From: an uncultured bacterium
Lineage (GTDB): Bacteria; Cyanobacteriota; Vampirovibrionia; Gastranaerophilales; Gastranaerophilaceae
Assembly (NCBI GenBank): GCA_949300485.1
Contig: CASGEL010000007.1
Location: 62,001-126,000 of the forward strand
DNA length: 64,000 nt
Direction of reading: 5' to 3'
Under the pieces are notes generated by a model, which made no database searches, was not told where the DNA came from, and saw only the letters and a program-made list of their open reading frames with translations. Each line of letters opens with the position of its first letter. Within the stretch, counting starts at the first letter, position 1. Positions 1-64,000 of this stretch are shown here, one piece after another. Both the position numbers and the translations under genes were made by a program.

Positions 1-15
1 AATATTATCACATGC

Positions 16-708
16 TTAGTTAGAAATTTTGTCATCCAATCTATGCAAAATCTTCATCCTTTTCGGCGGCCAAAAAACGGTAACAGCACGACCGACAAAT
101 CTGTCACGTTTTAGAGTTCCCCAGTATCTGCTATCTTGGGAATTTCCTCTGTTATCACCCATCATAAAATAACTGTCTTCAGGAATATGAAACGGACCGC
201 ATTTAATTACCTGAGGATTTGCAAGCATTTCATCTGTTATTTCACCCTTAGGACAAGGAGTATATTCATAAACACTTTTGACATAGTCTTCTTCATACTT
301 TTTGTCATTGATATAAACATATGCTCTACCGTCTTTGTCTTCTTTAATTTCTATTTTATCACCAGGCATACCGATTACTCGTTTAATATATGCAACATCT
401 TTGCAAAAAATTCCTGTTAATCTGGCAAGTAAAGGAAGCGGTTTTCTTGATAATTGTGTTGACGGCGGATAAAATACCATAATATCACCACGCTTTGGAC
501 CTGTAAAAAATCTTGAAAATCTTTCAACAATAATTCTGTCGCCTTCAATTAATGTAGGGTGCATTGAACCTGAAGGAATCCAACGAATTTCACCAATAAA
601 AAAGCGTATTATAATAACCATTACTATGACAAATACAATAGTTTCAATGGTTTCCCCCCAAGCTGTTTCCCTAAACTGTTTATACCACTCTATATATTTA
701 TTAAACAT
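16..708 (-). CDS. lepB: Signal peptidase I (type I leader peptidase)
   Basis: Membrane-bound serine protease that removes signal peptides from exported proteins on the outer face of the inner membrane. Seen: one N-terminal membrane segment at about residues 21-39, then the motif PSGSMHPTL with the nucleophile Ser48, the general base Lys109 in the context AYIKRVIGMPGD, and the late box MGDNRGNSQDSR. The 230-aa length fits a compact S26A peptidase. It is the last gene of the minus-strand cell-wall cluster; its start overlaps the end of the polyprenyl synthase gene by 8 nt, so the two are probably cotranscribed. Identification is confident from the catalytic dyad and box order. Confidence 0.95.
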   Translation of the reverse strand: MFNKYIEWYKQFRETAWGETIETIVFVIVMVIIIRFFIGEIRWIPSGSMHPTLIEGDRIIVERFSRFFTGPKRGDIMVFYPPSTQLSRKPLPLLARLTGIFCKDVAYIKRVIGMPGDKIEIKEDKDGRAYVYINDKKYEEDYVKSVYEYTPCPKGEITDEMLANPQVIKCGPFHIPEDSYFMMGDNRGNSQDSRYWGTLKRDRFVGRAVTVFWPPKRMKILHRLDDKISN

Positions 709-1585
709 TATTTAAAAGCTCCAAAAACTCTACCAATGCCGATTTATATTTGTTATCAGGCAGTTTATCTATTGCCTGTTTGGCACTTTTTATATAATTA
801 TTCAACAAATCTTTCGTTTTTTCAATACCCGATAAATACTTGTCAATTCCGCCTCCGTATATTACCGGTGCATTATAAATTCCCTCAGAAATATCACTGT
901 TGACAGGTTTTGAAACATCCGTTTTTAATACATTTAATAAATCATCACGTATTTGAAAAGCAATTCCAAAATTTAAACCAAAATCTCCTACGTTTTTCAA
1001 ATCATATTTATTATTACAATCAAACATTAAAGGAGTTATTAAAGCTGTTTCAAAAAGATAAGCTGTTTTATTTTTTGTCTTTTCTATATAATTTTCTATT
1101 GTCCCAATTTGAAATCTGTCAAAATTTTGATTAATTTCACCAATACACATCTGTCTTATAGTTTTAGCAAATTGTTCAATAACCGGAATACTACCTGTTT
1201 TATTAAGCTTATCCATTGATAGAGCTAAAATATAATCTCCTGCAATAACTGCAAGTTTATTATCAAATTCTGCAGATAATGTCTTGTGCCCACGCCTCAA
1301 ACCGCTTTCATCAATAATATCATCATGAATTAATGAAGCATTATGTACAAGTTCAACGACAGTAAGAATTTCAAGTCTTGTATCTGAGATAATTTCATTA
1401 TTTGCTTTTAAATATAACAAAGATAACAATGGTCTTATTCGTTTTGAAGGATAAGTTAAAAAATTTTTAAGATATGAATTTAAAGGTTCTCGTATCTTAA
1501 TTACATTAACCATTTTTTCTTCAATTATATCAAGTTCATCCTGAACAATTTGTTTTATATTATTGTACTTTTCATTAAAATTCAT
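701..1585 (-). CDS. Polyprenyl (all-trans) diphosphate synthase
   Basis: Condenses isopentenyl diphosphate units onto an allylic primer to make a long-chain isoprenoid for quinone or other lipid synthesis. Seen: 294 aa, the first aspartate-rich motif HDDIIDES at residues 87-94, and the second motif QIRDDLLNV near residue 211, in which the last Asp of the usual DDxxD is Asn. The spacing and the RxRP-like GKRIRP region (here SKRIRPLL) fit the family. Chain length cannot be read from the sequence, so IspA, IspB or HepT-type names are left open. It lies between ftsQ and lepB with almost no gaps, which suggests one operon. Confidence 0.88.
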   Translation of the reverse strand: MNFNEKYNNIKQIVQDELDIIEEKMVNVIKIREPLNSYLKNFLTYPSKRIRPLLSLLYLKANNEIISDTRLEILTVVELVHNASLIHDDIIDESGLRRGHKTLSAEFDNKLAVIAGDYILALSMDKLNKTGSIPVIEQFAKTIRQMCIGEINQNFDRFQIGTIENYIEKTKNKTAYLFETALITPLMFDCNNKYDLKNVGDFGLNFGIAFQIRDDLLNVLKTDVSKPVNSDISEGIYNAPVIYGGGIDKYLSGIEKTKDLLNNYIKSAKQAIDKLPDNKYKSALVEFLELLNNV

Positions 1586-1586
1586 A

Positions 1587-2483
1587 TTATTTAGATTTTT
1601 TCAATTTTAAATAATTTACCTTATCCCAGCTCAAATCAATATACCTAATCTGGCCGTCAACATCTGAAATTTGTGGCAAAATTGTATATATTCGCTTTAT
1701 CCTGTCAAATACCGAACTGTCTAATGTACCTAGTCTTATACTGGTTGTATGAATTTTTACATAAACATCATTTTTATTGCGCATATCAATGTATTCAACT
1801 TTTTCATTAGAATATGTTTCAACAGCCTTCACAATCTTTTCTATGTACTGCACTTTTTTAACTGATATATCTTTATTTAAATCAGCAGAACTTGTTAAAA
1901 TCTTCAAAACAGGCTCTACTTCTGTCATATTCATATACTGTTTATTAGTAACCAAAATTCCGTCTGATGTAAAAAATGCTATAGGTTTAGCTTTTAAATC
2001 CTTTTTAATAACAGCAATCGGAATTCTTTCCCTTACAATAATTTGTAATCTGGCAGGGAAACCGTATCTTCTTACATAAATATTTTTGATAACAGGAATT
2101 TTAAAGATTTCCTTTTTAATAGGCTCAACTTGAACTAAAAATATTGGCAATTTTGGAGTTTCAAGCTCCTTTAAAGAATTTTTGATAACATAATCCGGTA
2201 CAATTTTATTATTTACAATATCAATTCTACCATCTACAGTATTTTTAAAAGTATTTTCAGGTAAATACCATCCTGATAATGTAAAAAACTTATACATAAG
2301 AAAAATTAACAACACAAGAACGACAAACCTGAGAAAAGCTTTTATACGATTAACTTTTTTCCGCTTCTTTCTAATTCTTCTCTCAGTCTGCTTATGCTTG
2401 ACAGAATGTTTTGCAAGAGAAAATTCATCTTGCAATTCTTCGTTGTCATTACTATCTAAGCTGTTAAAATCTTCTTCTGTCAT
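1587..2483 (-). CDS. ftsQ: Cell division protein FtsQ/DivIB (POTRA domain)
   Basis: Bitopic divisome protein that links early and late septum proteins through a periplasmic POTRA domain. Seen: a Lys/Arg-rich cytoplasmic N-terminus (about residues 28-48), one membrane segment with LRFVVLVLLIFLMYKFF near residues 51-67, then a POTRA-like stretch containing IKNIYVRRYGFPARLQIIVRER (described by its key residues, about 130-152) and a C-terminal beta domain. The position directly after ddl, with a one-base stop/start overlap, is the classic mur-ddl-ftsQ order. ftsA and ftsZ do not follow in this window. Family call is strong; the exact DivIB versus FtsQ name is convention. Confidence 0.85.
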   Translation of the reverse strand: MTEEDFNSLDSNDNEELQDEFSLAKHSVKHKQTERRIRKKRKKVNRIKAFLRFVVLVLLIFLMYKFFTLSGWYLPENTFKNTVDGRIDIVNNKIVPDYVIKNSLKELETPKLPIFLVQVEPIKKEIFKIPVIKNIYVRRYGFPARLQIIVRERIPIAVIKKDLKAKPIAFFTSDGILVTNKQYMNMTEVEPVLKILTSSADLNKDISVKKVQYIEKIVKAVETYSNEKVEYIDMRNKNDVYVKIHTTSIRLGTLDSSVFDRIKRIYTILPQISDVDGQIRYIDLSWDKVNYLKLKKSK

Positions 2484-3436
2484 TATTTATTTAATCCCGC
2501 ACTGTTTAATATAATCTGAACAAGATTATCATAACTTATACCCATAACTTTTGACTGAGCAGGTAAATCACTTGTTGCAGTCATTCCAGGAGATGTATTT
2601 ATCTCAATTACATAAGGAATTCCATCTTTACTTATCATAAAATCAACTCTTGAAACCCCGCGGCATCCCGCAGCCTGATGTGCCTTTACAGCAATTTCTT
2701 TTGTTCTGCGTGTTAAATCTTCCTCCAATTTTGCAGGCAAAATAAATTCTGACATACCTGGAGTATATTTTGATTCATAATCATACCATTCATTTTTAGG
2801 GATAATTTCAAGAATTTCTGTTGCAAAGTCTCTTCCGTCTTGTTCTAAAACCCCAACAGTCACAAAAATTCCATCAATAAATTCTTCGATTAACACATCA
2901 TCATTATACTTAACAGCTTCATTATAAGCCGCAGGCAAATCTTCTCTTGAGTTAACTTTTGTCATCCCAAAACTTGAACCTTCACAAACCGGTTTTGTAA
3001 ATACCGGAAAAGTTAACTCTTTCGTCTTTGCCATCACATCTTCACCTTTTTGGACAAAAACAGACTTTGCAAGAGGAATATCAGGATAAACCGCCAAAAC
3101 CCTTTTGGTAAATTCTTTGTTCATACATATAGAAGAAGACATAACACCACAGCCTGTATAAGGAATTTGCAAAATTTCTAAAAGACCCTGTATACAACCA
3201 TCTTCACCATATTTTCCATGGAGTGCATTATATGCATAATCATATTTACCGTCTTTTAATACTTGTGCTATATTTTGATCAACATCTATAAGTTCTGCAT
3301 TTTTATAGCCCAATCTTTGCAAAGCTTCAAAACAACCTTTCCCTGAACGCCTTGAAATTTCAGCTTCAGATGACATACCGCCGCATAAAACTGCAATTTT
3401 TGCATTTTTATCTATTTTTTGTACAATATTTTGCAT
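2483..3436 (-). CDS. ddl: D-alanine--D-alanine ligase
   Basis: ATP-grasp ligase that makes the D-Ala-D-Ala dipeptide of the peptidoglycan stem. Seen: N-terminal CGGMSSEAEISRRSG, the NALHGKYGEDGCIQG substrate loop, TGCGVMSSSICMNKEFTK, and the ATP-grasp C-terminus RVDFMISKDGIPYVIEINTSPGM with metal-binding Glu/Asn. The ATG start at 3434-3436 is preceded by AAGGA and lies 25 nt inside the end of murB, so the pair is translationally coupled. Length 317 aa is normal for the family. Confidence 0.95.
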   Translation of the reverse strand: MQNIVQKIDKNAKIAVLCGGMSSEAEISRRSGKGCFEALQRLGYKNAELIDVDQNIAQVLKDGKYDYAYNALHGKYGEDGCIQGLLEILQIPYTGCGVMSSSICMNKEFTKRVLAVYPDIPLAKSVFVQKGEDVMAKTKELTFPVFTKPVCEGSSFGMTKVNSREDLPAAYNEAVKYNDDVLIEEFIDGIFVTVGVLEQDGRDFATEILEIIPKNEWYDYESKYTPGMSEFILPAKLEEDLTRRTKEIAVKAHQAAGCRGVSRVDFMISKDGIPYVIEINTSPGMTATSDLPAQSKVMGISYDNLVQIILNSAGLNK

Positions 3437-4314
3437 AATTCATTTTCCTTTTCATTATTTCCGCCCAAAAATCTTATTTCGGGTTCTAATTCTATATTAT
3501 AATTTACCTTTACTTTTGTGAACATTTCAAACATTAAACTCAAAACATCTAATGACGTACCCGCTCGATCATTTACAATAAAGTTTGCATGATTTTCCCA
3601 AATTCGCACACCACCATATGACATCTCTTTGGCCCCTACAGAATCAAGAAGCCTGCCTGCGGAATCGCCTTTTGGATTTTTGAATACACTTCCGCAATTT
3701 GGTAACGATAAAGACGGTTGATGTTCTTTTCGGAATTGCAAATTTCCATCCATCTGCTTTTGAATAATATCTTTGCCGGAATTTTCAAGTTCAAAACATG
3801 CCTGCAGAACAATCAAATCCTCCTTCTGACAGCGAGAAGATCTATATTCAAAATTCATATCTTTATTAGAAAGTTTTACAATACCATTGCTTTTTGAATA
3901 ACAAATAGCATAAATCAATTTATCACTTACAGACTGGGAATTAGCCGAAGCATTCATATAAACTTCTCCACCGACAGACCCGGGGAAACCTATCATAAAC
4001 TCCAAACCTGAAAGATTATTTTCACAGGCAATCTGTGCTAATTTAGGCCCCTTTACTCCGCAATCAGCCGTAACAAAATTACCCTCTATTGTAACTGACT
4101 TCATATTTTTAGTAAGTATAATTTTACCGCTGTAACCGTCATCCGAAACAAGAGTATTTGAAAGATTGCCAAAAACTTTGATATCAGAATTATTTTTCAA
4201 AATATTTTCAAATTCATCAATATTTTCAGGCAGAAATACTTCATCGATTACCCCGCCTATTTTGAATGAAGTTAACTTCTTAATATCAAAGTTTTTTTCA
4301 CTGCTAATTGCCAA
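3412..4314 (-). CDS. murB: UDP-N-acetylenolpyruvoylglucosamine reductase
   Basis: FAD enzyme that reduces UDP-GlcNAc-enolpyruvate to UDP-MurNAc in the cytoplasm. Seen: TSFKIGG at the N-terminus, GFPGSVGGEVYMNA (FAD/substrate site), YRSSRCQ, LPNCGSVFKNPKGDSAGRLLDSVG and HANFIVN. The length of 300 aa fits a type II MurB. The start is uncertain: the upstream TTG at 4314 touches the AGGAG (4315-4319) with no spacer, whereas an ATT codon at 4306-4308 has a six-base spacer and overlaps the murC stop. Either would be a non-ATG start coupled to murC. Confidence 0.93.
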   Translation of the reverse strand: MAISSEKNFDIKKLTSFKIGGVIDEVFLPENIDEFENILKNNSDIKVFGNLSNTLVSDDGYSGKIILTKNMKSVTIEGNFVTADCGVKGPKLAQIACENNLSGLEFMIGFPGSVGGEVYMNASANSQSVSDKLIYAICYSKSNGIVKLSNKDMNFEYRSSRCQKEDLIVLQACFELENSGKDIIQKQMDGNLQFRKEHQPSLSLPNCGSVFKNPKGDSAGRLLDSVGAKEMSYGGVRIWENHANFIVNDRAGTSLDVLSLMFEMFTKVKVNYNIELEPEIRFLGGNNEKENELCKILYKK

Positions 4315-5713
4315 CTCCTATTTTCTCCTTACTCAAAGCCAATAATTCTTTGCCCAAGTTAGTAATAGTTCCTGCTCCCAAACCAATAACAATATCGCCC
4401 TGTTTTAATTCGGGATACAATTTTTGTGCAACTTCTTTTATACTGCCTGAAATATATTCACAAGGAATATCTATTTTTTCTTTTAATTCATTCGTAAATG
4501 CTAATGAATTTACCCCATCAATAGGATCCTCACTTGCGGCATATACATCAGTAACAACAACTTTATCAACATCATAAAAAGCTTTCATAAAATCATTCCA
4601 CAAATTTTGCAGCCTTGTATATCTGTGAGGCTGGAAAACAGCAATAACATTTCTGTTTTTAAACGATTTTGATGATGATAAAGTAGCTTTAATCTCTGTC
4701 GGATGATGTGCATAATCATCATAAATTGATATTCCGTTAAACTCCCCTACTTTTTGAAACCTTCTGCCCATACCGCAAAACGTTGCAAAATGAGGATTTA
4801 CTAAGTTCATATCAACACCTGATTGATGTAAACTTGCCCAAACTGCCAATGAGTTATATACATTATGAACACCCTTAAGACATATTTTTAAAGTTGTCTG
4901 GAATTCCCCTTTATATAAAATATCAAATGTTGTAAAATCTTCGGCATAATTTATATTCTTAGCACAATAATCAGTATTACCGCCGATTGAATATGTAACA
5001 AATTTTGCATTATGTGCAAGAGGTGTAACAGAAAAATATTTTACAAGTCTTTTCACCCCTTCATTATCTGTATTAGCAAGAACTATACCGTTTTCTCTCA
5101 AGTTTGAAAGGAATATCTCGAAAGTTTCCAAAATAGATTCCAAGCCGTTTTTATAAAAATCCAAATGATCCGGTTCTAAATTATTTACAACAACAAGATT
5201 TGGAGAATATTTAACAATTGTACCGTCACTTTCATCAAGTTCTGCTATAAAAAATTTATCATGCGCTGCATTGGCATTTGTGTCCAATTCCGGAATCATA
5301 CCGCCTACTACATAAGACGGCTTTAAACCAGCTTTTTCCATTACATAAGAACACAAACCGCTTGTTGTGGTTTTGCCATGAGTTCCAGAATACCCGATAA
5401 AGTACTGTTCATCCATTGCAATTTCGGCCAATAAATCCGAACGATGCCATATTGGCAAACCTAATCTCTTTGCTTTCTGAATTTCCGGATTATTATCTCG
5501 TATTGCCGTACTTGCAACTACTATACAGTCATCAGGAACATTATCTTCATCATGGCCAATATAAACTTTTGCACCTAATTCCCGAACCTTTTGAACATAT
5601 TTACTATCATTTATATCTGAGCCGGAAACTTCATACCCTTTTTGTAATAAGTATTTTGCTAATCCGCTCATCCCTACACCGCCAATGGCTATAAAATGGT
5701 ACTTCTTTTTCAA
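4304..5713 (-). CDS. murC: UDP-N-acetylmuramate--L-alanine ligase
   Basis: ATP-dependent Mur ligase that adds L-Ala to UDP-MurNAc. Seen: N-terminal Rossmann loop FIAIGGVGMSGLAKYL, the P-loop GTHGKTTTSG near residue 110, the LDESDGT motif, NNLEPDHLDFY, DDYAHHPTEI and the C-terminal VFQPHRYTR. 469 aa is typical. The first codon is TTG (5711-5713), preceded by AGGGA about nine bases upstream. It heads the minus-strand murC-murB-ddl-ftsQ cluster; a TATAAT-like box at 5755-5760 on the minus strand could be its promoter. Confidence 0.96.
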   Translation of the reverse strand: MKKKYHFIAIGGVGMSGLAKYLLQKGYEVSGSDINDSKYVQKVRELGAKVYIGHDEDNVPDDCIVVASTAIRDNNPEIQKAKRLGLPIWHRSDLLAEIAMDEQYFIGYSGTHGKTTTSGLCSYVMEKAGLKPSYVVGGMIPELDTNANAAHDKFFIAELDESDGTIVKYSPNLVVVNNLEPDHLDFYKNGLESILETFEIFLSNLRENGIVLANTDNEGVKRLVKYFSVTPLAHNAKFVTYSIGGNTDYCAKNINYAEDFTTFDILYKGEFQTTLKICLKGVHNVYNSLAVWASLHQSGVDMNLVNPHFATFCGMGRRFQKVGEFNGISIYDDYAHHPTEIKATLSSSKSFKNRNVIAVFQPHRYTRLQNLWNDFMKAFYDVDKVVVTDVYAASEDPIDGVNSLAFTNELKEKIDIPCEYISGSIKEVAQKLYPELKQGDIVIGLGAGTITNLGKELLALSKEKIGVGN

Positions 5714-5856
5714 AATTATAATCCCTACTATTTATATCTACTCTTCTTTTATTAATTATAATACTAAAATAATAATTATGATTGAATTTTATTATTTGTT
5801 AACAATAAAATCAGGATAGCAAAAAATATTCTTCAGATGCTTTTATCTATAACATT

Positions 5857-6417
5857 ATGTTAAGATTTTCGCCAATAAAACAACCTAAATTATCAAACTA
5901 TTTTGCATTGAGAATAAAATCAAAAAACACCGGAGCCTTCATATATAAAATGTTTGACCGCAAAGGAAAACTTGTCGGCGAAATGACAGCTTTTCCTGAA
6001 ACTATTTATGATTCAAACCGTCAATTTTCACCAAACGCAGATTCATACAGATCATTTTATATCAAAAATCTAATAGCCATTGAACGTAATAAAGGAGTAG
6101 GAAAAGCTTTTATAAATATTGCAAAAAAAGAAAGCATAAGAAATTTTTGTTTTGGGAACCTGCATGTAATCTCTTCGGCACGTTTCGATAAAAATAACCC
6201 TCCACATATATTCTATAGAAAAATGGGATTTAAATTCAATCAATATTCAAAAGTTACAGAAAAATATATTGATGAATGCATCAAAAACCATACCCAAATT
6301 AAAAAAGGGAAATATCCTATAGATATTCCAATGTACATTGAAAAAGATGTTGATTTATCCGGAAAACTTCTATCTACATTCTATAAATTGAAAATAAAAT
6401 TCCCATATCTTTTTTAA
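5857..6417 (+). CDS. GNAT-like acetyltransferase, paralog 1
   Basis: Unknown substrate. Seen: 186 aa with a GNAT-type layout: an acceptor N-terminal half, a RNKGVGKAFINIAKKES stretch resembling the acetyl-CoA pyrophosphate loop (Q/RxxGxG/A) near residues 80-95, then DKNNPPHIFYRKMGFKF, a late GNAT-type YxxxGF motif. The two following genes share the same blocks, so this is a tandem family. No Shine-Dalgarno is evident before the ATG. The GNAT assignment is by motif and could be confirmed by a profile or structure search. Confidence 0.6.
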   Translation: MLRFSPIKQPKLSNYFALRIKSKNTGAFIYKMFDRKGKLVGEMTAFPETIYDSNRQFSPNADSYRSFYIKNLIAIERNKGVGKAFINIAKKESIRNFCFGNLHVISSARFDKNNPPHIFYRKMGFKFNQYSKVTEKYIDECIKNHTQIKKGKYPIDIPMYIEKDVDLSGKLLSTFYKLKIKFPYLF

Positions 6418-6476
6418 TATATGTAAAAAATGTTAATAAACTATCAAAAATACTCTTTATAAGGTTTAATACAAAT

Positions 6477-7058
6477 ATGAATATTTCACATTTAAAATTT
6501 CCGCCATTAAAATATAATATACAAAAAAAAATACCGGATAAACTTATCTACAAATCATATGCTGATTACCTGGGTGAACCGGTTGATCAATTTATTATGT
6601 TTTCCACCAAAAAAGGATCACAAGATCGCGCAATAATGAAATGTTTCCCAGAAATGATAGAACGTGAAGGAAAAGAAAAGGTTCCATCTTTATACGTCTG
6701 GTTTTTAGGCTCAAACTGTTCCGGTAAAGGTTTTGGAACCGCAATGCTTGATTTCGCAATAAAATACAGCAAACAAATCGGCTGTAAAGGAAATTTGCAC
6801 CTTTCTTCAGATGTGAGCTTTATGCCAAACAGAATTCCTCATATTTTCTATAGAAAATTCGGAATGAGCACAAAAAGCGCATCAATTGATAAAAAAATTG
6901 ATCAATTTATTACAAAAGGCAAAAATGCAACCTACAAAGATTTTGACACAATAGATATGTACTATCCGCCTATAGAACATACAAAAGATAAAATTCAATC
7001 CACAATATATAAAGGTTTCTTATTTGGACTAAAAACCGTATTTGGAATTAAAGACTAG
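6477..7058 (+). CDS. GNAT-like acetyltransferase, paralog 2
   Basis: 193-aa homolog of its two neighbours. Seen: NCSGKGFGTAMLDFAIKYS, a clear acetyl-CoA loop (here SGKGFG), and MPNRIPHIFYRKFGMS, the family-specific late motif. The first residues MNISHLKFPPLKYN resemble the short leader-like N-termini of other proteins here. A TTTAAT hexamer at 6465-6470 sits exactly six bases before the ATG and there is no well-placed Shine-Dalgarno, so a leaderless transcript is possible. Substrate unknown. Confidence 0.58.
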   Translation: MNISHLKFPPLKYNIQKKIPDKLIYKSYADYLGEPVDQFIMFSTKKGSQDRAIMKCFPEMIEREGKEKVPSLYVWFLGSNCSGKGFGTAMLDFAIKYSKQIGCKGNLHLSSDVSFMPNRIPHIFYRKFGMSTKSASIDKKIDQFITKGKNATYKDFDTIDMYYPPIEHTKDKIQSTIYKGFLFGLKTVFGIKD

Positions 7059-7066
7059 AAATAACT

Positions 7067-7660
7067 ATGCAATCAATATTATTTACAAAACCATTAAAAC
7101 GTTTACCTGAAAAATTGTTTTATAAAACTAAAACAACTATCAATAATTCAATACATGATAAAAACTCCCAACCCAGGACTTATCCGGCATTTCAATATAC
7201 AGCAATCGATACAAAAACAAATAGATATGCCGGAAAAATGATAGCTGCACCTATGGAATATGCCAATCCGGCACAAAGGTTTTATCCATATAAAAAAAAA
7301 TACAGATCTTTTTATATTCACTATATAAAATCAGAAGAACAATACCAAGGTTTCGGCCAAGCCTTTATCGAATTGGCGAAAACAGAAAGTAAAAATTATA
7401 ACTGCGAAGGAAGAGTCCATTTAATTGCAAGCAGAATCTATGATAGAAATAATCCACCTCATATTTTTTATAAAAAATGCGGATTTATATGTAAATCAGC
7501 ACGAATAAACCAATATTTAGACAGCTGTATAAAACTGCATAAGCAAATAAGTTTTTATATGTCTGACAATTTAGATATGTTTTTACCTGTTGAATCTTCA
7601 GCTCACAAATCTATATCAAAACTATCAGCATTACTTAATTACATTAAAAATCTTATATAA
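7067..7660 (+). CDS. GNAT-like acetyltransferase, paralog 3
   Basis: 197-aa third copy of the tandem family, only 8 bp after paralog 2 and therefore likely in the same transcript. Seen: EQYQGFGQAFIELAKTES (QxxGxG acetyl-CoA loop), RVHLIASRIYDRNN and PPHIFYKKCGFICKS. It is closest to paralog 1 (shared SFYI.. block before the loop). No obvious Shine-Dalgarno, consistent with coupling to the gene before it. Ends convergently against the next minus-strand gene with one base between. Substrate unknown. Confidence 0.58.
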   Translation: MQSILFTKPLKRLPEKLFYKTKTTINNSIHDKNSQPRTYPAFQYTAIDTKTNRYAGKMIAAPMEYANPAQRFYPYKKKYRSFYIHYIKSEEQYQGFGQAFIELAKTESKNYNCEGRVHLIASRIYDRNNPPHIFYKKCGFICKSARINQYLDSCIKLHKQISFYMSDNLDMFLPVESSAHKSISKLSALLNYIKNLI

Positions 7661-7661
7661 C

Positions 7662-9143
7662 TTATATTTCTCCAAGACTGTCAATTTTAAATGAACACCC
7701 TACTTCTTCCTGCGATAAAACAGTAATATTATTTAAATAAAGTGACAAGATTGTAAAAAATATTTGCCTGTAATCCATAGGAACGATAAGTTTAGGATTA
7801 TATATTTTTAATTTCTTTGATTTCTTACTGATTTTATCTGCAAGTTTTTCAGCTAATGCTCCATCAATTTTAATCAAAGAGTCGTCGCTTTCATCACAAC
7901 TCAATACAATATCTGAGTATGTTTTATCTGAAAGTTCAAATGCACTAATCGTTTCACCATCGTCATTCACATAATTTTTACAAATTTGTCTTGATAAAGA
8001 TAATCTGAGTTTATTTAATATATCAGCTTTGCTTCCCTCATCTGCAAAATCATTAATTTTTTCAAATATATATGTTATGTTTTTTATTGAAACTCTCTCT
8101 TTAATTAAACTTGTTAAAAGATACTTAACATCAGAATAAGTCAACAAATCAGGAATAATATTTTCAATTAAAAACTCATTTTCTTTTTCAACAACTTCCA
8201 AATATTTATCTATATCGTCATAATCCATAAGATCATCAACATATTTAACTGCAATATATTCTAAAGACTTTGCAATGTATTCAGAAGGAGTAACACCTTT
8301 CTGCCAGAAATCTTTCGTTTTATCCTTTTCAATCCATATAATTTTTCTGCCTGTCATCTCATCAACAGCAGATATTGAATTCTTTATCTTGTTTTCAAGA
8401 TGCAATTCGTCAGAATAAAACATTAAATAACCGGGACAAACTCCGGCTCTAAAAACTTCCATTCCACGAATTCTTATACTGAATTCACAAGAGTTGAGGT
8501 TTTCATCATCTTTAAACACAACTTTAGGAATGACATAACCGCTTTCCTCTGTTAATTTTAATCTCGATTTAACTGTTTCTGCGATTAACTCTTCTCCTGT
8601 ATTGTTTCTATCAGAATCAATAAAACCTAAAAGTTCCTCACTTAGATAAATTGTCAATTTTTCTTCATGCAGCTTTGAATACATTAAATCCGGAGAAGTT
8701 GCTTTATTTAACTGAGCCTTTAAATCTTCCAGTTCTTTCAATCCGGCAGATATTTTATCATTAAGTTTTTTTCTAGAAACAGATGCCGGAGCTTCGCCTT
8801 CAAGAGCTGCTTTTATTTTATTAATTTTATCTTTTTCTCTCCTAATTTTTGATTGAATTTCTAAACACTGTTCATACTCTGTCATTTTAGGTGAAAGCAT
8901 TTTTTCCATCTGGCTTTTAAAATCTGAGATATTAATTATGTCACTTTCAGCATTACTTTCCGATTTAGCCTCACGCATAAAAATACAGTTCAATTGAGAA
9001 CCGGTATCCTCGTCCCCAACATCATGCATACTATATAAATCCCAACCGTTCATAGACATTTCATTAAGAAGATTTTGCAACTCCTGAGCATCATCACCTG
9101 AACAAGTTTTTATAACGTATTCCATTCTGTTTTTTCTATACAT
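7662..9143 (-). CDS. Hypothetical protein with DUF4177-like N-terminus
   Basis: 493 aa, function unknown. Residues about 8-55 (EYVIKTCSGDDAQELQNLLNEMSMNGWDLYSM) resemble the small DUF4177 fold, with its conserved LNxxGxxGW pattern. Residues about 75-150 are charged and likely coiled coil; the remainder is soluble and Asp/Glu-rich. No signal peptide or membrane segment. It follows the nucleoside phosphorylase gene by 2 bp, so it is the last gene of the bamA operon, but this does not reveal its role. Confidence 0.7.
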   Translation of the reverse strand: MYRKNRMEYVIKTCSGDDAQELQNLLNEMSMNGWDLYSMHDVGDEDTGSQLNCIFMREAKSESNAESDIINISDFKSQMEKMLSPKMTEYEQCLEIQSKIRREKDKINKIKAALEGEAPASVSRKKLNDKISAGLKELEDLKAQLNKATSPDLMYSKLHEEKLTIYLSEELLGFIDSDRNNTGEELIAETVKSRLKLTEESGYVIPKVVFKDDENLNSCEFSIRIRGMEVFRAGVCPGYLMFYSDELHLENKIKNSISAVDEMTGRKIIWIEKDKTKDFWQKGVTPSEYIAKSLEYIAVKYVDDLMDYDDIDKYLEVVEKENEFLIENIIPDLLTYSDVKYLLTSLIKERVSIKNITYIFEKINDFADEGSKADILNKLRLSLSRQICKNYVNDDGETISAFELSDKTYSDIVLSCDESDDSLIKIDGALAEKLADKISKKSKKLKIYNPKLIVPMDYRQIFFTILSLYLNNITVLSQEEVGCSFKIDSLGEI

Positions 9144-9145
9144 AA

Positions 9146-9910
9146 TTATCTATCCTTTTTTAAAATTTTTATTGCTTCAATAGAAGTTTTAATAGCTTTT
9201 TCCGTATCATGAACAACAGGATTTTCCAAATTTTGTTTTTCTCTTTCCTGATTTGCAACTGTCAAAAAGACCGAACCAGCCTTAACTTTCAAATAACTTG
9301 CAACAACGAACAATGCGGCAGATTCCATTTCAGAAGCCAAACACCCCAATCTTTTCCAAGCTTCCCATTTATTTTGCAACTCATAACTTACAGGCATATT
9401 TTCTGCATTATGCTGCCCGTAAAAAGAGTCTTTACACTGGACAACTCCGGTATGATAGGTAAAACCAAGATTTTTAGCAGCTTCAACCAAAGCATTTGTA
9501 ACATCAAGATTGGCAACTGCGGGAAATTCAAGCGGAGCATATTCTTTGCTTGTACCTTCCATTCGGATTGCACCTGTTGCAATTACAACATCTCCGCCTT
9601 TAACATCCAATGACATACCTCCACAAGTGCCGACACGTATAAATACTTCAGCACCTACCTTTACCAGTTCTTCCATTGCAATAGATGCAGATGGTCCGCC
9701 AATACCTGTTGAAGTTACACTAACTTTCTCTCCGTCTAAATAGCCTGTATATGTAACAAATTCCCGCTTATCGGCCACAAGTTTTGCATCATCAAAGTAT
9801 TGTGCTATTTTAACACATCTTTTAGGATCTCCTGGAAGGATAACATACTTACCTACATCGCCTTTTTGTAGCCCAATATGATATTGTGTGCCATCTTGTG
9901 AATAATTCAT
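9146..9910 (-). CDS. udp: Nucleoside phosphorylase, uridine phosphorylase type
   Basis: Cytoplasmic enzyme of the PNP/UDP superfamily that splits a nucleoside with phosphate in salvage. Seen: [22 protein letters not shown] at the N-terminus (substrate loop), [24 protein letters not shown] and [13 protein letters not shown] with the Met-Glu-Ser ribose site. The open frame extends upstream to a GTG at 9994, but that part is encoded by an inverted repeat; the ATG at 9908-9910 has AAGAGG five bases upstream and gives a family-like N-terminus, so I start there. Uridine specificity is likely but not proven. Confidence 0.85.
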
Positions 9911-9929
9911 AAATGCCTCTTGATAGTCA

Positions 9930-9996
9930 AAGTGATTAAGTAATGAAGTGATTAAGTCCATTTGTAAATACTTATTAACTTCATCACTTATCACTT
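9930..9996 (-). repeat. Imperfect inverted repeat before udp
   Basis: Arms of about 20 nt (9930-9949 and 9978-9996) are near-complementary, with a 28-nt loop; the left part also holds two direct copies of AGTGATTAAGT (9931-9941, 9947-9957). In mRNA read from the minus strand this gives a hairpin between the ompH-like gene and the udp start. It could attenuate or stabilise the operon message. Confidence 0.6.
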
Positions 9997-10014
9997 ATAA
10001 TTCTTAATTTTTAA

Positions 10015-10464
10015 TTATTGTCCTTTTAATTTTTGAATAACTAAATCAGTAATATCAACACCGCCAACAAAAATTACCTGATCAGACAAAACTGCATCCA
10101 ATTTTTGTGCAACCATAACAGCTTTTGCAGCAGTTTGAACCTGATTTAGAATTTGAGTTTCTTTTGAATTTCTCAACTTAAATAGTGCTTCTTGCTTAGC
10201 ATTAAACTCAGCAGCTGTTTGAGTTTCAAAGTTTTGTTTTTTTAATGGAGTATCAAGCGCTTTATATTGTTTTTCTTTATCAACCATATATTGCTGCAAT
10301 TCTAAACTCTTAGCATCAATTTCTTTAACAGCTTGCTGAGCCGCAGGATAATTATCTAGAATTTTTTGGTAATTTAAATAACCGACCTCGGCATTTGCTT
10401 GTGAACCAATAGAAAGAGTAATTCCCGCGGCTAAAAATAATGCCATTAATCTTAATTTTTTCAT
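10015..10464 (-). CDS. OmpH/Skp-like periplasmic chaperone
   Basis: Periplasmic chaperone that holds outer-membrane proteins for the Bam complex. Seen: 149 aa, signal peptide with LMALFLAAGITLSIGSQANA ending near residue 25, then VGYLNYQKILDNYPAAQ, the typical OmpH start, followed by a long charged helix predicted to be coiled coil and a short C-terminal sheet region. A strong AGGAGG (spacer of about five) precedes the ATG. It directly follows bamA, the usual partner in diderm bacteria, which supports the call. Confidence 0.85.
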   Translation of the reverse strand: MKKLRLMALFLAAGITLSIGSQANAEVGYLNYQKILDNYPAAQQAVKEIDAKSLELQQYMVDKEKQYKALDTPLKKQNFETQTAAEFNAKQEALFKLRNSKETQILNQVQTAAKAVMVAQKLDAVLSDQVIFVGGVDITDLVIQKLKGQ

Positions 10465-10484
10465 AATACCTCCTATGTTTTATA

Positions 10485-12500
10485 CTAATATAATAAATCT
10501 CCTACACCGAAAGTAAAGTATCCGTTACTTGAACCGTTATCACCCGGATTGGTAAGCGGAATACCATAATCGATTGACAATGGTCCCATACCTGGGATAT
10601 ATACTTTCAAACCAACACCGGCAGCAACCGCATACATAGGTCTATCATACAATGTATTTGAAACAGTACCATCAAATACCTTACCAGCATCAACCCATAC
10701 AGTAAATCTTAAGTTATTCAGGAATGCAATTCTTGTTCTGTCAAGGAACGGAATAGGAGTAGCGAATTCAGCAGAACCCATAATGAAAGCATTACCTGTA
10801 CCAACACCGCTCATCTTGAAACCTCTAATAGTATAAGGACCACCTAAGCGATATGCCATAACTTCAGGAACATCTCCATGGATAGCGCCTCCACCTTTTG
10901 CAGTGAATGATAATGAAGATTTCTTACCTACAGGAATGTATTGTTTAATCATACCTGTTAATTTACCGTTAGTCTTATCAAATCCGTTTAATCCAATGTT
11001 TTCATCAAATCTCAAACTAGCCATTGTACCATGTCTGGTAACAGTAGCAGAATCTCTTGTATCATAAATTAAAGAAGGGCTCAATGATAAGAACAGACCG
11101 CCTTCTAACTGCTTAGCACGTTCTGAAATAGGTACATTGTATCTTTGGTATAATCTGTAAATACCGTTGAAATCACCTTCAGAAACATCAATATTTTCAA
11201 CACCTAAACTAAATGATGCAGTAGCATGACGATTCTTCTTTAACCTGTGCGCAACAGTAACCTCTCCACCATATCTTCTTTCAATTGCAAGAGGAACCTG
11301 ATAAGAACCAAAATCTCTAAAGAATATTCTTGTATTTAAAGAAGTATCTGCATTAAAGAAATATGGTTTGAAATAGCTCAATTCAGCCTGAATATTCATA
11401 TGGTCTTTAACAGATGAATCATTCAAAATTACACCGGTACCAACCAAACCAGTTAAAGACAATCTTTCACATCTGCCTCTAAAGTTATTTTCAGAAATCC
11501 CCATTGATCCAAACAAACCAGTTACAGTATCAATACCACCACCGACAGAAATACTTGCTGTTCTTTGTTCCTGAATTTTAATAGTAATATCATAAGCATC
11601 AGGAACTTCATCACTCGGCTCAATTTCTCTTGTTACATCTTTGAAAGCTTGGGTCGCATATAATCTTACTAAATCTTCTTTAACAAGATTTTCATTATAA
11701 ATCATACCCGGTTCAGTTAAGATATTACGTGCAACAATATAATCTTTGGTTTTTTCATTACCTTCAATCATTATCTTGTCAATAATACCTTCTTTTATAC
11801 TGATATTGATTGTACCGTCAGGATCATCTGTTACTGAATCAACTCTGGCTAAAATATAACCTTTTGAATTGTATAATTCTTGGATCTGCGCAATAGCTGC
11901 ATTTAATTTTGTGATATTTTGCGGCTTACCTTTCATATCATTCAAAGTCGCCAAAATATCTTCAATCGGAACAACAGTATTACCTTCTACAGTGAAATCT
12001 TTTACTGGAATATTCTCTTCCACAACGATTTTAACAGTCACTGTACCATCATCATTTTTAGATGGAATAGCTTTCATTTTTTCCGTAAAATAACCTGTTT
12101 CATAAATAGCTTTTAAATCAGACTGCAAAAGCTCACGCGAATACTCAACACCTTCTTTCATCTGCATTTTATCAGCTAATTCCTGAGGAGTAATAGAGTT
12201 AAGACCATAGAATTCGACATTTTTAATAGTCCGTTTTTCTTTATCAACAGACTCAGACGGGGTTTTATTAGAACTTAAGTTTGCAGGGTATTGACCTTTA
12301 GAATACTCAGGAGTATTAGAGTTTGAATAGTCTGTATATTTATCAAAAACCGTATTAGCGTAATTGCTGTTATACTGTACAGCTTCGTCGGATAAACCCA
12401 TTCCCCCCCATACATCGTCAACAGCTAAACTAACGGTTTGTGCCATCATAACTAACATTAGTGACAACACCAGTTGCTTTATGATTTTATTAAATTTCAA
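10485..12500 (-). CDS. bamA: Outer membrane protein assembly factor BamA (Omp85)
   Basis: Outer-membrane insertase. Seen: 671 aa with a signal peptide (about residues 1-26), a disordered linker, POTRA-like repeats (for example VEFYGLNSITPQELADKM, FTVEGNTVVPIEDILATL, IMIEGNEKTKDYIVARNIL) and a C-terminal barrel with the VRGF-like lock GGPYTIRGFKMSG and GPLSIDYGIPL. The end ...FTFGVGDLLY lacks the usual terminal Phe but is aromatic. Three POTRAs are visible, as in cyanobacterial-type Omp85. The start is TTG, ten bases after AAGGA; an in-frame stop lies just upstream. Confidence 0.93.
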   Translation of the reverse strand: MKFNKIIKQLVLSLMLVMMAQTVSLAVDDVWGGMGLSDEAVQYNSNYANTVFDKYTDYSNSNTPEYSKGQYPANLSSNKTPSESVDKEKRTIKNVEFYGLNSITPQELADKMQMKEGVEYSRELLQSDLKAIYETGYFTEKMKAIPSKNDDGTVTVKIVVEENIPVKDFTVEGNTVVPIEDILATLNDMKGKPQNITKLNAAIAQIQELYNSKGYILARVDSVTDDPDGTINISIKEGIIDKIMIEGNEKTKDYIVARNILTEPGMIYNENLVKEDLVRLYATQAFKDVTREIEPSDEVPDAYDITIKIQEQRTASISVGGGIDTVTGLFGSMGISENNFRGRCERLSLTGLVGTGVILNDSSVKDHMNIQAELSYFKPYFFNADTSLNTRIFFRDFGSYQVPLAIERRYGGEVTVAHRLKKNRHATASFSLGVENIDVSEGDFNGIYRLYQRYNVPISERAKQLEGGLFLSLSPSLIYDTRDSATVTRHGTMASLRFDENIGLNGFDKTNGKLTGMIKQYIPVGKKSSLSFTAKGGGAIHGDVPEVMAYRLGGPYTIRGFKMSGVGTGNAFIMGSAEFATPIPFLDRTRIAFLNNLRFTVWVDAGKVFDGTVSNTLYDRPMYAVAAGVGLKVYIPGMGPLSIDYGIPLTNPGDNGSSNGYFTFGVGDLLY

Positions 12501-12534
12501 GAATTATGTTCCTTACAAACTCTCACTATTCTCC

Positions 12535-12570
12535 TGATAAAATTGTAGCATAAATTAAAAAAAAAGTACA
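12535..12570 (-). promoter_or_regulatory. Extended -10 promoter for bamA
   Basis: On the minus strand the sequence reads TATGCTACAATTTTATCAGG: a TGn extended -10 followed by TACAAT. The same string TGCTACAATTTTAT occurs before dnaG (49524-49537). It leaves a leader of about 45 nt before the TTG of bamA, within which AGGAG precedes a nine-codon reading frame that ends on the bamA start. Confidence 0.5.
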
Positions 12571-12582
12571 AAAATTTTACAA

Positions 12583-13395
12583 CTATTTACCAACTGTAAC
12601 CTTATAAATTTTATTTTTATTTACACCATACAATTCAGATAAAATAACAGCTATGTCTTTTGCGCTAAAACCCTTATTCTGTAAGACCTTTATCTTGTCT
12701 TCAATATCATATATATCTGCCTGCGCTTTATCTTTAAATATCATTCCTACAAATTCACCCTTAGAAATATTATTTTCCAAATAATTAATTACATTTTCAA
12801 CTTTATCAACAAGGATTTCTTCAAACATTTTCGTCAATTCTCTTCCAATAGCAATAACAGCATTATTTCTAAGATTTTTTACAATTTTTAAAGTTTGAAT
12901 AATTCTGTTAGGCGATTCATAAAAAACCATATCATTATATTTATGACGAAGAATAATATCTTCAAGTTGTTTCTGAGTCTTAGGCAAAAATCCTACAAAA
13001 GAAAAAGTTTCATCCTCTCGTGAAATTTGAGAAAGAAACGTTGTAACAGCACATGCACCAGGTAAAGAAGTTATTGAAAAACCTCTTTGCCGAAGTTCTT
13101 TAACAACTATAGATCCCGGATCGCAAATCAAAGGAGTCCCTGCATCTGAAACAAGCGCCATCTTTTTACCGCTTTGCAACACACTGATTATCTGAGACAA
13201 GCGCTCTTTTTCATTATATTTATGATAAGAAACACATTTAGTTTTTATATCAAAATGATTTAACAATTTTTGAGTAACTCTGCTATCTTCACAAGCAATT
13301 AAATCAACAGACTTTAAAACATCTAATGCTCTTAAAGTTATATCACCTAGATTTCCGATAGGTGTCGGCACTATATAAAAATCATACTCTTTCAT
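12583..13395 (-). CDS. rsmI: 16S rRNA (cytidine1402-2'-O)-methyltransferase
   Basis: SAM-dependent methyltransferase of the tetrapyrrole-methylase fold that 2'-O-methylates C1402 in 16S rRNA. Seen: 270 aa with FYIVPTPIGNLGDITLRAL at the N-terminus, DLIACEDSRVTQKLL, VSDAGTPLICDPGS, LPGACAVTTFLS and FVGFLPK, the diagnostic RsmI blocks. There is no Shine-Dalgarno; a TGA-TAAAAT element (13402-13410, minus) lies exactly six bases before the ATG, suggesting a leaderless transcript. Confidence 0.93.
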   Translation of the reverse strand: MKEYDFYIVPTPIGNLGDITLRALDVLKSVDLIACEDSRVTQKLLNHFDIKTKCVSYHKYNEKERLSQIISVLQSGKKMALVSDAGTPLICDPGSIVVKELRQRGFSITSLPGACAVTTFLSQISREDETFSFVGFLPKTQKQLEDIILRHKYNDMVFYESPNRIIQTLKIVKNLRNNAVIAIGRELTKMFEEILVDKVENVINYLENNISKGEFVGMIFKDKAQADIYDIEDKIKVLQNKGFSAKDIAVILSELYGVNKNKIYKVTVGK

Positions 13396-13401
13396 ACAAA
13401 A

Positions 13402-13410
13402 ATTTTATCA
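13402..13410 (-). promoter_or_regulatory. Extended -10 box abutting the rsmI start
   Basis: Reads TGA-TAAAAT on the minus strand, six bases before the rsmI ATG. With a usual 6-7 nt gap from -10 to transcription start, the mRNA would begin at the start codon. No convincing -35 is seen, as expected for a TGn promoter. Confidence 0.45.
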
Positions 13411-13413
13411 CAA

Positions 13414-13442
13414 AATAAAAGGCCAGTCTGAAAAGACTGACC
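13414..13442 (-). terminator. Rho-independent terminator of the 13.5-kb small gene
   Basis: On the minus strand a nine-pair stem GGTCAGTCT/AGACTGGCC with loop TTTC is followed by TTTTATTTT. It lies 30 bp downstream of the stop codon of the small protein gene and just before the rsmI promoter. Confidence 0.85.
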
Positions 13443-13471
13443 AATGTATGTGAGTAACCTAATTACCAATC

Positions 13472-13876
13472 CTATACAAATAATTCGGCAAAAGGTCCTT
13501 TTGGATCCTTAACTCCCAATTCCACAGCGTAATCTGCTGCTAACTGCATTCCAGGTAAGACTGTTTCTGTCACACCTTTTGATACGCTTGCCACTTGATT
13601 TCCCGTCACTTGATAATTAAATCTAAGACGTTTTAATTCATTATTTGTATTTACTGCTATTTCTTTATCAACAGCACTTACAGAAGTAAATGAAACACCG
13701 TATGGATTTATATTATCTAAATCTTTTCTTCCAAAACTTTCTTTAAAATTGATTGGTTGACTAGTTGAAGCTTCAGATGCTTTTGCAACATTACCTGATT
13801 GTTTTGCATTACCGACATTGCCGATATTTCCTAAATATCTGAAAGCATCATTACCGCTAATTCCATTTGTTCCCAT
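13472..13876 (-). CDS. Small conserved protein, GPFAELFV family, copy 1
   Basis: 134 aa, function unknown. It is homologous over its full length to the protein at 48.9 kb: F44-K45 at the same position, a shared DKEIA block, then QVASV..GV...V.PGM..A.D.AV and the identical-type tail DP.GPFA(E/D)LFV at the very C-terminus. The N-terminal 40 residues are Gly/Asn/Ser-rich and low in complexity. No signal peptide. AAGGAG precedes the ATG and a strong terminator follows, so it is an independent, probably well-expressed unit. Confidence 0.75.
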   Translation of the reverse strand: MGTNGISGNDAFRYLGNIGNVGNAKQSGNVAKASEASTSQPINFKESFGRKDLDNINPYGVSFTSVSAVDKEIAVNTNNELKRLRFNYQVTGNQVASVSKGVTETVLPGMQLAADYAVELGVKDPKGPFAELFV

Positions 13877-14025
13877 TGTCGAATCTCCTTTTTATACTCA
13901 CATACATAAATGATAAAATCATCTATTTTATTTCAGTTTCATAATCATCCTATAAATTTGATTTTCCATCTTGTATATATATAAAGTATTTCACTTTTAA
14001 ATAATTGCGCTAAATAAATAAAATG

Positions 14026-14050
14026 TTACAAATTCTTAATATTTTTATAA
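14026..14050 (+). promoter_or_regulatory. Repeated TTACAA-TTCTTAAT motif before the HTH gene
   Basis: A 25-nt element beginning GTTACAAATTCTTAATA (from 14025). A near-copy lies at 26960-26983 before lptB, and a shorter version at 48067-48078. The first half matches the cyanobacterial HLR1 half-site (G/T)TTACA(A/T)(A/T). It may be a site for an OmpR-type regulator; this is inference. Confidence 0.4.
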
Positions 14051-14133
14051 GGAATAAATAATAACTAACCATATGGCTAATAGTAATGTGGGTTATAGGT
14101 GCTAATATTTAAACAGGAAAGGATAGAAGGAAG

Positions 14134-14349
14134 ATGATGAAAAATAAACCAAAAAGGAAAAATTTAACAGACAGAGAACTTGAAGTTTTACAGTATGTTA
14201 TGCAAGGACTGACTAACAAAGAAATCGCTGACATTCTAATGATTACTCACCATACAGTAAAAGCTCATGTTGCAGCAATTATACGTAAACTGGGAGTAAG
14301 AAACAGGCTTGATGCATCTATGCTAGCAAAAGATAAAATATTAACCTAG
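14134..14349 (+). CDS. Stand-alone LuxR/GerE-type HTH regulator
   Basis: 71 aa, essentially only a LuxR-family DNA-binding domain: [25 protein letters not shown], then [20 protein letters not shown] (about residues 11-57). There is no receiver or sensor domain, so it may act constitutively, be regulated by abundance, or pair with another protein. GAAGGAAG precedes the ATG-ATG start. The stop codon overlaps the stop of lepA on the other strand. Target genes unknown. Confidence 0.85.
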
Positions 14350-16148
14350 TCTTCATCAAGACTCAATACCGCCATAAAAGCCTCTTGCGGGACTTCAACA
14401 CTGCCAACGGATTTCATACGTTTTTTACCCTTCTTCTGTTTTTCAAGAAGTTTTCTTTTACGCGAAATATCACCACCGTAACATTTTGCAAGCACATTTT
14501 TACGCATAGCTTTAATCGTTGTTCTTGCAATAACCCTACCACCAACAGCTGCCTGAACAGGAACTTCAAAAAGTTGACGTGGAATAATCTCTTTTAACTT
14601 TACTGTTAATTTCTGTCCTATATAAAACGCACTATCTTCATGACAAATTACGGATAATGCATCCACGATTTCGCCTGCAAGCATTATATCTAATTTAACA
14701 AGCTTTGAACGCTTATATTCACTAAACTCATAATCCAAACTTGCATAACCTTTTGTGCGCGACTTTAACTGGTCGTAAAAGTCTGTTATAACTTCACTCA
14801 ATGGAATTTCATATGCCAAATCTACACGAACTTTATCTAAATATGTCATATTTATAAAGATACCGCGTTTGTTTTGCGCCAAATCCATAAGAGTACCGAC
14901 ATATTCATTAGGTGTAATTATTTGAACTTTTACATATGGTTCTTCAATATAATCTCTATACTGTGCAGGAGGTAAATTTGCTGGATTATCAATTTCGACA
15001 ACTTCACCGTTTGTTTTATGAACTTTATATACAACTGAAGGAGCCGTTGTAACCAATGACAAATTATATTCACGCTCCAACCTTTCCTGAGCAATTTCCA
15101 TATGCAGCATTCCCAAAAATCCGCACCTGAATCCAAAACCTAAAGCACTTGAAGTTTCGGGTTCAAAAGTAATACTGCTGTCATTTAGTTTTAATTTTTC
15201 CAAAGCCTCTTTTAAATCGCCATAATCCTCGTTATCAACCGGATACATACCAGAAAATACCATCGGTAATGCTTCTTTATATCCTGGAAGCGGTTCTGCA
15301 GCAGGATTTGCAACGTTTGTAATTGTATCACCCACAAAACGGGTTAATTCTTTAATTGAACCTGCAAAATAACCAACATCACCACAGGTTAACTTTTTAA
15401 CAGGCACTCTTGCTGGAGTCTGATAACCAAGCTCAACAACTTCATATTCTTTACCGGAAGCCATAAATCTAATTTTATCACCCAAAGAAATACTGCCGTC
15501 TACAACTTTAAAATAACAAACAGTACCTAAATACTGGTCATATACACTATCAAAAACCAAGGCCCTCAGTGGCTGATCAGAATTATCAACAGGAGCAGGA
15601 ATATATGTAACTACAGCTTCCAATACATCGTCGATACCTTCCCCTGTCTTTGCACTAACAGGAATTGCCATTGAAGCATCAATACCTAATATTTCTTCTA
15701 TTTCTTGTCTAACTCTTTCTACATCAGCAGATGGGAGATCAATTTTATTAATAACAGGGATAATTTCTAAATTTTGTTCAATTGCCAGATAAACATTGGC
15801 CAAAGTCTGAGCCTCTACCCCTTGAGTAGCATCAACAATTAATAATGCACCTTCACAAGCCGCTAATGATCTTGAAACCTCATAAGAAAAATCAACATGC
15901 CCTGGAGTATCAATTAAATTTAATTCATAATTTTTACCGTCAGCAGCCTTGTAATTCATACGCGCCGCATTCAATTTAATTGTAATCCCACGCTCTCGTT
16001 CAATATCCATTGAATCAAGAAGTTGATCCTGCATATCACGCTGAGCAACAGTACCCGTCTTCTCAAGCAATCTATCAGCAAGAGTTGATTTTCCATGATC
16101 AATGTGGGCAATTATACAAAAATTTCTTACATTATCTCTAGTTGTCAT
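14346..16148 (-). CDS. lepA: Elongation factor 4 (LepA), ribosome back-translocating GTPase
   Basis: Translational GTPase that acts on stalled or mistranslocated ribosomes. Seen: 600 aa with P-loop [17 protein letters not shown]2 RERGITIK, G3 [17 protein letters not shown]4 NKIDLP, and the LepA-specific C-terminus ending [21 protein letters not shown]. Full length. No Shine-Dalgarno is apparent; TATAAT (minus, 16156-16161) lies seven bases before the ATG, so a leaderless mRNA is possible. Confidence 0.97.
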
Positions 16149-16217
16149 AACTAAGATTATATATAAAAAATTTTTTATTGTAAAACAGACTCATTACATA
16201 TTAAAATTCCTCACTAC

Positions 16218-16247
16218 AAAAAACCGACCCTAACCTCCTAAGGCCGG
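16218..16247 (-). terminator. Terminator of the 52-aa gene
   Basis: On the minus strand CCGGCC and GGTCGG form a six-pair stem (one G-U) followed by six T. It lies about 35 bp after the stop of the small gene at 16281-16439. Confidence 0.6.
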
Positions 16248-16280
16248 ATAGTTTGAAAGTGAGGATAATACCCTGTGCAA

Positions 16281-16439
16281 TTACACAAGCCCAAGAACTT
16301 TTTTGTACCAAGAAAATGATTCTAACTCAGTACCGTTAAAAGTTGTTTTAGCACATTGGCTTTTTAAATAATTTTCAAATTCATCATTGAATTTGGATTT
16401 TACTTTTTGTGTTTCCTTTTCTGTGATTGATGTTGACAT
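16281..16439 (-). CDS. Small protein of 52 aa, unknown function
   Basis: A short gene that is easily missed. It starts MSTSITEKETQKVKSKF and ends SFSWYKKVLGLV; charged, no signal peptide or membrane segment, one Cys near the middle (CAKTTFN). Support for it being real: AGGAG is eight bases before the ATG, a hairpin terminator follows the stop, and codon use matches the neighbours. Nothing recognisable from databases comes to mind. Confidence 0.6.
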   Translation of the reverse strand: MSTSITEKETQKVKSKFNDEFENYLKSQCAKTTFNGTELESFSWYKKVLGLV

Positions 16440-16447
16440 AGAACCTA

Positions 16448-16650
16448 CTCCTTTTACACTTATAATATTCTAACAGAACCCCATTTTATTATAACACATT
16501 TTTCATGTTTTTTCTAGTTATAAATCCATATTTTAAAAATTTTTGTTAGTAGTAAAGGATTTTTTATGTAAAATTTTATGAAGCAATTTTGTTTTAATAA
16601 ATATATATATAATTAGAAAAATTTTTGTTTTATTTTTGCAATTTTTATGA
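16448..16650. other. AT-rich intergenic stretch
   Basis: About 200 bp between the divergent small gene (minus) and the pterin-methyltransferase-like gene (plus). Apart from promoter-like A/T runs I see no gene or clear structure. Confidence 0.5.
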
Positions 16651-16656
16651 TATATT
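16651..16656 (+). promoter_or_regulatory. -10 box six bases before a start codon
   Basis: TGA-TATATT (TGn at 16648-16650) followed by six T and then ATG at 16663. No Shine-Dalgarno. Predicts a leaderless transcript for the gene that follows. Confidence 0.4.
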
Positions 16657-16662
16657 TTTTTT

Positions 16663-17574
16663 ATGCTATTAATAGGCGAAAATATACATATAATCTCAAA
16701 AACAGTCCGAGAAGCTCTTGAAAATAGAGATGAAAATTTTGTCAAAAATTTAATAAAAATTCAGAAAAAAATGGACTGCATAGATTTGAATATCGGTCCC
16801 TCACGTGGAAAACTTGACAAGATTTTTGAATGGCTTATTCCACTTACGGAAGGCAAAGATATTTCGTTTGATTCAACAAACAGTATTGCTATTGTAGAAG
16901 GATTAAAACTTGTTAAAAATCCTCAAAATTGTTTTATCAACAGTACCTCAAACGATATTGAGCGATTAGAAATATTAACAGATTGTGCTATGGCTAACAG
17001 CTGCAATATAATTGCACTTACTCTTTCTAAACAAACAGGAATCCCAAAAACCGCAGACGAACGACTTGAAATAGTTTTTGAAATATACGAAAAATGCATT
17101 GAGAAAGGGATTGAACATAATAAAATTTACTTCGATCCACTGATTTTACCGGTACAAGCTGACCAATCACAGGGTATTGAAGCTCTTAATACATTAAAAA
17201 TGATTAAAGAAAGTTTTGACCCGACAGGTAACACTATCATCGGCCTGTCAAATATTTCAAACGGCGCACCTAAAAACTTACGGCCATTAATAAACAAAGT
17301 ATTTGGAGTATTAGCATACGGAGCCGGATTGGACGCTGTTATAATGGATGCAAAGGATGAAGAATTAGTAAGAATTTTTAAAATGCTTGAAAATAATTCT
17401 CCAAATTCACAAATTGATGAATTATATTTAAATCTTACTAATATGATTAAAAACTTTGAAGATTTGGAAGAAATTAAATTTGACAAAAAGAGTATTGATG
17501 AGCAAAATATTATTAAAACAGCTGCTGTCCTGTTAAATAAAACAATCTATTCAGACAGCTTTACACAGGTATAA
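16663..17574 (+). CDS. Pterin-binding methyltransferase-like protein (AcsE/DHPS superfamily)
   Basis: 303 aa TIM-barrel protein. Seen: LLIGENIHIISKTVREALENRD, CIDLNIGPSRGKLD, ISFDSTNSIAIVEGL, NSTSND, IYFDPLILPVQADQSQGIEAL, GLSNISNGAPK and GLDAVIMDA. These match, in order, the blocks of methyltetrahydrofolate:corrinoid protein methyltransferases such as AcsE and the MetH pterin domain, rather than folate-synthesis DHPS. No corrinoid protein or CO dehydrogenase gene lies nearby, so the methyl acceptor is unknown. Confidence in the superfamily is high, in the exact reaction low. Confidence 0.7.
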   Translation: MLLIGENIHIISKTVREALENRDENFVKNLIKIQKKMDCIDLNIGPSRGKLDKIFEWLIPLTEGKDISFDSTNSIAIVEGLKLVKNPQNCFINSTSNDIERLEILTDCAMANSCNIIALTLSKQTGIPKTADERLEIVFEIYEKCIEKGIEHNKIYFDPLILPVQADQSQGIEALNTLKMIKESFDPTGNTIIGLSNISNGAPKNLRPLINKVFGVLAYGAGLDAVIMDAKDEELVRIFKMLENNSPNSQIDELYLNLTNMIKNFEDLEEIKFDKKSIDEQNIIKTAAVLLNKTIYSDSFTQV

Positions 17575-17600
17575 GTTTTATGTTAAAATAAGAAAAAATT

Positions 17601-19730
17601 TTGAGGAGTAGAAAAATTAGAAAGCATTTATTAACAACTATTTTGGTTTCATCTTTTATATTTTGTACAATGCCTGCTATTGCACAAATGTCACCTGAAG
17701 CAAGTGCTTTATATCAGGAAGCATGCAGCGCAGAACATCAACAAGACTTGAAAGGTGCTATAGAAAAGTTAGAACAGGCCGTAAAATTACCAGGGGCCGA
17801 TGTAATGATATATACAAAGCTAGCAGGACTGTATTCTGAAATCGATAACAGCCAAAAAGCCCTTGAAACTTATAAGAAAGTAATAGAATTAAAACCTGAT
17901 GATGCTTTTGTATACATAAGCATCGGCAGTATTTATGAAAATCAGGGTAACTATAAAGAAGCCCTAAAATCATATGAAAAAGCTTTAGATATTTATCCTG
18001 AATATAAATATAATTATTTTAATATTGCAAATGTTCAATATCAATTAAAAGACTACAACAATGCAATCAAAAGTTATAATACATTTTTAGAAACTTACTC
18101 TCAACACTCAGAATCCAGAGAAAATCTTGCAGCGTCTTATTATGCAGTAAAAGATTATGATGATGCAGCAAAACAATATAAAATTTTATATGAGAAAAAT
18201 CCTGAAACATTCAAAAGTTTTTCACAATACGGACTTGCCCTGTTAAACGATAATAATCCTGAAAAAGCTGTTGAAATGTTAGAAAAAGCAATAAGCCTTG
18301 ATTCGGAAAATAATTCAGCACATTTAGGTTTAGCACAGGCATATCAGGATCTTGGAAAAAATGATCTGTCATATGAACAGTACCAAATAGTACTTGCAAA
18401 GGTACCTAATTTAAACACTGTACGCCTTGATTATGCAAATCTGCTTGCGGATATGAATAAAAATACTGAGGCAATTACTCAGTATAATATGTATATCAAA
18501 GCTTTTCCAAATGACATAAATGGCTACAAAAATATTGCAAATGTTTATAAAACCTTGAGCAATTATGATAAAGCTCTTGAAAATTACTTAATTGCAGAAA
18601 CAAAAGATAGTGCTGACATAAATATCAAAAAAAATATTGCTCTTTGCTACCATAATAAAAAAGATTACGCAAACGCTTTGAAATATTATGATATTATATT
18701 AACTTCTCAGCCTGACGACTATAATATGCAAGTTAATAAGGCATTAGCTCTCCATGCCTTGAAAAGATATGATGAAGCTATTGCAATGTATGAAAATCTT
18801 TTGCCGGTTAAAAACGATAAAACACTTAAAGATAATTTAAATAATGCACGTGTTGCCAGAGGTCATGAACTTATTGAAGCTAAAAACTACGGCAGTGCTA
18901 TTGAAAATTTCAAAACAGCAATAAAAGACGGTTATACAGATGGTTTTGTATATTATGGATTAGCAAAAGCTTATAGAGCAACAGGAGATAATACAAAAGC
19001 CGCAGAAAATTATGAAAAAGCTATCTCAATTGATCCTGACAAAACTGCATATTCTGCTGAATACAGTGAATTTATTTCTTCGTTATATAAACCTAAAGTT
19101 AATGTCCAACAAACTCAGGGTACAAACAAAGAAGATTTACCTTCAATCAATTTAACTATTGATGATGTTGATAAAACACCTGCTGTTAATTCAAATGAAA
19201 TAAAAACAAATACTCAAGCAACAGAGTCACCGGTTACACCTACAGTATCTGTTGTTTCAAAACAAAATGAAGAACTTATTTCAGAAGGTGATAAAAATTA
19301 TAAAAATAACAACTATGATGCAGCGGTACAAAATTATCAGGAAGCATTACAGCTGGTACCAAATGATGCCGTTACATTATTAAAATTAGGTAATATATAT
19401 AAATTAAAAGAAGATAATACAAAAGCAGTTAATTACTATCAAAAATCTATTATAGTTAACCCCGATTATACTGACGGATGGTTTAATTTAGGTCTTGCTT
19501 ATGCAAATGAAAATAACTTAATCGAATCCCAAAAAAGTTTTGAAAAAGTTATATCGCTTGATTCAAATTATAATTTTGGCTACGCATACTATGCACTTGG
19601 TCTAGCATTGGAACAGCAAGGAAAAACTGAAGATGCCATTAAAAATTATAAACTGTTTATCAAATACAATAATGACAAAAATATGATAGACACTGTTGAA
19701 ACTAAAATCAAACAGCTTCAAAAATCATGA
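17601..19730 (+). CDS. Secreted TPR-repeat protein
   Basis: About 709 aa. Seen: a signal peptide with LLTTILVSSFIFCTMPAIAQ, then at least a dozen 34-residue tetratricopeptide repeats (for example residues 60-160 and 230-330), a Thr/Asn-rich linker near 495-550 and further TPRs to the end. TPR proteins serve as interaction scaffolds; the signal peptide puts this one in the periplasm or at the outer membrane. The start is unclear: TTG at 17601 has no good ribosome site, but GAGGAG (17603-17608) is seven bases before an in-frame ATT at 17616. The next gene overlaps its end by ATGA. Confidence 0.85.
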   Translation: MRSRKIRKHLLTTILVSSFIFCTMPAIAQMSPEASALYQEACSAEHQQDLKGAIEKLEQAVKLPGADVMIYTKLAGLYSEIDNSQKALETYKKVIELKPDDAFVYISIGSIYENQGNYKEALKSYEKALDIYPEYKYNYFNIANVQYQLKDYNNAIKSYNTFLETYSQHSESRENLAASYYAVKDYDDAAKQYKILYEKNPETFKSFSQYGLALLNDNNPEKAVEMLEKAISLDSENNSAHLGLAQAYQDLGKNDLSYEQYQIVLAKVPNLNTVRLDYANLLADMNKNTEAITQYNMYIKAFPNDINGYKNIANVYKTLSNYDKALENYLIAETKDSADINIKKNIALCYHNKKDYANALKYYDIILTSQPDDYNMQVNKALALHALKRYDEAIAMYENLLPVKNDKTLKDNLNNARVARGHELIEAKNYGSAIENFKTAIKDGYTDGFVYYGLAKAYRATGDNTKAAENYEKAISIDPDKTAYSAEYSEFISSLYKPKVNVQQTQGTNKEDLPSINLTIDDVDKTPAVNSNEIKTNTQATESPVTPTVSVVSKQNEELISEGDKNYKNNNYDAAVQNYQEALQLVPNDAVTLLKLGNIYKLKEDNTKAVNYYQKSIIVNPDYTDGWFNLGLAYANENNLIESQKSFEKVISLDSNYNFGYAYYALGLALEQQGKTEDAIKNYKLFIKYNNDKNMIDTVETKIKQLQKS

Positions 19731-20146
19731 AAAAGACTTTATTACTTATAATTACGTTATTTTTAACGATTTTTACCTGTGCGTGTAATAACGAAAAATC
19801 CGTTATACTGTTTAATAAATATCGTTTCACTAAAGAAACTATAAATTCAAACAGTAATACAAACGTTTTCAAGCCAGGAAACACAATAAACTACCTCATA
19901 ACCCTTCCTGAACCAGTACAATCAAAATTACTTCTGATACAAATTGTCAAAATCGGAGGAGGAAAACAAGAACGATACGGATATGAACTGGTTTGGGGTA
20001 AAACAGTTAAAATCAGAGATGAACAAATCTATTATTATACAAATTATATAGTATTAAACCAAGCGGGTGCTTACATCATGAAAGTTTATTCTCGAGATAA
20101 CCCAACCAAACTTTTGACATCCGCGTATTTTTATGTAAGAAATTAA
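19727..20146 (+). CDS. Small lipoprotein-like secreted protein
   Basis: 139 aa. N-terminus LLLIITLFLTIFTCAC is a lipoprotein-type signal with a Cys at about residue 20 after Ala, then a 115-residue domain rich in beta residues. Function unknown. Its ATG overlaps the stop of the TPR gene (ATGA), so they are cotranscribed and may work at the same membrane. Confidence 0.7.
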   Translation: MKKTLLLIITLFLTIFTCACNNEKSVILFNKYRFTKETINSNSNTNVFKPGNTINYLITLPEPVQSKLLLIQIVKIGGGKQERYGYELVWGKTVKIRDEQIYYYTNYIVLNQAGAYIMKVYSRDNPTKLLTSAYFYVRN

Positions 20147-20161
20147 ACTTGAGGTAATAAA

Positions 20162-20560
20162 ATGTTAAAAGATAAAGCTTTAGAATATTTTAAAAATGGC
20201 TATTCCTGCTCAGAAGCAGTGATACAGGCATGTATTGATGAAGGATTATGTGCACCTGATCTGTTACCCTGTGCCACAGCCCTTTCTTCCGGAATGTCCT
20301 CAGGTTGTGCATGCGGTACGGTTACAGCTTCTCAACTGGTTGCCGGCTACTATTTTGGAAGGAATAACAGATGCGGAAATCCTGTTACTGCAAGAGAAAA
20401 AGCAGCCAAAATTGTAGAAGAATTCAAAAAAAGAAATAAAGTTACCTGTTGCAAAGTTCTTTGTGCCGGATTGGAAGGCAGTGCACGAAAAGAACACTGT
20501 TCAAAATTTGTTTCTGATGCATGCGAAATCTTAGAAGAAATTATTAAGGTAAAAGTATAA
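20162..20560 (+). CDS. C_GCAxxG_C_C family protein
   Basis: 132 aa. Seen: GYSCSEAVIQAC, SSGMSSGCACGTVTASQLVAG with the GCAxG core, and a C-terminal set of Cys (TCCKVLCAGLEG.., EHC..). The spaced cysteines define this redox- or metal-associated family of unknown function, often found near oxidoreductases. TTGAGGT ribosome site seven to eight bases before ATG. Placed just before the endonuclease IV-like gene, probably in one transcript. Confidence 0.85.
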   Translation: MLKDKALEYFKNGYSCSEAVIQACIDEGLCAPDLLPCATALSSGMSSGCACGTVTASQLVAGYYFGRNNRCGNPVTAREKAAKIVEEFKKRNKVTCCKVLCAGLEGSARKEHCSKFVSDACEILEEIIKVKV

Positions 20561-20596
20561 CGCTGAACATATTTTCAGTATTTGTAGGAGGATATT

Positions 20597-21445
20597 GTGC
20601 AAAACTTTTATAAACCGGACAAATTAAACTTTTTGACTGCAGGAATGCCTTTATCAACAGGTAAAGGAGGATATAAAAGAGCATTTGAAATCCTTGAGGA
20701 AATGAATTTAGATGGAATGGAAGTAGAATTTGTACATGGGGTGCGAATGTCGGATGATACACGTCTATTGCTTAAAGAAACTTCCAAAGAAAAAAACTTC
20801 ATCTTAACTGCCCATGGTCCTTTTTATATCAACCTTAACTCAAAAGAAGAAGAAAAAGTTGAAGCAAGTGTTCAAAGAATTGTAGATACAGCACAAGCCG
20901 CAAGTGACTTTGGCGGCTACAGTATCACTTATCATGCAGCTTTTTATATGGGTGCAGACAAAGAAACCGTTTACCAGCAAGTTAAAACTCAAACTCAAAA
21001 AATAATTGATATTCTGGAAAAATACAATTTGAAAATTTGGGTAAGGCCGGAAACAACGGGGAAAGCCACTCAATGGGGTGATTACGAAGAAATTATCAGG
21101 CTGTCAAAAGAATTTGAACAAGTTCTACCATGCATTGATTTTTCACACATTCACGCCAGAACAGCAGGGGAATATAACACTTATGATGAATTTTGTAAAA
21201 TCCTCGAACGCATAGGAACAGAACTGGGTGACTTTGCCTTAAATAATTTTCATGCTCATTTAGCCGGAATTGAATATACACAAAAAGGTGAAAAATGTCA
21301 TTTAATTTTAGAAGACTCTGATATGAATTATAAAGATTTATTAAAAGCATTGAAAGAATTTAATATTAAAGGTGCTCTCGTTTGCGAAAGCCCTAATATA
21401 GAAACTGATACAAAATTATTAAAGGATTATTATATGAGTTTATAA
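20597..21445 (+). CDS. Endonuclease IV-like TIM-barrel protein
   Basis: 282 aa. Seen: LTAHGPFYINLNS, SITYHAAFYMG, IWVRPETTGKATQWGDYEEI, CIDFSHIHAR and NFHAHLAGIEYT, the His/Glu/Asp metal-ligand pattern of AP endonuclease family 2 (Nfo). It is close in length to Nfo, so abasic-site cleavage is plausible, but sugar-phosphate isomerase relatives share the fold. Start is GTG, with AGGAGG (20586-20591) five bases upstream. Confidence 0.72.
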   Translation: MQNFYKPDKLNFLTAGMPLSTGKGGYKRAFEILEEMNLDGMEVEFVHGVRMSDDTRLLLKETSKEKNFILTAHGPFYINLNSKEEEKVEASVQRIVDTAQAASDFGGYSITYHAAFYMGADKETVYQQVKTQTQKIIDILEKYNLKIWVRPETTGKATQWGDYEEIIRLSKEFEQVLPCIDFSHIHARTAGEYNTYDEFCKILERIGTELGDFALNNFHAHLAGIEYTQKGEKCHLILEDSDMNYKDLLKALKEFNIKGALVCESPNIETDTKLLKDYYMSL

Positions 21446-21532
21446 GACTCCTCCAAAAACAGTAATTATTAAAGTTCTTATCAAAGATGCCGATACAAAA
21501 AACATATTATTTTAAAGTTAAAGAGGTCATCT

Positions 21533-21901
21533 ATGTTTAATTCTGTAAATAATCCTTTTGGACAAAGAATAGAATCTGCTGTTTCTACAGGGCAAGAACA
21601 CAAACAGCACCATCAGGAACAACAAAAAGAAGAAGAAAAAAAGTATCTTGAAAATGATGAAAAAGATGAAGTCAAAATAGGCGGCCTGCCAATTTTAACA
21701 GAAGATGAAATTCTTGCTATGACCCGTAATTATATAGCAAATTTAAAATCAGAACATGAAGCTAATTCTAAAATTCTTGAAAAATTGGACAAATTTTTAG
21801 CAAAATTTGATGTAAAAAAATTTATGAAACAAAATCCCAATATGACAAGTCCTGATTTTCATATGGTAATGTTTAACGAAACAGCAAATCTTGTAAAATA
21901 A
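21533..21901 (+). CDS. Hypothetical charged protein
   Basis: 122 aa, unknown. A Gln/His/Glu/Lys-rich middle (about residues 20-45) is probably disordered or coiled; the rest is helical with LTEDEILAMTRNYIANLKSE. No membrane segment. AAAGAGGT precedes the ATG at a good distance. The stop is followed one base later by the end of the convergent pilin-like gene. Confidence 0.65.
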   Translation: MFNSVNNPFGQRIESAVSTGQEHKQHHQEQQKEEEKKYLENDEKDEVKIGGLPILTEDEILAMTRNYIANLKSEHEANSKILEKLDKFLAKFDVKKFMKQNPNMTSPDFHMVMFNETANLVK

Positions 21902-21902
21902 A

Positions 21903-22613
21903 TTATTCTCTAATTCCGGCAGATTCTTTCATCATCTGTTCAGTAGTTTTACTGGCATCACCGCCCAAATAGTTTTCAGGGTTATCAGGAGGGAAAAGAC
22001 TTACTGATTTTACAAAGGTTCTGTTACCAATCAAAACAGACTCAGACACTCTTGTAGAAAAAGCAAATATATCTTGACCCCATTTATTAGGACCTTTACG
22101 TCCATTAACATCTATAGCAAACAATCTCATATAATTGGTACCATCTGAAATAATTACCATACTATTATCAAGAACATATGCCTTACTATTGGTTACATTA
22201 AAATTACCACCAGGAGCAGGTGGGTAATTACCCGGTAAACAACCCTCTGTTACCGCATTATTTTCACATTTTCGTGTAGCACCCATAGCTTTTACAAATG
22301 CATCCATAAAAGCTTTACACTCAGTATTTTTTTCAGATGGCGAACCGTTTATGCTCAAGCCGAAATCATCTTCTGCTGCATTATCAGGAATCTTATAACA
22401 AGAATAAACTTTACCTTCATCAATTGTAATATTTTTCATTGCCGCTTCCATTTTAGCAAACGCTGTTCTGAACTCAGCAAGTCGTGCTCTTTGTTGAACA
22501 GAAGAACCAACCGTAGACAATGTTAATGTTGCCAAAACTCCAATCAATGATAATGTTACCATTACCTCAGACAGTGTAAATCCAAATTTTTTATTATTTA
22601 ATCTCATACTCAT
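21903..22613 (-). CDS. Type IV pilin / pseudopilin-like protein
   Basis: Prepilin with a short charged leader, then the cleavage/methylation motif KFGFTLSEVMVTLSLIGVL: Gly before Phe+1 and Glu+5, followed by a hydrophobic helix that packs in the pilus core. After that a globular domain with several Cys and a Pro/Gly-rich segment (GNYPPAPGGNF). Could be a major/minor pilin or a type II secretion pseudopilin; no assembly genes are nearby. The frame opens further upstream (22649); I prefer the ATG at 22611-22613, which leaves a leader of about 11 residues. Confidence 0.8.
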   Translation of the reverse strand: MSMRLNNKKFGFTLSEVMVTLSLIGVLATLTLSTVGSSVQQRARLAEFRTAFAKMEAAMKNITIDEGKVYSCYKIPDNAAEDDFGLSINGSPSEKNTECKAFMDAFVKAMGATRKCENNAVTEGCLPGNYPPAPGGNFNVTNSKAYVLDNSMVIISDGTNYMRLFAIDVNGRKGPNKWGQDIFAFSTRVSESVLIGNRTFVKSVSLFPPDNPENYLGGDASKTTEQMMKESAGIRE

Positions 22614-22685
22614 TATAATCTCATCAACCCTATAAACTAATTTTAACATATTTAATTAAGCTCGTCAATTGTAAACCGCCAAAAT

Positions 22686-23600
22686 TTAAGCCCTTGGATG
22701 AGTTTCATTATACACTTCTTTCATATGTTGCATAGAAATATGTGTATAAATTTGTGTATTTGAAATACTTGCATGCCCCAGCAATTCTTGTACCACCCTC
22801 AAATCCGCTCCGTTTTCTATCAAATGTGTCGCAAAACTATGTCTGAACATATGCGGTGTAACCTTTTTAGGCAGTTGAATTTTCTCAACAATATCATTTA
22901 TTACATTTCGTATCATCCTTGTCTGAAGGCGATATCCAGTTTTATTTATAAAGACAGGAGTTGTATCTGTTATTGGATCTAAAATGTATCCTTTAGCAAT
23001 TAATGGCCTTGCATAGTCAATATACCCCTGCAAATAGCGTTTTGCTCTGTCCGTAATAAGAATTATACGCTCTTTAGCCCCTTTACCAAAAACCGTAATT
23101 TCATTATTTTCAAGGTTTAAATTCCCAAAATTCAACCCACTTAATTCAGAAACGCGCATCCCGCTTGCCCATAATAATTCTAATATTGCACGATTTCTAT
23201 ATCCAGCCGGAGTTTCTATGTTAATATTATTTAAAATTTGCTCAATCTCCTCCATTGTAAGGAATTTTGGTAAAGATTTCGGTCGTTTGGGGGATATTAA
23301 ACTCTCAGCAGGGTTATTTTCAATCTTTTTTTCCCTGTGTAAATACTTATAAAATGTACGTATTGACGCTATTTTACGGGCTATTGTCGTCTTCTTATAA
23401 TTGAAGATTTGAATAAAGTGTAAATACTCCCGAACTTTAGAAAAATTAACATCTTCACATGCCTGATTATCAAGCCAAATCAAATAGGCCAAAATATCAG
23501 CATAGTAAGCTTTTGCAGTATGTTCAGAAAAGTTTTTTTCTACCAAAATATACGATTTAAAATCTTCTAAATCATGTTTAGATTCTAAGTTCAATACCAT
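22686..23600 (-). CDS. xerC: Tyrosine recombinase XerC/XerD type
   Basis: Site-specific recombinase that resolves chromosome dimers at dif. Seen: N-terminal SAM-like core-binding domain (YILVEKNFSEHTAKAYYADI), then catalytic R in ELLWASGMRVSELSGL, HMFRHSFATHLIENGADLRVVQELLGHASISNTQIYTH with His-x2-Arg, second His and nucleophilic Tyr. 304 aa is typical. Only one Xer gene is visible; XerC versus XerD cannot be decided here. Stand-alone, not next to an integron or phage. Confidence 0.9.
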   Translation of the reverse strand: MVLNLESKHDLEDFKSYILVEKNFSEHTAKAYYADILAYLIWLDNQACEDVNFSKVREYLHFIQIFNYKKTTIARKIASIRTFYKYLHREKKIENNPAESLISPKRPKSLPKFLTMEEIEQILNNINIETPAGYRNRAILELLWASGMRVSELSGLNFGNLNLENNEITVFGKGAKERIILITDRAKRYLQGYIDYARPLIAKGYILDPITDTTPVFINKTGYRLQTRMIRNVINDIVEKIQLPKKVTPHMFRHSFATHLIENGADLRVVQELLGHASISNTQIYTHISMQHMKEVYNETHPRA

Positions 23601-23689
23601 CCATTTACCTTATTGCTTTTTTCTATTAACTATTATACAATATTTTTAGAATATTTAGAATAGTTAAAAGTTAAAAAGTAGGTGAAAAC

Positions 23690-25492
23690 ATGAATTGTAA
23701 AAAATTATTAGTTACGTCAATGTTATTGACAGTTTCTATATTCTGTGTAAATTCTTCGTTTGCTGCCCAACCTATGAAAGCTCAAGTATCTAAAAGTTAT
23801 ATTGATATTAATCGCATGATTGAATATAACAATTATGAAACTGCTGATGCAAGATTAAAAGAGATTTTAAATAAAAACCCTAATGATTTAGAGGCTAAAG
23901 GTTTACAGCTTGTATCTATGGCGAAACAATACAAATTGGCACCTGCACAATCAGAATTAGATAAATTGTTAAAAAAATATCCTAACAATGCTCAATTACA
24001 TTACGCACAAGGTTTAGTATACTTAATGCGCCAGACATCTTCCGATGTTGAGTATATCAAAAATATTAACAATCTTTCAAATGCAGCTATTCAGGAATTT
24101 GTAAAAGCTGTAGGCATTGACAGTACATATTACCAAGCATACAATGCGATGGGTGTTGCAACATTAAAATTAGGCAATAAAAAAGATGCTCAGGATTTAT
24201 TTAAAGTTGCACTTAAAAATAATCCTCAATTTGCACCTGCTTATGATAACTTAGGCAATATTGCAATGTTAGACGGAGATTTGGATCAAGCAGAAAAATA
24301 CTATCTGCAATCTATAAAATGCAATTCACACAACCCTACTTCTATGTATCATATGGGACAAGTTGAAGCAAGACGTGGTGATTATACAAAAGCATTAACT
24401 TGGTTAAACCACTCACTGCACATAAATCCTAATTCTTCACCTGCGTGGAATCTGCAAGGAGAATTATATCTAAAACAAGGCAACCAGCCAGCAGCTATTA
24501 ATTCATTCAAAAAAGCAATCCGCGTAAAACCTGAAAATTCCCGTCCATATATTAACTTGGCAGGAGTTTATGAAAGAAGAGCAGATCATGAATTTGCAAT
24601 GGAAGAATTAAAAACTGCCATTATATTAAATCCTAACTATAAAGAAGGAATTTACAGAGTTGCAAACATGTCTTTGGAAACAAGAAAATACCAACAGGCT
24701 CTTGAATACTATTCAAGATTGTTAGGCGATGCAAATTATAATAACAAAGCCATAATAGGTTTAGCCAATACTTATTATGAAATGGCAAAAGATACTGCAG
24801 ATAGTAACTCCTTCACAACAAACAAAGATGTTTATTTGGCTTATGATTATGTAAATGAAGCTATCCAAAGAACACCAAATGATTTAAAACTTCATTTGGC
24901 AAAAATCAAATTAGGTAGAATTACTCACCAGATGGCTCTAACGGAAGAAAACTTAAATTATATTGTGCAATCTGCAAGCAATAGTTTAATGGATACAGTC
25001 ATTAAAGGTGAAGCATATCTTTCTTTAGGTAGAGAAAAGGATGCAGTATATACATTTGAAAATGCCATAAATTTTGCAAACAGTATTGATGATGAACTAT
25101 ACTTAGCAGAAATTCTTGTTCAACATAAACAATTCAGAACAGCAAGAAAAGCTTTGCAAAAAGTATTGATGACAGATCCTGATAATAGAATCGCTGCTAA
25201 TGGTATTCATTATATAGATTTATGCGAAATGAAATCAAACGAATTCTTTGAAATCGCTTTACGAGAATACAAAGAAGGCAACTATGCAACAACTATTGAA
25301 TACTGCAACAGAGCAATTGATTTCTACCATAATGCTCCGTCAATTGCTAAATTGAAAGCCCAAGCATACGAAGCAGAAGGTAACTATCAAGGTGCTGTTA
25401 AATACTATACACAATATTTGGCATTGTCACCTAATGCAAATGATAAAAATGCCGTTATGCAAAGAATCAATGCATTCCAGCAGAAAATTTAA
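23690..25492 (+). CDS. Secreted TPR-repeat protein
   Basis: 600 aa. Signal peptide with KLLVTSMLLTVSIFCVNSSFAAQ, then tandem TPRs along almost the whole chain (for example FVKAVGIDSTYYQAYNAMG and ALTWLNHSLHINPNSSPAW). AGGTG lies seven bases before the ATG. Like the TPR protein at 17.6 kb it is exported, but the two are not obvious recent duplicates. A role in surface or envelope assembly is a guess. Confidence 0.88.
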   Translation: MNCKKLLVTSMLLTVSIFCVNSSFAAQPMKAQVSKSYIDINRMIEYNNYETADARLKEILNKNPNDLEAKGLQLVSMAKQYKLAPAQSELDKLLKKYPNNAQLHYAQGLVYLMRQTSSDVEYIKNINNLSNAAIQEFVKAVGIDSTYYQAYNAMGVATLKLGNKKDAQDLFKVALKNNPQFAPAYDNLGNIAMLDGDLDQAEKYYLQSIKCNSHNPTSMYHMGQVEARRGDYTKALTWLNHSLHINPNSSPAWNLQGELYLKQGNQPAAINSFKKAIRVKPENSRPYINLAGVYERRADHEFAMEELKTAIILNPNYKEGIYRVANMSLETRKYQQALEYYSRLLGDANYNNKAIIGLANTYYEMAKDTADSNSFTTNKDVYLAYDYVNEAIQRTPNDLKLHLAKIKLGRITHQMALTEENLNYIVQSASNSLMDTVIKGEAYLSLGREKDAVYTFENAINFANSIDDELYLAEILVQHKQFRTARKALQKVLMTDPDNRIAANGIHYIDLCEMKSNEFFEIALREYKEGNYATTIEYCNRAIDFYHNAPSIAKLKAQAYEAEGNYQGAVKYYTQYLALSPNANDKNAVMQRINAFQQKI

Positions 25493-25524
25493 TCATAACC
25501 TGACTGGACTTCACTCGCCGGAAG

Positions 25525-25818
25525 ATGTATAGACAACAGATAAATATTATAAATATTATCATGAAGAAAAAATTTGATATAAGAAAAACATTCGAAACAT
25601 TTTTGAAAGAGCCTCTTAGTATTTTAACTGAGGGGCTGTTTCAAATAGTAAATATTCAAGCGAATATTTTTAACCAAGAATCTTCATTTAATGTAGATTT
25701 TGTTAATAATAAAACACAATTGACAGTTGTTAACAATGAAAAAATGTATAATTTATTCCAAACAGTTTTATATAAAAAGAGGGTAAAAGAAGCAAAAGAA
25801 AAGGCTTTGTCAAAATGA
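25525..25818 (+). CDS. Small hypothetical protein, coupled to engB
   Basis: 97 aa from the first ATG, or 85 aa from a second ATG at 25561 (KKKFDIRKTFETFLKEPLSILTE). Neither has a good ribosome site. The C-terminus is basic (YKKRVKEAKEKALSK). Its stop overlaps the engB start by ATGA, so it is translated together with engB. Function unknown. Confidence 0.55.
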   Translation: MYRQQINIINIIMKKKFDIRKTFETFLKEPLSILTEGLFQIVNIQANIFNQESSFNVDFVNNKTQLTVVNNEKMYNLFQTVLYKKRVKEAKEKALSK

Positions 25819-26402
25819 AAACAAAACCATACATGAATGCAAAATTTATTATCAGTGCGGAAAAACTAAGCCAATGTCCGGAATTTAATTTACCGGAATA
25901 CCCTTTGCTTGGAAGATCTAATGTAGGAAAATCCTCATTTATCAATGGATTAAGCAACAATAAAAAACTTGCAAAAACATCAAACACTCCTGGCAAAACT
26001 CGACTAATTAATTTTTTTAATTTCTCTGATAAATTTATGATAGCAGATTTACCGGGATACGGTTATGCAAAAGTTTCAAAAGAAGCCCAGAACAAATGGC
26101 AAAAATACCTTGAAGAATACTTATTAAAACGAAAGCAAATAAAATATCTTGTGCAATTGATTGATGCAAGACACGAAATTCAAAAAAATGACTATCAAAT
26201 GCGACAATGGGTTACAGCATACAATTTGCCAATAATTACAGTAGTCACAAAAACAGACTGCATTTCAAAAAATAAAATCCAAACTGTACTTTCATACATA
26301 AAAAAAGAACTTGACGGAGAAGTTTTCCCATTCAGTGCCATTGATAATAGGTACAATGATAGAATTTTAGAATTTTTTATACAGTCTTCCAATAATGTTT
26401 AA
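25815..26402 (+). CDS. engB: Ribosome biogenesis GTP-binding protein EngB/YsxC
   Basis: Small GTPase for late assembly of the 50S ribosomal subunit. Seen: G1 GRSNVGKSSFIN (residues 33-44), G2 TPGKTR, G3 DLPGYGYAKV (78-87), G4 TKTD, G5-like FSA. 195 aa, standard length. Translation is coupled to the small gene before it. Confidence 0.95.
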   Translation: MKTKPYMNAKFIISAEKLSQCPEFNLPEYPLLGRSNVGKSSFINGLSNNKKLAKTSNTPGKTRLINFFNFSDKFMIADLPGYGYAKVSKEAQNKWQKYLEEYLLKRKQIKYLVQLIDARHEIQKNDYQMRQWVTAYNLPIITVVTKTDCISKNKIQTVLSYIKKELDGEVFPFSAIDNRYNDRILEFFIQSSNNV

Positions 26403-26566
26403 AAAAAGAGATACTTTCTATCTGTTTAGAAACAAAAAATTTCAATAGTAATCAAGATTTAAATCAATTATTATGCTTATATTTTAAAAGGTCTATTATA
26501 TTTACCCGTTAACAGGGAACACGAACAGTGGTCTTTGTTTCTAAATCTGTGTGACAGAAAGTATCG
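26402..26566 (-). ncRNA. Long stem-loop RNA candidate (6S-like fold)
   Basis: Two well-separated arms pair perfectly: 26410-26419 with 26556-26565 (10 bp) and 26425-26436 with 26534-26545 (12 bp), enclosing about 97 nt that contain a small CCC/GGG hairpin (26505-26517). Read on the minus strand the closing stem ends in TCTCTTTTTTT, like a terminator. The outline (about 165 nt, long closing stem, internal loop, large central bubble) resembles 6S RNA, but I do not recognise conserved 6S bases. It could instead be a structured leader or a terminator for the region. Confidence 0.4.
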
Positions 26567-26823
26567 TCAATAAAAAAGAGTAAAATATACTTTTTCATAC
26601 TAAATCACACCCTAAAACATTTTTTATATTGTCAAGAAATCCTTGTATTTCTATCTTTATAATATAAAAAATTATAATCCTTTTTCATTTAGCCTCCTTG
26701 TTTTATAAGGATATTAAAATTTTAAAAATAATACTATTACCCGGTCGGGTATTTTATAATACTAATTAGCATTGAACAAAATTTTTAAGATGCCAATAGG
26801 TCACTTCAATAAATACCCATAAT
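26567..26823. other. Gene-poor stretch between the stem-loop and lptB
   Basis: Contains short minus-strand frames rather than a normal gene: AAGGAGG followed by an 18-codon frame (MKKDYNFLYYKDRN...), and a frame ending ...KNVLGCDLV that overlaps by ATGA a 29-codon frame (MKKYILLFFIDDTF...). This looks like decayed or very short coding sequence. A perfect TACCCGGTCGGGTA-type palindrome lies at 26738-26751. Confidence 0.4.
26738..26751. promoter_or_regulatory. Perfect 14-bp inverted repeat, operator-like
   Basis: TACCCG-GT-CGGGTA with a TATAAT-like run (TTTTATAAT) directly after it. GC-rich against an AT-rich background. The geometry suits a dimeric repressor site (for example TetR type); no regulator gene is adjacent. 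Confidence 0.45.
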
Positions 26824-26844
26824 AAAAAAGCCGCTCATACGGCT
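26824..26844 (-). terminator. Hairpin with T-run
   Basis: AGCCG/CGGCT stem with loop of six; on the minus strand it is followed by TTTTTT. The transcript it would end has not been identified, since the only gene to the right (lptB) runs on the other strand. Confidence 0.6.
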
Positions 26845-26959
26845 AATTTTGGTAAAAGGTTTGTGTGTGTAGGAGAAAATAAAGAAAAAGAAAATGGTCT
26901 GTGTACATGATATATATTCCCAATTTTTTTTCAAAAGTAACATATTTCGAGAGAAAGTT

Positions 26960-26983
26960 TTACAATTCTTAATGTTTTTATAA
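26960..26983 (+). promoter_or_regulatory. TTACAATTCTTAAT motif before lptB
   Basis: Near-copy of the element at 14026-14050, differing at a few positions and sharing the following TTTTTATAA. About 100 bp upstream of lptB. Shared regulation with the HTH gene is possible. Confidence 0.4.
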
Positions 26984-27085
26984 AAATAAAGATTTTTATA
27001 AGAGAAACAATGGATGAAAATAATCGAAAATTTGCATTATCGTTTTTTTTTCAGTAAAATATTGCTAAGAATGTAAGGGGAAGAA

Positions 27086-27811
27086 ATGAGAATTGAGGCA
27101 AAAAATTTAATCAAAATCTATGGTGATAGAAGTGTTGTAAATGATGTTTCCTTCAGCATAAATAAGGGTGAAGTTGTATGTTTGCTGGGCCCGAATGGTG
27201 CAGGAAAAACAACCACATTTTATATGGTTGTCGGACTTGTAAAACCTAATAAGGGAAGTATAACACTTGACGGGCAGGAGATTTCTTCATGGCCTATGCA
27301 TATTCGTGCAAAAGCAGGCATCGGCTATTTGCCTCAAGAAGCCTCCAGTTTCAGAAGCTTGTCAGTCGAGGATAATATCAAATTAGTTCTTCAAATGAAC
27401 GACAAACTGACAGAAGATGAAAAAAAGAGAAAATTAGAAGAATTATTAGCAGAATTTGGTGTTGCGCGATTGCGCAGTGCATCAGCAATATCATTATCCG
27501 GTGGTGAAAGAAGACGTGTTGAATTAGCAAGAGCACTGGCAGCTAGTCCTGACTTTATTCTGCTTGATGAACCTTTTACCGGTATTGACCCTATTGCAAT
27601 AGGAGAAATCAAAGACAATATCAGAAAATTATCTGAAGATAAAGGTTTAGGAGTTTTGATTACAGACCATAACCCTAAAGCTACACTATCTATTACCGAT
27701 AGAGCATATGTAATTTTTGACGGTAAAATTAAAATACAGGGTAAAAGTGAAGAAGTTGCAGTTAACCCTGTTGCTAAAGAATTTTATTTAGGAAAGGATT
27801 TCTCTTTATAA
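27086..27811 (+). CDS. lptB: LPS export ABC transporter ATP-binding protein
   Basis: Cytoplasmic ATPase that powers lipopolysaccharide extraction from the inner membrane. Seen: Walker A GPNGAGKTTTF (residues 35-45), Q-loop LPQEASSFR, signature SLSGGERRRVELAR, Walker B FILLDEPFTGIDP and the switch His in LITDHN. The LPQEAS/FRxLSVEDN stretch and C-terminal IQGKSEEVAVNP are LptB-like. AAGGGGA ribosome site. It shares one base with the permease gene that follows, confirming the lpt assignment. Confidence 0.94.
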   Translation: MRIEAKNLIKIYGDRSVVNDVSFSINKGEVVCLLGPNGAGKTTTFYMVVGLVKPNKGSITLDGQEISSWPMHIRAKAGIGYLPQEASSFRSLSVEDNIKLVLQMNDKLTEDEKKRKLEELLAEFGVARLRSASAISLSGGERRRVELARALAASPDFILLDEPFTGIDPIAIGEIKDNIRKLSEDKGLGVLITDHNPKATLSITDRAYVIFDGKIKIQGKSEEVAVNPVAKEFYLGKDFSL

Positions 27812-28929
27812 TGAGTTTTAAATTTCCCAAAATAACAATCTACGACAGATATATGTTTAAACAGGTAACATTAGCATCATTAGTTGCTATTTTACTGTTT
27901 ACTATTGTTTGGATTGCTCCGGAAATCCTTTTAAATACTATTAAAGGGGCTCTAGCTGGCGACTACGGAATTAAAACTGCAGTATTATTGTTATTTTATG
28001 AACTGCCTAAAATTTTAGATAAGGCTTTCCCTGTAGGATTGCTACTGGGAACTTTATTTACCTTCGATAAAATGAGTAAAGACTCTGAAATAACAATATT
28101 TAGAGCCGTAGGCATGTCTTTCCCAAGAATTATTGCACCAGTTATTGTTTTAAGCTTAATATTTACATACTTATGCTTTCTAACAGGCGACAAAGGAACT
28201 CCAATGGCAGCCGAAAAAATGCGTGCTATAAGAGGCTCTGTTAGATCAACGCAATATATTTATACTCAGAAGGATAAAACCGGTCATCCTTTAGCAGCTG
28301 TTGTCGTTTCAAAATCTTATGATAGAAAACTGAAAAATGTAATTGTGCTTGATTTTTCAAATAAAGTTTATCAGGATGTTCATCAACTATCTAATATTTA
28401 TTCTGCCAAAATAGGGTATGCCTATGATGATCGCTGGGAATTAAATGATGTTACAAACTATAAAATTTCAAGTGATGGGATATATATAGATATAAAACAT
28501 ATAAATAAAATGAATGTCCTGGAGGGAGAAACCGCTAAAAATGCTTTAACCCTTATGACCTATTCAACAATGAAAGAACGTGATATCACTAATCATGATC
28601 TTAAAAATTATGTAAAACTTTTAAAAGAAGAAAAACTGTCAGAAGAATACAATTTTATTCTTAATAAATACCTTCAACGCTACTTCCATCCCCTGGTTTG
28701 CATATTATTAGCAATCTTAGGATGTTTACTCGGTTTCAGCAAGCCAAGAGAACAAAGATTAGTCGGATTCACAATAGCAGTTGGATGTATATTTATTTAT
28801 TATATTACTCTACCATTTTTTGACCTACTGGCAGAAAAAGAAATTCTATCACCATACATTACAGCAACGTTCCCAACTATAGCATTTTTAGTTGCTATTT
28901 TTGCGTTCTACAAGTCAAAGGATCTATAA
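27811..28929 (+). CDS. LPS export permease LptF/LptG family (YjgP/YjgQ)
   Basis: 372 aa inner-membrane subunit that passes LPS to the LptC/A bridge. Seen: DRYMFKQVTLASLVAILLFTIVW and two further N-terminal membrane segments, a periplasmic beta-jellyroll domain (about 140-270), then three C-terminal segments (HPLVCILLAILGCLLGFS...). Only one permease gene is present, as in several non-proteobacterial diderms where one protein may act as homodimer or a partner lies elsewhere. Confidence 0.88.
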   Translation: MSFKFPKITIYDRYMFKQVTLASLVAILLFTIVWIAPEILLNTIKGALAGDYGIKTAVLLLFYELPKILDKAFPVGLLLGTLFTFDKMSKDSEITIFRAVGMSFPRIIAPVIVLSLIFTYLCFLTGDKGTPMAAEKMRAIRGSVRSTQYIYTQKDKTGHPLAAVVVSKSYDRKLKNVIVLDFSNKVYQDVHQLSNIYSAKIGYAYDDRWELNDVTNYKISSDGIYIDIKHINKMNVLEGETAKNALTLMTYSTMKERDITNHDLKNYVKLLKEEKLSEEYNFILNKYLQRYFHPLVCILLAILGCLLGFSKPREQRLVGFTIAVGCIFIYYITLPFFDLLAEKEILSPYITATFPTIAFLVAIFAFYKSKDL

Positions 28930-28931
28930 AT

Positions 28932-29741
28932 ATGAAACATTTAAAATTATTATTAATCTTATTCGTTAGTCTAGTATTTTGTACTAATCCTGTGTTTGCA
29001 GGTGACATCTCAATTAAAAAAGATAATGGTATTTACCACATCATTTTAAAGGGTGAAAAAATAAAAAAGAAAATCAAGTTTGTTGCTTCCGAAGATTTGA
29101 TAACAAACAGAGAAGCTCATACAAAAGCAAGAGCAACTCTAACCATTAATGCCGGATTTTTTGATCCAAAAAACGGAAAAACAACATCTTATATAGTCAC
29201 TGACAGAATGACATCTGCGGATCCAATGTTCAATCATTCATTATTAGCAAATCCTTTCTTCAGAAGAAATATGAATACAATATTAAACCGTACTGAATTC
29301 AGAGTAATGCAATGTGGTAATAAATTTGAATATGCTATAGTATCTCATAAATCAGAAGTTCCGTTTAACTGTGCAGTAGTAACATCCGCACAAGCCGGCC
29401 CACTAATTTTACCTGAATTGCATCTTGAAGAAGAAGGTTTTATTGTTAAAAATGAGCAAGGAGAAGTAGTCAGAGAAGCGGCCAATGTATTGCACAAAAC
29501 GGCTAGAACAATTATTGGATTAAAAGGAACTGATGAATGCCACATCCTTATTATCACTGACGAAAATCCAATGGATATGTATGAAGTACAAAAGCTATGT
29601 AATGACCTGAAACTTGATAGGGCAATGGCATTTGACGGAGGTACATCTACATCTCTAAATTATAAAAACAATCTGGAAGTAGTTTCTCAGGAAGGAAATA
29701 ACCTTGGTCGAATGCTGAAGTCGTTTATGATTGTTTATTAA
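28932..29741 (+). CDS. Secreted phosphodiester glycosidase-like protein (NAGPA domain)
   Basis: 269 aa. Signal peptide LLLILFVSLVFCTNPVFAGD, then TINAGFFDPKNG, ARTIIGLKGTDECHILIITD and the C-terminal AMAFDGGTSTSLNY, which match the DUF2233/NAGPA family of exopolysaccharide and N-acetylglucosamine-phosphodiester glycosidases. It starts 2 bp after the permease, so it belongs to the LPS-export operon and may trim or modify surface polysaccharide in the periplasm; that role is inference. Confidence 0.85.
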   Translation: MKHLKLLLILFVSLVFCTNPVFAGDISIKKDNGIYHIILKGEKIKKKIKFVASEDLITNREAHTKARATLTINAGFFDPKNGKTTSYIVTDRMTSADPMFNHSLLANPFFRRNMNTILNRTEFRVMQCGNKFEYAIVSHKSEVPFNCAVVTSAQAGPLILPELHLEEEGFIVKNEQGEVVREAANVLHKTARTIIGLKGTDECHILIITDENPMDMYEVQKLCNDLKLDRAMAFDGGTSTSLNYKNNLEVVSQEGNNLGRMLKSFMIVY

Positions 29742-29758
29742 ATAAAAGCTTTTCAAAT

Positions 29759-29789
29759 AAAAAACAGTTTCTTAAAGAAACTGTTTTTT
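29759..29789 (+). terminator. Bidirectional terminator between the lpt operon and tRNA-Cys
   Basis: Stem AAACAGTTTC/GAAACTGTTT with a five-base loop (29772-29776) followed by T-runs on both strands. It serves the plus-strand operon and the minus-strand tRNA. Confidence 0.85.
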
Positions 29790-29792
29790 ATT

Positions 29793-29864
29793 AGGCGACA
29801 CCCAGATTCGAACTGGGGAATAAAAGCTTTGCAGGCTTCTGCCTTACCACTTGGCCATGTCGCC
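29793..29864 (-). tRNA. tRNA-Cys (GCA)
   Basis: 72 nt, minus strand. Acceptor GGCGACA pairs with TGTCGCC, discriminator base U. D arm GCCAAGTGGTAAGGC, anticodon loop CTGCAAA with anticodon GCA, T arm CCCAGTTCGAATCTGGG. The 3' CCA is not encoded (followed by AATAAA), unlike the tRNA-Leu at 40.5 kb. Confidence 0.97.
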
Positions 29865-29919
29865 AGATCATATTGTATATATAATATACGCAAGACAAAG
29901 TATGATGTCAAGTTTAGGA

Positions 29920-31170
29920 TTACTTTGAAGAAGAGATCATCTTTGACATAATATCCTTTGCTAATTCCAACTGTGTATCTTTTTTGGCCAAAATATCCGA
30001 TTTCTTCAAATGATATTCAATATCTGGTTTTATACCTGTTTTATTTATATCAGTACCCTGTGGAGTAAGATATTTTGCTATAGTCAAATTCAATCCTGTT
30101 TCATTAGGCATTGGTATAATCTTTTGCACCATACCTTTCCCGTATGTTTTAGTACCTATAAGCTTTGCTTTATGATAATCCTTCATTGCCCCCGAAAAAA
30201 TTTCGCTTGCACTGGCACTTGCACCATTTATCAACAATATTATAGGTTTATCAATATTTACATTAGTATCTTGTGCCATAACATCATAATGGTAGCCATT
30301 TCTACCGACAATACTAACTATTTTGCCTTTTTGAACAAACATATTTGTGATAAAAATAGCGTTCTGAAGCAGACCTCCTGTATTTCCGCGTAAATCAATA
30401 ATAAGTCCCTTTGATTTATCAGTGTTTTCTAAAGCTTCAAGAAATTCATTCGGAGTAGAATTACTAATAAAGCTAGAGATTTGAATATAACCTATATTCT
30501 TATCAACAGAACTTTTAACAGTTTTTATTGAAATTTCTTTCCTAATAATTCTTTTTTTAATATATTCATTATTCCTTAAGACATCTATACTTACAAAAGT
30601 ATTCACCGGTCCTTTCACAAGATTTGCAACTTCTGCTAAAGACATACCGCTTACTTTTTTATCATCAATAGCAAGAATGATATCATCTGCCCTCAAATCC
30701 GCAAACTGAGCAGGAGTATTTTCAATGACACTAATAATTTTAATTTTACCTGATTCATTAATTATATTTACACCAATACCCGAAATTTTTGAAACAATTG
30801 AATTATTTTGTTCAGCGAATTCATCTTTTGTAAGGAATCTTGAATATGGATCATTCAAACTTACAAGCATAGAATCTATTGCAACTTTTGCATCATCTAT
30901 GGTTTTTATTTTACCGCGATAATGATTTTTCCAACGTACCCAATATTGGTGGTTGAAATTAGGGTCATAATATTCATTTTTTACTTTTTGCCAAGTATAA
31001 TCAAATAATTTTTGAGGTGTTAATTTAGTTTTATTAACATCTTGTTTATCCACTTCCAACATTGGATTATGGCTATTGAGATAAAAGGAATTCACAGCAA
31101 ACAATGTTATAATCATTGCAATAAAGAGTATACCTGCTTTTATCCTTCTTCTCATAGTTTTATTTAACAT
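29920..31170 (-). CDS. ctpA: C-terminal processing peptidase (S41, CtpA type)
   Basis: Periplasmic serine protease with a Ser-Lys dyad. Seen: N-terminal membrane anchor (about residues 11-28), PDZ domain with SGIGVNIINESGKIKIISV and ADDIILAIDDKKVSG, then ILLINGASASASEIF with catalytic Ser near 320 and GTKTYGKG with Lys about 25 residues later. 416-417 aa, normal. In cyanobacteria homologs trim PSII D1; here the target is unknown, consistent with a non-photosynthetic cell. The open frame begins at a TTG one codon before the ATG I use. Confidence 0.93.
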   Translation of the reverse strand: MLNKTMRRRIKAGILFIAMIITLFAVNSFYLNSHNPMLEVDKQDVNKTKLTPQKLFDYTWQKVKNEYYDPNFNHQYWVRWKNHYRGKIKTIDDAKVAIDSMLVSLNDPYSRFLTKDEFAEQNNSIVSKISGIGVNIINESGKIKIISVIENTPAQFADLRADDIILAIDDKKVSGMSLAEVANLVKGPVNTFVSIDVLRNNEYIKKRIIRKEISIKTVKSSVDKNIGYIQISSFISNSTPNEFLEALENTDKSKGLIIDLRGNTGGLLQNAIFITNMFVQKGKIVSIVGRNGYHYDVMAQDTNVNIDKPIILLINGASASASEIFSGAMKDYHKAKLIGTKTYGKGMVQKIIPMPNETGLNLTIAKYLTPQGTDINKTGIKPDIEYHLKKSDILAKKDTQLELAKDIMSKMISSSK

Positions 31171-31229
31171 CAAGGATTTTTTATAATCAATAGACTTTTT
31201 AAGTAAAACATGTATTTATTCAAAAATCT

Positions 31230-31919
31230 TTATAAATTATCAAATCCTGGAGAATATGAAGGGAGATTTTTATATCCTGAATTTTGCAATACAGCTTTTT
31301 TTATATATTTATTTGTATAATTTCCCTTTTCTAAGAGTTTTTTCAATGTATTTTCTCTTTTTACAAGAGGATGAGATTCTTGATTACTTTCTGGATAAAC
31401 TTTTAAAATATCATCCCACACAAATGCCTCCATTGTCCAGGCATAAGTTTCTTCAGCCAGAGAGTTAAACTCATCCTGATGCAAGGCTTCATGTGATAAT
31501 AACGCAGCCAAAGCGCCTGCAGGTGCATCTTTATGTTTATTACTTATATAAATATACAAATTTTTGCCTTTTTTCCAACCTAACGCATCAAATGTTGCAT
31601 ATTCTTCATTAATTTGTCCTAAATCCCTAAATTCAATCTTAACAGGACGTTGTGATAAATTATTTCCTAAAATAGCATTTCTGGAAAACATTCCCTCTGT
31701 TTCTTTAAGCATATCTAGTGCAACATAAAATACTTCATCTTTTCCTACATCTTTATAAGCAGGTGTAATTTGTTTAATATATTCAGGTGTATACTTTGCA
31801 GGATATTGATGAGGCACAGTTGTATCCGGGGCACTTGCCGCAAAAACTCCTCCCTGGACAAGTATAAACATTGCTGCAATACTAATTATATTCTTTGTAA
31901 ATCTTCTTCTTATTTCCAT
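31230..31919 (-). CDS. Secreted HExxH zinc-protease-like protein
   Basis: 229 aa. Signal peptide NIISIAAMFILVQGGVFAAS, then a mature domain with LLSHEALHQDEFNSLAEETYAW: HEALH at residues 143-147 is a gluzincin/metzincin-type zinc motif and Glu156/157 could be the third ligand. Family not identified. CTGGAGAG ribosome site. It lies upstream of ctpA (57 bp) and could share its transcript, giving two envelope proteases together. Confidence 0.7.
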   Translation of the reverse strand: MEIRRRFTKNIISIAAMFILVQGGVFAASAPDTTVPHQYPAKYTPEYIKQITPAYKDVGKDEVFYVALDMLKETEGMFSRNAILGNNLSQRPVKIEFRDLGQINEEYATFDALGWKKGKNLYIYISNKHKDAPAGALAALLSHEALHQDEFNSLAEETYAWTMEAFVWDDILKVYPESNQESHPLVKRENTLKKLLEKGNYTNKYIKKAVLQNSGYKNLPSYSPGFDNL

Positions 31920-31997
31920 TTTTACTCTCCAGTTAAATCCATAATATGTATTATATTTATCTTTTTTTCAAAATCAAAAAATTTGGGATCTAACTTA

Positions 31998-33572
31998 TCA
32001 TTTATTTACTTTTCTATTTAACTTGGCAAGTTCAGAATATAAAAGCTTATATTCATTCGACTCATCAATACTCTCCGCTTCAGAAATATATTCCAAAGCT
32101 GCTTTATAATCTCCTTTATTTTTATAGAATTCACTCATTTTTGTATAATATTGCGGATTATTCAAATCATACAGAATAGCCCGTTTCATACATTCAATAG
32201 CTTCTTCAACATCATCCATTTTTTCTCTGACTAATGAAAGGTAATAATATCCCTGAGCACAGTTTATATCAAGTGAAATGGCTTCTTGAGCATAATTTTT
32301 TGCCAAATCATAATCACCTTTTAGAAAAGCTGTCTTTGCTCCTAACAAATCTCCGGCAATATAATTAGGATTTATTTCAAGGATTTTATCAGCAATTTCC
32401 AAAGCTTTTTCATACTGCTTTTCTTTAATATAAATTTCTGCAAGATCACTTAAATAATTCAAATTATCAGGATTATTTTCAATAACCTCATTAATAAGTT
32501 TTTCAGCTTTGTTAAACATATTCAATTCTGTATAAATTTTACTTAGTGAAATTTTTGTAAAATCATCATCAAAACCTTTTTTAATATTCGCTTCCAAAAT
32601 ATTTTCCGCACCTAAAAAATCTTTTTTAACAGCAAGCAACAAAGCCCTCAAAACTCTAGCCTGAGCATGATTTGGTTCAACATCCAAAACCGCATCTGTT
32701 TCTTTTTTAGCTTTTGCATAATCCTTTTTATCAAAATATAAATATGCAAGAGAATATCTGTAGTCAAGATTATCAGGAGAAATATACAAAGCTTTAGAAT
32801 ATGCCTTTTGAGCTTCTTCTATCCAACCATTATAAAAGTATGCATTTGCCAAATTGTAATAATACTTTGCATTTGATTTATCTAAATTTGAAGCCTTTGA
32901 AAAGTTCTTTATTGCTTCAATAAAATTCATATTTTCCAAATCAAATAAACCCAAATAATTTAATATTTCAGGATTTTGAGAATTCTTACCTATTCTTTCG
33001 AAAATTTGTTTTGCTTCTTCAAAATCATTTTTATCAAACTTAATCTTACCTTTTAATAATAAAACCTTTTCATCATCATTTACACATTCTGCCAGCAAAG
33101 TTTCTGCTTTTTCGACTTCTCCGTTATCATAAAATGCATTTGCACATTCCAGTTTAACCTCATCATTAAAATACGGAGAGGTTTTATACTTATCAATTTC
33201 ACAAAATAACTTTAACTTTACAAAGACTCTAATTAATTCTTTAAGATTATCTTCATTTGGAGAATCATTAAAAAGTTTTTGAGAAATCTCTAAAACACTG
33301 TTCCAATTTTCTTCACGCTCCTTTATTTTACGAATAAGTTTCAGAGTATTTATATGGTTAGGGTCTATTTGTAATACTTTTTCCAAATACTGTAAAGCCC
33401 TTGAATAATTATTCAAAAGAAAATATAATTCTCCAATTTGACACAGAATTTCGACATTATCATTTTCAAGCTCCAAAGCTTTATAAAGCATTTCTATAGC
33501 AGGTTTATATAACTGTGATTCTTTTAATTCAAAAGCCTGTTTAATATATTCTATACTCTGCGTATTTTCCAT
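31998..33572 (-). CDS. Cytoplasmic TPR-repeat protein
   Basis: 524 aa of tandem TPR units from about residue 5 to the end, with no signal peptide, for example residues 16-50 (LYKPAIEMLYKALELEND) and 235-290 (YYNLANAYFYNGWIEEAQKAY). Predicted scaffold. It follows the DivIC/FtsB-like gene by 13 bp and probably shares its transcript, so a cell-division or envelope link is possible. Confidence 0.85.
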   Translation of the reverse strand: MENTQSIEYIKQAFELKESQLYKPAIEMLYKALELENDNVEILCQIGELYFLLNNYSRALQYLEKVLQIDPNHINTLKLIRKIKEREENWNSVLEISQKLFNDSPNEDNLKELIRVFVKLKLFCEIDKYKTSPYFNDEVKLECANAFYDNGEVEKAETLLAECVNDDEKVLLLKGKIKFDKNDFEEAKQIFERIGKNSQNPEILNYLGLFDLENMNFIEAIKNFSKASNLDKSNAKYYYNLANAYFYNGWIEEAQKAYSKALYISPDNLDYRYSLAYLYFDKKDYAKAKKETDAVLDVEPNHAQARVLRALLLAVKKDFLGAENILEANIKKGFDDDFTKISLSKIYTELNMFNKAEKLINEVIENNPDNLNYLSDLAEIYIKEKQYEKALEIADKILEINPNYIAGDLLGAKTAFLKGDYDLAKNYAQEAISLDINCAQGYYYLSLVREKMDDVEEAIECMKRAILYDLNNPQYYTKMSEFYKNKGDYKAALEYISEAESIDESNEYKLLYSELAKLNRKVNK

Positions 33573-33585
33573 AATTTGCCCATTT

Positions 33586-34059
33586 CTACTCTTCTACAAC
33601 TTCTTGCGGAATATATATTTTTCCTGTTGGTTCAGCAGGTTTTTCTTCTTTTTTAAAGAAAGGAAGCTTTTTTATAAAATCAAATTTTGACTTTTTCTTC
33701 TTTGGTTCTTCAACTTTTTTATTGATAATAATCAGAACTTCGTCTTCCCCTGCCATTTTTAAATTATTTCTTGCAATTCCTTCAAGACTATTATCTGATG
33801 TAATAACTTTTTTTTCGGTTTTTAAATCCTGATTACGTACCTGTGCTTTTTTTAATGCATTTTCAAGTGTAACCTTTTTACCCTGATATGAAATAATTTT
33901 TGTTATATTCAAAATCGCACCGTATCCTATCTGGATTAAACAAAAAACCAGCACTATCGTCAAAAAAGAATAATAAAATCCCGTTTTTCTACCAGATTTT
34001 TTCCTTCTTATTTTCTGACTCTCATTATTTATTTCATTTTCAGAATGTTCCGGTGTCAA
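33586..34059 (-). CDS. DivIC/FtsB-like septum protein
   Basis: 157 aa. Basic N-terminus (KIRRKKSGRKTG), one membrane segment FLTIVLVFCLIQIGYGAIL near residues 32-50, then a periplasmic coiled coil (ENALKKAQVRNQDLKTEKKVI) and the IARNNLKMAGEDEVLI motif that marks the DivIC/FtsB/FtsL family. The Lys/Pro/Glu-rich tail (about 115-157) is unusual. Starts with TTG, preceded by GAGGGA. Family call is good, which member is uncertain. Confidence 0.78.
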   Translation of the reverse strand: MTPEHSENEINNESQKIRRKKSGRKTGFYYSFLTIVLVFCLIQIGYGAILNITKIISYQGKKVTLENALKKAQVRNQDLKTEKKVITSDNSLEGIARNNLKMAGEDEVLIIINKKVEEPKKKKSKFDFIKKLPFFKKEEKPAEPTGKIYIPQEVVEE

Positions 34060-34125
34060 GATTTTTATCCCTCTTTTTAAATTATAAACAAAACTTGTTT
34101 AACAGACAAAAATATTTTTATAAAT

Positions 34126-35052
34126 TTACAATTTCAGATTTGTCTGAATTTTAAACTGATTTTTTAACAAAGTATTTGTTCCGTCAAATATAGAATTTGT
34201 TCCTAATTCAAATTTCAAACGATCAAGATCTTTTCGCCCAAAAGGATTTATTGAAATAGTAAATTCTGCTTGTCTGATATTTTTAACAATATCCGCAGAT
34301 AACGTTTCACGTAAAGTAAAATACTGATTAATTTTAATCTCAGGAGCAAAATAAAACTTATCATTATAGTTATTATTTGTAGAATTGATAGTCTTTTTAT
34401 ATGCAGAACTGACAGCAAAATATTTTGTATCATATCTGGAAAAAATTCCTGTAGTTTGTTCAAATTCAGCATAATCTATACCCTGATCATACATCGTACC
34501 GATAGAAAAGTTTCCCTTCTTTGCACAGTTTGTATTTGAAACAGGAGCAATACTATACTCAACTTTATTATATTTAGTAAATAACTCAGGAGTATCTAAA
34601 AATGATTGTTTTCCCCCTGTATATTTTCCTGCTTCGATTTTTGAAGGCTGTTTTATATTTATTGACAAAAAATTATCAAAATCGTCTTCCAAAGAAATAG
34701 CTTCTTCTTCCTCTTCGTTATACTCTGCATAGCCTTTTAATACATCAGAATACATATCCCCAAGTTCATAATTTTCAACAACATCATCTTCTAAAGACAC
34801 TGTATCATCATCACTAAATTTAACCCCTGAAGTATCAGCCGTTATATCATCACTAGTAATAATTTCCGGTGCCTGATTTTCTTCCGGATTTGTCACTTCA
34901 GAAATGCCTTTTGTAATATCACTCTCATCCGGAATATGATAAATAAATATTTTAGGCACATTCTCCCCCGCATCTATCTCTAATGTTGATTTTGCATTGC
35001 AGGGTAAAAACGTTAGTAAAAGAGATATTAAAAGTAAGCTAACCTTCTTCAT
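34126..35052 (-). CDS. Secreted protein, possible outer-membrane beta-barrel
   Basis: 308 aa. Signal peptide VSLLLISLLLTFLPCNAKS, an acidic disordered region (residues about 60-125 rich in Asp/Glu), then alternating hydrophobic strands such as FYFAPEIKINQYFTLRETLSADIV and FKIQTNLKL at the end. That suggests a small beta-barrel or surface protein. No Shine-Dalgarno; TAAAAT (minus, 35059-35064) is six bases before the ATG. Unknown function. Confidence 0.6.
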   Translation of the reverse strand: MKKVSLLLISLLLTFLPCNAKSTLEIDAGENVPKIFIYHIPDESDITKGISEVTNPEENQAPEIITSDDITADTSGVKFSDDDTVSLEDDVVENYELGDMYSDVLKGYAEYNEEEEEAISLEDDFDNFLSINIKQPSKIEAGKYTGGKQSFLDTPELFTKYNKVEYSIAPVSNTNCAKKGNFSIGTMYDQGIDYAEFEQTTGIFSRYDTKYFAVSSAYKKTINSTNNNYNDKFYFAPEIKINQYFTLRETLSADIVKNIRQAEFTISINPFGRKDLDRLKFELGTNSIFDGTNTLLKNQFKIQTNLKL

Positions 35053-35418
35053 AAAGATATTTTACACTATTTTAAGACATTGTTCAATAAATATAGATTA
35101 AGAAATCTTTAAAATTTGACCTGTAATATAAATACAAGACTTGACAATAAAAATTTTATATGATAATATACAGGTGGGGTAAATGTATATTTATAAGTCT
35201 TATCATTTGATGAGACTTTCTTTTTCTCTATAGGAGATATGCTGGTTATATATTAAATATTAAAATGTTAACAGTAAACATTTTAATTTTGACTTCTGCA
35301 AAAAATTCATTAAATACATGTCAATCACTCATCTATATGGAGGATTTTTGTCAAAATAATTGAGGAAAACCTGACAAAAACCGATAATATAGCTGAATAA
35401 CATGTAGAAGGTGGTACC
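35053..35418. other. Leader region of the flagellar rod operon
   Basis: 366 bp without a normal gene. A good sigma-70 promoter (35141-35169) is followed by a hairpin AAGTCT..AGACTT (35193-35217), a 16-codon frame (MYIYKSYHLMRLSFSL) with GGTGGGG before its ATG at 35183, and an AGGAG-preceded five-codon frame at 35239. Near the gene, ACCGATAA at 35378-35386 resembles a sigma-28 -10 box. Confidence 0.5.
35141..35169 (+). promoter_or_regulatory. Sigma-70 promoter (TTGACA-17-TAATAT)
   Basis: TTGACA at 35141-35146, 17-base spacer, TAATAT at 35164-35169. The best consensus promoter in the window; about 240 bp upstream of the flagellar genes. Confidence 0.8.
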
Positions 35419-36117
35419 ATGAGATTAAATAGCGGAATTCATTATAATGACAGCGGATTGACAATGTCTATACGTGCAATGCACTTAGACAGCGAACTTG
35501 TAGGGATTACAAATGAAAACATCAGCGGTTTTGATAAAGTAGGTTATCAAAGGAAAGAGGCCGTTGTATCTTCGTTTGCCGAGTTTTTGGGAGTACATGC
35601 TCTGTCAACAACAAAAGACGATAAAGTCGGACGTATTGCAGTTTCTCCTAATCCATTGGATATTGCTATCGCAAATAAAGGATACTTCCAAACAAGAAAT
35701 GAAAACGGTATAAAATTAACCCGCGACGGAAGATTTCAAATCGGAAAAGACGGCACCTTACTAACATTAGAAAATGCTCAAGTTCTTTCAAATGCAGGAA
35801 CTCCGATTAAATTTCCATTTATTCCGCAGGATTTAAAACAGGTGAAAATTGATAAAGCCGGCAAAATAACAATGTTTAATCCCAACACCAATAAAATAAC
35901 ACTTATAGGACAGCTTGGTGTTGTTGATACAAACGGCATCAATGTCATGGATCCGAATATCAAGCAAGGATACAATGAATATTCAAATGTATCTTTACAA
36001 CAGGAATTTTTAGCTCTCATGCCTGTTATTAAAAATTTTGATGCAAACAGACAAATGTTCATGCTTCAAAACTCAGTATTAGGCAAAACTATCTCACAAT
36101 TAAGTTCATCTTCATAA
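35419..36117 (+). CDS. Flagellar basal-body rod protein, FlgF/FlgG family
   Basis: 232 aa axial protein of the flagellar rod. Seen: N-terminal helix with LDSELVGITNENISGFDKVGYQRKE (family NxAN.xT.GFK block, diverged), SPNPLDIAIANKGYFQT, LTRDGRFQIGKDGTLLT and a C-terminal helix QQEFLALMPVIKNFDANRQMF. The N-terminal motif differs from canonical FlgG. First gene of four rod genes. AGGTGG ribosome site before ATG. FlgF versus FlgG cannot be fixed. Confidence 0.85.
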   Translation: MRLNSGIHYNDSGLTMSIRAMHLDSELVGITNENISGFDKVGYQRKEAVVSSFAEFLGVHALSTTKDDKVGRIAVSPNPLDIAIANKGYFQTRNENGIKLTRDGRFQIGKDGTLLTLENAQVLSNAGTPIKFPFIPQDLKQVKIDKAGKITMFNPNTNKITLIGQLGVVDTNGINVMDPNIKQGYNEYSNVSLQQEFLALMPVIKNFDANRQMFMLQNSVLGKTISQLSSSS

Positions 36118-36134
36118 GAATAGAGGTTTTATAA

Positions 36135-36851
36135 ATGTATAATTTACAAGGAATAATTTCAAAAGGTACAAATAACGCACTGCTTCAATTTGAAAAATTC
36201 GGTCAAATTGCAAATAACCTTGCAAACTTTCAAACAACAGGCTACAAAAATGTAACCTTTGAGCAGGTCTTAAGAGAAGACGGATACCTGACAGGTTCTG
36301 TAAGAACTGATTATCAACAAGGCTCAATCAGGATTACAAGCAATCCTTATGATGTTGCGATTGACGGTGCAGGATATATCCCTGTAGTTTCTCCTTCAGG
36401 AGAAGTTCAATATACACGTGACGGAGCATTTGTTCAAGGTAAAAACGGTTTCTTAACAACAAGGGATGGCTGGCTTGTCGGTGAGGGAATCCAAATTCCT
36501 ACAAACTGTTTCAAGTTTGAAATTAAGAAAAACGGTGATGTTATGGCTTATGATTCAAGAGGAGCAAAAGCCAAAAAAGTCGGAACCATTCCATTAATCC
36601 GTTTCGACAATCCTGCAGGCATGGAATCTGCCGATATGAACAGGTTAAAACCGACAGATGATGCGGGCGAAGCAAGACTTGTCAAAGACCATGACTGTTT
36701 CAGGCAAAACAACCTGGAAGCATCCAATGTCAGTATATATAGATCTGCTAATGATCTATTAAGATTGAATGCTTCAATGCTTGCAAGTATGCAGATGATG
36801 AAACTTGCAGATTCAATGTACAACAAAGCGATAAATATCAGAGAAGCTTAA
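36135..36851 (+). CDS. Flagellar basal-body rod protein, FlgG/FlgF family
   Basis: 238 aa. Seen: FGQIANNLANFQTTGYKNVTFEQV (canonical ANNLAN..T.GYK), ITSNPYDVAIDGAGYIPV, YTRDGAFVQGKNGFLTTRDGWLVG and the C-terminal EASNVSIYRSANDLLRLNASMLASM. More canonical than the gene before. 17 bp after it and part of the same operon. Confidence 0.88.
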   Translation: MYNLQGIISKGTNNALLQFEKFGQIANNLANFQTTGYKNVTFEQVLREDGYLTGSVRTDYQQGSIRITSNPYDVAIDGAGYIPVVSPSGEVQYTRDGAFVQGKNGFLTTRDGWLVGEGIQIPTNCFKFEIKKNGDVMAYDSRGAKAKKVGTIPLIRFDNPAGMESADMNRLKPTDDAGEARLVKDHDCFRQNNLEASNVSIYRSANDLLRLNASMLASMQMMKLADSMYNKAINIREA

Positions 36852-36877
36852 TAACTAAAAGAAAGGCATAAACAAAT

Positions 36878-37225
36878 ATGTTCACTTCATTAGACAGTAT
36901 GGGTAAAGTAACATTGATGATGGACTTAATAGCTCAAAGACAAAGAGCTTTAGGTTCTAATATTGCTAACGTTGATACTCCGGGCTATATCAGACAGGAT
37001 ATAGATTTTGGTCAATACTTAAGTACAATGAACAGTCCTTTGGAAACTAAATTATCAGAAAAATTAGGGCCTTCAGGTATTGCCCCTGACAGATCGGAAG
37101 AACCCGTTAATGCAGCAAATGAATTACTGCAAATGCAGGAAAATTCAATTATGTACACTATGGCAACACGCAGAATGTCAAATATCATTACAGAAATGAA
37201 AACCGTAATAAATGTCGGTAAATAA
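36878..37225 (+). CDS. flgB: Flagellar basal-body rod protein FlgB
   Basis: 115 aa proximal rod protein. Seen: RQRALGSNIANVDTPGYIRQDIDFGQYL, the FlgB hallmark, and a C-terminal helix AANELLQMQENSIMYTMATRRM. Ribosome site AGAAAGG. Order flgF/G-flgG-flgB-flgC. Confidence 0.93.
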   Translation: MFTSLDSMGKVTLMMDLIAQRQRALGSNIANVDTPGYIRQDIDFGQYLSTMNSPLETKLSEKLGPSGIAPDRSEEPVNAANELLQMQENSIMYTMATRRMSNIITEMKTVINVGK

Positions 37226-37243
37226 TTAAGGCAGGTGATTTAA

Positions 37244-37687
37244 ATGGGTATAATGGAAACAATTGATATGGGTGCAAAAGCACTGCAAGTACATGGCAAA
37301 AGAATAGATGTCCATGCAAAAAACATTGCAAACCTTGATACACCTAATTATGTAAGGAAAATCCCTGTTTTAACAGCAGTAGATGATATGTCATTCCATG
37401 GCTTGATGAATGTTATGAAAGAAGATGTCTTCGGAGTCGGTACATTACCATATCTTCAAGGCGGAGTTAATTTTTCAGGTGTTGTAGAAGATCCGACACT
37501 CGGTGAAAAAATCTACAAACCCGGGCATCCTGATGCAGATGAAAACGGTTATATAAGAGCTTCAAACGTTAATGCCATGGTCGATATAGCAGATGCTTTA
37601 GTTGCCCAAAGAGCTTACGAAGCTAACCTTGCACTGGTAAATATTTCGAAAGCAATGGCACAAAGGGCGGTTGAAATCGGCAGATAA
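37244..37687 (+). CDS. flgC: Flagellar basal-body rod protein FlgC
   Basis: 147 aa. Seen: ALQVHGKRIDVHAKNIANLDTPNYVRKIPV, KPGHPDADENGYIRASNVN and the C-terminal DALVAQRAYEANLALVNISKAM, all FlgC-typical. In most flagellar operons fliE follows; here it does not. Confidence 0.94.
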   Translation: MGIMETIDMGAKALQVHGKRIDVHAKNIANLDTPNYVRKIPVLTAVDDMSFHGLMNVMKEDVFGVGTLPYLQGGVNFSGVVEDPTLGEKIYKPGHPDADENGYIRASNVNAMVDIADALVAQRAYEANLALVNISKAMAQRAVEIGR

Positions 37688-37744
37688 GAATAAGTAAAAC
37701 CTTGATTAAATCAGCTTTGTATATAATAGGAAAAGGAATAAGAC

Positions 37745-38815
37745 ATGCCTGCAGATTGTATGGATAAGTATAAAAACGATTTTGCAATAAAGTTTGCAAA
37801 AACTATGCAGCAGCAACTTGATATATGGAAAGATGTCCAAAATTCAAACAGACTCAGTTTACTAAGCTTACAGTCATTTGGGTTTTACTTTTTTATTGCC
37901 GCATTAGGAATGGTACCGGGGAAAAACGAACATAATTATAATCTTAAATTCCATTTGATACTTGCAGCAGTATGTTTTATTGCTGCTGTTATCAGTAATA
38001 TACACTCTACTAATAAAACATATCAGGATACAATCAAAGCAACTCTGTTTCCCGAATTGTTAAAAATTTTCGGTAATCTTCAATACCGCTCAAGCAGCTC
38101 CTTAACAAGTAAGCTAAATGCAAGCAGCATTATTCTTGATGATGAAACCGATAATGCAGCATCACTTGCAAGAAAGACTACAGATAACAATATAATATAT
38201 GATATCAAAAGTTCCGTATTTCAAAACTCTCAACTTTACGACAAAAAAATAACAGAACGTACTGATGATGATGCTTTCTACGGAACATATAATGATGTTG
38301 CTCTGACAATGGTAGAAACGGATTTCGGATGGAATGCTAAAGACAGATATAGAACTTACCATCGTATGTTCAAAGGTCTTGCAATGCGGTTTAAAATGAA
38401 TAAGAAAATCAAGTCGCGCGTATTGATTTTAACCAAATTTTCAATGACTAAAATTCCGAAGGGTTTTGAAAAAGTTGAATTGGAATCCGTAAAATTTAAT
38501 AAAAAATATAATGTTTGGGTTGACAGCCAGTCTGCTAAAGGAGAAGGACAAATTGAAGCGCGGTATCTTTTGAATACCGCATTTTTAGAAAGACTAATGC
38601 AAATCCAGACAAGTTTTAGGGTACATCAGATGTGCTGTTCTATTTTTGGAAATTCTATGCTTGTCATGCTCCACACAAGAAAGGATTTATTTGAAATGAA
38701 TCATTTGTTTGGCAGAATTGATGATACAACCCAATACAGGCATTTGTTTAACGAGTTTGCATCTGTTTTATCTTTTATTGATGTACTAAATCTCTCAAGC
38801 AAAACAAAGTTATAA
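37745..38815 (+). CDS. DUF3137 membrane protein, copy 1
   Basis: 356 aa. Two membrane segments (about residues 42-58 and 72-90), then a cytosolic domain with the DUF3137 blocks: VALTMVETDFGW, HRMFKGLAMRFKMNKKIKSRVLILTK, VWVDSQSAKGEGQIEARYLLNTAFLERLMQIQ and a C-terminal MNHLFGRIDD. Function of the family unknown. 57 bp after flgC, on the same strand. Confidence 0.8.
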   Translation: MPADCMDKYKNDFAIKFAKTMQQQLDIWKDVQNSNRLSLLSLQSFGFYFFIAALGMVPGKNEHNYNLKFHLILAAVCFIAAVISNIHSTNKTYQDTIKATLFPELLKIFGNLQYRSSSSLTSKLNASSIILDDETDNAASLARKTTDNNIIYDIKSSVFQNSQLYDKKITERTDDDAFYGTYNDVALTMVETDFGWNAKDRYRTYHRMFKGLAMRFKMNKKIKSRVLILTKFSMTKIPKGFEKVELESVKFNKKYNVWVDSQSAKGEGQIEARYLLNTAFLERLMQIQTSFRVHQMCCSIFGNSMLVMLHTRKDLFEMNHLFGRIDDTTQYRHLFNEFASVLSFIDVLNLSSKTKL

Positions 38816-38833
38816 AATAACCGGAGAACCCAG

Positions 38834-39862
38834 ATGAGCCAAAACTGCATGGATAAATATAAAAGTGATTTCACTGCTAAATTTAAAGAAATAATGGATA
38901 AAGATGCACATAAATGGAAAGAAATTCAAAAGGCAATAGTGCTAGAATTATTTAATAGGTTTTCTCTCTCAATATATGTTATATATTCCATTTTTGGATT
39001 TTCAATTCCTTATATTGCAAAAGTAGAAAATAATACTTTCCAATGGGCATTATTATGGGGTGGGACTTTCTTTTTATGGGCCTTTATTATGATTATTCAA
39101 GATAAAAATAAGGATTATCAAGCAGAAATTAAACACAAAATTTTTCCGGAGTTGCTTAGTATTTTTGGTAATCTTGCCCATAAAGATGGGGATGTATTAA
39201 GAGGTCTTACATCCGAATTAGACGACTTGGACAAAAAATCAAAAAATATAGATAACTCTGTATTTAATAACTCAGAATTATATCCCATTGATATAGAAGT
39301 TCGAACTAATGATGATATTTTTTACGGTCAATATAATAATGTTTCCTTAACAATGGTAGAAACTGATTTCGGCTGGAAAACACGAATTCTAAAATTCATA
39401 AAATATAATCGCATGTTTAAAGGTCTTGCAATGCAATTCAAAATGAATAAGGAAATCAAATCACGAGTATTAATTTTAACTAAGTTTTCAATGACTCAAA
39501 TTCCAAGGGGTTTTGAAAAAGTTGAATTGGAATCTGCAAAGTTTAATAAAAAATATGATATTTGGGTAGACACCCAATCTGATAAAAGCCAAGGACAGAT
39601 TGAGGCTAGATATCTTCTGAATACTGCTTTTATGGAAAGATTAATGCAGATACAAACGAGTTTTAAAGTATCTAAGATGTGCTGCTCAATTTATAATGAT
39701 ACAATGCTTATTATGCTTAGCACAAGAAAGGATTTATTTGAAATGAACCACCTGTTCGGCAGAATTGATGATGTAAATCAATATAAGCATTTGTTCAACG
39801 AGTTTGCTTCTGTTTTATCTTTTATTGATGTATTAAATCTTTCAAGCAAAACAAAGTTATAA
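38834..39862 (+). CDS. DUF3137 membrane protein, copy 2
   Basis: 342 aa, close paralog of the gene before (same N-terminal CMDKYK.DF, VSLTMVETDFGW, MFKGLAMQFKMNKEIKSRVLILTK, and identical C-terminal FNEFASVLSFIDVLNLSSKTKL described by positions 321-342). Divergence lies mostly in the membrane part. Tandem duplication. Confidence 0.8.
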   Translation: MSQNCMDKYKSDFTAKFKEIMDKDAHKWKEIQKAIVLELFNRFSLSIYVIYSIFGFSIPYIAKVENNTFQWALLWGGTFFLWAFIMIIQDKNKDYQAEIKHKIFPELLSIFGNLAHKDGDVLRGLTSELDDLDKKSKNIDNSVFNNSELYPIDIEVRTNDDIFYGQYNNVSLTMVETDFGWKTRILKFIKYNRMFKGLAMQFKMNKEIKSRVLILTKFSMTQIPRGFEKVELESAKFNKKYDIWVDTQSDKSQGQIEARYLLNTAFMERLMQIQTSFKVSKMCCSIYNDTMLIMLSTRKDLFEMNHLFGRIDDVNQYKHLFNEFASVLSFIDVLNLSSKTKL

Positions 39863-39871
39863 ATTTTAGTA

Positions 39872-39877
39872 TATAAT
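39872..39877 (+). promoter_or_regulatory. -10 box six bases before a start codon
   Basis: TATAAT then ACAAAT and ATG at 39884; no Shine-Dalgarno. The same ACAAAT follows the -10-like TTTAAT at 6465. Confidence 0.5.
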
Positions 39878-39883
39878 ACAAAT

Positions 39884-40315
39884 ATGAAAATATCAGCATT
39901 AAAAAAATATATAAGTTGGAACATCATTTCAGTAATAGGTTATCTGGGACTTATTTTATTTGCAGTTTTTTCAATGATAAAAACCATAGGCGCATCTACC
40001 TTAAATATGCGTGCAGATTTAAACGAATACTATGCAGAATATTTAATGAAACATATAATAAGCCCGTATTATGCAGTATACAAATTTCAGACTTTTATGA
40101 TAATAATGCTTTTTATATGCTTTATCCTTGAACGAAACCATTATAATGAAAATAATCTAGAAGGATTTCGACCATTTGAAAATAAAGAAACAGAAAAACT
40201 ATATTCAATAATATTTTGTACAGGATTGATATTAAATTTTATCCCATTATATATTCCTTTTTTGAATATAATAAGTACAATTATAAAATTTTGTAGTATA
40301 ATAATAGTCGCATAA
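39884..40315 (+). CDS. Small polytopic membrane protein
   Basis: 143 aa with about four hydrophobic segments (roughly 14-32, 65-82, 100-118, 122-142) and short charged loops. No recognised family. Predicted leaderless transcript from the promoter at 39872. Codon use like its neighbours. Confidence 0.6.
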   Translation: MKISALKKYISWNIISVIGYLGLILFAVFSMIKTIGASTLNMRADLNEYYAEYLMKHIISPYYAVYKFQTFMIIMLFICFILERNHYNENNLEGFRPFENKETEKLYSIIFCTGLILNFIPLYIPFLNIISTIIKFCSIIIVA

Positions 40316-40324
40316 TAGCTACGA

Positions 40325-40364
40325 TATAATATAGCTAAGATTATTATGTCGATGTCGATATGGC
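40325..40364 (+). repeat. Duplicated promoter and tRNA-Leu 5' end, copy 1
   Basis: About 40 nt beginning TATAATATAGCTAAG and ending GTCGATATGGC, nearly identical to 40442-40481, where the second copy leads into the intact tRNA-Leu. Copy 1 then diverges (ACTCTGCC) and runs into a hairpin, so it looks like a truncated tRNA or a promoter duplication. Confidence 0.7.
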
Positions 40365-40373
40365 ACTCTGCCG

Positions 40374-40400
40374 AAAAAAATGATTGAGTATCATTTTTTG
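40374..40400. terminator. Hairpin after the duplicated tRNA 5' end
   Basis: AAAAAATGAT-TGAGT-ATCATTTTTT, a ten-pair stem with T-run on either strand, placed about 35 nt after the duplicated tRNA-Leu start. A second hairpin GTTGTC-GAA-GACAAC follows at 40406-40420. Confidence 0.65.
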
Positions 40401-40470
40401 AGAGGGTTGTCGAAGACAACGTCCGACATAAATGGTCATGTTATAATGTAGCTAGGACTATTATGTCGAT

Positions 40471-40554
40471 GTCGATATGGCGGAATGGTAGACGTGCACG
40501 TTTGAGGGGCGTGTGGAGAAATCCGTGGGGGTTCAAGTCCCCCTATCGACACCA
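40471..40554 (+). tRNA. tRNA-Leu (GAG)
   Basis: 84 nt including an encoded CCA. Acceptor GTCGATA/TATCGAC, D arm TGGCGGAATGGTAGACG, anticodon stem CACGT/GCGTG with loop TTGAGGG (anticodon GAG), long variable arm TGGAGAAATCCG, T arm GGGGGTTCAAGTCCCCC, discriminator A. Preceded by an extended -10 TGTTATAAT at 40439-40447. Confidence 0.97.
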
Positions 40555-40558
40555 TTTA

Positions 40559-40587
40559 AAAGAGAGGTATTAACCTCTCTTTTTATT
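40559..40587 (+). terminator. Terminator of tRNA-Leu
   Basis: AGAGAGGT-ATTA-ACCTCTCT (40561-40580) followed by TTTTATTT. Confidence 0.88.
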
Positions 40588-40642
40588 TGTTTATTGGGTT
40601 GAAACATTAATAGAATAAGACACGTATTTTAAAGTCCTAAGA

Positions 40643-40948
40643 TTATTTAAGTTTTTTTATTACATGTTTAACTTTATCAAATATGGCATGGAATATAGTC
40701 TTGTATTTTGCACACTCAGGATCTAATAGATACAGCTTTCCATCTTTGGATATCCCAATTTGTTGAATATCATAATCATAAAAGTCAAAAGTTTTGTATC
40801 CTTTTTGCTTGATTGCTTGTTTTACAACATCAACAAAGCCCTGAGACAATCCATGCTGGTATAACTTTTCTTCTATGTAAAAATGCATTTTTCCGACTTT
40901 TCCTTTTGCGTATAAAGGTACATCAAAACTCTCGTGCGGACGGTTCAT
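40643..40948 (-). CDS. Small hypothetical protein
   Basis: 101 aa. N-terminus MNRPHESFDVPLY, then KMHFYIEEKLYQHGLSQGFVDVVKQ and GKLYLLDPECAKYKTI. Basic C-terminus. No Shine-Dalgarno seen; 14 bp downstream of the next gene and probably cotranscribed. No family recognised. Confidence 0.55.
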   Translation of the reverse strand: MNRPHESFDVPLYAKGKVGKMHFYIEEKLYQHGLSQGFVDVVKQAIKQKGYKTFDFYDYDIQQIGISKDGKLYLLDPECAKYKTIFHAIFDKVKHVIKKLK

Positions 40949-40962
40949 CGGAAAATGATTTC

Positions 40963-41223
40963 CTATAGATAATTTATTTTGCCTTCCGGAGTTTCAAATG
41001 CTGCTGCAGTAGAGCCTCTACCTGTTAAACAACACACCTTTTGAGATGATAATTCTGTATTTTTAGACGTTTCTTTAATAAAAATATCAAAAATTTCACA
41101 ATTATCAGTTTCTCTGAGTTTACGCAAAGCATCAATAAGCGGCATATTGTCTGAAGATGCTTTTAAATTAATGCAGGATAAATGTGAATTTGTATTAGCT
41201 CTATTAAAACTATTTATAATCAT
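40963..41223 (-). CDS. Small hypothetical protein
   Basis: 86 aa, starting MIINSFNRANTNSHLSCINLKASSDNM and containing NCEIFDIFIKETSKN. An INLK block near residue 19-22 loosely resembles the F-K/F-T motif of other proteins here. Weak ribosome site. Function unknown. Confidence 0.55.
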   Translation of the reverse strand: MIINSFNRANTNSHLSCINLKASSDNMPLIDALRKLRETDNCEIFDIFIKETSKNTELSSQKVCCLTGRGSTAAAFETPEGKINYL

Positions 41224-41344
41224 ATATTCTTAACAACACAGCTAAAAATAAAATTTGCTATTAAATAAATATCTCAAAAAATAATAAGCAGACGCAAAAT
41301 TTTTTTTGTTCTAATTTAATAAATTATATAAAGGAGAAATAAAA

Positions 41345-42157
41345 ATGATTTCAAAAATAGGTTACAAACCAACAATTCATACAAAACCCCATCAAACATC
41401 ACACCAAATCTCATTCACTTCGAGATATGAAAATATGTCTTCCGATATATACGTTAATAACAAAAACATTGATTCACACATTTCTACTATGTCTGGTGAT
41501 ATTGATATAACTAATTCTATACTAAAACAAGGTGCATCAACTATGAGCGGAGACATTGATGTCTCAAATTGCAAGGTTAAGAATGGTTTGGATGCAATAA
41601 GCGGCGATATTTCAGTGTATGAATCTAATATTAATGGAGATGTAAAAGCTGTAAGCGGAGATATCCGTATATCAGATAATTCCTCTGTATATGGAAATAT
41701 ATCAACAACAACTGGTAATGTAAGAATTGAAAAATCAAATGTAAAAGGTGATATATCAACAACAACCGGCAAAATTATGCTCAAAGACAGTGTTATTGCT
41801 GGAAAGATTACTACAGAATCAGAGAATTTACTATTGAAAGGTAAAAATACTATCAAAGATTTGATTCTTAATGCTCAAAATAAAAGTGGTCTAACAATAC
41901 ATACAGGAAATTGTATATTACATATAGGCAGTGTAGGTCAGATTATTACAGAAAATGGTGCTGTTATAAATTACTCGTTTAAAGAAGCAGCAAAAAATTC
42001 TGAACCTGCAAAGCCTATAAAATTTACACTTCCTGCCGGAAATAAAATAACAAACAATGTAGAATTTATATCTAAAGTTCCAGGGGTATTATATTTGGAA
42101 AAAGGAGCAAAATTATTGGGCAAGGTTATTAACGGAACTGTTAAGTATTTAAAATAA
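41345..42157 (+). CDS. Repetitive beta-solenoid protein (bactofilin/DUF4097-like repeats)
   Basis: 270 aa. N-terminus with QISFTSRYENM (residues 22-32), then about six repeats of roughly 18-22 residues with the core SGDI.I..S.I.G, for example STMSGDIDVSNCKVKNG and AVSGDIRISDNSSVYG and TTTGNVRIEKSNVKGDI. The pattern gives a right-handed beta-solenoid, as in polymer-forming bactofilins or DUF4097 adhesins. No signal peptide. AAGGAGA ribosome site. Function unknown. Confidence 0.65.
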   Translation: MISKIGYKPTIHTKPHQTSHQISFTSRYENMSSDIYVNNKNIDSHISTMSGDIDITNSILKQGASTMSGDIDVSNCKVKNGLDAISGDISVYESNINGDVKAVSGDIRISDNSSVYGNISTTTGNVRIEKSNVKGDISTTTGKIMLKDSVIAGKITTESENLLLKGKNTIKDLILNAQNKSGLTIHTGNCILHIGSVGQIITENGAVINYSFKEAAKNSEPAKPIKFTLPAGNKITNNVEFISKVPGVLYLEKGAKLLGKVINGTVKYLK

Positions 42158-42173
42158 TAAATCGTTAAATATT

Positions 42174-42215
42174 ATACAAAACTGGTTAAAGTATATACTT
42201 TAACCAGTTTTGTAT
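42174..42215. terminator. Perfect 42-nt palindrome (bidirectional terminator)
   Basis: 42174-42194 is the exact reverse complement of 42195-42215 (arms start ATACAAAACTGGTT). It lies 17 bp after the stop codon of the beta-solenoid gene. Most likely a strong terminator hairpin although the T-run (TTTTGTATT) is modest. Confidence 0.7.
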
Positions 42216-42231
42216 TACTTTCTTATTTTGG

Positions 42232-42237
42232 TATAAT
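42232..42237 (+). promoter_or_regulatory. Extended -10 box six bases before a start codon
   Basis: TGG-TATAAT (42229-42237), then ATAAGT and ATG at 42244. No Shine-Dalgarno. Clear example of the leaderless geometry. Confidence 0.55.
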
Positions 42238-42243
42238 ATAAGT

Positions 42244-42666
42244 ATGAAGAAAAAAGTTTTATATTCTGTAATCTATTTATTTGTATTTACATCTGCTGTT
42301 TTCGGTTACGGATATATACCTGATTTTTCCAAAATGCGTGAACTTCGCTGCGATTTTGAAGAAACAATTTATAACCAGGATAATAGCATTGTAACCCAAA
42401 ATGACAGGTTTAAAATATTTAAAATAGATGATTTAAATAAAAAGATTTTTATTAACAAAGAACCGATTGACAAAATACTATATTTTGAAAACGACAAAAT
42501 AGAATTTACTCTACAATCAATGACAGACGAATTTATTGAAATGTCCAAGACAACTATTAACAGAACAAATCTTCAATACAGTTCAACATCCACTATTACT
42601 TATGATAATCAAATATTCGGAACAAGATATACAAAATCAACAGGTACCTGCCGATTTATAAAGTAA
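42244..42666 (+). CDS. Secreted hypothetical protein
   Basis: 140 aa. Signal peptide VLYSVIYLFVFTSAVFGYGY, then a small beta-rich domain (ELRCDFEETIYNQDNSIV...). Cys at about 37 and 137 may pair. Family not recognised. Predicted leaderless transcript. Confidence 0.6.
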   Translation: MKKKVLYSVIYLFVFTSAVFGYGYIPDFSKMRELRCDFEETIYNQDNSIVTQNDRFKIFKIDDLNKKIFINKEPIDKILYFENDKIEFTLQSMTDEFIEMSKTTINRTNLQYSSTSTITYDNQIFGTRYTKSTGTCRFIK

Positions 42667-42746
42667 CATTACCGTTACACTTTTTTGAGACCCTGGCAAT
42701 TTTCTAACATAAAAATCCTTTATTATAATATAGGGGAAAATAAAGC

Positions 42747-43544
42747 ATGGGAAAAATATTAACAGGACACAATAACTGTGATATTTTTGATGAAATACTT
42801 TCAGAGAATGAAAGTATTATAAACGGTGTTATTGATTTCAACAGAAAAAAATCAAAACAAAATAACACCCTTTCTTCTTGTGTTAAATATATGGATAGTG
42901 CAATTGAAAATGAAAATGCAATAGGAATATCATTTGGTTTCCATAATATAAAATTTAACGAAGAACTTTCAAATACAAAAATCCGCTATATTACAACAGA
43001 ATTAGCAAAAGCAATCGATAACAATTCCGTTGACGATGTTCGAAAAATAAAAAAGGAATACGGTAATACTAAAGAATTTGCCAAAGCCAAAGACTTTTTA
43101 AACAAAAAATGCAAAGATGTTTGGAATGTATTTGATAACAAAAACAATAGATTAAAAATACCGGCTGAAGCTATGAAAACATTGGGCATTACAAATCAGC
43201 CTTCACTTGATTTTCTACTTAATGACAGTCTGAGATTTTATGAAAAAGATAACGGAACAACAACTGTTGATATTATTAATTCTATTCTTGATAATATAAA
43301 TATTTATTATACTTTTTCAGACATTTATTCATACCTGAAGATATCAAATAAAAAAAACAATTATAAATTAAATTTTAAAACAACAAAATACTTTATAAAA
43401 AAATTAGACTTTGATGAAAAAAAACTACTTGATTTAGGTATAAAACAAGAAACTATCTCACAAGCTTTAAATAATTTATCTGTATTAGACAAATTAAAAT
43501 ATTTATTCAAAAATAAAGTTTGTTGTAAGCTTAATATAAGTTAA
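42747..43544 (+). CDS. Hypothetical protein
   Basis: 265 aa, mostly helical, Lys/Asn-rich, no signal peptide. AGGGGA is nine bases before the ATG. Contains TLSSCVKYMDSAIENENAIGI and a Lys-rich C-terminus. Nothing recognised. Confidence 0.6.
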   Translation: MGKILTGHNNCDIFDEILSENESIINGVIDFNRKKSKQNNTLSSCVKYMDSAIENENAIGISFGFHNIKFNEELSNTKIRYITTELAKAIDNNSVDDVRKIKKEYGNTKEFAKAKDFLNKKCKDVWNVFDNKNNRLKIPAEAMKTLGITNQPSLDFLLNDSLRFYEKDNGTTTVDIINSILDNINIYYTFSDIYSYLKISNKKNNYKLNFKTTKYFIKKLDFDEKKLLDLGIKQETISQALNNLSVLDKLKYLFKNKVCCKLNIS

Positions 43545-43596
43545 TATTTTATAGATTTAATTGCAAAAAATCTCATGTTTGGATTTAATACATGAT

Positions 43597-44307
43597 ATGA
43601 GTTTTGCAATTGGTTCAAATACAATAAAATTTGTAGAAAAGAAGGGTATTCAATTTTTTGAGGGGTTTAATGCAACCATAAAAAATCAAAAACCCGTTCG
43701 TGTATTCTTTGATGGTGAAATGGACAAAGTTGCATCTATACATGTCAATGACCAAAAAGGGAACCGCTTAGGTTTTTATGATTTGGAATTTCACAAACCA
43801 AACAAAGCTTCTATGGAAGGGGTACAACTATATGCAGATACTCCAAATGAAAATGTTGGAGAAGTTTTATCACTAGCCTCACTTATAGAATTTTCCAAAA
43901 ACAGATTAAATAATTTCAGACTGTTTTCATTTAAAGAAACATTACCTTTTTATGCTCGTTTCGGATTTATTCTTGATAATGATAATCCTGACTTTATATT
44001 AAAAGCATTAAATTACATTAAAAAATCAAAACTCAACCATATCGATGAAATTAAATATAAAGCAAATTTTTTCTACCCTAAAATAGAACATAGTGAAGAA
44101 TATTTAAAGCAAGACAAATTTTTATTAGAAAGAGGCTGTAAAGTTATCAGCGACTATTTAAAATATTTATCAAGAAACCGTATCAGAAAAAATGTTCCCC
44201 CTTTTGAAAACGGTACCTTTGTAAAATTCACTGACTGGGAATTCGAGACAAATCGTATCTATTTAAATCCATTGTTAAAATCACATAACATTGATTATAA
44301 GTTTTAA
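43597..44307 (+). CDS. GNAT-like protein, distant paralog of the 5.9-kb cluster
   Basis: About 236 aa from the ATG; the frame extends back to a TTG at 43561 with no ribosome site. Seen: VRVFFDGEMDKVASIHVN, GEVLSLASLIEFSKNRLNNFRLFSF and LPFYARFGFILDND, a GNAT-type C-terminal FYxRxGF block like those at 5.9-7.7 kb. A TTTAAT box is seven bases before the ATG. Substrate unknown. Confidence 0.55.
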   Translation: MSFAIGSNTIKFVEKKGIQFFEGFNATIKNQKPVRVFFDGEMDKVASIHVNDQKGNRLGFYDLEFHKPNKASMEGVQLYADTPNENVGEVLSLASLIEFSKNRLNNFRLFSFKETLPFYARFGFILDNDNPDFILKALNYIKKSKLNHIDEIKYKANFFYPKIEHSEEYLKQDKFLLERGCKVISDYLKYLSRNRIRKNVPPFENGTFVKFTDWEFETNRIYLNPLLKSHNIDYKF

Positions 44308-44319
44308 CAGGTTCTCATT

Positions 44320-45438
44320 ATGCGCATAGATAAGTTTAAAGTAGAAGAGTGGTTTAACAAGTATGAAAAAAATGCCGTTTATGATTTGGCAGATACTTGT
44401 GTAGAATCTTTATCTATAGACGAGTTATTAACAATAACCGGTGATAAAGATATTCTTCTTAAAGAAATATTCCACCAAAAACTGAACTATGGAGCAATCC
44501 ATGGAAGTTTAAGATTAAAAACTGCAGTTACAAGTTTATATGAACATCAATCACTCGAAAATATTACAATAACACATGGTGCAATAGGAGCAAATCATTT
44601 GGTTTATCTTACACTTATAGAACCAAATGATAAAGTAATTTCAATCGTTCCCACATATCAACAACACTATTCTATCCCAAAATCTTTTGGAGCAGATGTA
44701 AAAATGTTTTTCCTAAAAGAAGAAAACAAATGGCTTCCTGATCTGAAAGAATTGGAGTATACAGTTGGAGACGATACAAAACTAATCTGTTTAAATAACC
44801 CTAATAACCCTACAGGAGCAGTTATTCCTGATGATATGATGTTAAAAATAGTTGAAATTGCAAAAAAATCGAACGCTTATATTTTATGCGATGAAGTTTA
44901 CAGGGGTTTAAACCATAATAATAATCCTTTCTCTGTTTCAGTTGCCGATATTTATGACAGAGGAATTTCTACAGGCAGTATGTCAAAAGTTTTTTCACTT
45001 GCAGGATTAAGACTTGGCTGGGTTGCTGCAAATGAAAATATAATCAAGCAAATTAACTCCCAAAGAGAATATAACACAATAAGTGTCGGCATATTAGATG
45101 ATTATTTTGCATCATTGGCAATTGAAAACAAAGACAAAATAATTAAACGAAATATTGAAAAAATCCTAACAGGAAAAGACATTCTTACAAGATGGGTTAA
45201 TTCAGAACCGCTTGTTAATATGGTGAGCCCGAACGGAGGAACAACAGCATTTATAAAATACAATAAACAAATACCTTCAGCCGAACTATGCAAAAAACTT
45301 CAACAAGATACAGGAGTAATGATTTTACCAGGTGAAACTCTAGAAATAGATGGGTATTTAAGAATTGGTTATGGAAATAATTTTGAAAATCTAAAAAAAG
45401 CCTTATATATTTTTTCTGAGTGGCTCAACAAAAATTAA
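44320..45438 (+). CDS. PLP-dependent aminotransferase, class I/II
   Basis: 372 aa fold-type I aminotransferase. Seen: NYGAIHGSLRLKTAV, THGAIGANHLV, LICLNNPNNPTGAVI with PLP-contact Asn, ILCDEVYRGL with PLP Asp, and TGSMSKVFSLAGLRLGWVAA with the Schiff-base Lys. NPNNPTG and the GLRLGW signature place it near aspartate/kynurenine aminotransferases. Substrate not assignable. Ends convergently, 12 bp before the next minus-strand gene. Confidence 0.88.
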   Translation: MRIDKFKVEEWFNKYEKNAVYDLADTCVESLSIDELLTITGDKDILLKEIFHQKLNYGAIHGSLRLKTAVTSLYEHQSLENITITHGAIGANHLVYLTLIEPNDKVISIVPTYQQHYSIPKSFGADVKMFFLKEENKWLPDLKELEYTVGDDTKLICLNNPNNPTGAVIPDDMMLKIVEIAKKSNAYILCDEVYRGLNHNNNPFSVSVADIYDRGISTGSMSKVFSLAGLRLGWVAANENIIKQINSQREYNTISVGILDDYFASLAIENKDKIIKRNIEKILTGKDILTRWVNSEPLVNMVSPNGGTTAFIKYNKQIPSAELCKKLQQDTGVMILPGETLEIDGYLRIGYGNNFENLKKALYIFSEWLNKN

Positions 45439-45450
45439 AATATCTTATTT

Positions 45451-47007
45451 CTAGGATATCTTCTTATCCTGTTCTCTATATTGAGCTGTTCCCGGAAATT
45501 CGTTAGAACCAGTACGCCATTTAGTTATTTGATATTGGAGTTTTGGAATAATTGTGGATAAGAATAATGCAGAAACCACAAAACCTGAACCCCAGTTAAT
45601 TGCATTCATCTTCAAATTATGGCTGGAAGCTTTTTTCAATAGTTTAGAAGTAACTTCTTTCGTATCTGATTTTCTTGCGGTATCTATTATTGAATTTACA
45701 TAATCAATTAATTCTTTCTTAATAGCATCAAGATCGTTTTGAGCAACATATTTATATTTATCCATAAATTTACTGCCAAACCTGTTTTTATAAAATTCTT
45801 TTAAGAACTCAGGATTATTGATATGACCACCATTAAGAATATCTTTAACCTGTCCTTGAGTTAAAATCGATATACCTTTAACTTGTGGCTGCAATTGAGA
45901 CATCTTTTCAGCAATCTGTTCATAATTTTTAATTTCTGATTCAGGTACAAGATGCTTTAATTCTTCTTTAAATGTATCTAAATTGATAATCTTGATCTTT
46001 TCACCTGAGAATTTATCTTTAAGAATTTCAGGAACTTCTGCATTTTTACCTAAAAATTCTCTTGCAAATTCTTCTACATTAACTTTATCAACACCTTTAT
46101 CTTCAAAGTAGCCTTGCATATATTTTGTAGCAAATTCTGCAGATACAGGATCCAGTCTTGAGCCGTTTCCGTTTTGTTCAAGTTTGTTCAACCAATTATT
46201 CAGGTTAGCCATATTGAACATATAGAAATAAATTGAACTTAAATCTCTAAACAAAATCTCAATTCTTTCATCATTATTTCTTGCAGAATATGCTCTGCCA
46301 GAAGCCGTACCCGCATCAACAGCAAGAAGTTTATAATTTCTATCGCTTTCAAATTTATTTGCTATAGATAATAAATTTAGACCAAATGATACATCTTTTT
46401 TATCATCCTTCTTATCTGTGTGTGAGCCTGTAAATGTATCCATTGTAGGACGTTTGTTAAATTGATCTATTTTAACAGTATTTGTATTCAAATTATTATC
46501 GGCATTTTGAGCTTGAGGTTTTTGTTTATGATATGAACGTGTAATTGCCTGATTTATTTTTGGAAGGATAAAACCAATAAAAGCATTAGCAATTAAAACA
46601 CTGGAAATAACCTTGGCAAATTTAAATTTAGCCATTGTTTTTTCAAGAATTTTAGCACCATCTTTTGTCTTTTCAAACTGTAAATAATTGTCTAACGGCT
46701 TACGAACATCATCACTTGCAATATCAACAACTGTTTTAGGCAGTTTGAGCATCTTCTGCCCTAACTTTTCAAACAACCAGTTTAAGGCAGTAACACCACC
46801 TAACCAGAATACTGCACCTGAAAATTCTTCTGTTATTCTTTCTCTTGCTTCATCAAATCCGCCTCGTTGATAAGCTTGATAAGTTCTACCGGCTTCAACA
46901 AATGCTTCCAATGCAATAACAGGTAAAAACCCATCACTTGCCATTTGTTTAACCAGGTTTCTTGACATTACATTATTTGTATTTGCTAGTGGAATTCTTA
47001 TAGACAT
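45451..47007 (-). CDS. Hypothetical membrane protein
   Basis: 518 aa with hydrophobic segments near residues 60-75, 136-152 and 478-498, separated by a large soluble region (about 165-460) rich in Lys/Asn. N-terminus MSIRIPLANTNNVMSR is short and polar. No recognised family. Its long soluble loop is probably extracytoplasmic or cytoplasmic depending on topology. Divergent from the gene at 47.2 kb. Confidence 0.6.
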   Translation of the reverse strand: MSIRIPLANTNNVMSRNLVKQMASDGFLPVIALEAFVEAGRTYQAYQRGGFDEARERITEEFSGAVFWLGGVTALNWLFEKLGQKMLKLPKTVVDIASDDVRKPLDNYLQFEKTKDGAKILEKTMAKFKFAKVISSVLIANAFIGFILPKINQAITRSYHKQKPQAQNADNNLNTNTVKIDQFNKRPTMDTFTGSHTDKKDDKKDVSFGLNLLSIANKFESDRNYKLLAVDAGTASGRAYSARNNDERIEILFRDLSSIYFYMFNMANLNNWLNKLEQNGNGSRLDPVSAEFATKYMQGYFEDKGVDKVNVEEFAREFLGKNAEVPEILKDKFSGEKIKIINLDTFKEELKHLVPESEIKNYEQIAEKMSQLQPQVKGISILTQGQVKDILNGGHINNPEFLKEFYKNRFGSKFMDKYKYVAQNDLDAIKKELIDYVNSIIDTARKSDTKEVTSKLLKKASSHNLKMNAINWGSGFVVSALFLSTIIPKLQYQITKWRTGSNEFPGTAQYREQDKKIS

Positions 47008-47221
47008 AATAATTAAGCTTTCAATTTGGCTAAATATCTAATACTTGTGAATATATTTTTTTGCTTTGTAATATTTTATTTTTAATAATTTGTTACATGT
47101 ATAAATTTATTATACACTCTGTCAGAAAATTTATGTTACAAAATATGTAAAGGTTAAAATATAAATAGCAATATTTTTTATGTTCGGTTTTTGCTAATAT
47201 AAAATCAAAAGGGATTTTACC

Positions 47222-48031
47222 ATGAATAGCAGCTTAATAATAAATAATGCATATAATACAAATCAATATACAGGTATAAAAAACAATAATCCATCATTTA
47301 CACACCATATCTCTAAAAGTGATTTATCAAAAAAACAAAAATCAGTAATATTAACAACATCTATACTCGGCATGACTCCTGTCTTGGCAGTAATGGCAAA
47401 AAGAAAGGGATTTAATTTAAACCCTGCAAGATTACTAAAAACAAATATAAAGGATTGGGCAATTTTTAAATCACAACCAAAGGAAAGATCCATCCAATTT
47501 AAAGCCCCACAAATAATGGCTGTAGCTGCAGGTTCTGTTGCCGGAGGTTTTATCGGCGGAACTTTAGTTGATAAAAAATCCAATATAAAAGCTAAACAAA
47601 GAGAACTTTTAAATCAAATGCTTGGTAACGTTGCAGTTCCTGTAGCATGTGTTGGTTCTGGTGCATATTTTTACGAAAAATATGCAGATAAAATAGAAAA
47701 TTTTATGCCACAAATAAAAAGTGAGAAAAAACCTGTGAAAATATTAAATCAGGTAATTAAAAAAGTACCGAATGCAGTAACAACACTCGGTTTATTAGGT
47801 GTTGGAATTTATTTGGGCAACAAGGTTTCAAACTTTATTAATGAAATAATTTATAACAAAAAAGTTGAAAGAAACATCAAAGCAAGTGACTTTGCTCCAC
47901 ACGTAGACGATTTATGTATGGCAATGACTATGATGAACGAAGATTCAATATTTGCATCAAGAATTGCAAGAATAATTCCTTTGGCTCTTTTGGTTCCTGG
48001 GTACCAGACAGGGATTGCTCAGGAGCACTAA
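47222..48031 (+). CDS. Hypothetical membrane protein with NPSFTHH motif
   Basis: 269 aa. NPSFTHH at residues 23-29, then segments VILTTSILGMTPVLAVMA, IMAVAAGSVAGGFIGGTLV, VAVPVACVGSGAYF and VTTLGLLGVGIYLG. AAGGGA ribosome site eight bases before ATG. No family recognised. Confidence 0.6.
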   Translation: MNSSLIINNAYNTNQYTGIKNNNPSFTHHISKSDLSKKQKSVILTTSILGMTPVLAVMAKRKGFNLNPARLLKTNIKDWAIFKSQPKERSIQFKAPQIMAVAAGSVAGGFIGGTLVDKKSNIKAKQRELLNQMLGNVAVPVACVGSGAYFYEKYADKIENFMPQIKSEKKPVKILNQVIKKVPNAVTTLGLLGVGIYLGNKVSNFINEIIYNKKVERNIKASDFAPHVDDLCMAMTMMNEDSIFASRIARIIPLALLVPGYQTGIAQEH

Positions 48032-48066
48032 TTAGAATTCTTTTTAATATTTAGTCTATCTATATG

Positions 48067-48095
48067 ACAAATTCTTAAGACTTATTTCCTATAAT
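48067..48095 (+). promoter_or_regulatory. ACAAATTCTTAA motif and -10 box before a start codon
   Basis: ACAAATTCTTAAGA followed 11 bases later by TATAAT (48090-48095), which is six bases before the ATG at 48102. No Shine-Dalgarno. Confidence 0.5.
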
Positions 48096-48101
48096 AATAG
48101 A

Positions 48102-48782
48102 ATGGACGAAGCAGTTTCTATTGATAAAAAATATACGGATTTTATTGAAGAGTTAATAAATCAGGTTTCATCTGTTGTTCCTGATGATGTTAACGAACTG
48201 CAAAAAAATTATCTTGTAACTAACATGCGCAAATCAGCCCATCTTTTAGCATCCTCAATGCAGGATACAGAAGAATTTAAAGAGCTTGATTTTGATCATC
48301 AGTGTTTTTATATTCAAGTAATGGCAGAATGGTCTTTTCATAAAGAAATAGACTTGTTTCGTTCCGGAATTCCTGCGAAATACTGGAAAGTTGTAATGCA
48401 AAAAATCTGGTATGCTATGTGGGAAGTTATGTATGCTTGTGCAAAAAATGAAGCTCCGGAACCTGTTGTACTCTCCCTTGTAGAGAGATTTGTAAACAGA
48501 ACATATAATGATGCGGTTGATGAGTTAAAAGAAGAATCTGTTATTGATGAGGCAACAGAAGTTCTAGCAAAAGGACAGTCAAATATAGAAAAAATGGCAC
48601 AAGAATTAAGGCTGGAACGTAAAATTACAGGAGATATAAAAAGACTTATTCTTAGAGTTTTTTTGGCAATTATAATAGCTGCTATTGTATCCTTTATGAT
48701 AATAAAATTTAAAATGACTGGTTTAATAATAATTTTAACAATTCTTTTAGTATATCAATTTATCCCAATAAATAAAAACTGA
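48102..48782 (+). CDS. Hypothetical protein with C-terminal membrane hairpin
   Basis: 226 aa. Acidic helical N-terminal domain (residues 1-175; LRLERKITGDIKRLIL near the end), then two hydrophobic segments LRVFLAIIIAAIVSFMII and MTGLIIILTILLVYQFI. Likely tail-anchored in the inner membrane. Function unknown. Predicted leaderless transcript. Confidence 0.6.
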   Translation: MDEAVSIDKKYTDFIEELINQVSSVVPDDVNELQKNYLVTNMRKSAHLLASSMQDTEEFKELDFDHQCFYIQVMAEWSFHKEIDLFRSGIPAKYWKVVMQKIWYAMWEVMYACAKNEAPEPVVLSLVERFVNRTYNDAVDELKEESVIDEATEVLAKGQSNIEKMAQELRLERKITGDIKRLILRVFLAIIIAAIVSFMIIKFKMTGLIIILTILLVYQFIPINKN

Positions 48783-48789
48783 TTAAAAT

Positions 48790-48807
48790 ATTAACAAATG
48801 TTACAAT
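48790..48807 (+). promoter_or_regulatory. HLR1-like direct repeat
   Basis: ATTAACAAATGTTACAAT: two TTAACAA/TTACAAT half-sites with two bases between; the second fits (G/T)TTACA(A/T)(A/T) exactly. About 87 bp before the 48.9-kb small gene. Could bind an RpaB-like regulator. Confidence 0.35.
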
Positions 48808-48893
48808 AATACTGCTGAATTAGATAAATTTCTAAAGATTATTAAAATACATGCCGTAACTTATTTTGTGAGTAAAAGATAAGGAGAACCGAC

Positions 48894-49310
48894 ATGGCAA
48901 TCAAATTTAATGATTTCAACAACAGTTATAACAATTATAACATTGCAATCGGTCAAGGTGCATCAAAAGAAGCAAAGAAAGCAGAAGAAACAAAAGAGGT
49001 TGCAAATGCTAATACAGCAGCATTTAAGGGTTTGGAAAATGAAACAGATCTATTAACCCAAAACACTCAATACTTGTATGGAGCAAAATTAGGCAAATTC
49101 TCTTTAGAAGACAAAGAAATAGCAGATAAAACCAATGCTATTTTAGCAAGCCTTGGTTATACAAACTACAAAGTATCGGCCGCACAAGTTGCAAGTGTTA
49201 CAAATGGTGTTAATACAGTAGTTATGCCTGGTATGAAAACAGCAGAAGATGGAGCTGTAGCCGCAAATATTCAAGATCCTGACGGACCTTTTGCAGATTT
49301 ATTCGTTTAA
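48894..49310 (+). CDS. Small conserved protein, GPFADLFV family, copy 2
   Basis: 138 aa, homolog of the protein at 13.5 kb, with F44-K45 at the same residue (AAFKGLEN), EDKEIA, QVASVTNGVNTVVMPGMK, DPDGPFADLFV ending the protein. N-terminal half Asn/Lys-rich. AAGGAG before ATG and a terminator after; no signal peptide. Function unknown. Confidence 0.75.
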   Translation: MAIKFNDFNNSYNNYNIAIGQGASKEAKKAEETKEVANANTAAFKGLENETDLLTQNTQYLYGAKLGKFSLEDKEIADKTNAILASLGYTNYKVSAAQVASVTNGVNTVVMPGMKTAEDGAVAANIQDPDGPFADLFV

Positions 49311-49343
49311 GACTTATAAATATATATTTACTCACACATTTTC

Positions 49344-49371
49344 AGACAGATTTATAAATAATCTGTCTTTT
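49344..49371 (+). terminator. Terminator of copy 2
   Basis: AGACAGATT/AATCTGTCT stem (nine pairs, seven-base loop) followed by TTTTAATTTT. Confidence 0.85.
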
Positions 49372-49526
49372 AATTTTATATATAATCTTTTTATAACTGA
49401 CAAACTCCCTATGACACATATACTCTTATTTCTTCCGGATAATTGCCTGTCCGATTTATAAGACTATTTATAATCCAAAAATATGAATTTCATTTAAAAT
49501 ATCTCCTCTAAAATACATGTTAATGC

Positions 49527-49532
49527 TACAAT
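49527..49532 (+). promoter_or_regulatory. Extended -10 box six bases before dnaG
   Basis: TGC-TACAAT then TTTATT and ATG at 49539; no Shine-Dalgarno. Shares TGCTACAATTTTAT with the bamA promoter. Confidence 0.5.
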
Positions 49533-49538
49533 TTTATT

Positions 49539-51428
49539 ATGGCAGGCACGTGGGATGAATTAGTACAACAAATAAAAGAACGCTTGGATATTGTGGAAGT
49601 AATATCAGAACAGGTTGTTTTAAAAAAAAGAGGAAACAACTACTGGGGGCTTTGTCCTTTCCACAAAGACAAAAATCCATCATTTTGTGTAACACCACAC
49701 TTAGGAATTTATAAATGTTTTAGCTGTGGTGAAGCAGGAGATGCTCTTAAATTCATCATGAAAACCAGAAATATTGAATTTAAGGATTTAATAATAGAAC
49801 TTGCAGACAGATTTGGTTTAGAAGTTCCTATTTCACACAGAAAAGGCGATTCCACAATAAAAGAAACAAAGGATCAAATGTCCGCAGCAACTATGGTTGC
49901 AGCAGAGTTCTATCACGATCTGTTAATAAGAAATAAAGATTCAAATGCAGAAATAGCATTAAATTATTTAACAAAACGAGGCATTGGTAATGACATTATT
50001 AAAAAATTTCATATCGGTGTTGCTCCAAAATCATATACAACATTATATGATGAATTAAGAAAAGATTTTTCAAATGATATCTTAGAAAAAGCCGGTCTTA
50101 TATTAAAAAGTGAAAAAGGCGGATATATAGATAGATTCCGTAATCGTGTAATTATTCCTATTCAAAATGAAAATGGAGATTTCGTAGCGTTCGGAGCAAG
50201 AGCCCTGGAAAAAGACCAAAATCCTAAATACCTAAATTCATCAGATTCTTTAATATATAATAAAAGCCGTCTTTTATACGGTTTATATACAGCAAAAGAA
50301 GCCATAAAAAAAGAAGATTCCGTTATATTAATGGAAGGTTATTTTGATGTAATCTCATCTCAAGCACATGGTATTGAAAACTGTGTTGCTTCCTGCGGAA
50401 CTTCACTAACTCCGGATCATGTAAAATTATTGTCACGTTACACTAAATCAAGAAGAATATATCTTTCTTTTGATACGGATTCTGCAGGACAAAAAGCAAC
50501 TACAAGAGGTGCTGAAATAATCAAAGAAGTTTTTGCCGGTTTAGGTGATATAAAACAGTTTGATGAAAGTTATGTATCATCAGATAAAGATAAATATGCC
50601 TGTGAAATAAGAGTTATTGCTCCGCCTGAAGGTAAGGATCCTGATGAATTTGTACGCTCAGTAGGCGCAGATGCTTATAAAATGTATATGCAAAATGCAC
50701 CCTTGTTTATAGATTTCCAACTTAACAGTATTCTGCAGGACAAGGATAAATATTCAACCCCTCAGGAAAAAGCACAACTTATAAAACAAATTATACCAAT
50801 ATTGTCAGAAATCAAAAATAAAATTATCAGATCAGAATATATTGATATGGTAGCTCAAACTCTTTCAACAGATCCTGATGCCATCAGATCGGAAATTCGT
50901 ATATTTGAACGTGCAAACCTGCCTCAAGTAGAAAGAATTGTTAAGAATGTAACAAAAAATGATTCCGTTTTAAAAAAAGCGCAAAAAAATTTATTGAGCG
51001 TTTTTCTTGTACCTGACAGTCCTTTCACATTTACCCAAATTAATGAAATGATTGGAGATACAACATTTGATGATGAAATATTAATAAATGTAAAATCTAC
51101 AATTGACAAATTAATATATACCGTAAATAATGTGAAAGAATTAATCGAACATTTATATACTGAATTTGTTGATAACGCAGATGCTCAAACTCTTTTACCC
51201 GAGTTGATAGCAATATCAGAAGTGTATAGAGGCTTAAGTGATGAAGATTTTAGAAGTGTAATAAAAGAAACCATAAATAAAATCAATCATTGCAGGCAGA
51301 TTAAGGAAACCGAACAAATTAAAAAGTTATATAAAGGGATTGATGATGATGATCCCGAGGCCCTTAAAATTCAAATACAACTAAGAGATAAAATAAAGAA
51401 AAACAGACAAAAAATCGGAGAAATTTAG
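49539..51428 (+). CDS. dnaG: DNA primase
   Basis: Synthesises RNA primers at the replication fork. Seen: 629 aa, zinc-binding CHC2 domain (Cys39, His42, Cys60, Cys63 in CPFHKDKNPSF...YKCFSCG), the TOPRIM domain with LMEGYFDVIS and YLSFDTDSAGQKA (catalytic Glu, DxD), and a C-terminal helicase-binding region. Its stop is adjacent to the rpoD start, the classic dnaG-rpoD pair. Confidence 0.96.
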   Translation: MAGTWDELVQQIKERLDIVEVISEQVVLKKRGNNYWGLCPFHKDKNPSFCVTPHLGIYKCFSCGEAGDALKFIMKTRNIEFKDLIIELADRFGLEVPISHRKGDSTIKETKDQMSAATMVAAEFYHDLLIRNKDSNAEIALNYLTKRGIGNDIIKKFHIGVAPKSYTTLYDELRKDFSNDILEKAGLILKSEKGGYIDRFRNRVIIPIQNENGDFVAFGARALEKDQNPKYLNSSDSLIYNKSRLLYGLYTAKEAIKKEDSVILMEGYFDVISSQAHGIENCVASCGTSLTPDHVKLLSRYTKSRRIYLSFDTDSAGQKATTRGAEIIKEVFAGLGDIKQFDESYVSSDKDKYACEIRVIAPPEGKDPDEFVRSVGADAYKMYMQNAPLFIDFQLNSILQDKDKYSTPQEKAQLIKQIIPILSEIKNKIIRSEYIDMVAQTLSTDPDAIRSEIRIFERANLPQVERIVKNVTKNDSVLKKAQKNLLSVFLVPDSPFTFTQINEMIGDTTFDDEILINVKSTIDKLIYTVNNVKELIEHLYTEFVDNADAQTLLPELIAISEVYRGLSDEDFRSVIKETINKINHCRQIKETEQIKKLYKGIDDDDPEALKIQIQLRDKIKKNRQKIGEI

Positions 51429-52526
51429 ATGACAAGAAAAAGAAATTCAAGCTCCTCTGTAGTCAGTGTAATGGAAGATGAATCACTTGATTTGCAAGAT
51501 ATTAGCGAAGATTCAGTTTTGGATACTGATAACGATGCTATTAATTACATGAATGTTGATATTTCAACTGATAATATTGAGGATATCGTTACATCAAAAA
51601 TGGGTGACAAAGTTAATCCGGATGACATTTATATGCTCCATAACATTGAAGAACCTGATCCGAATGATATGGAATTGCCGAAAAATGTTGCGATTGACGA
51701 CCCTGTAAGACTATATTTACGCGAAATCGGCAGAATTAAACTATTATCTGCTAATGAAGAAATAGAATTAGCAAGAAAAATCTTAGAAGGCGGCACACCA
51801 GGTGCTATTGCAAAAAGAAAATTAGTTCAGGCAAACTTACGTTTGGTTGTAAGTATTGCAAAAAAATATGTAGGCCGCGGAATGTTATTCTTAGACCTTA
51901 TTCAAGAAGGTAACTTGGGTCTTATTAGAGCAGCAGAAAAATTTGACCACGAAAGAGGTTTTAAATTTTCAACTTATGCAACATGGTGGATAAGACAAGC
52001 AATTACTCGTGCTATTGCTGATCAGGCAAGAACTATCAGAATTCCTGTTCACATGGTTGAAACTATCAACAAGTTGAAAAAAGTAACAAGAAAATTAGCA
52101 CAAGACTTATCAAGAAAACCAACCGAAGATGAATTAGCTGCAGAAATGAATGTTTCTATACCAAAACTTCGTGAAATTATTAAAATTGCCCAAGAACCTT
52201 TGTCTTTAGAAACTCCTATAGGTAAAGAAGAAGATTCTCGTTTAGGTGATTTTATTGAAGATAAAGAAGCAGATGCACCTGTTAAAATGGTTGCTTCTGA
52301 ATTATTGAAAGAAGATTTGGCAGAAGTTTTATGCACACTTTCTCCTCGTGAACGTGACGTTTTAAGATTACGTTTCGGTATGGATGACGGACGCCAAAGA
52401 ACTTTGGAAGAAGTAGGACAACTTTTTGGTGTTACTCGTGAACGTATCAGACAAATTGAAGCTAAAGCTTTAAGAAAATTACGTCACCCTAATCGTAAAA
52501 AACGTTTAGAAGAATACGTTGAGTAA
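51429..52526 (+). CDS. rpoD: Primary RNA polymerase sigma factor (sigma-70)
   Basis: Housekeeping sigma. Seen: 365 aa, region 1.2 [17 protein letters not shown], region 2 [34 protein letters not shown] and [17 protein letters not shown], region 3, and region 4 [30 protein letters not shown]. Region 1.1 is short and acidic. No stop-to-start gap with dnaG; a clear terminator follows. Confidence 0.96.
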
Positions 52527-52544
52527 TTTATAAAAATTATATTG

Positions 52545-52575
52545 AAACCCCGTTAATTTGATTAACGGGGTTTTT
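52545..52575 (+). terminator. Terminator of dnaG-rpoD
   Basis: AAACCCCGTTAAT (52545-52557), loop TTG, ATTAACGGGGTTT and T-run. Confidence 0.92.
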
Positions 52576-52600
52576 AAATATTCATAATTTTAATAAAAAT

Positions 52601-52622
52601 AAAACCGGCACTTGAGTGCCGG
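52601..52622 (-). terminator. Terminator of the TolC-like gene
   Basis: CCGGCA/TGCCGG (52605-52610, 52617-52622) with a six-base loop; on the minus strand followed by TTTTATTTTT. Confidence 0.85.
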
Positions 52623-52671
52623 GAATTTAGTAAGTAAAAATATGATTAAGATTTTGAGTTAGTATGCTTTT

Positions 52672-54072
52672 CTATAACTGACTTCCAACTGCCTTGTATA
52701 AACCTATATAATCTACAAGACAATTGATTTTATCATTAACTACCTGTTGATCGGTAAATAATACATTTTCTCTAACTTGCACAAGATCTAATTTTGATAT
52801 AGTACCTTCATTATATCTGTTTGTACTGTATCCAAAATCTTCTCTTTCCAATTTCGCCTGAGTTGCTGTATCATTGTATCTTTCACTATCAAGCTTAATA
52901 GAAACTAATGCATCGTTAACTTCCTGTATGGCAGTTAAATTTGTTTGATAATAATTATTTAAAACTCTTTCATATACATCTTTTTTCAATCTTAGATTTG
53001 CTAATCTTCTTCCACCTGTAAATATAGGAAGATTAACTCCTGCAGCAAGAGCAGCTAATGCATTTTTTGTTGACCAGGCACTGCCTATATCACCTGCTAA
53101 AAATAAAGCCAACCCTGTTATATTTATTGACGGTAAAAACTCTTTTTTAGCAACTCTTACATCAATACCTGCTTTCTCAATCATTTTCTCAGCCTTTATG
53201 TAATCCGGACGCTGAGAAATTATTTCTGATTGAATTTCAGTTGGGATTACTCCTGAAAAATTTAATTCATCAAAAGATTTTCTTTCCAAAGATTCAATAT
53301 TATTTGGATTTTCTCCAATTAAAACACTTAACTGGTTTAATAATTTAGTTCTTTGTTTTTTATATTCTGTTAAGTTTGTATTACCTGCAATATAAGATTT
53401 ATTAGCTTTAACCGTATCTGCTGTTGATGTTAAACCTTCTTTATTTCTTGCAAGCATTAATTCATAAATTAATTTTCTATCTTTTACAATATCTTCCTGC
53501 AATTCTATCATTTTATCCAGTTTGACAATATTTAAATATGTTGTACCCACAGCTGAAGCTATTGATATATATGCAGCTCTTTCATCTTGCAAAGATGCTT
53601 CATATTCCCTTTCTGAAGCCTTTATTTTATCCCTGTTTTTTAAGAATAAATCTACTTCATAATTTGCAATAGCCGGAGTTGCAAACATCCAATCTGAAGA
53701 TACAGAATTAGGCATTTTTGATAAAGCCGGAGAAAAACCTACTCCAGCCATAGGTAATTCATTTGCAAATTGTATTTTTACAGCTTGATAATATTCATCT
53801 ACGGCTATTGTTGCTGATTTTAAATCATAATTATTTTTAATAGCTTTATCAATGTATCCATTTAAAATATCATCATTAAAATTTTTCCACCAATCATAAT
53901 TTATATATTCATATTTAAATTCATCACTTTTCTGTCTTTGCTTATGTGTTTTTGTAATAGATACTTTTTTAGGTTCGTTTGACGATTTTTTACCTATTGC
54001 AAAGCATGACATTGGAGCAATGTTAGTTAAAATGAAACTTGCCAATAATAGTACTACTATCTTCTTTTTCAA
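52672..54072 (-). CDS. TolC-like outer membrane efflux protein (NodT type)
   Basis: 466 aa. Signal peptide IVVLLLASFILTNIAPMSCFA, then two internally related halves of helical-hairpin type (e.g. SATIAVDEYYQAVKIQFAN and the VNDKINCLVDYIGLYKA end). Seen INITGLALFLAGDIGS and VNLPIFTGGRRLANLR, typical of OMF proteins. Divergent from the MarR-emrA-emrB operon and likely the outer-membrane channel of that pump. Confidence 0.88.
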   Translation of the reverse strand: MKKKIVVLLLASFILTNIAPMSCFAIGKKSSNEPKKVSITKTHKQRQKSDEFKYEYINYDWWKNFNDDILNGYIDKAIKNNYDLKSATIAVDEYYQAVKIQFANELPMAGVGFSPALSKMPNSVSSDWMFATPAIANYEVDLFLKNRDKIKASEREYEASLQDERAAYISIASAVGTTYLNIVKLDKMIELQEDIVKDRKLIYELMLARNKEGLTSTADTVKANKSYIAGNTNLTEYKKQRTKLLNQLSVLIGENPNNIESLERKSFDELNFSGVIPTEIQSEIISQRPDYIKAEKMIEKAGIDVRVAKKEFLPSINITGLALFLAGDIGSAWSTKNALAALAAGVNLPIFTGGRRLANLRLKKDVYERVLNNYYQTNLTAIQEVNDALVSIKLDSERYNDTATQAKLEREDFGYSTNRYNEGTISKLDLVQVRENVLFTDQQVVNDKINCLVDYIGLYKAVGSQL

Positions 54073-54134
54073 TGTTTTATATCCTCTTCAAAATAATTAC
54101 TTGCATTTTCTATACCAGTATGATAACATAATAT

Positions 54135-54150
54135 TGTTGCAAATGCAACA
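54135..54150. promoter_or_regulatory. MarR operator (TGTTGCA-AA-TGCAACA)
   Basis: A perfect 7-bp inverted repeat with a two-base centre, between the divergent TolC-like gene and marR. The site's dyad and position strongly suggest the MarR-family repressor binds here and controls both directions. Confidence 0.72.
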
Positions 54151-54191
54151 CATTATTTTTACAACATAAAGAAAAATATTAATATAAATCT

Positions 54192-54653
54192 ATGCACAAA
54201 TGTGAACACTATACAGATTCTATATATTACCTGTTAGAACAAACTGCAAAATACTGCAGATACCTTGGTATACAAATGTTCCAAAAATTAAATATACATA
54301 TAACAATGGATGAATTTGCAGCTTTAGATGTTATCCAAGTAAATGATGGAATCTGTCAAAGAGAATTAGCTAAATTGATATTAAAAGACAGACCGAGCAC
54401 AGGGAGAATTTTAAACTCTTTAGAAGAAAAGGGTTATATAAAAAGATTTGTTGATACTAAAAACAACAGACTTGTAAGAAGAATGACCCTAACAGAAAAA
54501 GGGAAACAAACAACACAAGAAATTACTAGAATTATAAAAAGTCATATGGAAAAATTACCGAAAGTTTTTTCAGATGAAGATAAAGAAAATTTAATGTCTT
54601 CATTGAAGCAATTTAGAGAAAGTTTAGAAAAAGAAGTAGCAATGAATATATAA
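54192..54653 (+). CDS. MarR-family transcriptional repressor
   Basis: 153 aa winged helix. Seen: ITMDEFAALDVIQVNDGICQRELAKLILKDRPSTGRILNSLEEKGYIKRFVDTKNNRLVRRMTLTEKG, the MarR recognition helix and wing (described by residues about 42-115). TAATAT six bases before ATG, no Shine-Dalgarno. First gene of the marR-emrA-emrB operon. Confidence 0.92.
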   Translation: MHKCEHYTDSIYYLLEQTAKYCRYLGIQMFQKLNIHITMDEFAALDVIQVNDGICQRELAKLILKDRPSTGRILNSLEEKGYIKRFVDTKNNRLVRRMTLTEKGKQTTQEITRIIKSHMEKLPKVFSDEDKENLMSSLKQFRESLEKEVAMNI

Positions 54654-54666
54654 AAGAGGTTATAAC

Positions 54667-55686
54667 ATGGAAGAAAAAAATCAAAATATTGAAAATACTG
54701 AAAATAAAGAGAGTACTGAAGTAAAAGAAAAACCAAAAGGGGTAAAAAGAAGGATTGCAGCAATTGTTGGTGTTATTGTTGTTATAATAGTAGCTTTTTA
54801 TATTGCTCATGAACTTCATTTTCAATCTACAGATGATGCTTATGTTGAAACAACAACAGTAAATGTTTCTCCAAGAATTTCAGGTCAGATTGAAGAAGTA
54901 TTCATTACAGATAACCAACATGTTAAAGCAGGTGATTTAATTGCAATTATTGATGATGATGATTATAAAATAAAACTTGAACAAGCTGAATCTAATTATG
55001 AAAAAATTAAACTTGATCAATCAAATGCAAAAGCAAATTTGGTTGCTGCACAATCAAATATAGAATTAGCAAAAAGAGATTTAGACAGATATAGAAACTT
55101 ATATGAACAAGGAGCTGTATCAAAACAAACTTTCGATTCTGCTCAAGTTAACTATGATAATGCCCAGGCTGGATTAACTCAAGCAAAACAAGCTCTTTTC
55201 TCAGATAAAAATGGGCAAACTGTTGCAGATACTAATTTAAGATCTGCAAAAGCAGCAAGAGATCAAGCAGCATTAGATTTATCTTATACAAAGATTTACG
55301 CACCACAATCAGGAACAGTTTCTTCCAGAAGAGTTGAAAAGGGAATGTGGGTTTCAGCTGGTTCACCTTTATTCACTTTAGTACCGGAAGAAGTTTGGGT
55401 TGTTGCTAATTTCAAAGAAAATCAATTAAGATATATGAAACCTGGTCAACCTGTTGAAATAAAAGTGGATACTTATCCAAATAAAAGATTTAAAGGTAAA
55501 GTCGATAGTATTCAAAGAGCTTCTGGAGCAAAATCAAGCTTATTCCCACCTGAAAATGCTGTTGGTTCATTTGTAAAAATAGTACAAAGAATACCTGTTA
55601 AAATAGTATTTACAGAAAAAATTAATCCGGACGAATATAATATAGTTCCAGGAATGTCAGTCGTTCCAAAAGTTAAGGTAAAATAA
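54667..55686 (+). CDS. emrA: EmrA-type membrane fusion protein
   Basis: 339 aa periplasmic adaptor. One N-terminal membrane segment IAAIVGVIVVIIVAFYIAHEL, then lipoyl and coiled-coil domains (STDDAYVETTTVNVSPRISGQIEEVF, YAPQSGTVSSRRVEKGMWV) and the family tail NPDEYNIVPGMSVVPKVKV. Links EmrB to the TolC-like channel. AAGAGGT ribosome site, 13 bp after marR. Confidence 0.92.
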   Translation: MEEKNQNIENTENKESTEVKEKPKGVKRRIAAIVGVIVVIIVAFYIAHELHFQSTDDAYVETTTVNVSPRISGQIEEVFITDNQHVKAGDLIAIIDDDDYKIKLEQAESNYEKIKLDQSNAKANLVAAQSNIELAKRDLDRYRNLYEQGAVSKQTFDSAQVNYDNAQAGLTQAKQALFSDKNGQTVADTNLRSAKAARDQAALDLSYTKIYAPQSGTVSSRRVEKGMWVSAGSPLFTLVPEEVWVVANFKENQLRYMKPGQPVEIKVDTYPNKRFKGKVDSIQRASGAKSSLFPPENAVGSFVKIVQRIPVKIVFTEKINPDEYNIVPGMSVVPKVKVK

Positions 55687-55753
55687 TTTAAAATTTTTAG
55701 TACAAAAGAATATCGGCATGTATTTGTCGGTATTCTTTCATAAAGAGGGAAAA

Positions 55754-57325
55754 ATGTCAGAAGAAATAAAAGAAAATGTTGCACAACTAGATGATGACAC
55801 AAAGTATTTGCCTGAAAATCCTTGGATTTCGGCTGTACCAACATTATTAGCAGTTTTTATATATGTAATAGACGGTACAATTGCTAATGTTGCATTACCA
55901 TATATGGCCGGCAGTTTTTCAGCAACAAGAGATGAAAGTATTTGGATATTAACAAGTTATTTAATTGCCAGTGGTATAATAATCCCATCTGTTGGTTTTT
56001 TCTCTAAATTTTTAGGAAGAAAAAACTTTTACGTAATAAGTATTTTACTATTCACAATAGCATCAATGCTCTGCGGCATGGCAAGAAATTTGGGAGAAAT
56101 GGTTGTCTTCAGATTTTTACAGGGTGCCGGCGGAGGAGGAATTTTACCTATATCTCAAGCTATCATGATGGAAAGTTTTCCAAAAGAAAAACGTGGAATG
56201 GCAATGTCAGTATTTGGTATGGGAATAATTATAGCTCCTATTACAGGACCTGTTTTAGGAGGTTGGATTACAGATAATTGGTCATGGCCTTGGATCTTTT
56301 TTATAAACGTTCCTTTCGGATGTATAGCAGCAATTTTAGCACATAAATTATTATTTAATCCGCCTTATGCGCAAAGACAAAAAGGTGTTAAATTAGATGG
56401 TTTAGGTTTTTTCTTTCTAACAATTTGGCTTTTGTGTTTACAAATATTTTTTGATAAAGGTAATAATGCGGATTGGTTTAATGCAACTTGGATATGCTGG
56501 TTATTCGGAGTATCTTGTGTTTCTGGTATATGTTTTTTCATATCACAAATTGTTAGAAAAGATACTTTAGTTGATTTAAGTGTATTTAAAGATAGAAATT
56601 TTGTAATAGGAACTTTTATTCAAGTTGTTATGCAAGCTGTATTATACGCATCATTAGCTATCCTACCTCAATTTTTACAGAGTATGATGGGATATACAGC
56701 ATTTTTAAGCGGTTTTTCAATGATGCCGAGAGGTTTCGGCAGTTTAACAGCTATGATCATATGTGCATTAATTGCAGATAAAGTAGATAAACGAATATTA
56801 GTATGCCTTGGGTTAACTTTTCTTGGAGGAGCAGGTTTATTTTTCGGATTTTTAAATTTACAAATATCAAATATTAATATTATGATACCTAATTATTTTA
56901 TGGGATTAGGAATGGGACTTGCAGGTGTTCCTATTATCAATTTGTCATTGGAAACACTATCAAATTTACAAATGACAAATGCCAGTGGGTTACAAAACCT
57001 GCTTAAAAATATTGGTAGTGCTATAGGCACATCTCTTGTGGCAACAATGCTTACAAGATTCAGCCAAGTTCACCAATATATGATGGTAGGAAAATTAACA
57101 GAATTAAACCCTGCATTTACTGAAAGAGTTCAATCTACAGCTGCAATGTTATCTCAATATACTCATATTTCAGTAGCAAACTACATGGCACAATATTCAC
57201 AATATGCAACGTTATTAAAACAATCAAGCTTATGGGCATATATGGATTCATTCAGAATCTTCGGATTAGCATGTTTGGTATTAATACCTTTATTGTTATT
57301 ATTTAAACGAAGTAAAACTACATAA
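55754..57325 (+). CDS. emrB: EmrB-type MFS multidrug transporter (DHA2)
   Basis: About 523 aa, 14 predicted membrane segments, with DHA2 motifs FIYVIDGTIANVALPYMAG, FLGRKNFYV (motif A), RFLQGAGGGGILPISQAI and GPVLGGWITDNWSWPWIFFINVPFG. Drug/proton antiporter partnering EmrA and a TolC-like protein. The frame opens earlier (55718) but GAGGG precedes this ATG. Confidence 0.94.
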   Translation: MSEEIKENVAQLDDDTKYLPENPWISAVPTLLAVFIYVIDGTIANVALPYMAGSFSATRDESIWILTSYLIASGIIIPSVGFFSKFLGRKNFYVISILLFTIASMLCGMARNLGEMVVFRFLQGAGGGGILPISQAIMMESFPKEKRGMAMSVFGMGIIIAPITGPVLGGWITDNWSWPWIFFINVPFGCIAAILAHKLLFNPPYAQRQKGVKLDGLGFFFLTIWLLCLQIFFDKGNNADWFNATWICWLFGVSCVSGICFFISQIVRKDTLVDLSVFKDRNFVIGTFIQVVMQAVLYASLAILPQFLQSMMGYTAFLSGFSMMPRGFGSLTAMIICALIADKVDKRILVCLGLTFLGGAGLFFGFLNLQISNINIMIPNYFMGLGMGLAGVPIINLSLETLSNLQMTNASGLQNLLKNIGSAIGTSLVATMLTRFSQVHQYMMVGKLTELNPAFTERVQSTAAMLSQYTHISVANYMAQYSQYATLLKQSSLWAYMDSFRIFGLACLVLIPLLLLFKRSKTT

Positions 57326-57331
57326 GATTAT

Positions 57332-57363
57332 AAAAAGACCGGATAATAAATCCGGTCTTTTTT
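57332..57363. terminator. Bidirectional terminator between emrB and ilvE
   Basis: AGACCGGAT/ATCCGGTCT (57336-57344, 57350-57358), five-base loop and T-runs on both strands; shared by the convergent genes. Confidence 0.9.
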
Positions 57364-57376
57364 GAAATAATATAAT

Positions 57377-58414
57377 TTATTCAATTACTTTTATCCAACC
57401 CTTTGGCGCTTCTATTTTACCAAATTGAATACCTGTTAAGGTTTCATATAACTTTTTAGAAACTGGCCCCATTTCATTCATTCCTGAAGGAAAGCAAATC
57501 TCTTTCCCATGATCTACAATTTTTCCAACTGGAGAAATAACAGCAGCTGTACCACACAATCCGCATTCACTAAAATCTTTTAATTCATCAAGCATTATTT
57601 CTCTTTCTTCTGTTTCTAATCCTAAATACTCTTTTGCAACATACATTAATGAACGACGGGTTATTGAAGGTAAAATAGACTCAGATTTAGGTGTTATAAC
57701 TTTATTATCTTTGGTAACAAAGAAGAAATTAGCACCACCTGTTTCTTCAACTTTTGTACGAGTTTTTGCATCAGGATATAAATTTTCATCATAACCTTCT
57801 TTATGAGCAGTTACAATTGCATGCAAACTCATTGCATAATTCAAACCTGCTTTAACATGACCTGTACCATTTGGCGCAGCTCTGTCAAAATCACTGACTT
57901 TTAATGTAATAGGTTTCGCTCCGCCCTTGAAATATGGTCCTACAGGAGATGCAAAAATTCTAAACTGATATTCTGAAGAAGGTTTAACACCCATAACAGG
58001 AGCTGAACCAAACATAAAAGGTCTTAAATATAACGTAGCTCCCGTTCCATATGGCGGAACATATTTTAAATTAGCTTTTACTACTTGAACTACAGCATCT
58101 ACAAACCTGTCAACAGGATATGGAGGCATTTCAAGACGTTTGGCTGTATCAAACATTCTTTGAGCATTTAAATCAGGCCTAAAGATTACAACATGACCAT
58201 CAACTGTTGTATAAGCTTTCATTCCTTCAAAACATGTTTGAGCATATTGTAAAACTCCTGCGCTTTCATTCAAAATAATAGTTTCATCAGAAGTTAAACA
58301 ACCTTCATCCCATTTTCCGTCTTTAAAATTTGAAACAAATCTTTTATCTGTTTTGTAATAACCAAAACCAAGATTTTTCCAATCTATATCAGCTTTTACC
58401 ATTGTAGTCACCAT
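57377..58414 (-). CDS. ilvE: Branched-chain amino acid aminotransferase
   Basis: 345 aa, PLP fold-type IV. Seen: LQYAQTCFEGMKAYTTVDG, PRFMFG-like LRPFMFGSAPVMG, NGTGHVKAGLNYAMSL with the PLP Lys, EETGGANFFFVTKD and ECGLCGTAAVISPVG. Class II BCAT pattern. Makes Leu, Ile and Val. AAAGGA is seven bases before the ATG. Confidence 0.94.
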   Translation of the reverse strand: MVTTMVKADIDWKNLGFGYYKTDKRFVSNFKDGKWDEGCLTSDETIILNESAGVLQYAQTCFEGMKAYTTVDGHVVIFRPDLNAQRMFDTAKRLEMPPYPVDRFVDAVVQVVKANLKYVPPYGTGATLYLRPFMFGSAPVMGVKPSSEYQFRIFASPVGPYFKGGAKPITLKVSDFDRAAPNGTGHVKAGLNYAMSLHAIVTAHKEGYDENLYPDAKTRTKVEETGGANFFFVTKDNKVITPKSESILPSITRRSLMYVAKEYLGLETEEREIMLDELKDFSECGLCGTAAVISPVGKIVDHGKEICFPSGMNEMGPVSKKLYETLTGIQFGKIEAPKGWIKVIE

Positions 58415-58477
58415 AACAATTTCCTTTCCGAGAATATATAAATATTCTCAAAATCAGTCTATATATTTTTTATTACT

Positions 58478-59599
58478 CTATCTTATTTGAACAGGCATTA
58501 TCAAACAGATAAAATCATCTTCACTGTTTGGTTTTAAAACAGTAGCAGATAAACTAGCATTTAAACCTATTATAACTTCATCACTTTCAATAATTCTCAA
58601 TGCATCTAATACAAATTTATAATTAAAAGCAATTAATAATTCTTCAGCAGTATATTGAATATCAATTTTATCTTCAGACTTACCTGAATCAGGAGTATCA
58701 GCAGACAAAGTTAATTCATTATCTGCAAACAACATTTTAACAATACTTGTTTTATCGTTTACCATTACAGAAACTCTTTCTAAAGCTGCAATAAGCTGAG
58801 AAACATTAACTATAGCCTGTTTTGGACTTTCTGACGGTATTAATTGATTATATTTAGGGAACTGACCTTCTAATAATCTTGAAATTGTTAATGTTTTTTC
58901 TGTTTTTAATACTATTGTTGATTTATCTTTACAGATTTTTATTGTTTCATCATCAATAAAAGCTCCCATTTTCATAAATTCATTCAATGTTCTTGAAGGA
59001 ATTATTAATTGAGTTTGCTCAGTTATATCACTATTTATTTTTTCTCTGACTCTTGCTAATCTATTCCCATCAGTTGATGCTATTTCTAAAATACCGTTTG
59101 AAAAATCACAAACAATACCTGATAACAAATTGCTGACTTCATAACTTGCAGCAGCAAAGCCTGCTTGTCTTATAGCTTTTAAAAACGGTTTTAACTCAAC
59201 ATCAAAACATTTAGATTCATCTAATTCATAATTAGAAACTTCTGGCGGAAATTCACTTGCTGAAATTCCTATTATATCAAATTTTGATTTATTACAAGTT
59301 ATAGTTACACTTGTTTCACCATCTTCAAGCTCGAAAGTAACTAAATCATTGCCTAATTTTGATACTATTTCATTTAATTTTCTGGCAGGAAGAGTAATTT
59401 TTCCAGACTGTTCAACTTGGGCATCTACAGTTGTAATAACAGTTAAAACTAAATCTGTTGCAGTCAATTTTACTGTATTATTATCCAAAGCTTCAATCAA
59501 TATATTATATAAAACAGGTTGTACAGCTTTTTGAGAAGTTGCTCGTTCTACTATTTTTATACCGTTATATAAATCCTCTTTCCTGATAATAAATTTCAT
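58478..59599 (-). CDS. dnaN: DNA polymerase III sliding clamp (beta subunit)
   Basis: About 373 aa. Ring-shaped clamp that tethers polymerase III. Seen: MKFIIRKEDLYNGIKIVERATSQ, LTATDLVLTVITTVDA, KFDIIGISASEFPP, DGNRLARVREKI, and the C-terminal LNASLSATVLKPNSEDDFICLIMPVQI. The frame opens two codons earlier at a TTG, but AAGGAG is eight bases before this ATG. It lies immediately left of the putative origin. Confidence 0.95.
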   Translation of the reverse strand: MKFIIRKEDLYNGIKIVERATSQKAVQPVLYNILIEALDNNTVKLTATDLVLTVITTVDAQVEQSGKITLPARKLNEIVSKLGNDLVTFELEDGETSVTITCNKSKFDIIGISASEFPPEVSNYELDESKCFDVELKPFLKAIRQAGFAAASYEVSNLLSGIVCDFSNGILEIASTDGNRLARVREKINSDITEQTQLIIPSRTLNEFMKMGAFIDDETIKICKDKSTIVLKTEKTLTISRLLEGQFPKYNQLIPSESPKQAIVNVSQLIAALERVSVMVNDKTSIVKMLFADNELTLSADTPDSGKSEDKIDIQYTAEELLIAFNYKFVLDALRIIESDEVIIGLNASLSATVLKPNSEDDFICLIMPVQIR

Positions 59600-59792
59600 A
59601 CCCAATACTCCTTAATCAAATTCTATTATAAATATTATAAGATAAATACAGTGAAAAATAAAATAATATCAATATATATTACAAAAAATACACAACTTTG
59701 CCGGAATTAAAAACTTAAATTTTACAGGATAGATAAAATTAGTTCAAAAAACTTTATCTCTGTATAATCAAGGAAAATGTAAAAAATCAGGA

Positions 59793-60071
59793 ATGAGAAT
59801 AAGCGGAGTTTTCGAAAATACTGAATGTTCATTTTTATATGATGAAAAAGGGAAAGTAGTACTAGGATATATTTTTCCCACTGGTAAAACAGGAGAAGCT
59901 TGTTTAAGATCTTTAGCAAAAGTGCTTAAGAATAAATATCCAAATATAACGGCACCTTTACCTGAATTAACAAAATACGGTTTTTTGAAAACTAACATTA
60001 TACTAACAATATATTTATATATTTATATTAATAAAATATACTTCATGATAATAAGGAATAAATATTTGTAG
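59793..60071 (+). CDS. Small hypothetical protein between dnaN and the origin
   Basis: 92 aa, starting MRISGVFENTECSFLYDEKGKVVLGY. The first 66 residues have normal composition (PTGKTGEACLRSLAKVLKNKYPN) while the tail is low-complexity Ile/Tyr/Asn-rich and runs into AT-rich DNA. TATAAT at 59763. Ribosome site weak (CAGGA). Could be real or chance. Confidence 0.4.
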   Translation: MRISGVFENTECSFLYDEKGKVVLGYIFPTGKTGEACLRSLAKVLKNKYPNITAPLPELTKYGFLKTNIILTIYLYIYINKIYFMIIRNKYL

Positions 60072-60240
60072 AAAACTTCTGAAAGTATGATTATACAAGG
60101 TTTTTAAAATGTAGAAAATTTGTAGAAAATCTTTTAGAAAAATTTATAAAATGTAGAAAACTTTTTCATAAATAAAATATAAACAAAATTTATGTTCAAA
60201 ACTTTAAGTTTTCTACATTAATTCTACAAAGTTTTCTACA
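60067..60240. other. oriC: Candidate replication origin: TGTAGAAAA/TTTTCTACA box cluster
   Basis: Exact 9-mers TGTAGAAAA at 60067-60075, 60110-60118, 60121-60129 and 60152-60160 and its complement TTTTCTACA at 60209-60217 and 60232-60240, plus a weaker AATTCTACA at 60220-60228. The complement differs by one base from the cyanobacterial DnaA box TTTTCCACA. Very AT-rich, no gene, and flanked by divergent genes with dnaN on the left. Likely oriC; DnaA itself is not in this window. Confidence 0.7.
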
Positions 60241-60287
60241 AATAAATTTTTATATTATAATTAGAGAGAAGGTAATCGGAGAGGGAT

Positions 60288-62006
60288 ATGGAATTAAAGT
60301 CAAAGTTATTAAATTTTTGGGATAAAATATTGCAATTTTCAGATAAATATGCAGATATTTTAACCTTTTTGGGATTAGCAGTACTTTTTTATTTTATATT
60401 CTTTCACGATATAGGAACATATTCATTAATGGATGTTGATGAAACTAGATATGTAGCTATGGCAAGGGATATGTTTCATTCAAAAGATTTTATGACACTT
60501 TATTTAAATGGTGAGTATTTCTTTGAAAAACCTCCTTTATATTTTTGGCAGGAATGTTTATCTTTTGCTTTGTGGGGTAAAATTAATGAATGGACTGCAA
60601 GATTTCCTGTAGCCTTATTAGGTTTTACTTTTTCAATGGTTGTCTATTTTATTTCAAGGTATTTTATGAATAGGAGATGCGGTGTCTTTACTTCATTAAT
60701 TCTTGCAACATCTTTAGAATTCATTATGCTTGCTAAATATGCTATATTAGATATCGTGTTGACTTTTTATATAGGTATGGCATTAATTTCTTATTTTTCT
60801 GTATATTTTTGCAAAGAAAATCATAAGAAATTTTTCTGGTGGGCATTTTATATCTTTTCCGGATTAGCAGTTATGGCAAAAGGTGTTCCCGGATTTATAG
60901 TTCCTTTTGGAACAGTATTTTTTACATCCATTATGGCTAAGAAGTTTAAAGAAATTTTTAGACCTATATATATGATTCCTGGGATTATATTATTTTTATT
61001 GATAGTTTTACCTTGGCACATATATATGCTTTATAAATACAATCCTTTATTTTTCAATGAATATATTATAAAACATCATATTGAGAGATTTTTTAATACA
61101 GCACATAACGAAATAGGAAGAAAACAGCCGTTTTATTATTATTTTATAGTAGTCTTGTGGGGGTTTATTCCTTGGATATTTTCAATGATTGCTGTGTTTA
61201 TTGATAAGATTAAAAATTGGAATAAATTGCATTATATTGAAAAAATAGAAAATTTTGATTTTAATAAACAGGATAATACTCATAAAATAATTGCATTATG
61301 CTGGGTTACAATTATTTGGATAATGTTTTTCTTCTCCGCATCAAGTACAAAGCTTGTAACATATATATTGCCTATATATTTTCCATTATCAATAATTGTT
61401 GGTTTGATGTGGATGGATTATGTAGATAAGAAAAAACATGAAAAGCCGATAAATATATCAGTTAAAATATTTGGTTGGTTTTGTACAATCTTTGGATTTG
61501 CAGCAATGTTTACTCCACTATATCTGCCTGAGCAGTTAAACCATGATATTGCGGAAATAAGATGGTTTAGTTTGATATGCCTTTTGGTATTCGGTATAGG
61601 AACTTTGCTGTTTGTAAAATTCAAAAAATATATGGGTGTATTTATATTCTATGTTTTGTTTATGACAGTAGTTTCAGCATTTGCAACAGAAGAATTTTTT
61701 GAAGTGGATTATAAATTCGGTCAGCAGGATCTTGTTGAGTTTGCAAAATATGCTAAAGATTATGATTATACAATTTCAGCAAACGGTATGGACAGAAAAT
61801 ATTCACTTTTATATTATAATGATGAAGAAGTTGATTTTAATCCTGAAGATGTTGATATAAAAGTAATAAAAAAAGATTTGGCAAAACCTAAAAATGTAGT
61901 TATCATAAAAAATAAAGTTTTAGAACAAGCAGATAAAAGTCTGGATTTTGAAATAGTCAAAAAAGGCAGACGCTATACTATGATAAAAGGAAAGAGTCAT
62001 AAATAA
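60288..62006 (+). CDS. GT39-family membrane glycosyltransferase (ArnT/PMT type)
   Basis: 572 aa, about 11-12 membrane segments. Seen: LMDVDETRYVAMARDM (catalytic Asp motif), EYFFEKPPLYFW, WGKINEWTARFPVALLG and LAVMAKGVPGFIVPFGTVFF. Enzymes of this class move a sugar from a polyprenyl carrier to lipid A or protein. C-terminal 100 residues are a soluble domain. Acceptor unknown. GGAGAGGG ribosome site. Confidence 0.85.
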   Translation: MELKSKLLNFWDKILQFSDKYADILTFLGLAVLFYFIFFHDIGTYSLMDVDETRYVAMARDMFHSKDFMTLYLNGEYFFEKPPLYFWQECLSFALWGKINEWTARFPVALLGFTFSMVVYFISRYFMNRRCGVFTSLILATSLEFIMLAKYAILDIVLTFYIGMALISYFSVYFCKENHKKFFWWAFYIFSGLAVMAKGVPGFIVPFGTVFFTSIMAKKFKEIFRPIYMIPGIILFLLIVLPWHIYMLYKYNPLFFNEYIIKHHIERFFNTAHNEIGRKQPFYYYFIVVLWGFIPWIFSMIAVFIDKIKNWNKLHYIEKIENFDFNKQDNTHKIIALCWVTIIWIMFFFSASSTKLVTYILPIYFPLSIIVGLMWMDYVDKKKHEKPINISVKIFGWFCTIFGFAAMFTPLYLPEQLNHDIAEIRWFSLICLLVFGIGTLLFVKFKKYMGVFIFYVLFMTVVSAFATEEFFEVDYKFGQQDLVEFAKYAKDYDYTISANGMDRKYSLLYYNDEEVDFNPEDVDIKVIKKDLAKPKNVVIIKNKVLEQADKSLDFEIVKKGRRYTMIKGKSHK

Positions 62007-62024
62007 TTATATCGGAGAGTAATT

Positions 62025-62588
62025 TTGATATCACGTTATAGAGAGTTTTTAAAAGAATTTGATAACATATTAAAAGTAATATACGAAGAACAAAAACAGT
62101 ATATTCATTGTGCAAAAGGCTGCTCTAAATGTTGTGAGAAAGGTGAATATCCATATTCTCAGATGGAATTTGCATATTTAACTCAAGGATATATAAATCT
62201 GCCTCAAAATACAAAAATTCTTGTTCAGCAAAATATTAGAAATCTATTAATGGATAAAAAAGAATTTAAAGGTAAAAGATTTGAACATAAATGTCCGTTT
62301 TTAATAAATGGCGAATGCAGCGTATATGATTATAGAGGTATAATTTGCAGGACATTCGGGCTTTGTTATTATGATGATAAAAATGGTTATGTCAGATTAC
62401 CTGATTGTGTTCATGACGGATTGAATTATTCTGATTTTTATGATGAAGAAACTAATACTTTAAATATAGAAAATGTACCTAAAGTTAATCTTAGAATAGA
62501 CAGAGTTTTGGATAGTACGCTTGCAAACAGTTATGATTTAGATTGCGGTGAAATCAGACCTATGGTTGAGTGGTTTGGCGGTAGATAG
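62025..62588 (+). CDS. YkgJ-type cysteine-cluster protein
   Basis: 187 aa. Seen: CAKGCSKCCEKGEYP, CPFLINGECSVYDYRGIICRTFG and DLDCGEIRP, the CxxxCxxCC...CPxLxxxxCxxYxxRPxxCR pattern of putative zinc- or iron-sulfur-binding YkgJ proteins. TTG start with GGAG upstream. Function unknown. Confidence 0.85.
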   Translation: MISRYREFLKEFDNILKVIYEEQKQYIHCAKGCSKCCEKGEYPYSQMEFAYLTQGYINLPQNTKILVQQNIRNLLMDKKEFKGKRFEHKCPFLINGECSVYDYRGIICRTFGLCYYDDKNGYVRLPDCVHDGLNYSDFYDEETNTLNIENVPKVNLRIDRVLDSTLANSYDLDCGEIRPMVEWFGGR

Positions 62589-62607
62589 AAAAATTTTTAT
62601 ATAAAAA

Positions 62608-62632
62608 TAAAAGACCGAAATTTTCGGTCTTT
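62608..62632. terminator. Bidirectional hairpin terminator
   Basis: AAAGACCGAAA/TTTTCGGTCTTT (62610-62632), with the best T-run on the minus strand. Convergent genes on each side. Confidence 0.8.
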
Positions 62633-62670
62633 GAAATATGCTTTTATTATGTAAATGTAAATTTTATAGT

Positions 62671-62862
62671 TTATTTTTTTACATCATCTTTTATAACAAT
62701 TAAATTATTCATAATTTTCATTGCACATGTAGGAAGAACAACGTGTTCTAAACCGTCAGCAATACCTATTATTTTACCTGCGCCTAAAACAACTTCTTCA
62801 CCTTTGTACATGAATTTGTAGTCTGTATCTCTGTCTGAACGAATAGTAATTTTTTCTGCCAT
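62671..62862 (-). CDS. Small hypothetical protein, 63 aa
   Basis: MAEKITIRSDRDTDYKFMYKGEEVVL then GAGKIIGIADGLEHVVLPTCAMKIMNNLIVI; compact beta-type sequence without signal peptide. AGGGG 11 bases before ATG. No family recognised. Confidence 0.6.
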   Translation of the reverse strand: MAEKITIRSDRDTDYKFMYKGEEVVLGAGKIIGIADGLEHVVLPTCAMKIMNNLIVIKDDVKK

Positions 62863-62972
62863 AAGTAATATACCCCTTCAATACTGGTTACAGTACAGTA
62901 TTATACTCTATTTGAGAATAAAAATCAAGCTTTTATCCTGAAAATCTTGATTTATAAGGCTTTTTAATATAA

Positions 62973-63968
62973 TTATTTATTGAGTATATAAGAACGATAA
63001 AAAGCGTACAAATATTTAGGATGTATGAAACATAACGGACGTTTTTTCCAAAACCTAATAAATGTAGCTTTTTTATTTTCTTTATACCATTTTAATTTTT
63101 CGTCATCTGATAGTGCCCATGGTGTTAATTGGAGATATTTAAAATATAAATTTTTAAAGAAAGTGAGGGATGCAAATATCCATGGTTTATCAGGACCTAT
63201 ATAGTGAACGATTTTTGGATATCTAGTGAAATTTGTTCTGCTGGCAAAACCTGAAACTTGAACATTCCAAATATCAGGCAGTATTTGAATATTATCTTTA
63301 AGTGTAAAGTTTATAATATCTTGATCGCCTGTATCAATATTTTTTATATTATTTTTTGTATATTCAATAAATTTATCTTCAATTTTTTCCTGTCTTATTT
63401 TATTTAAATCAAAAACAATCATTCCAGAATTTATATATTTAGTATGTTTCCATTTCTTTTTTCGTTTTACTCTGGCATCCAGCACTGCTCCAATAGGTTT
63501 ATTCTGCAGATCATAGTTATAGATGTCTTTCAATGTAGAATTTACGACCATATCACAATCAAGATATATAACCTTTTTTAGCATTGATAGCAACTCTGCC
63601 ATTTTTAAAATATAAAAAGATGCTAAAGTTATATAATCATGAGTGTTTATTTGTTTGTATATATCAAACATACTTTCATCAATTGGAACAAAATTAATTT
63701 CACAATTTTTTATATGTTTAAGAGATAGAAGTTTTTCTTTATTTTCTTGTGAAATTTTTCCATCCAGTATATAAAAATGCAGATTATCTTCGGCATCAGC
63801 ATTATAGAGAATAGAAGCAATAACAACCCCTGCATACTTTGAATAGTTATCATCGCAAGATAGGCAAACGTTTATATCTTTTGTTTTTTGGTTATTGTCA
63901 TTTTTTATAATATCTAACACTTGAGGATATTCTTTTAACATAATTTCATATGCTTTTTGATTTGGCAT
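62973..63968 (-). CDS. Glycosyltransferase family 8 protein
   Basis: 331 aa GT-A fold. Seen: NVCLSCDDNYSKYAGVVIASIL, KVIYLDCDMVVNSTLKDIYN with the DxD metal motif, YINSGMIVFDLNKIRQ, GDQDIINF and KIVHYIGPDKPW with the late His. Typical of LPS galactosyl/glucosyltransferases of family 8. Start ATG 63966-63968; window ends 32 bp beyond. Confidence 0.9.
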   Translation of the reverse strand: MPNQKAYEIMLKEYPQVLDIIKNDNNQKTKDINVCLSCDDNYSKYAGVVIASILYNADAEDNLHFYILDGKISQENKEKLLSLKHIKNCEINFVPIDESMFDIYKQINTHDYITLASFYILKMAELLSMLKKVIYLDCDMVVNSTLKDIYNYDLQNKPIGAVLDARVKRKKKWKHTKYINSGMIVFDLNKIRQEKIEDKFIEYTKNNIKNIDTGDQDIINFTLKDNIQILPDIWNVQVSGFASRTNFTRYPKIVHYIGPDKPWIFASLTFFKNLYFKYLQLTPWALSDDEKLKWYKENKKATFIRFWKKRPLCFIHPKYLYAFYRSYILNK

Positions 63969-64000
63969 ACCTACAGAATTATTGTTATTTTGTTTGCATA

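Follow-up and report, generated by a model that had tools for sequence, protein, structure and literature searches.

A DnaA-box cluster beside dnaN with a lineage-specific box as the probable chromosome replication origin of a gut Gastranaerophilales bacterium

The region at 60067-60240 of the window (the whole stretch of 64,000 nucleotides analysed here) is almost certainly the site where replication of the chromosome starts in a gut Gastranaerophilales bacterium, as judged by its anatomy, its conservation and the GC skew. The combined reading, in which about 59990-60240 is an oriC opened by DnaA and uses a lineage-specific box with a matching change in DnaA, appears very probable, and the mechanism would be the ordinary DnaA one.

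Box cluster, unwinding element and DnaA-trio-like element

An exact word search of the 64-kb window revealed six copies of the 9-mer TGTAGAAAA/TTTTCTACA within 174 bp (60067-60240) and only two copies outside this segment, at 22053 and 43632. The first-pass annotation had described four direct and two inverted exact copies and a degenerate one, and the search reproduced their positions. Two further weak boxes, at 60193 and 60220, were absent from it, and the DNA unwinding element (DUE) and a DnaA-trio-like element lie to the left of the region it delimited. The features are as follows:

58478-59605, minus strand: dnaN, DNA polymerase III beta clamp (Pfam PF00712, PF02767, PF02768)
59991-60053, no strand: predicted DUE, AT 88-95%, on the trio side of box A
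60046-60056, plus strand: DnaA-trio-like element, TGA-TAA-TAA then GG (GC step), with a 12 bp spacer to box A
60067-60075, plus strand: DnaA box A, exact TGTAGAAAA; box B follows at 54/55 bp in most relatives
60110-60118, plus strand: DnaA box A', exact TGTAGAAAA, 11 bp before B; the 43+11 spacing recurs in relatives
60121-60129, plus strand: DnaA box B, exact TGTAGAAAA
60133-60141, plus strand: weak box, degenerate TTTAGAAAA with one mismatch, 12 bp after B
60152-60160, plus strand: DnaA box C, exact TGTAGAAAA, 31 bp from B (31/32 in relatives)
60193-60201, plus strand: weak box D, TGTTCAAAA with two mismatches, where D is conserved in relatives, 16 bp ahead of E
60209-60217, minus strand: DnaA box E, exact, TTTTCTACA on the plus strand
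60220-60228, minus strand: weak box E', AATTCTACA on the plus strand with two mismatches, 11 bp after E; exact in some relatives
60232-60240, minus strand: DnaA box F, exact, TTTTCTACA on the plus strand, 23 bp from E (22/23 in relatives)
60288-62006, plus strand: PMT-type glycosyltransferase gene, flanking the cluster opposite dnaN

Since dnaN lies on the minus strand and the glycosyltransferase gene on the plus strand, the flanking genes diverge, as had been proposed for a cluster beside dnaN. In the window, the cluster is 462 bp from the listed dnaN start, a dnaN-adjacent location as in cyanobacterial-type oriC. In the whole source genome (2,053,358 bp in 27 contigs, 98.9% complete), the exact 9-mer occurs 90 times, compared to 99 for the reversed control word. 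The other 84 copies are scattered, no second clustered pair was found, and all close direct pairs fall at 60067-60240; for six copies in 174 bp, the Poisson expectation is about 2e-11 per genome. The genome-wide box count, which had been suggested as a check, therefore finds the 9-mer nowhere else clustered, and the uniqueness of the cluster is that expected of a bacterial chromosomal oriC.

By nearest-neighbour energies, no 50-mers in the 64-kb window are less stable than those beginning at 59989-60004. AT-rich DNA predicted to melt easily adjoins the boxes, which is also expected of a bacterial chromosomal oriC. A 92-aa ORF (59793-60071) without a Pfam match reaches into this part of the window, its last codons crossing the DUE and its stop codon lying inside box A. 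It resembles what is left of a secreted-protein gene after loss of the 5' part, the gene being apparently longer in a relative (G036, L035, ~500-1350; G, L, f and g codes are anonymous labels for genomes, loci, families and genera).

Aligning 51 A-B loci of relatives on box A shows in-frame TA[A/G] at positions -15 (86%), -18 (86%), -21 (59%), -24 (47%) and -27 (75%), while in the other two frames it is mostly at 0-6%. The triplets of the relatives are followed by GC and then by about 12 bp to box A, on the outer side of the box; in other genera the trio-like element is TAGTAGTAGTAAGC. The window's own copy, TGATAATAAGG (60046-60056), is a weakened, imperfect version of the relatives' element, with two perfect in-frame triplets plus TGA (TGATAATAA) and a 12-bp spacer. 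The published DnaA-trio has the consensus 3'-GAT-5' with a conserved central A, a commonest spacer of 13 bp and a maximum set at 16 (PMC8287927), and the criterion for a basal origin unwinding system (BUS) module is at least three trinucleotides with a central A, at most 16 bp from a DnaA box. On sequence grounds, the conserved element outside box A has the form of a DnaA-trio. The BUS of Bacillus subtilis and others shares with this region a DnaA box, a weak tandem box, a GC step, TA[A/G] 3-base repeats and AT-rich DNA, its spacer being most commonly 13 bp compared to 12 bp here (PMC8287927). Relative to the BUS of B. subtilis, the box word differs at position 6, and the window's own trio-like element is short and imperfect.

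Conservation among relatives and GC skew

The closest named relatives of the DnaN protein are from Candidatus Gastranaerophilales MAGs (97% for L127), and other near relatives carry the labels Zag_111 and uncultured Melainabacteria. We assign these relatives to the GTDB class Vampirovibrionia, whose members are non-photosynthetic and which stands next to Cyanobacteriia; this agrees with the earlier description of the host as a non-photosynthetic cyanobacterial relative.

In 64 of 117 relatives, the 9-mer occurs as a direct pair whose copies are separated by 13-45 bp, compared to 8 genomes with the reversed control, and inverted pairs occur in 44 of the 117, compared to one; a few of these class-level pair matches may be chance. 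No direct pair was found in 53 of the 117. Of 80 named Gastranaerophilales-type loci, 48 carry at least three copies near dnaN, for the most part 180-400 bp upstream of the gene, and the remaining families of the order have clusters with as many as seven copies directly upstream of dnaN. The boxes keep their order and distances: A, 54/55 bp, B, 31/32, C, 29-40, D, 16/17, E (inverted), 22/23, F (inverted). Between some successive boxes of several genera the distance is 11-12 bp, leaving gaps of 2-3 bp, a distance described as optimal for the DnaA filament (PMC8235120).

In several genomes of the window's genus, the cluster lies kilobases to about 60 kb from dnaN. Two of them, G006 (contig C4) and G034 (contig C2), have it about 47 and 62 kb away, indicating that the origin and dnaN were parted by rearrangement. 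In G069, G080 and G081, boxes D and E together make up a 26-bp palindrome without mismatches, TGTAGAAAACTCATGAGTTTTCTACA, whose centre, CTCATGAG, is conserved; the palindrome is imperfect in G084, G087 and G074. A tandem 18-bp repeat, TGTAGAAAACACAAAACC, at L078 (G112:C5:130931-131029) also contains the 9-mer and seems to have no connection with the origin.

Short repeats in both orientations, grouped in AT-rich DNA, have the look of iterons, and the boxes could in principle belong to an integrated plasmid or mobile replicon with its own Rep protein. However, the long contig carries genes for a dnaG-type primase, a sigma factor and dnaN, and no Rep gene was found among the neighbouring proteins tested, the neighbours being dnaN, the PMT glycosyltransferase and an aminotransferase. 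The cluster is also kept across genera and families of the order, a trio-like element is present, and the skew turns at or near the cluster. An iteron origin, already considered the less likely option by the first-pass annotation, is thus exceedingly improbable.

GC skew was computed on two contigs of the source genome and on stretches of contigs from four relatives. On the window's own contig C7 the skew changes sign with a broad minimum at about 95-122 kb, the cluster being at 122.07 kb; the cumulative GC minimum is at 97 kb, 25 kb from the cluster, and the cumulative T-A curve is lowest at 118 kb. In G169, the cumulative minimum over 400 kb is at 274,000, within 1 kb of the cluster (273,556-273,712). 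The corresponding values are 62,000 and 59,400 in G167 (within 3 kb) and 344,000 and 358,000 in G168 (within 14 kb). G166 is ambiguous, with a local turning point at the cluster (314 kb) and a lower minimum at 491 kb, 177 kb away. In the same contig (G166:C1), a 67-kb stretch of reversed GC skew at about 424-491 kb (L374-L377) interrupts the rising arm, such as an inversion or a join in the assembly would produce. The skew check proposed earlier thus places the cluster at or near the GC-skew minimum, as expected of an oriC, in G169, G167 and G168, and the draft contig of the source genome is consistent but broad.

The breadth of this minimum, together with the location of the cluster between divergent genes, would also fit a DnaA-titration or regulatory site (datA-like, or controlling dnaN or a neighbour), with replication starting elsewhere; in E. 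coli, DnaA-box clusters occur outside oriC. Against such a site, the genome contains no other box cluster, the DUE and the trio-like element stand at one side of this one, and the skew minimum is within 1-14 kb of the cluster in three relatives. Moreover, the cluster can shift away from dnaN in relatives while its internal order is kept. We therefore regard a titration or regulatory site as very unlikely. Three observations had been named as contrary to an origin, namely a skew minimum far from the site, an equal density of the 9-mer elsewhere in the genome and the lack of the cluster at dnaN in related genomes. None of them was made, and the oriC reading is supported.

DnaA residue 433 and box position 6

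The dnaA gene of the source genome is on another contig (C6:722-2146). Its product is complete (PF11638, PF00308, PF08299), and domain IV was aligned to solved DnaA structures. A search around this dnaA found no box cluster, and no TTTTCCACA cluster is present on contigs C7 or C6. Two weaker matches to DnaA-type ATPases, at G000:C3:185759-186178 and G000:C10:89606-89914, are possibly Hda- or DnaC-like.

The canonical TTWTNCACA is not matched by the boxes, as position 6 is T in all six and across the order. The word is TTTTCTACA in Vampirovibrionia families f1-f4, f6, f10, f13 and part of f7, and f8 has two copies of it. In Cyanobacteriia, clusters of TTTTCCACA are found at dnaN or dnaA, as in the published cyanobacterial oriC (PMC4674748), whereas TTATCCACA or TTGTCCACA is the word in f23, f25 and further families outside the class. 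The suggestion that the box differs by one base from the cyanobacterial one as a lineage-specific change is thereby borne out as a trait separating Vampirovibrionia (TTTTCTACA) from Cyanobacteriia (TTTTCCACA).

The equivalent of E. coli D433, at the start of the recognition helix, is Asp in every outgroup genome read. Vampirovibrionia with TTTTCTACA have Lys at this position, in the context GGRKHTT in several families; in the genus of the window one residue is deleted and the context is xKKHTT. Among genomes with at least three identical box words, residue 433 and box base 6 combine as Lys/T in 25, Asp/C in 19 (Cyanobacteriia and other outgroups) and Gln/A in one, without exception; the genomes are related, so that independent changes are few, and the D-to-K change is perhaps a single event, so that the 25/19 split does not represent 44 independent observations. 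Families f11, f12, f14 and part of f9 have other residues at 433 or no recognised cluster.

Several loci depart from the two main combinations. In G094, TTATCAACA repeats upstream of dnaN (L305, ~1036-1164 and 4111-4123) accompany a DnaA with Gln433, possibly a third pairing, and G104, from the same family, combines TTATCAACC repeats with Thr433. At L269-L272 of f11 (G096, G101, G106, G111), DnaA domain IV reads GRGNS in place of RDHTT at the recognition helix, and a box cluster was recognised neither at dnaN nor at dnaA. Thermotoga maritima was rejected as a further example of Asp433 loss accompanied by T6, as alignment of its box ACCTACCAC on the CCAC core puts C at position 6 (PMC10316083).

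An Asp accepting a hydrogen bond from cytosine and a Lys donating one to thymine would make the pairing of Lys with T6 plausible. D433 (with L438) is reported to contact base pair 7 of the box, the neighbour of position 6 (PMC8235120). Because this contact is at position 7 and the evolutionary events are few, the recognition mechanism is put forward conditionally: we infer from the sequence comparison that residue 433 would cause the preference for T6. The change at this residue in turn supports the putative binding of DnaA at the cluster.

The region could also be an oriC in which other changes in domain IV set the T6 preference and the association with residue 433 reflects shared ancestry. 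The evolutionary events are few, the groups show many differences in domain IV, the reported contact of D433 is with position 7 (PMC8235120), and the DnaA of T. maritima also lacks the Asp (NRSH) and uses a different box (PMC10316083). In contrast, the association is perfect, it includes the further state Gln433/A6 in G094, and residue 433 is at the start of the recognition helix (PMC5043019). We consider shared ancestry a realistic explanation, although a rather less probable one. It seems somewhat probable that Vampirovibrionia rewired the recognition, the loss of the almost universal Asp433 (to Lys, in places Gln or Thr) going with a new box base 6 (T or A) in a pair orthogonal to TTWTNCACA.

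Proposed mechanism and comparison with known origins

For the oriC reading, we infer binding of DnaA at the boxes and unwinding at the DUE. The C-terminal domain of DnaA would bind the ordered TTTTCTACA boxes, and the protein would spread from box A across the weak tandem boxes to the DnaA-trio-like element. It would then open the very AT-rich DNA left of that element, where the helicase would be loaded. The box would be a lineage-specific form of the cyanobacterial TTTTCCACA, with T for C at position 6, and Lys in place of the Asp433 found in most bacteria the proposed matching change in the DNA-reading helix.

The oriC of Synechococcus elongatus, Anabaena and Cyanothece likewise have a box cluster beside dnaN, an often non-adjacent dnaA and an AT-rich stretch (PMC4674748). 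The present origin differs from them in TTTTCTACA for TTTTCCACA, Lys for Asp433 and the fixed A-F order of its boxes. Epsilonproteobacterial origins (Helicobacter, Arcobacter) also combine a lineage-specific box base with altered DnaA contacts (PMC5043019). There, the base change is at position 5 and the 433-434 dyad is called highly conserved (PMC5043019), whereas here the change is at position 6 and another residue stands in place of the Asp. The open-access literature searched yielded no description of this origin or of the TGTAGAAAA/TTTTCTACA box, and as far as that literature shows, the class-wide change of the box with a matching change in DnaA is new.

Few protein-DNA pairs of bacteria are as conserved as DnaA and its box. 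A change of both partners throughout a class offers a natural experiment on the evolution of an essential recognition pair, one that is testable with simple binding assays. Searches with the canonical TTWTNCACA or with TTTTCCACA miss these boxes unless a mismatch is allowed. The TTTTCTACA word can be used to locate the origin, to orient genomes and to obtain peak-to-trough growth rates for uncultured gut Gastranaerophilales.
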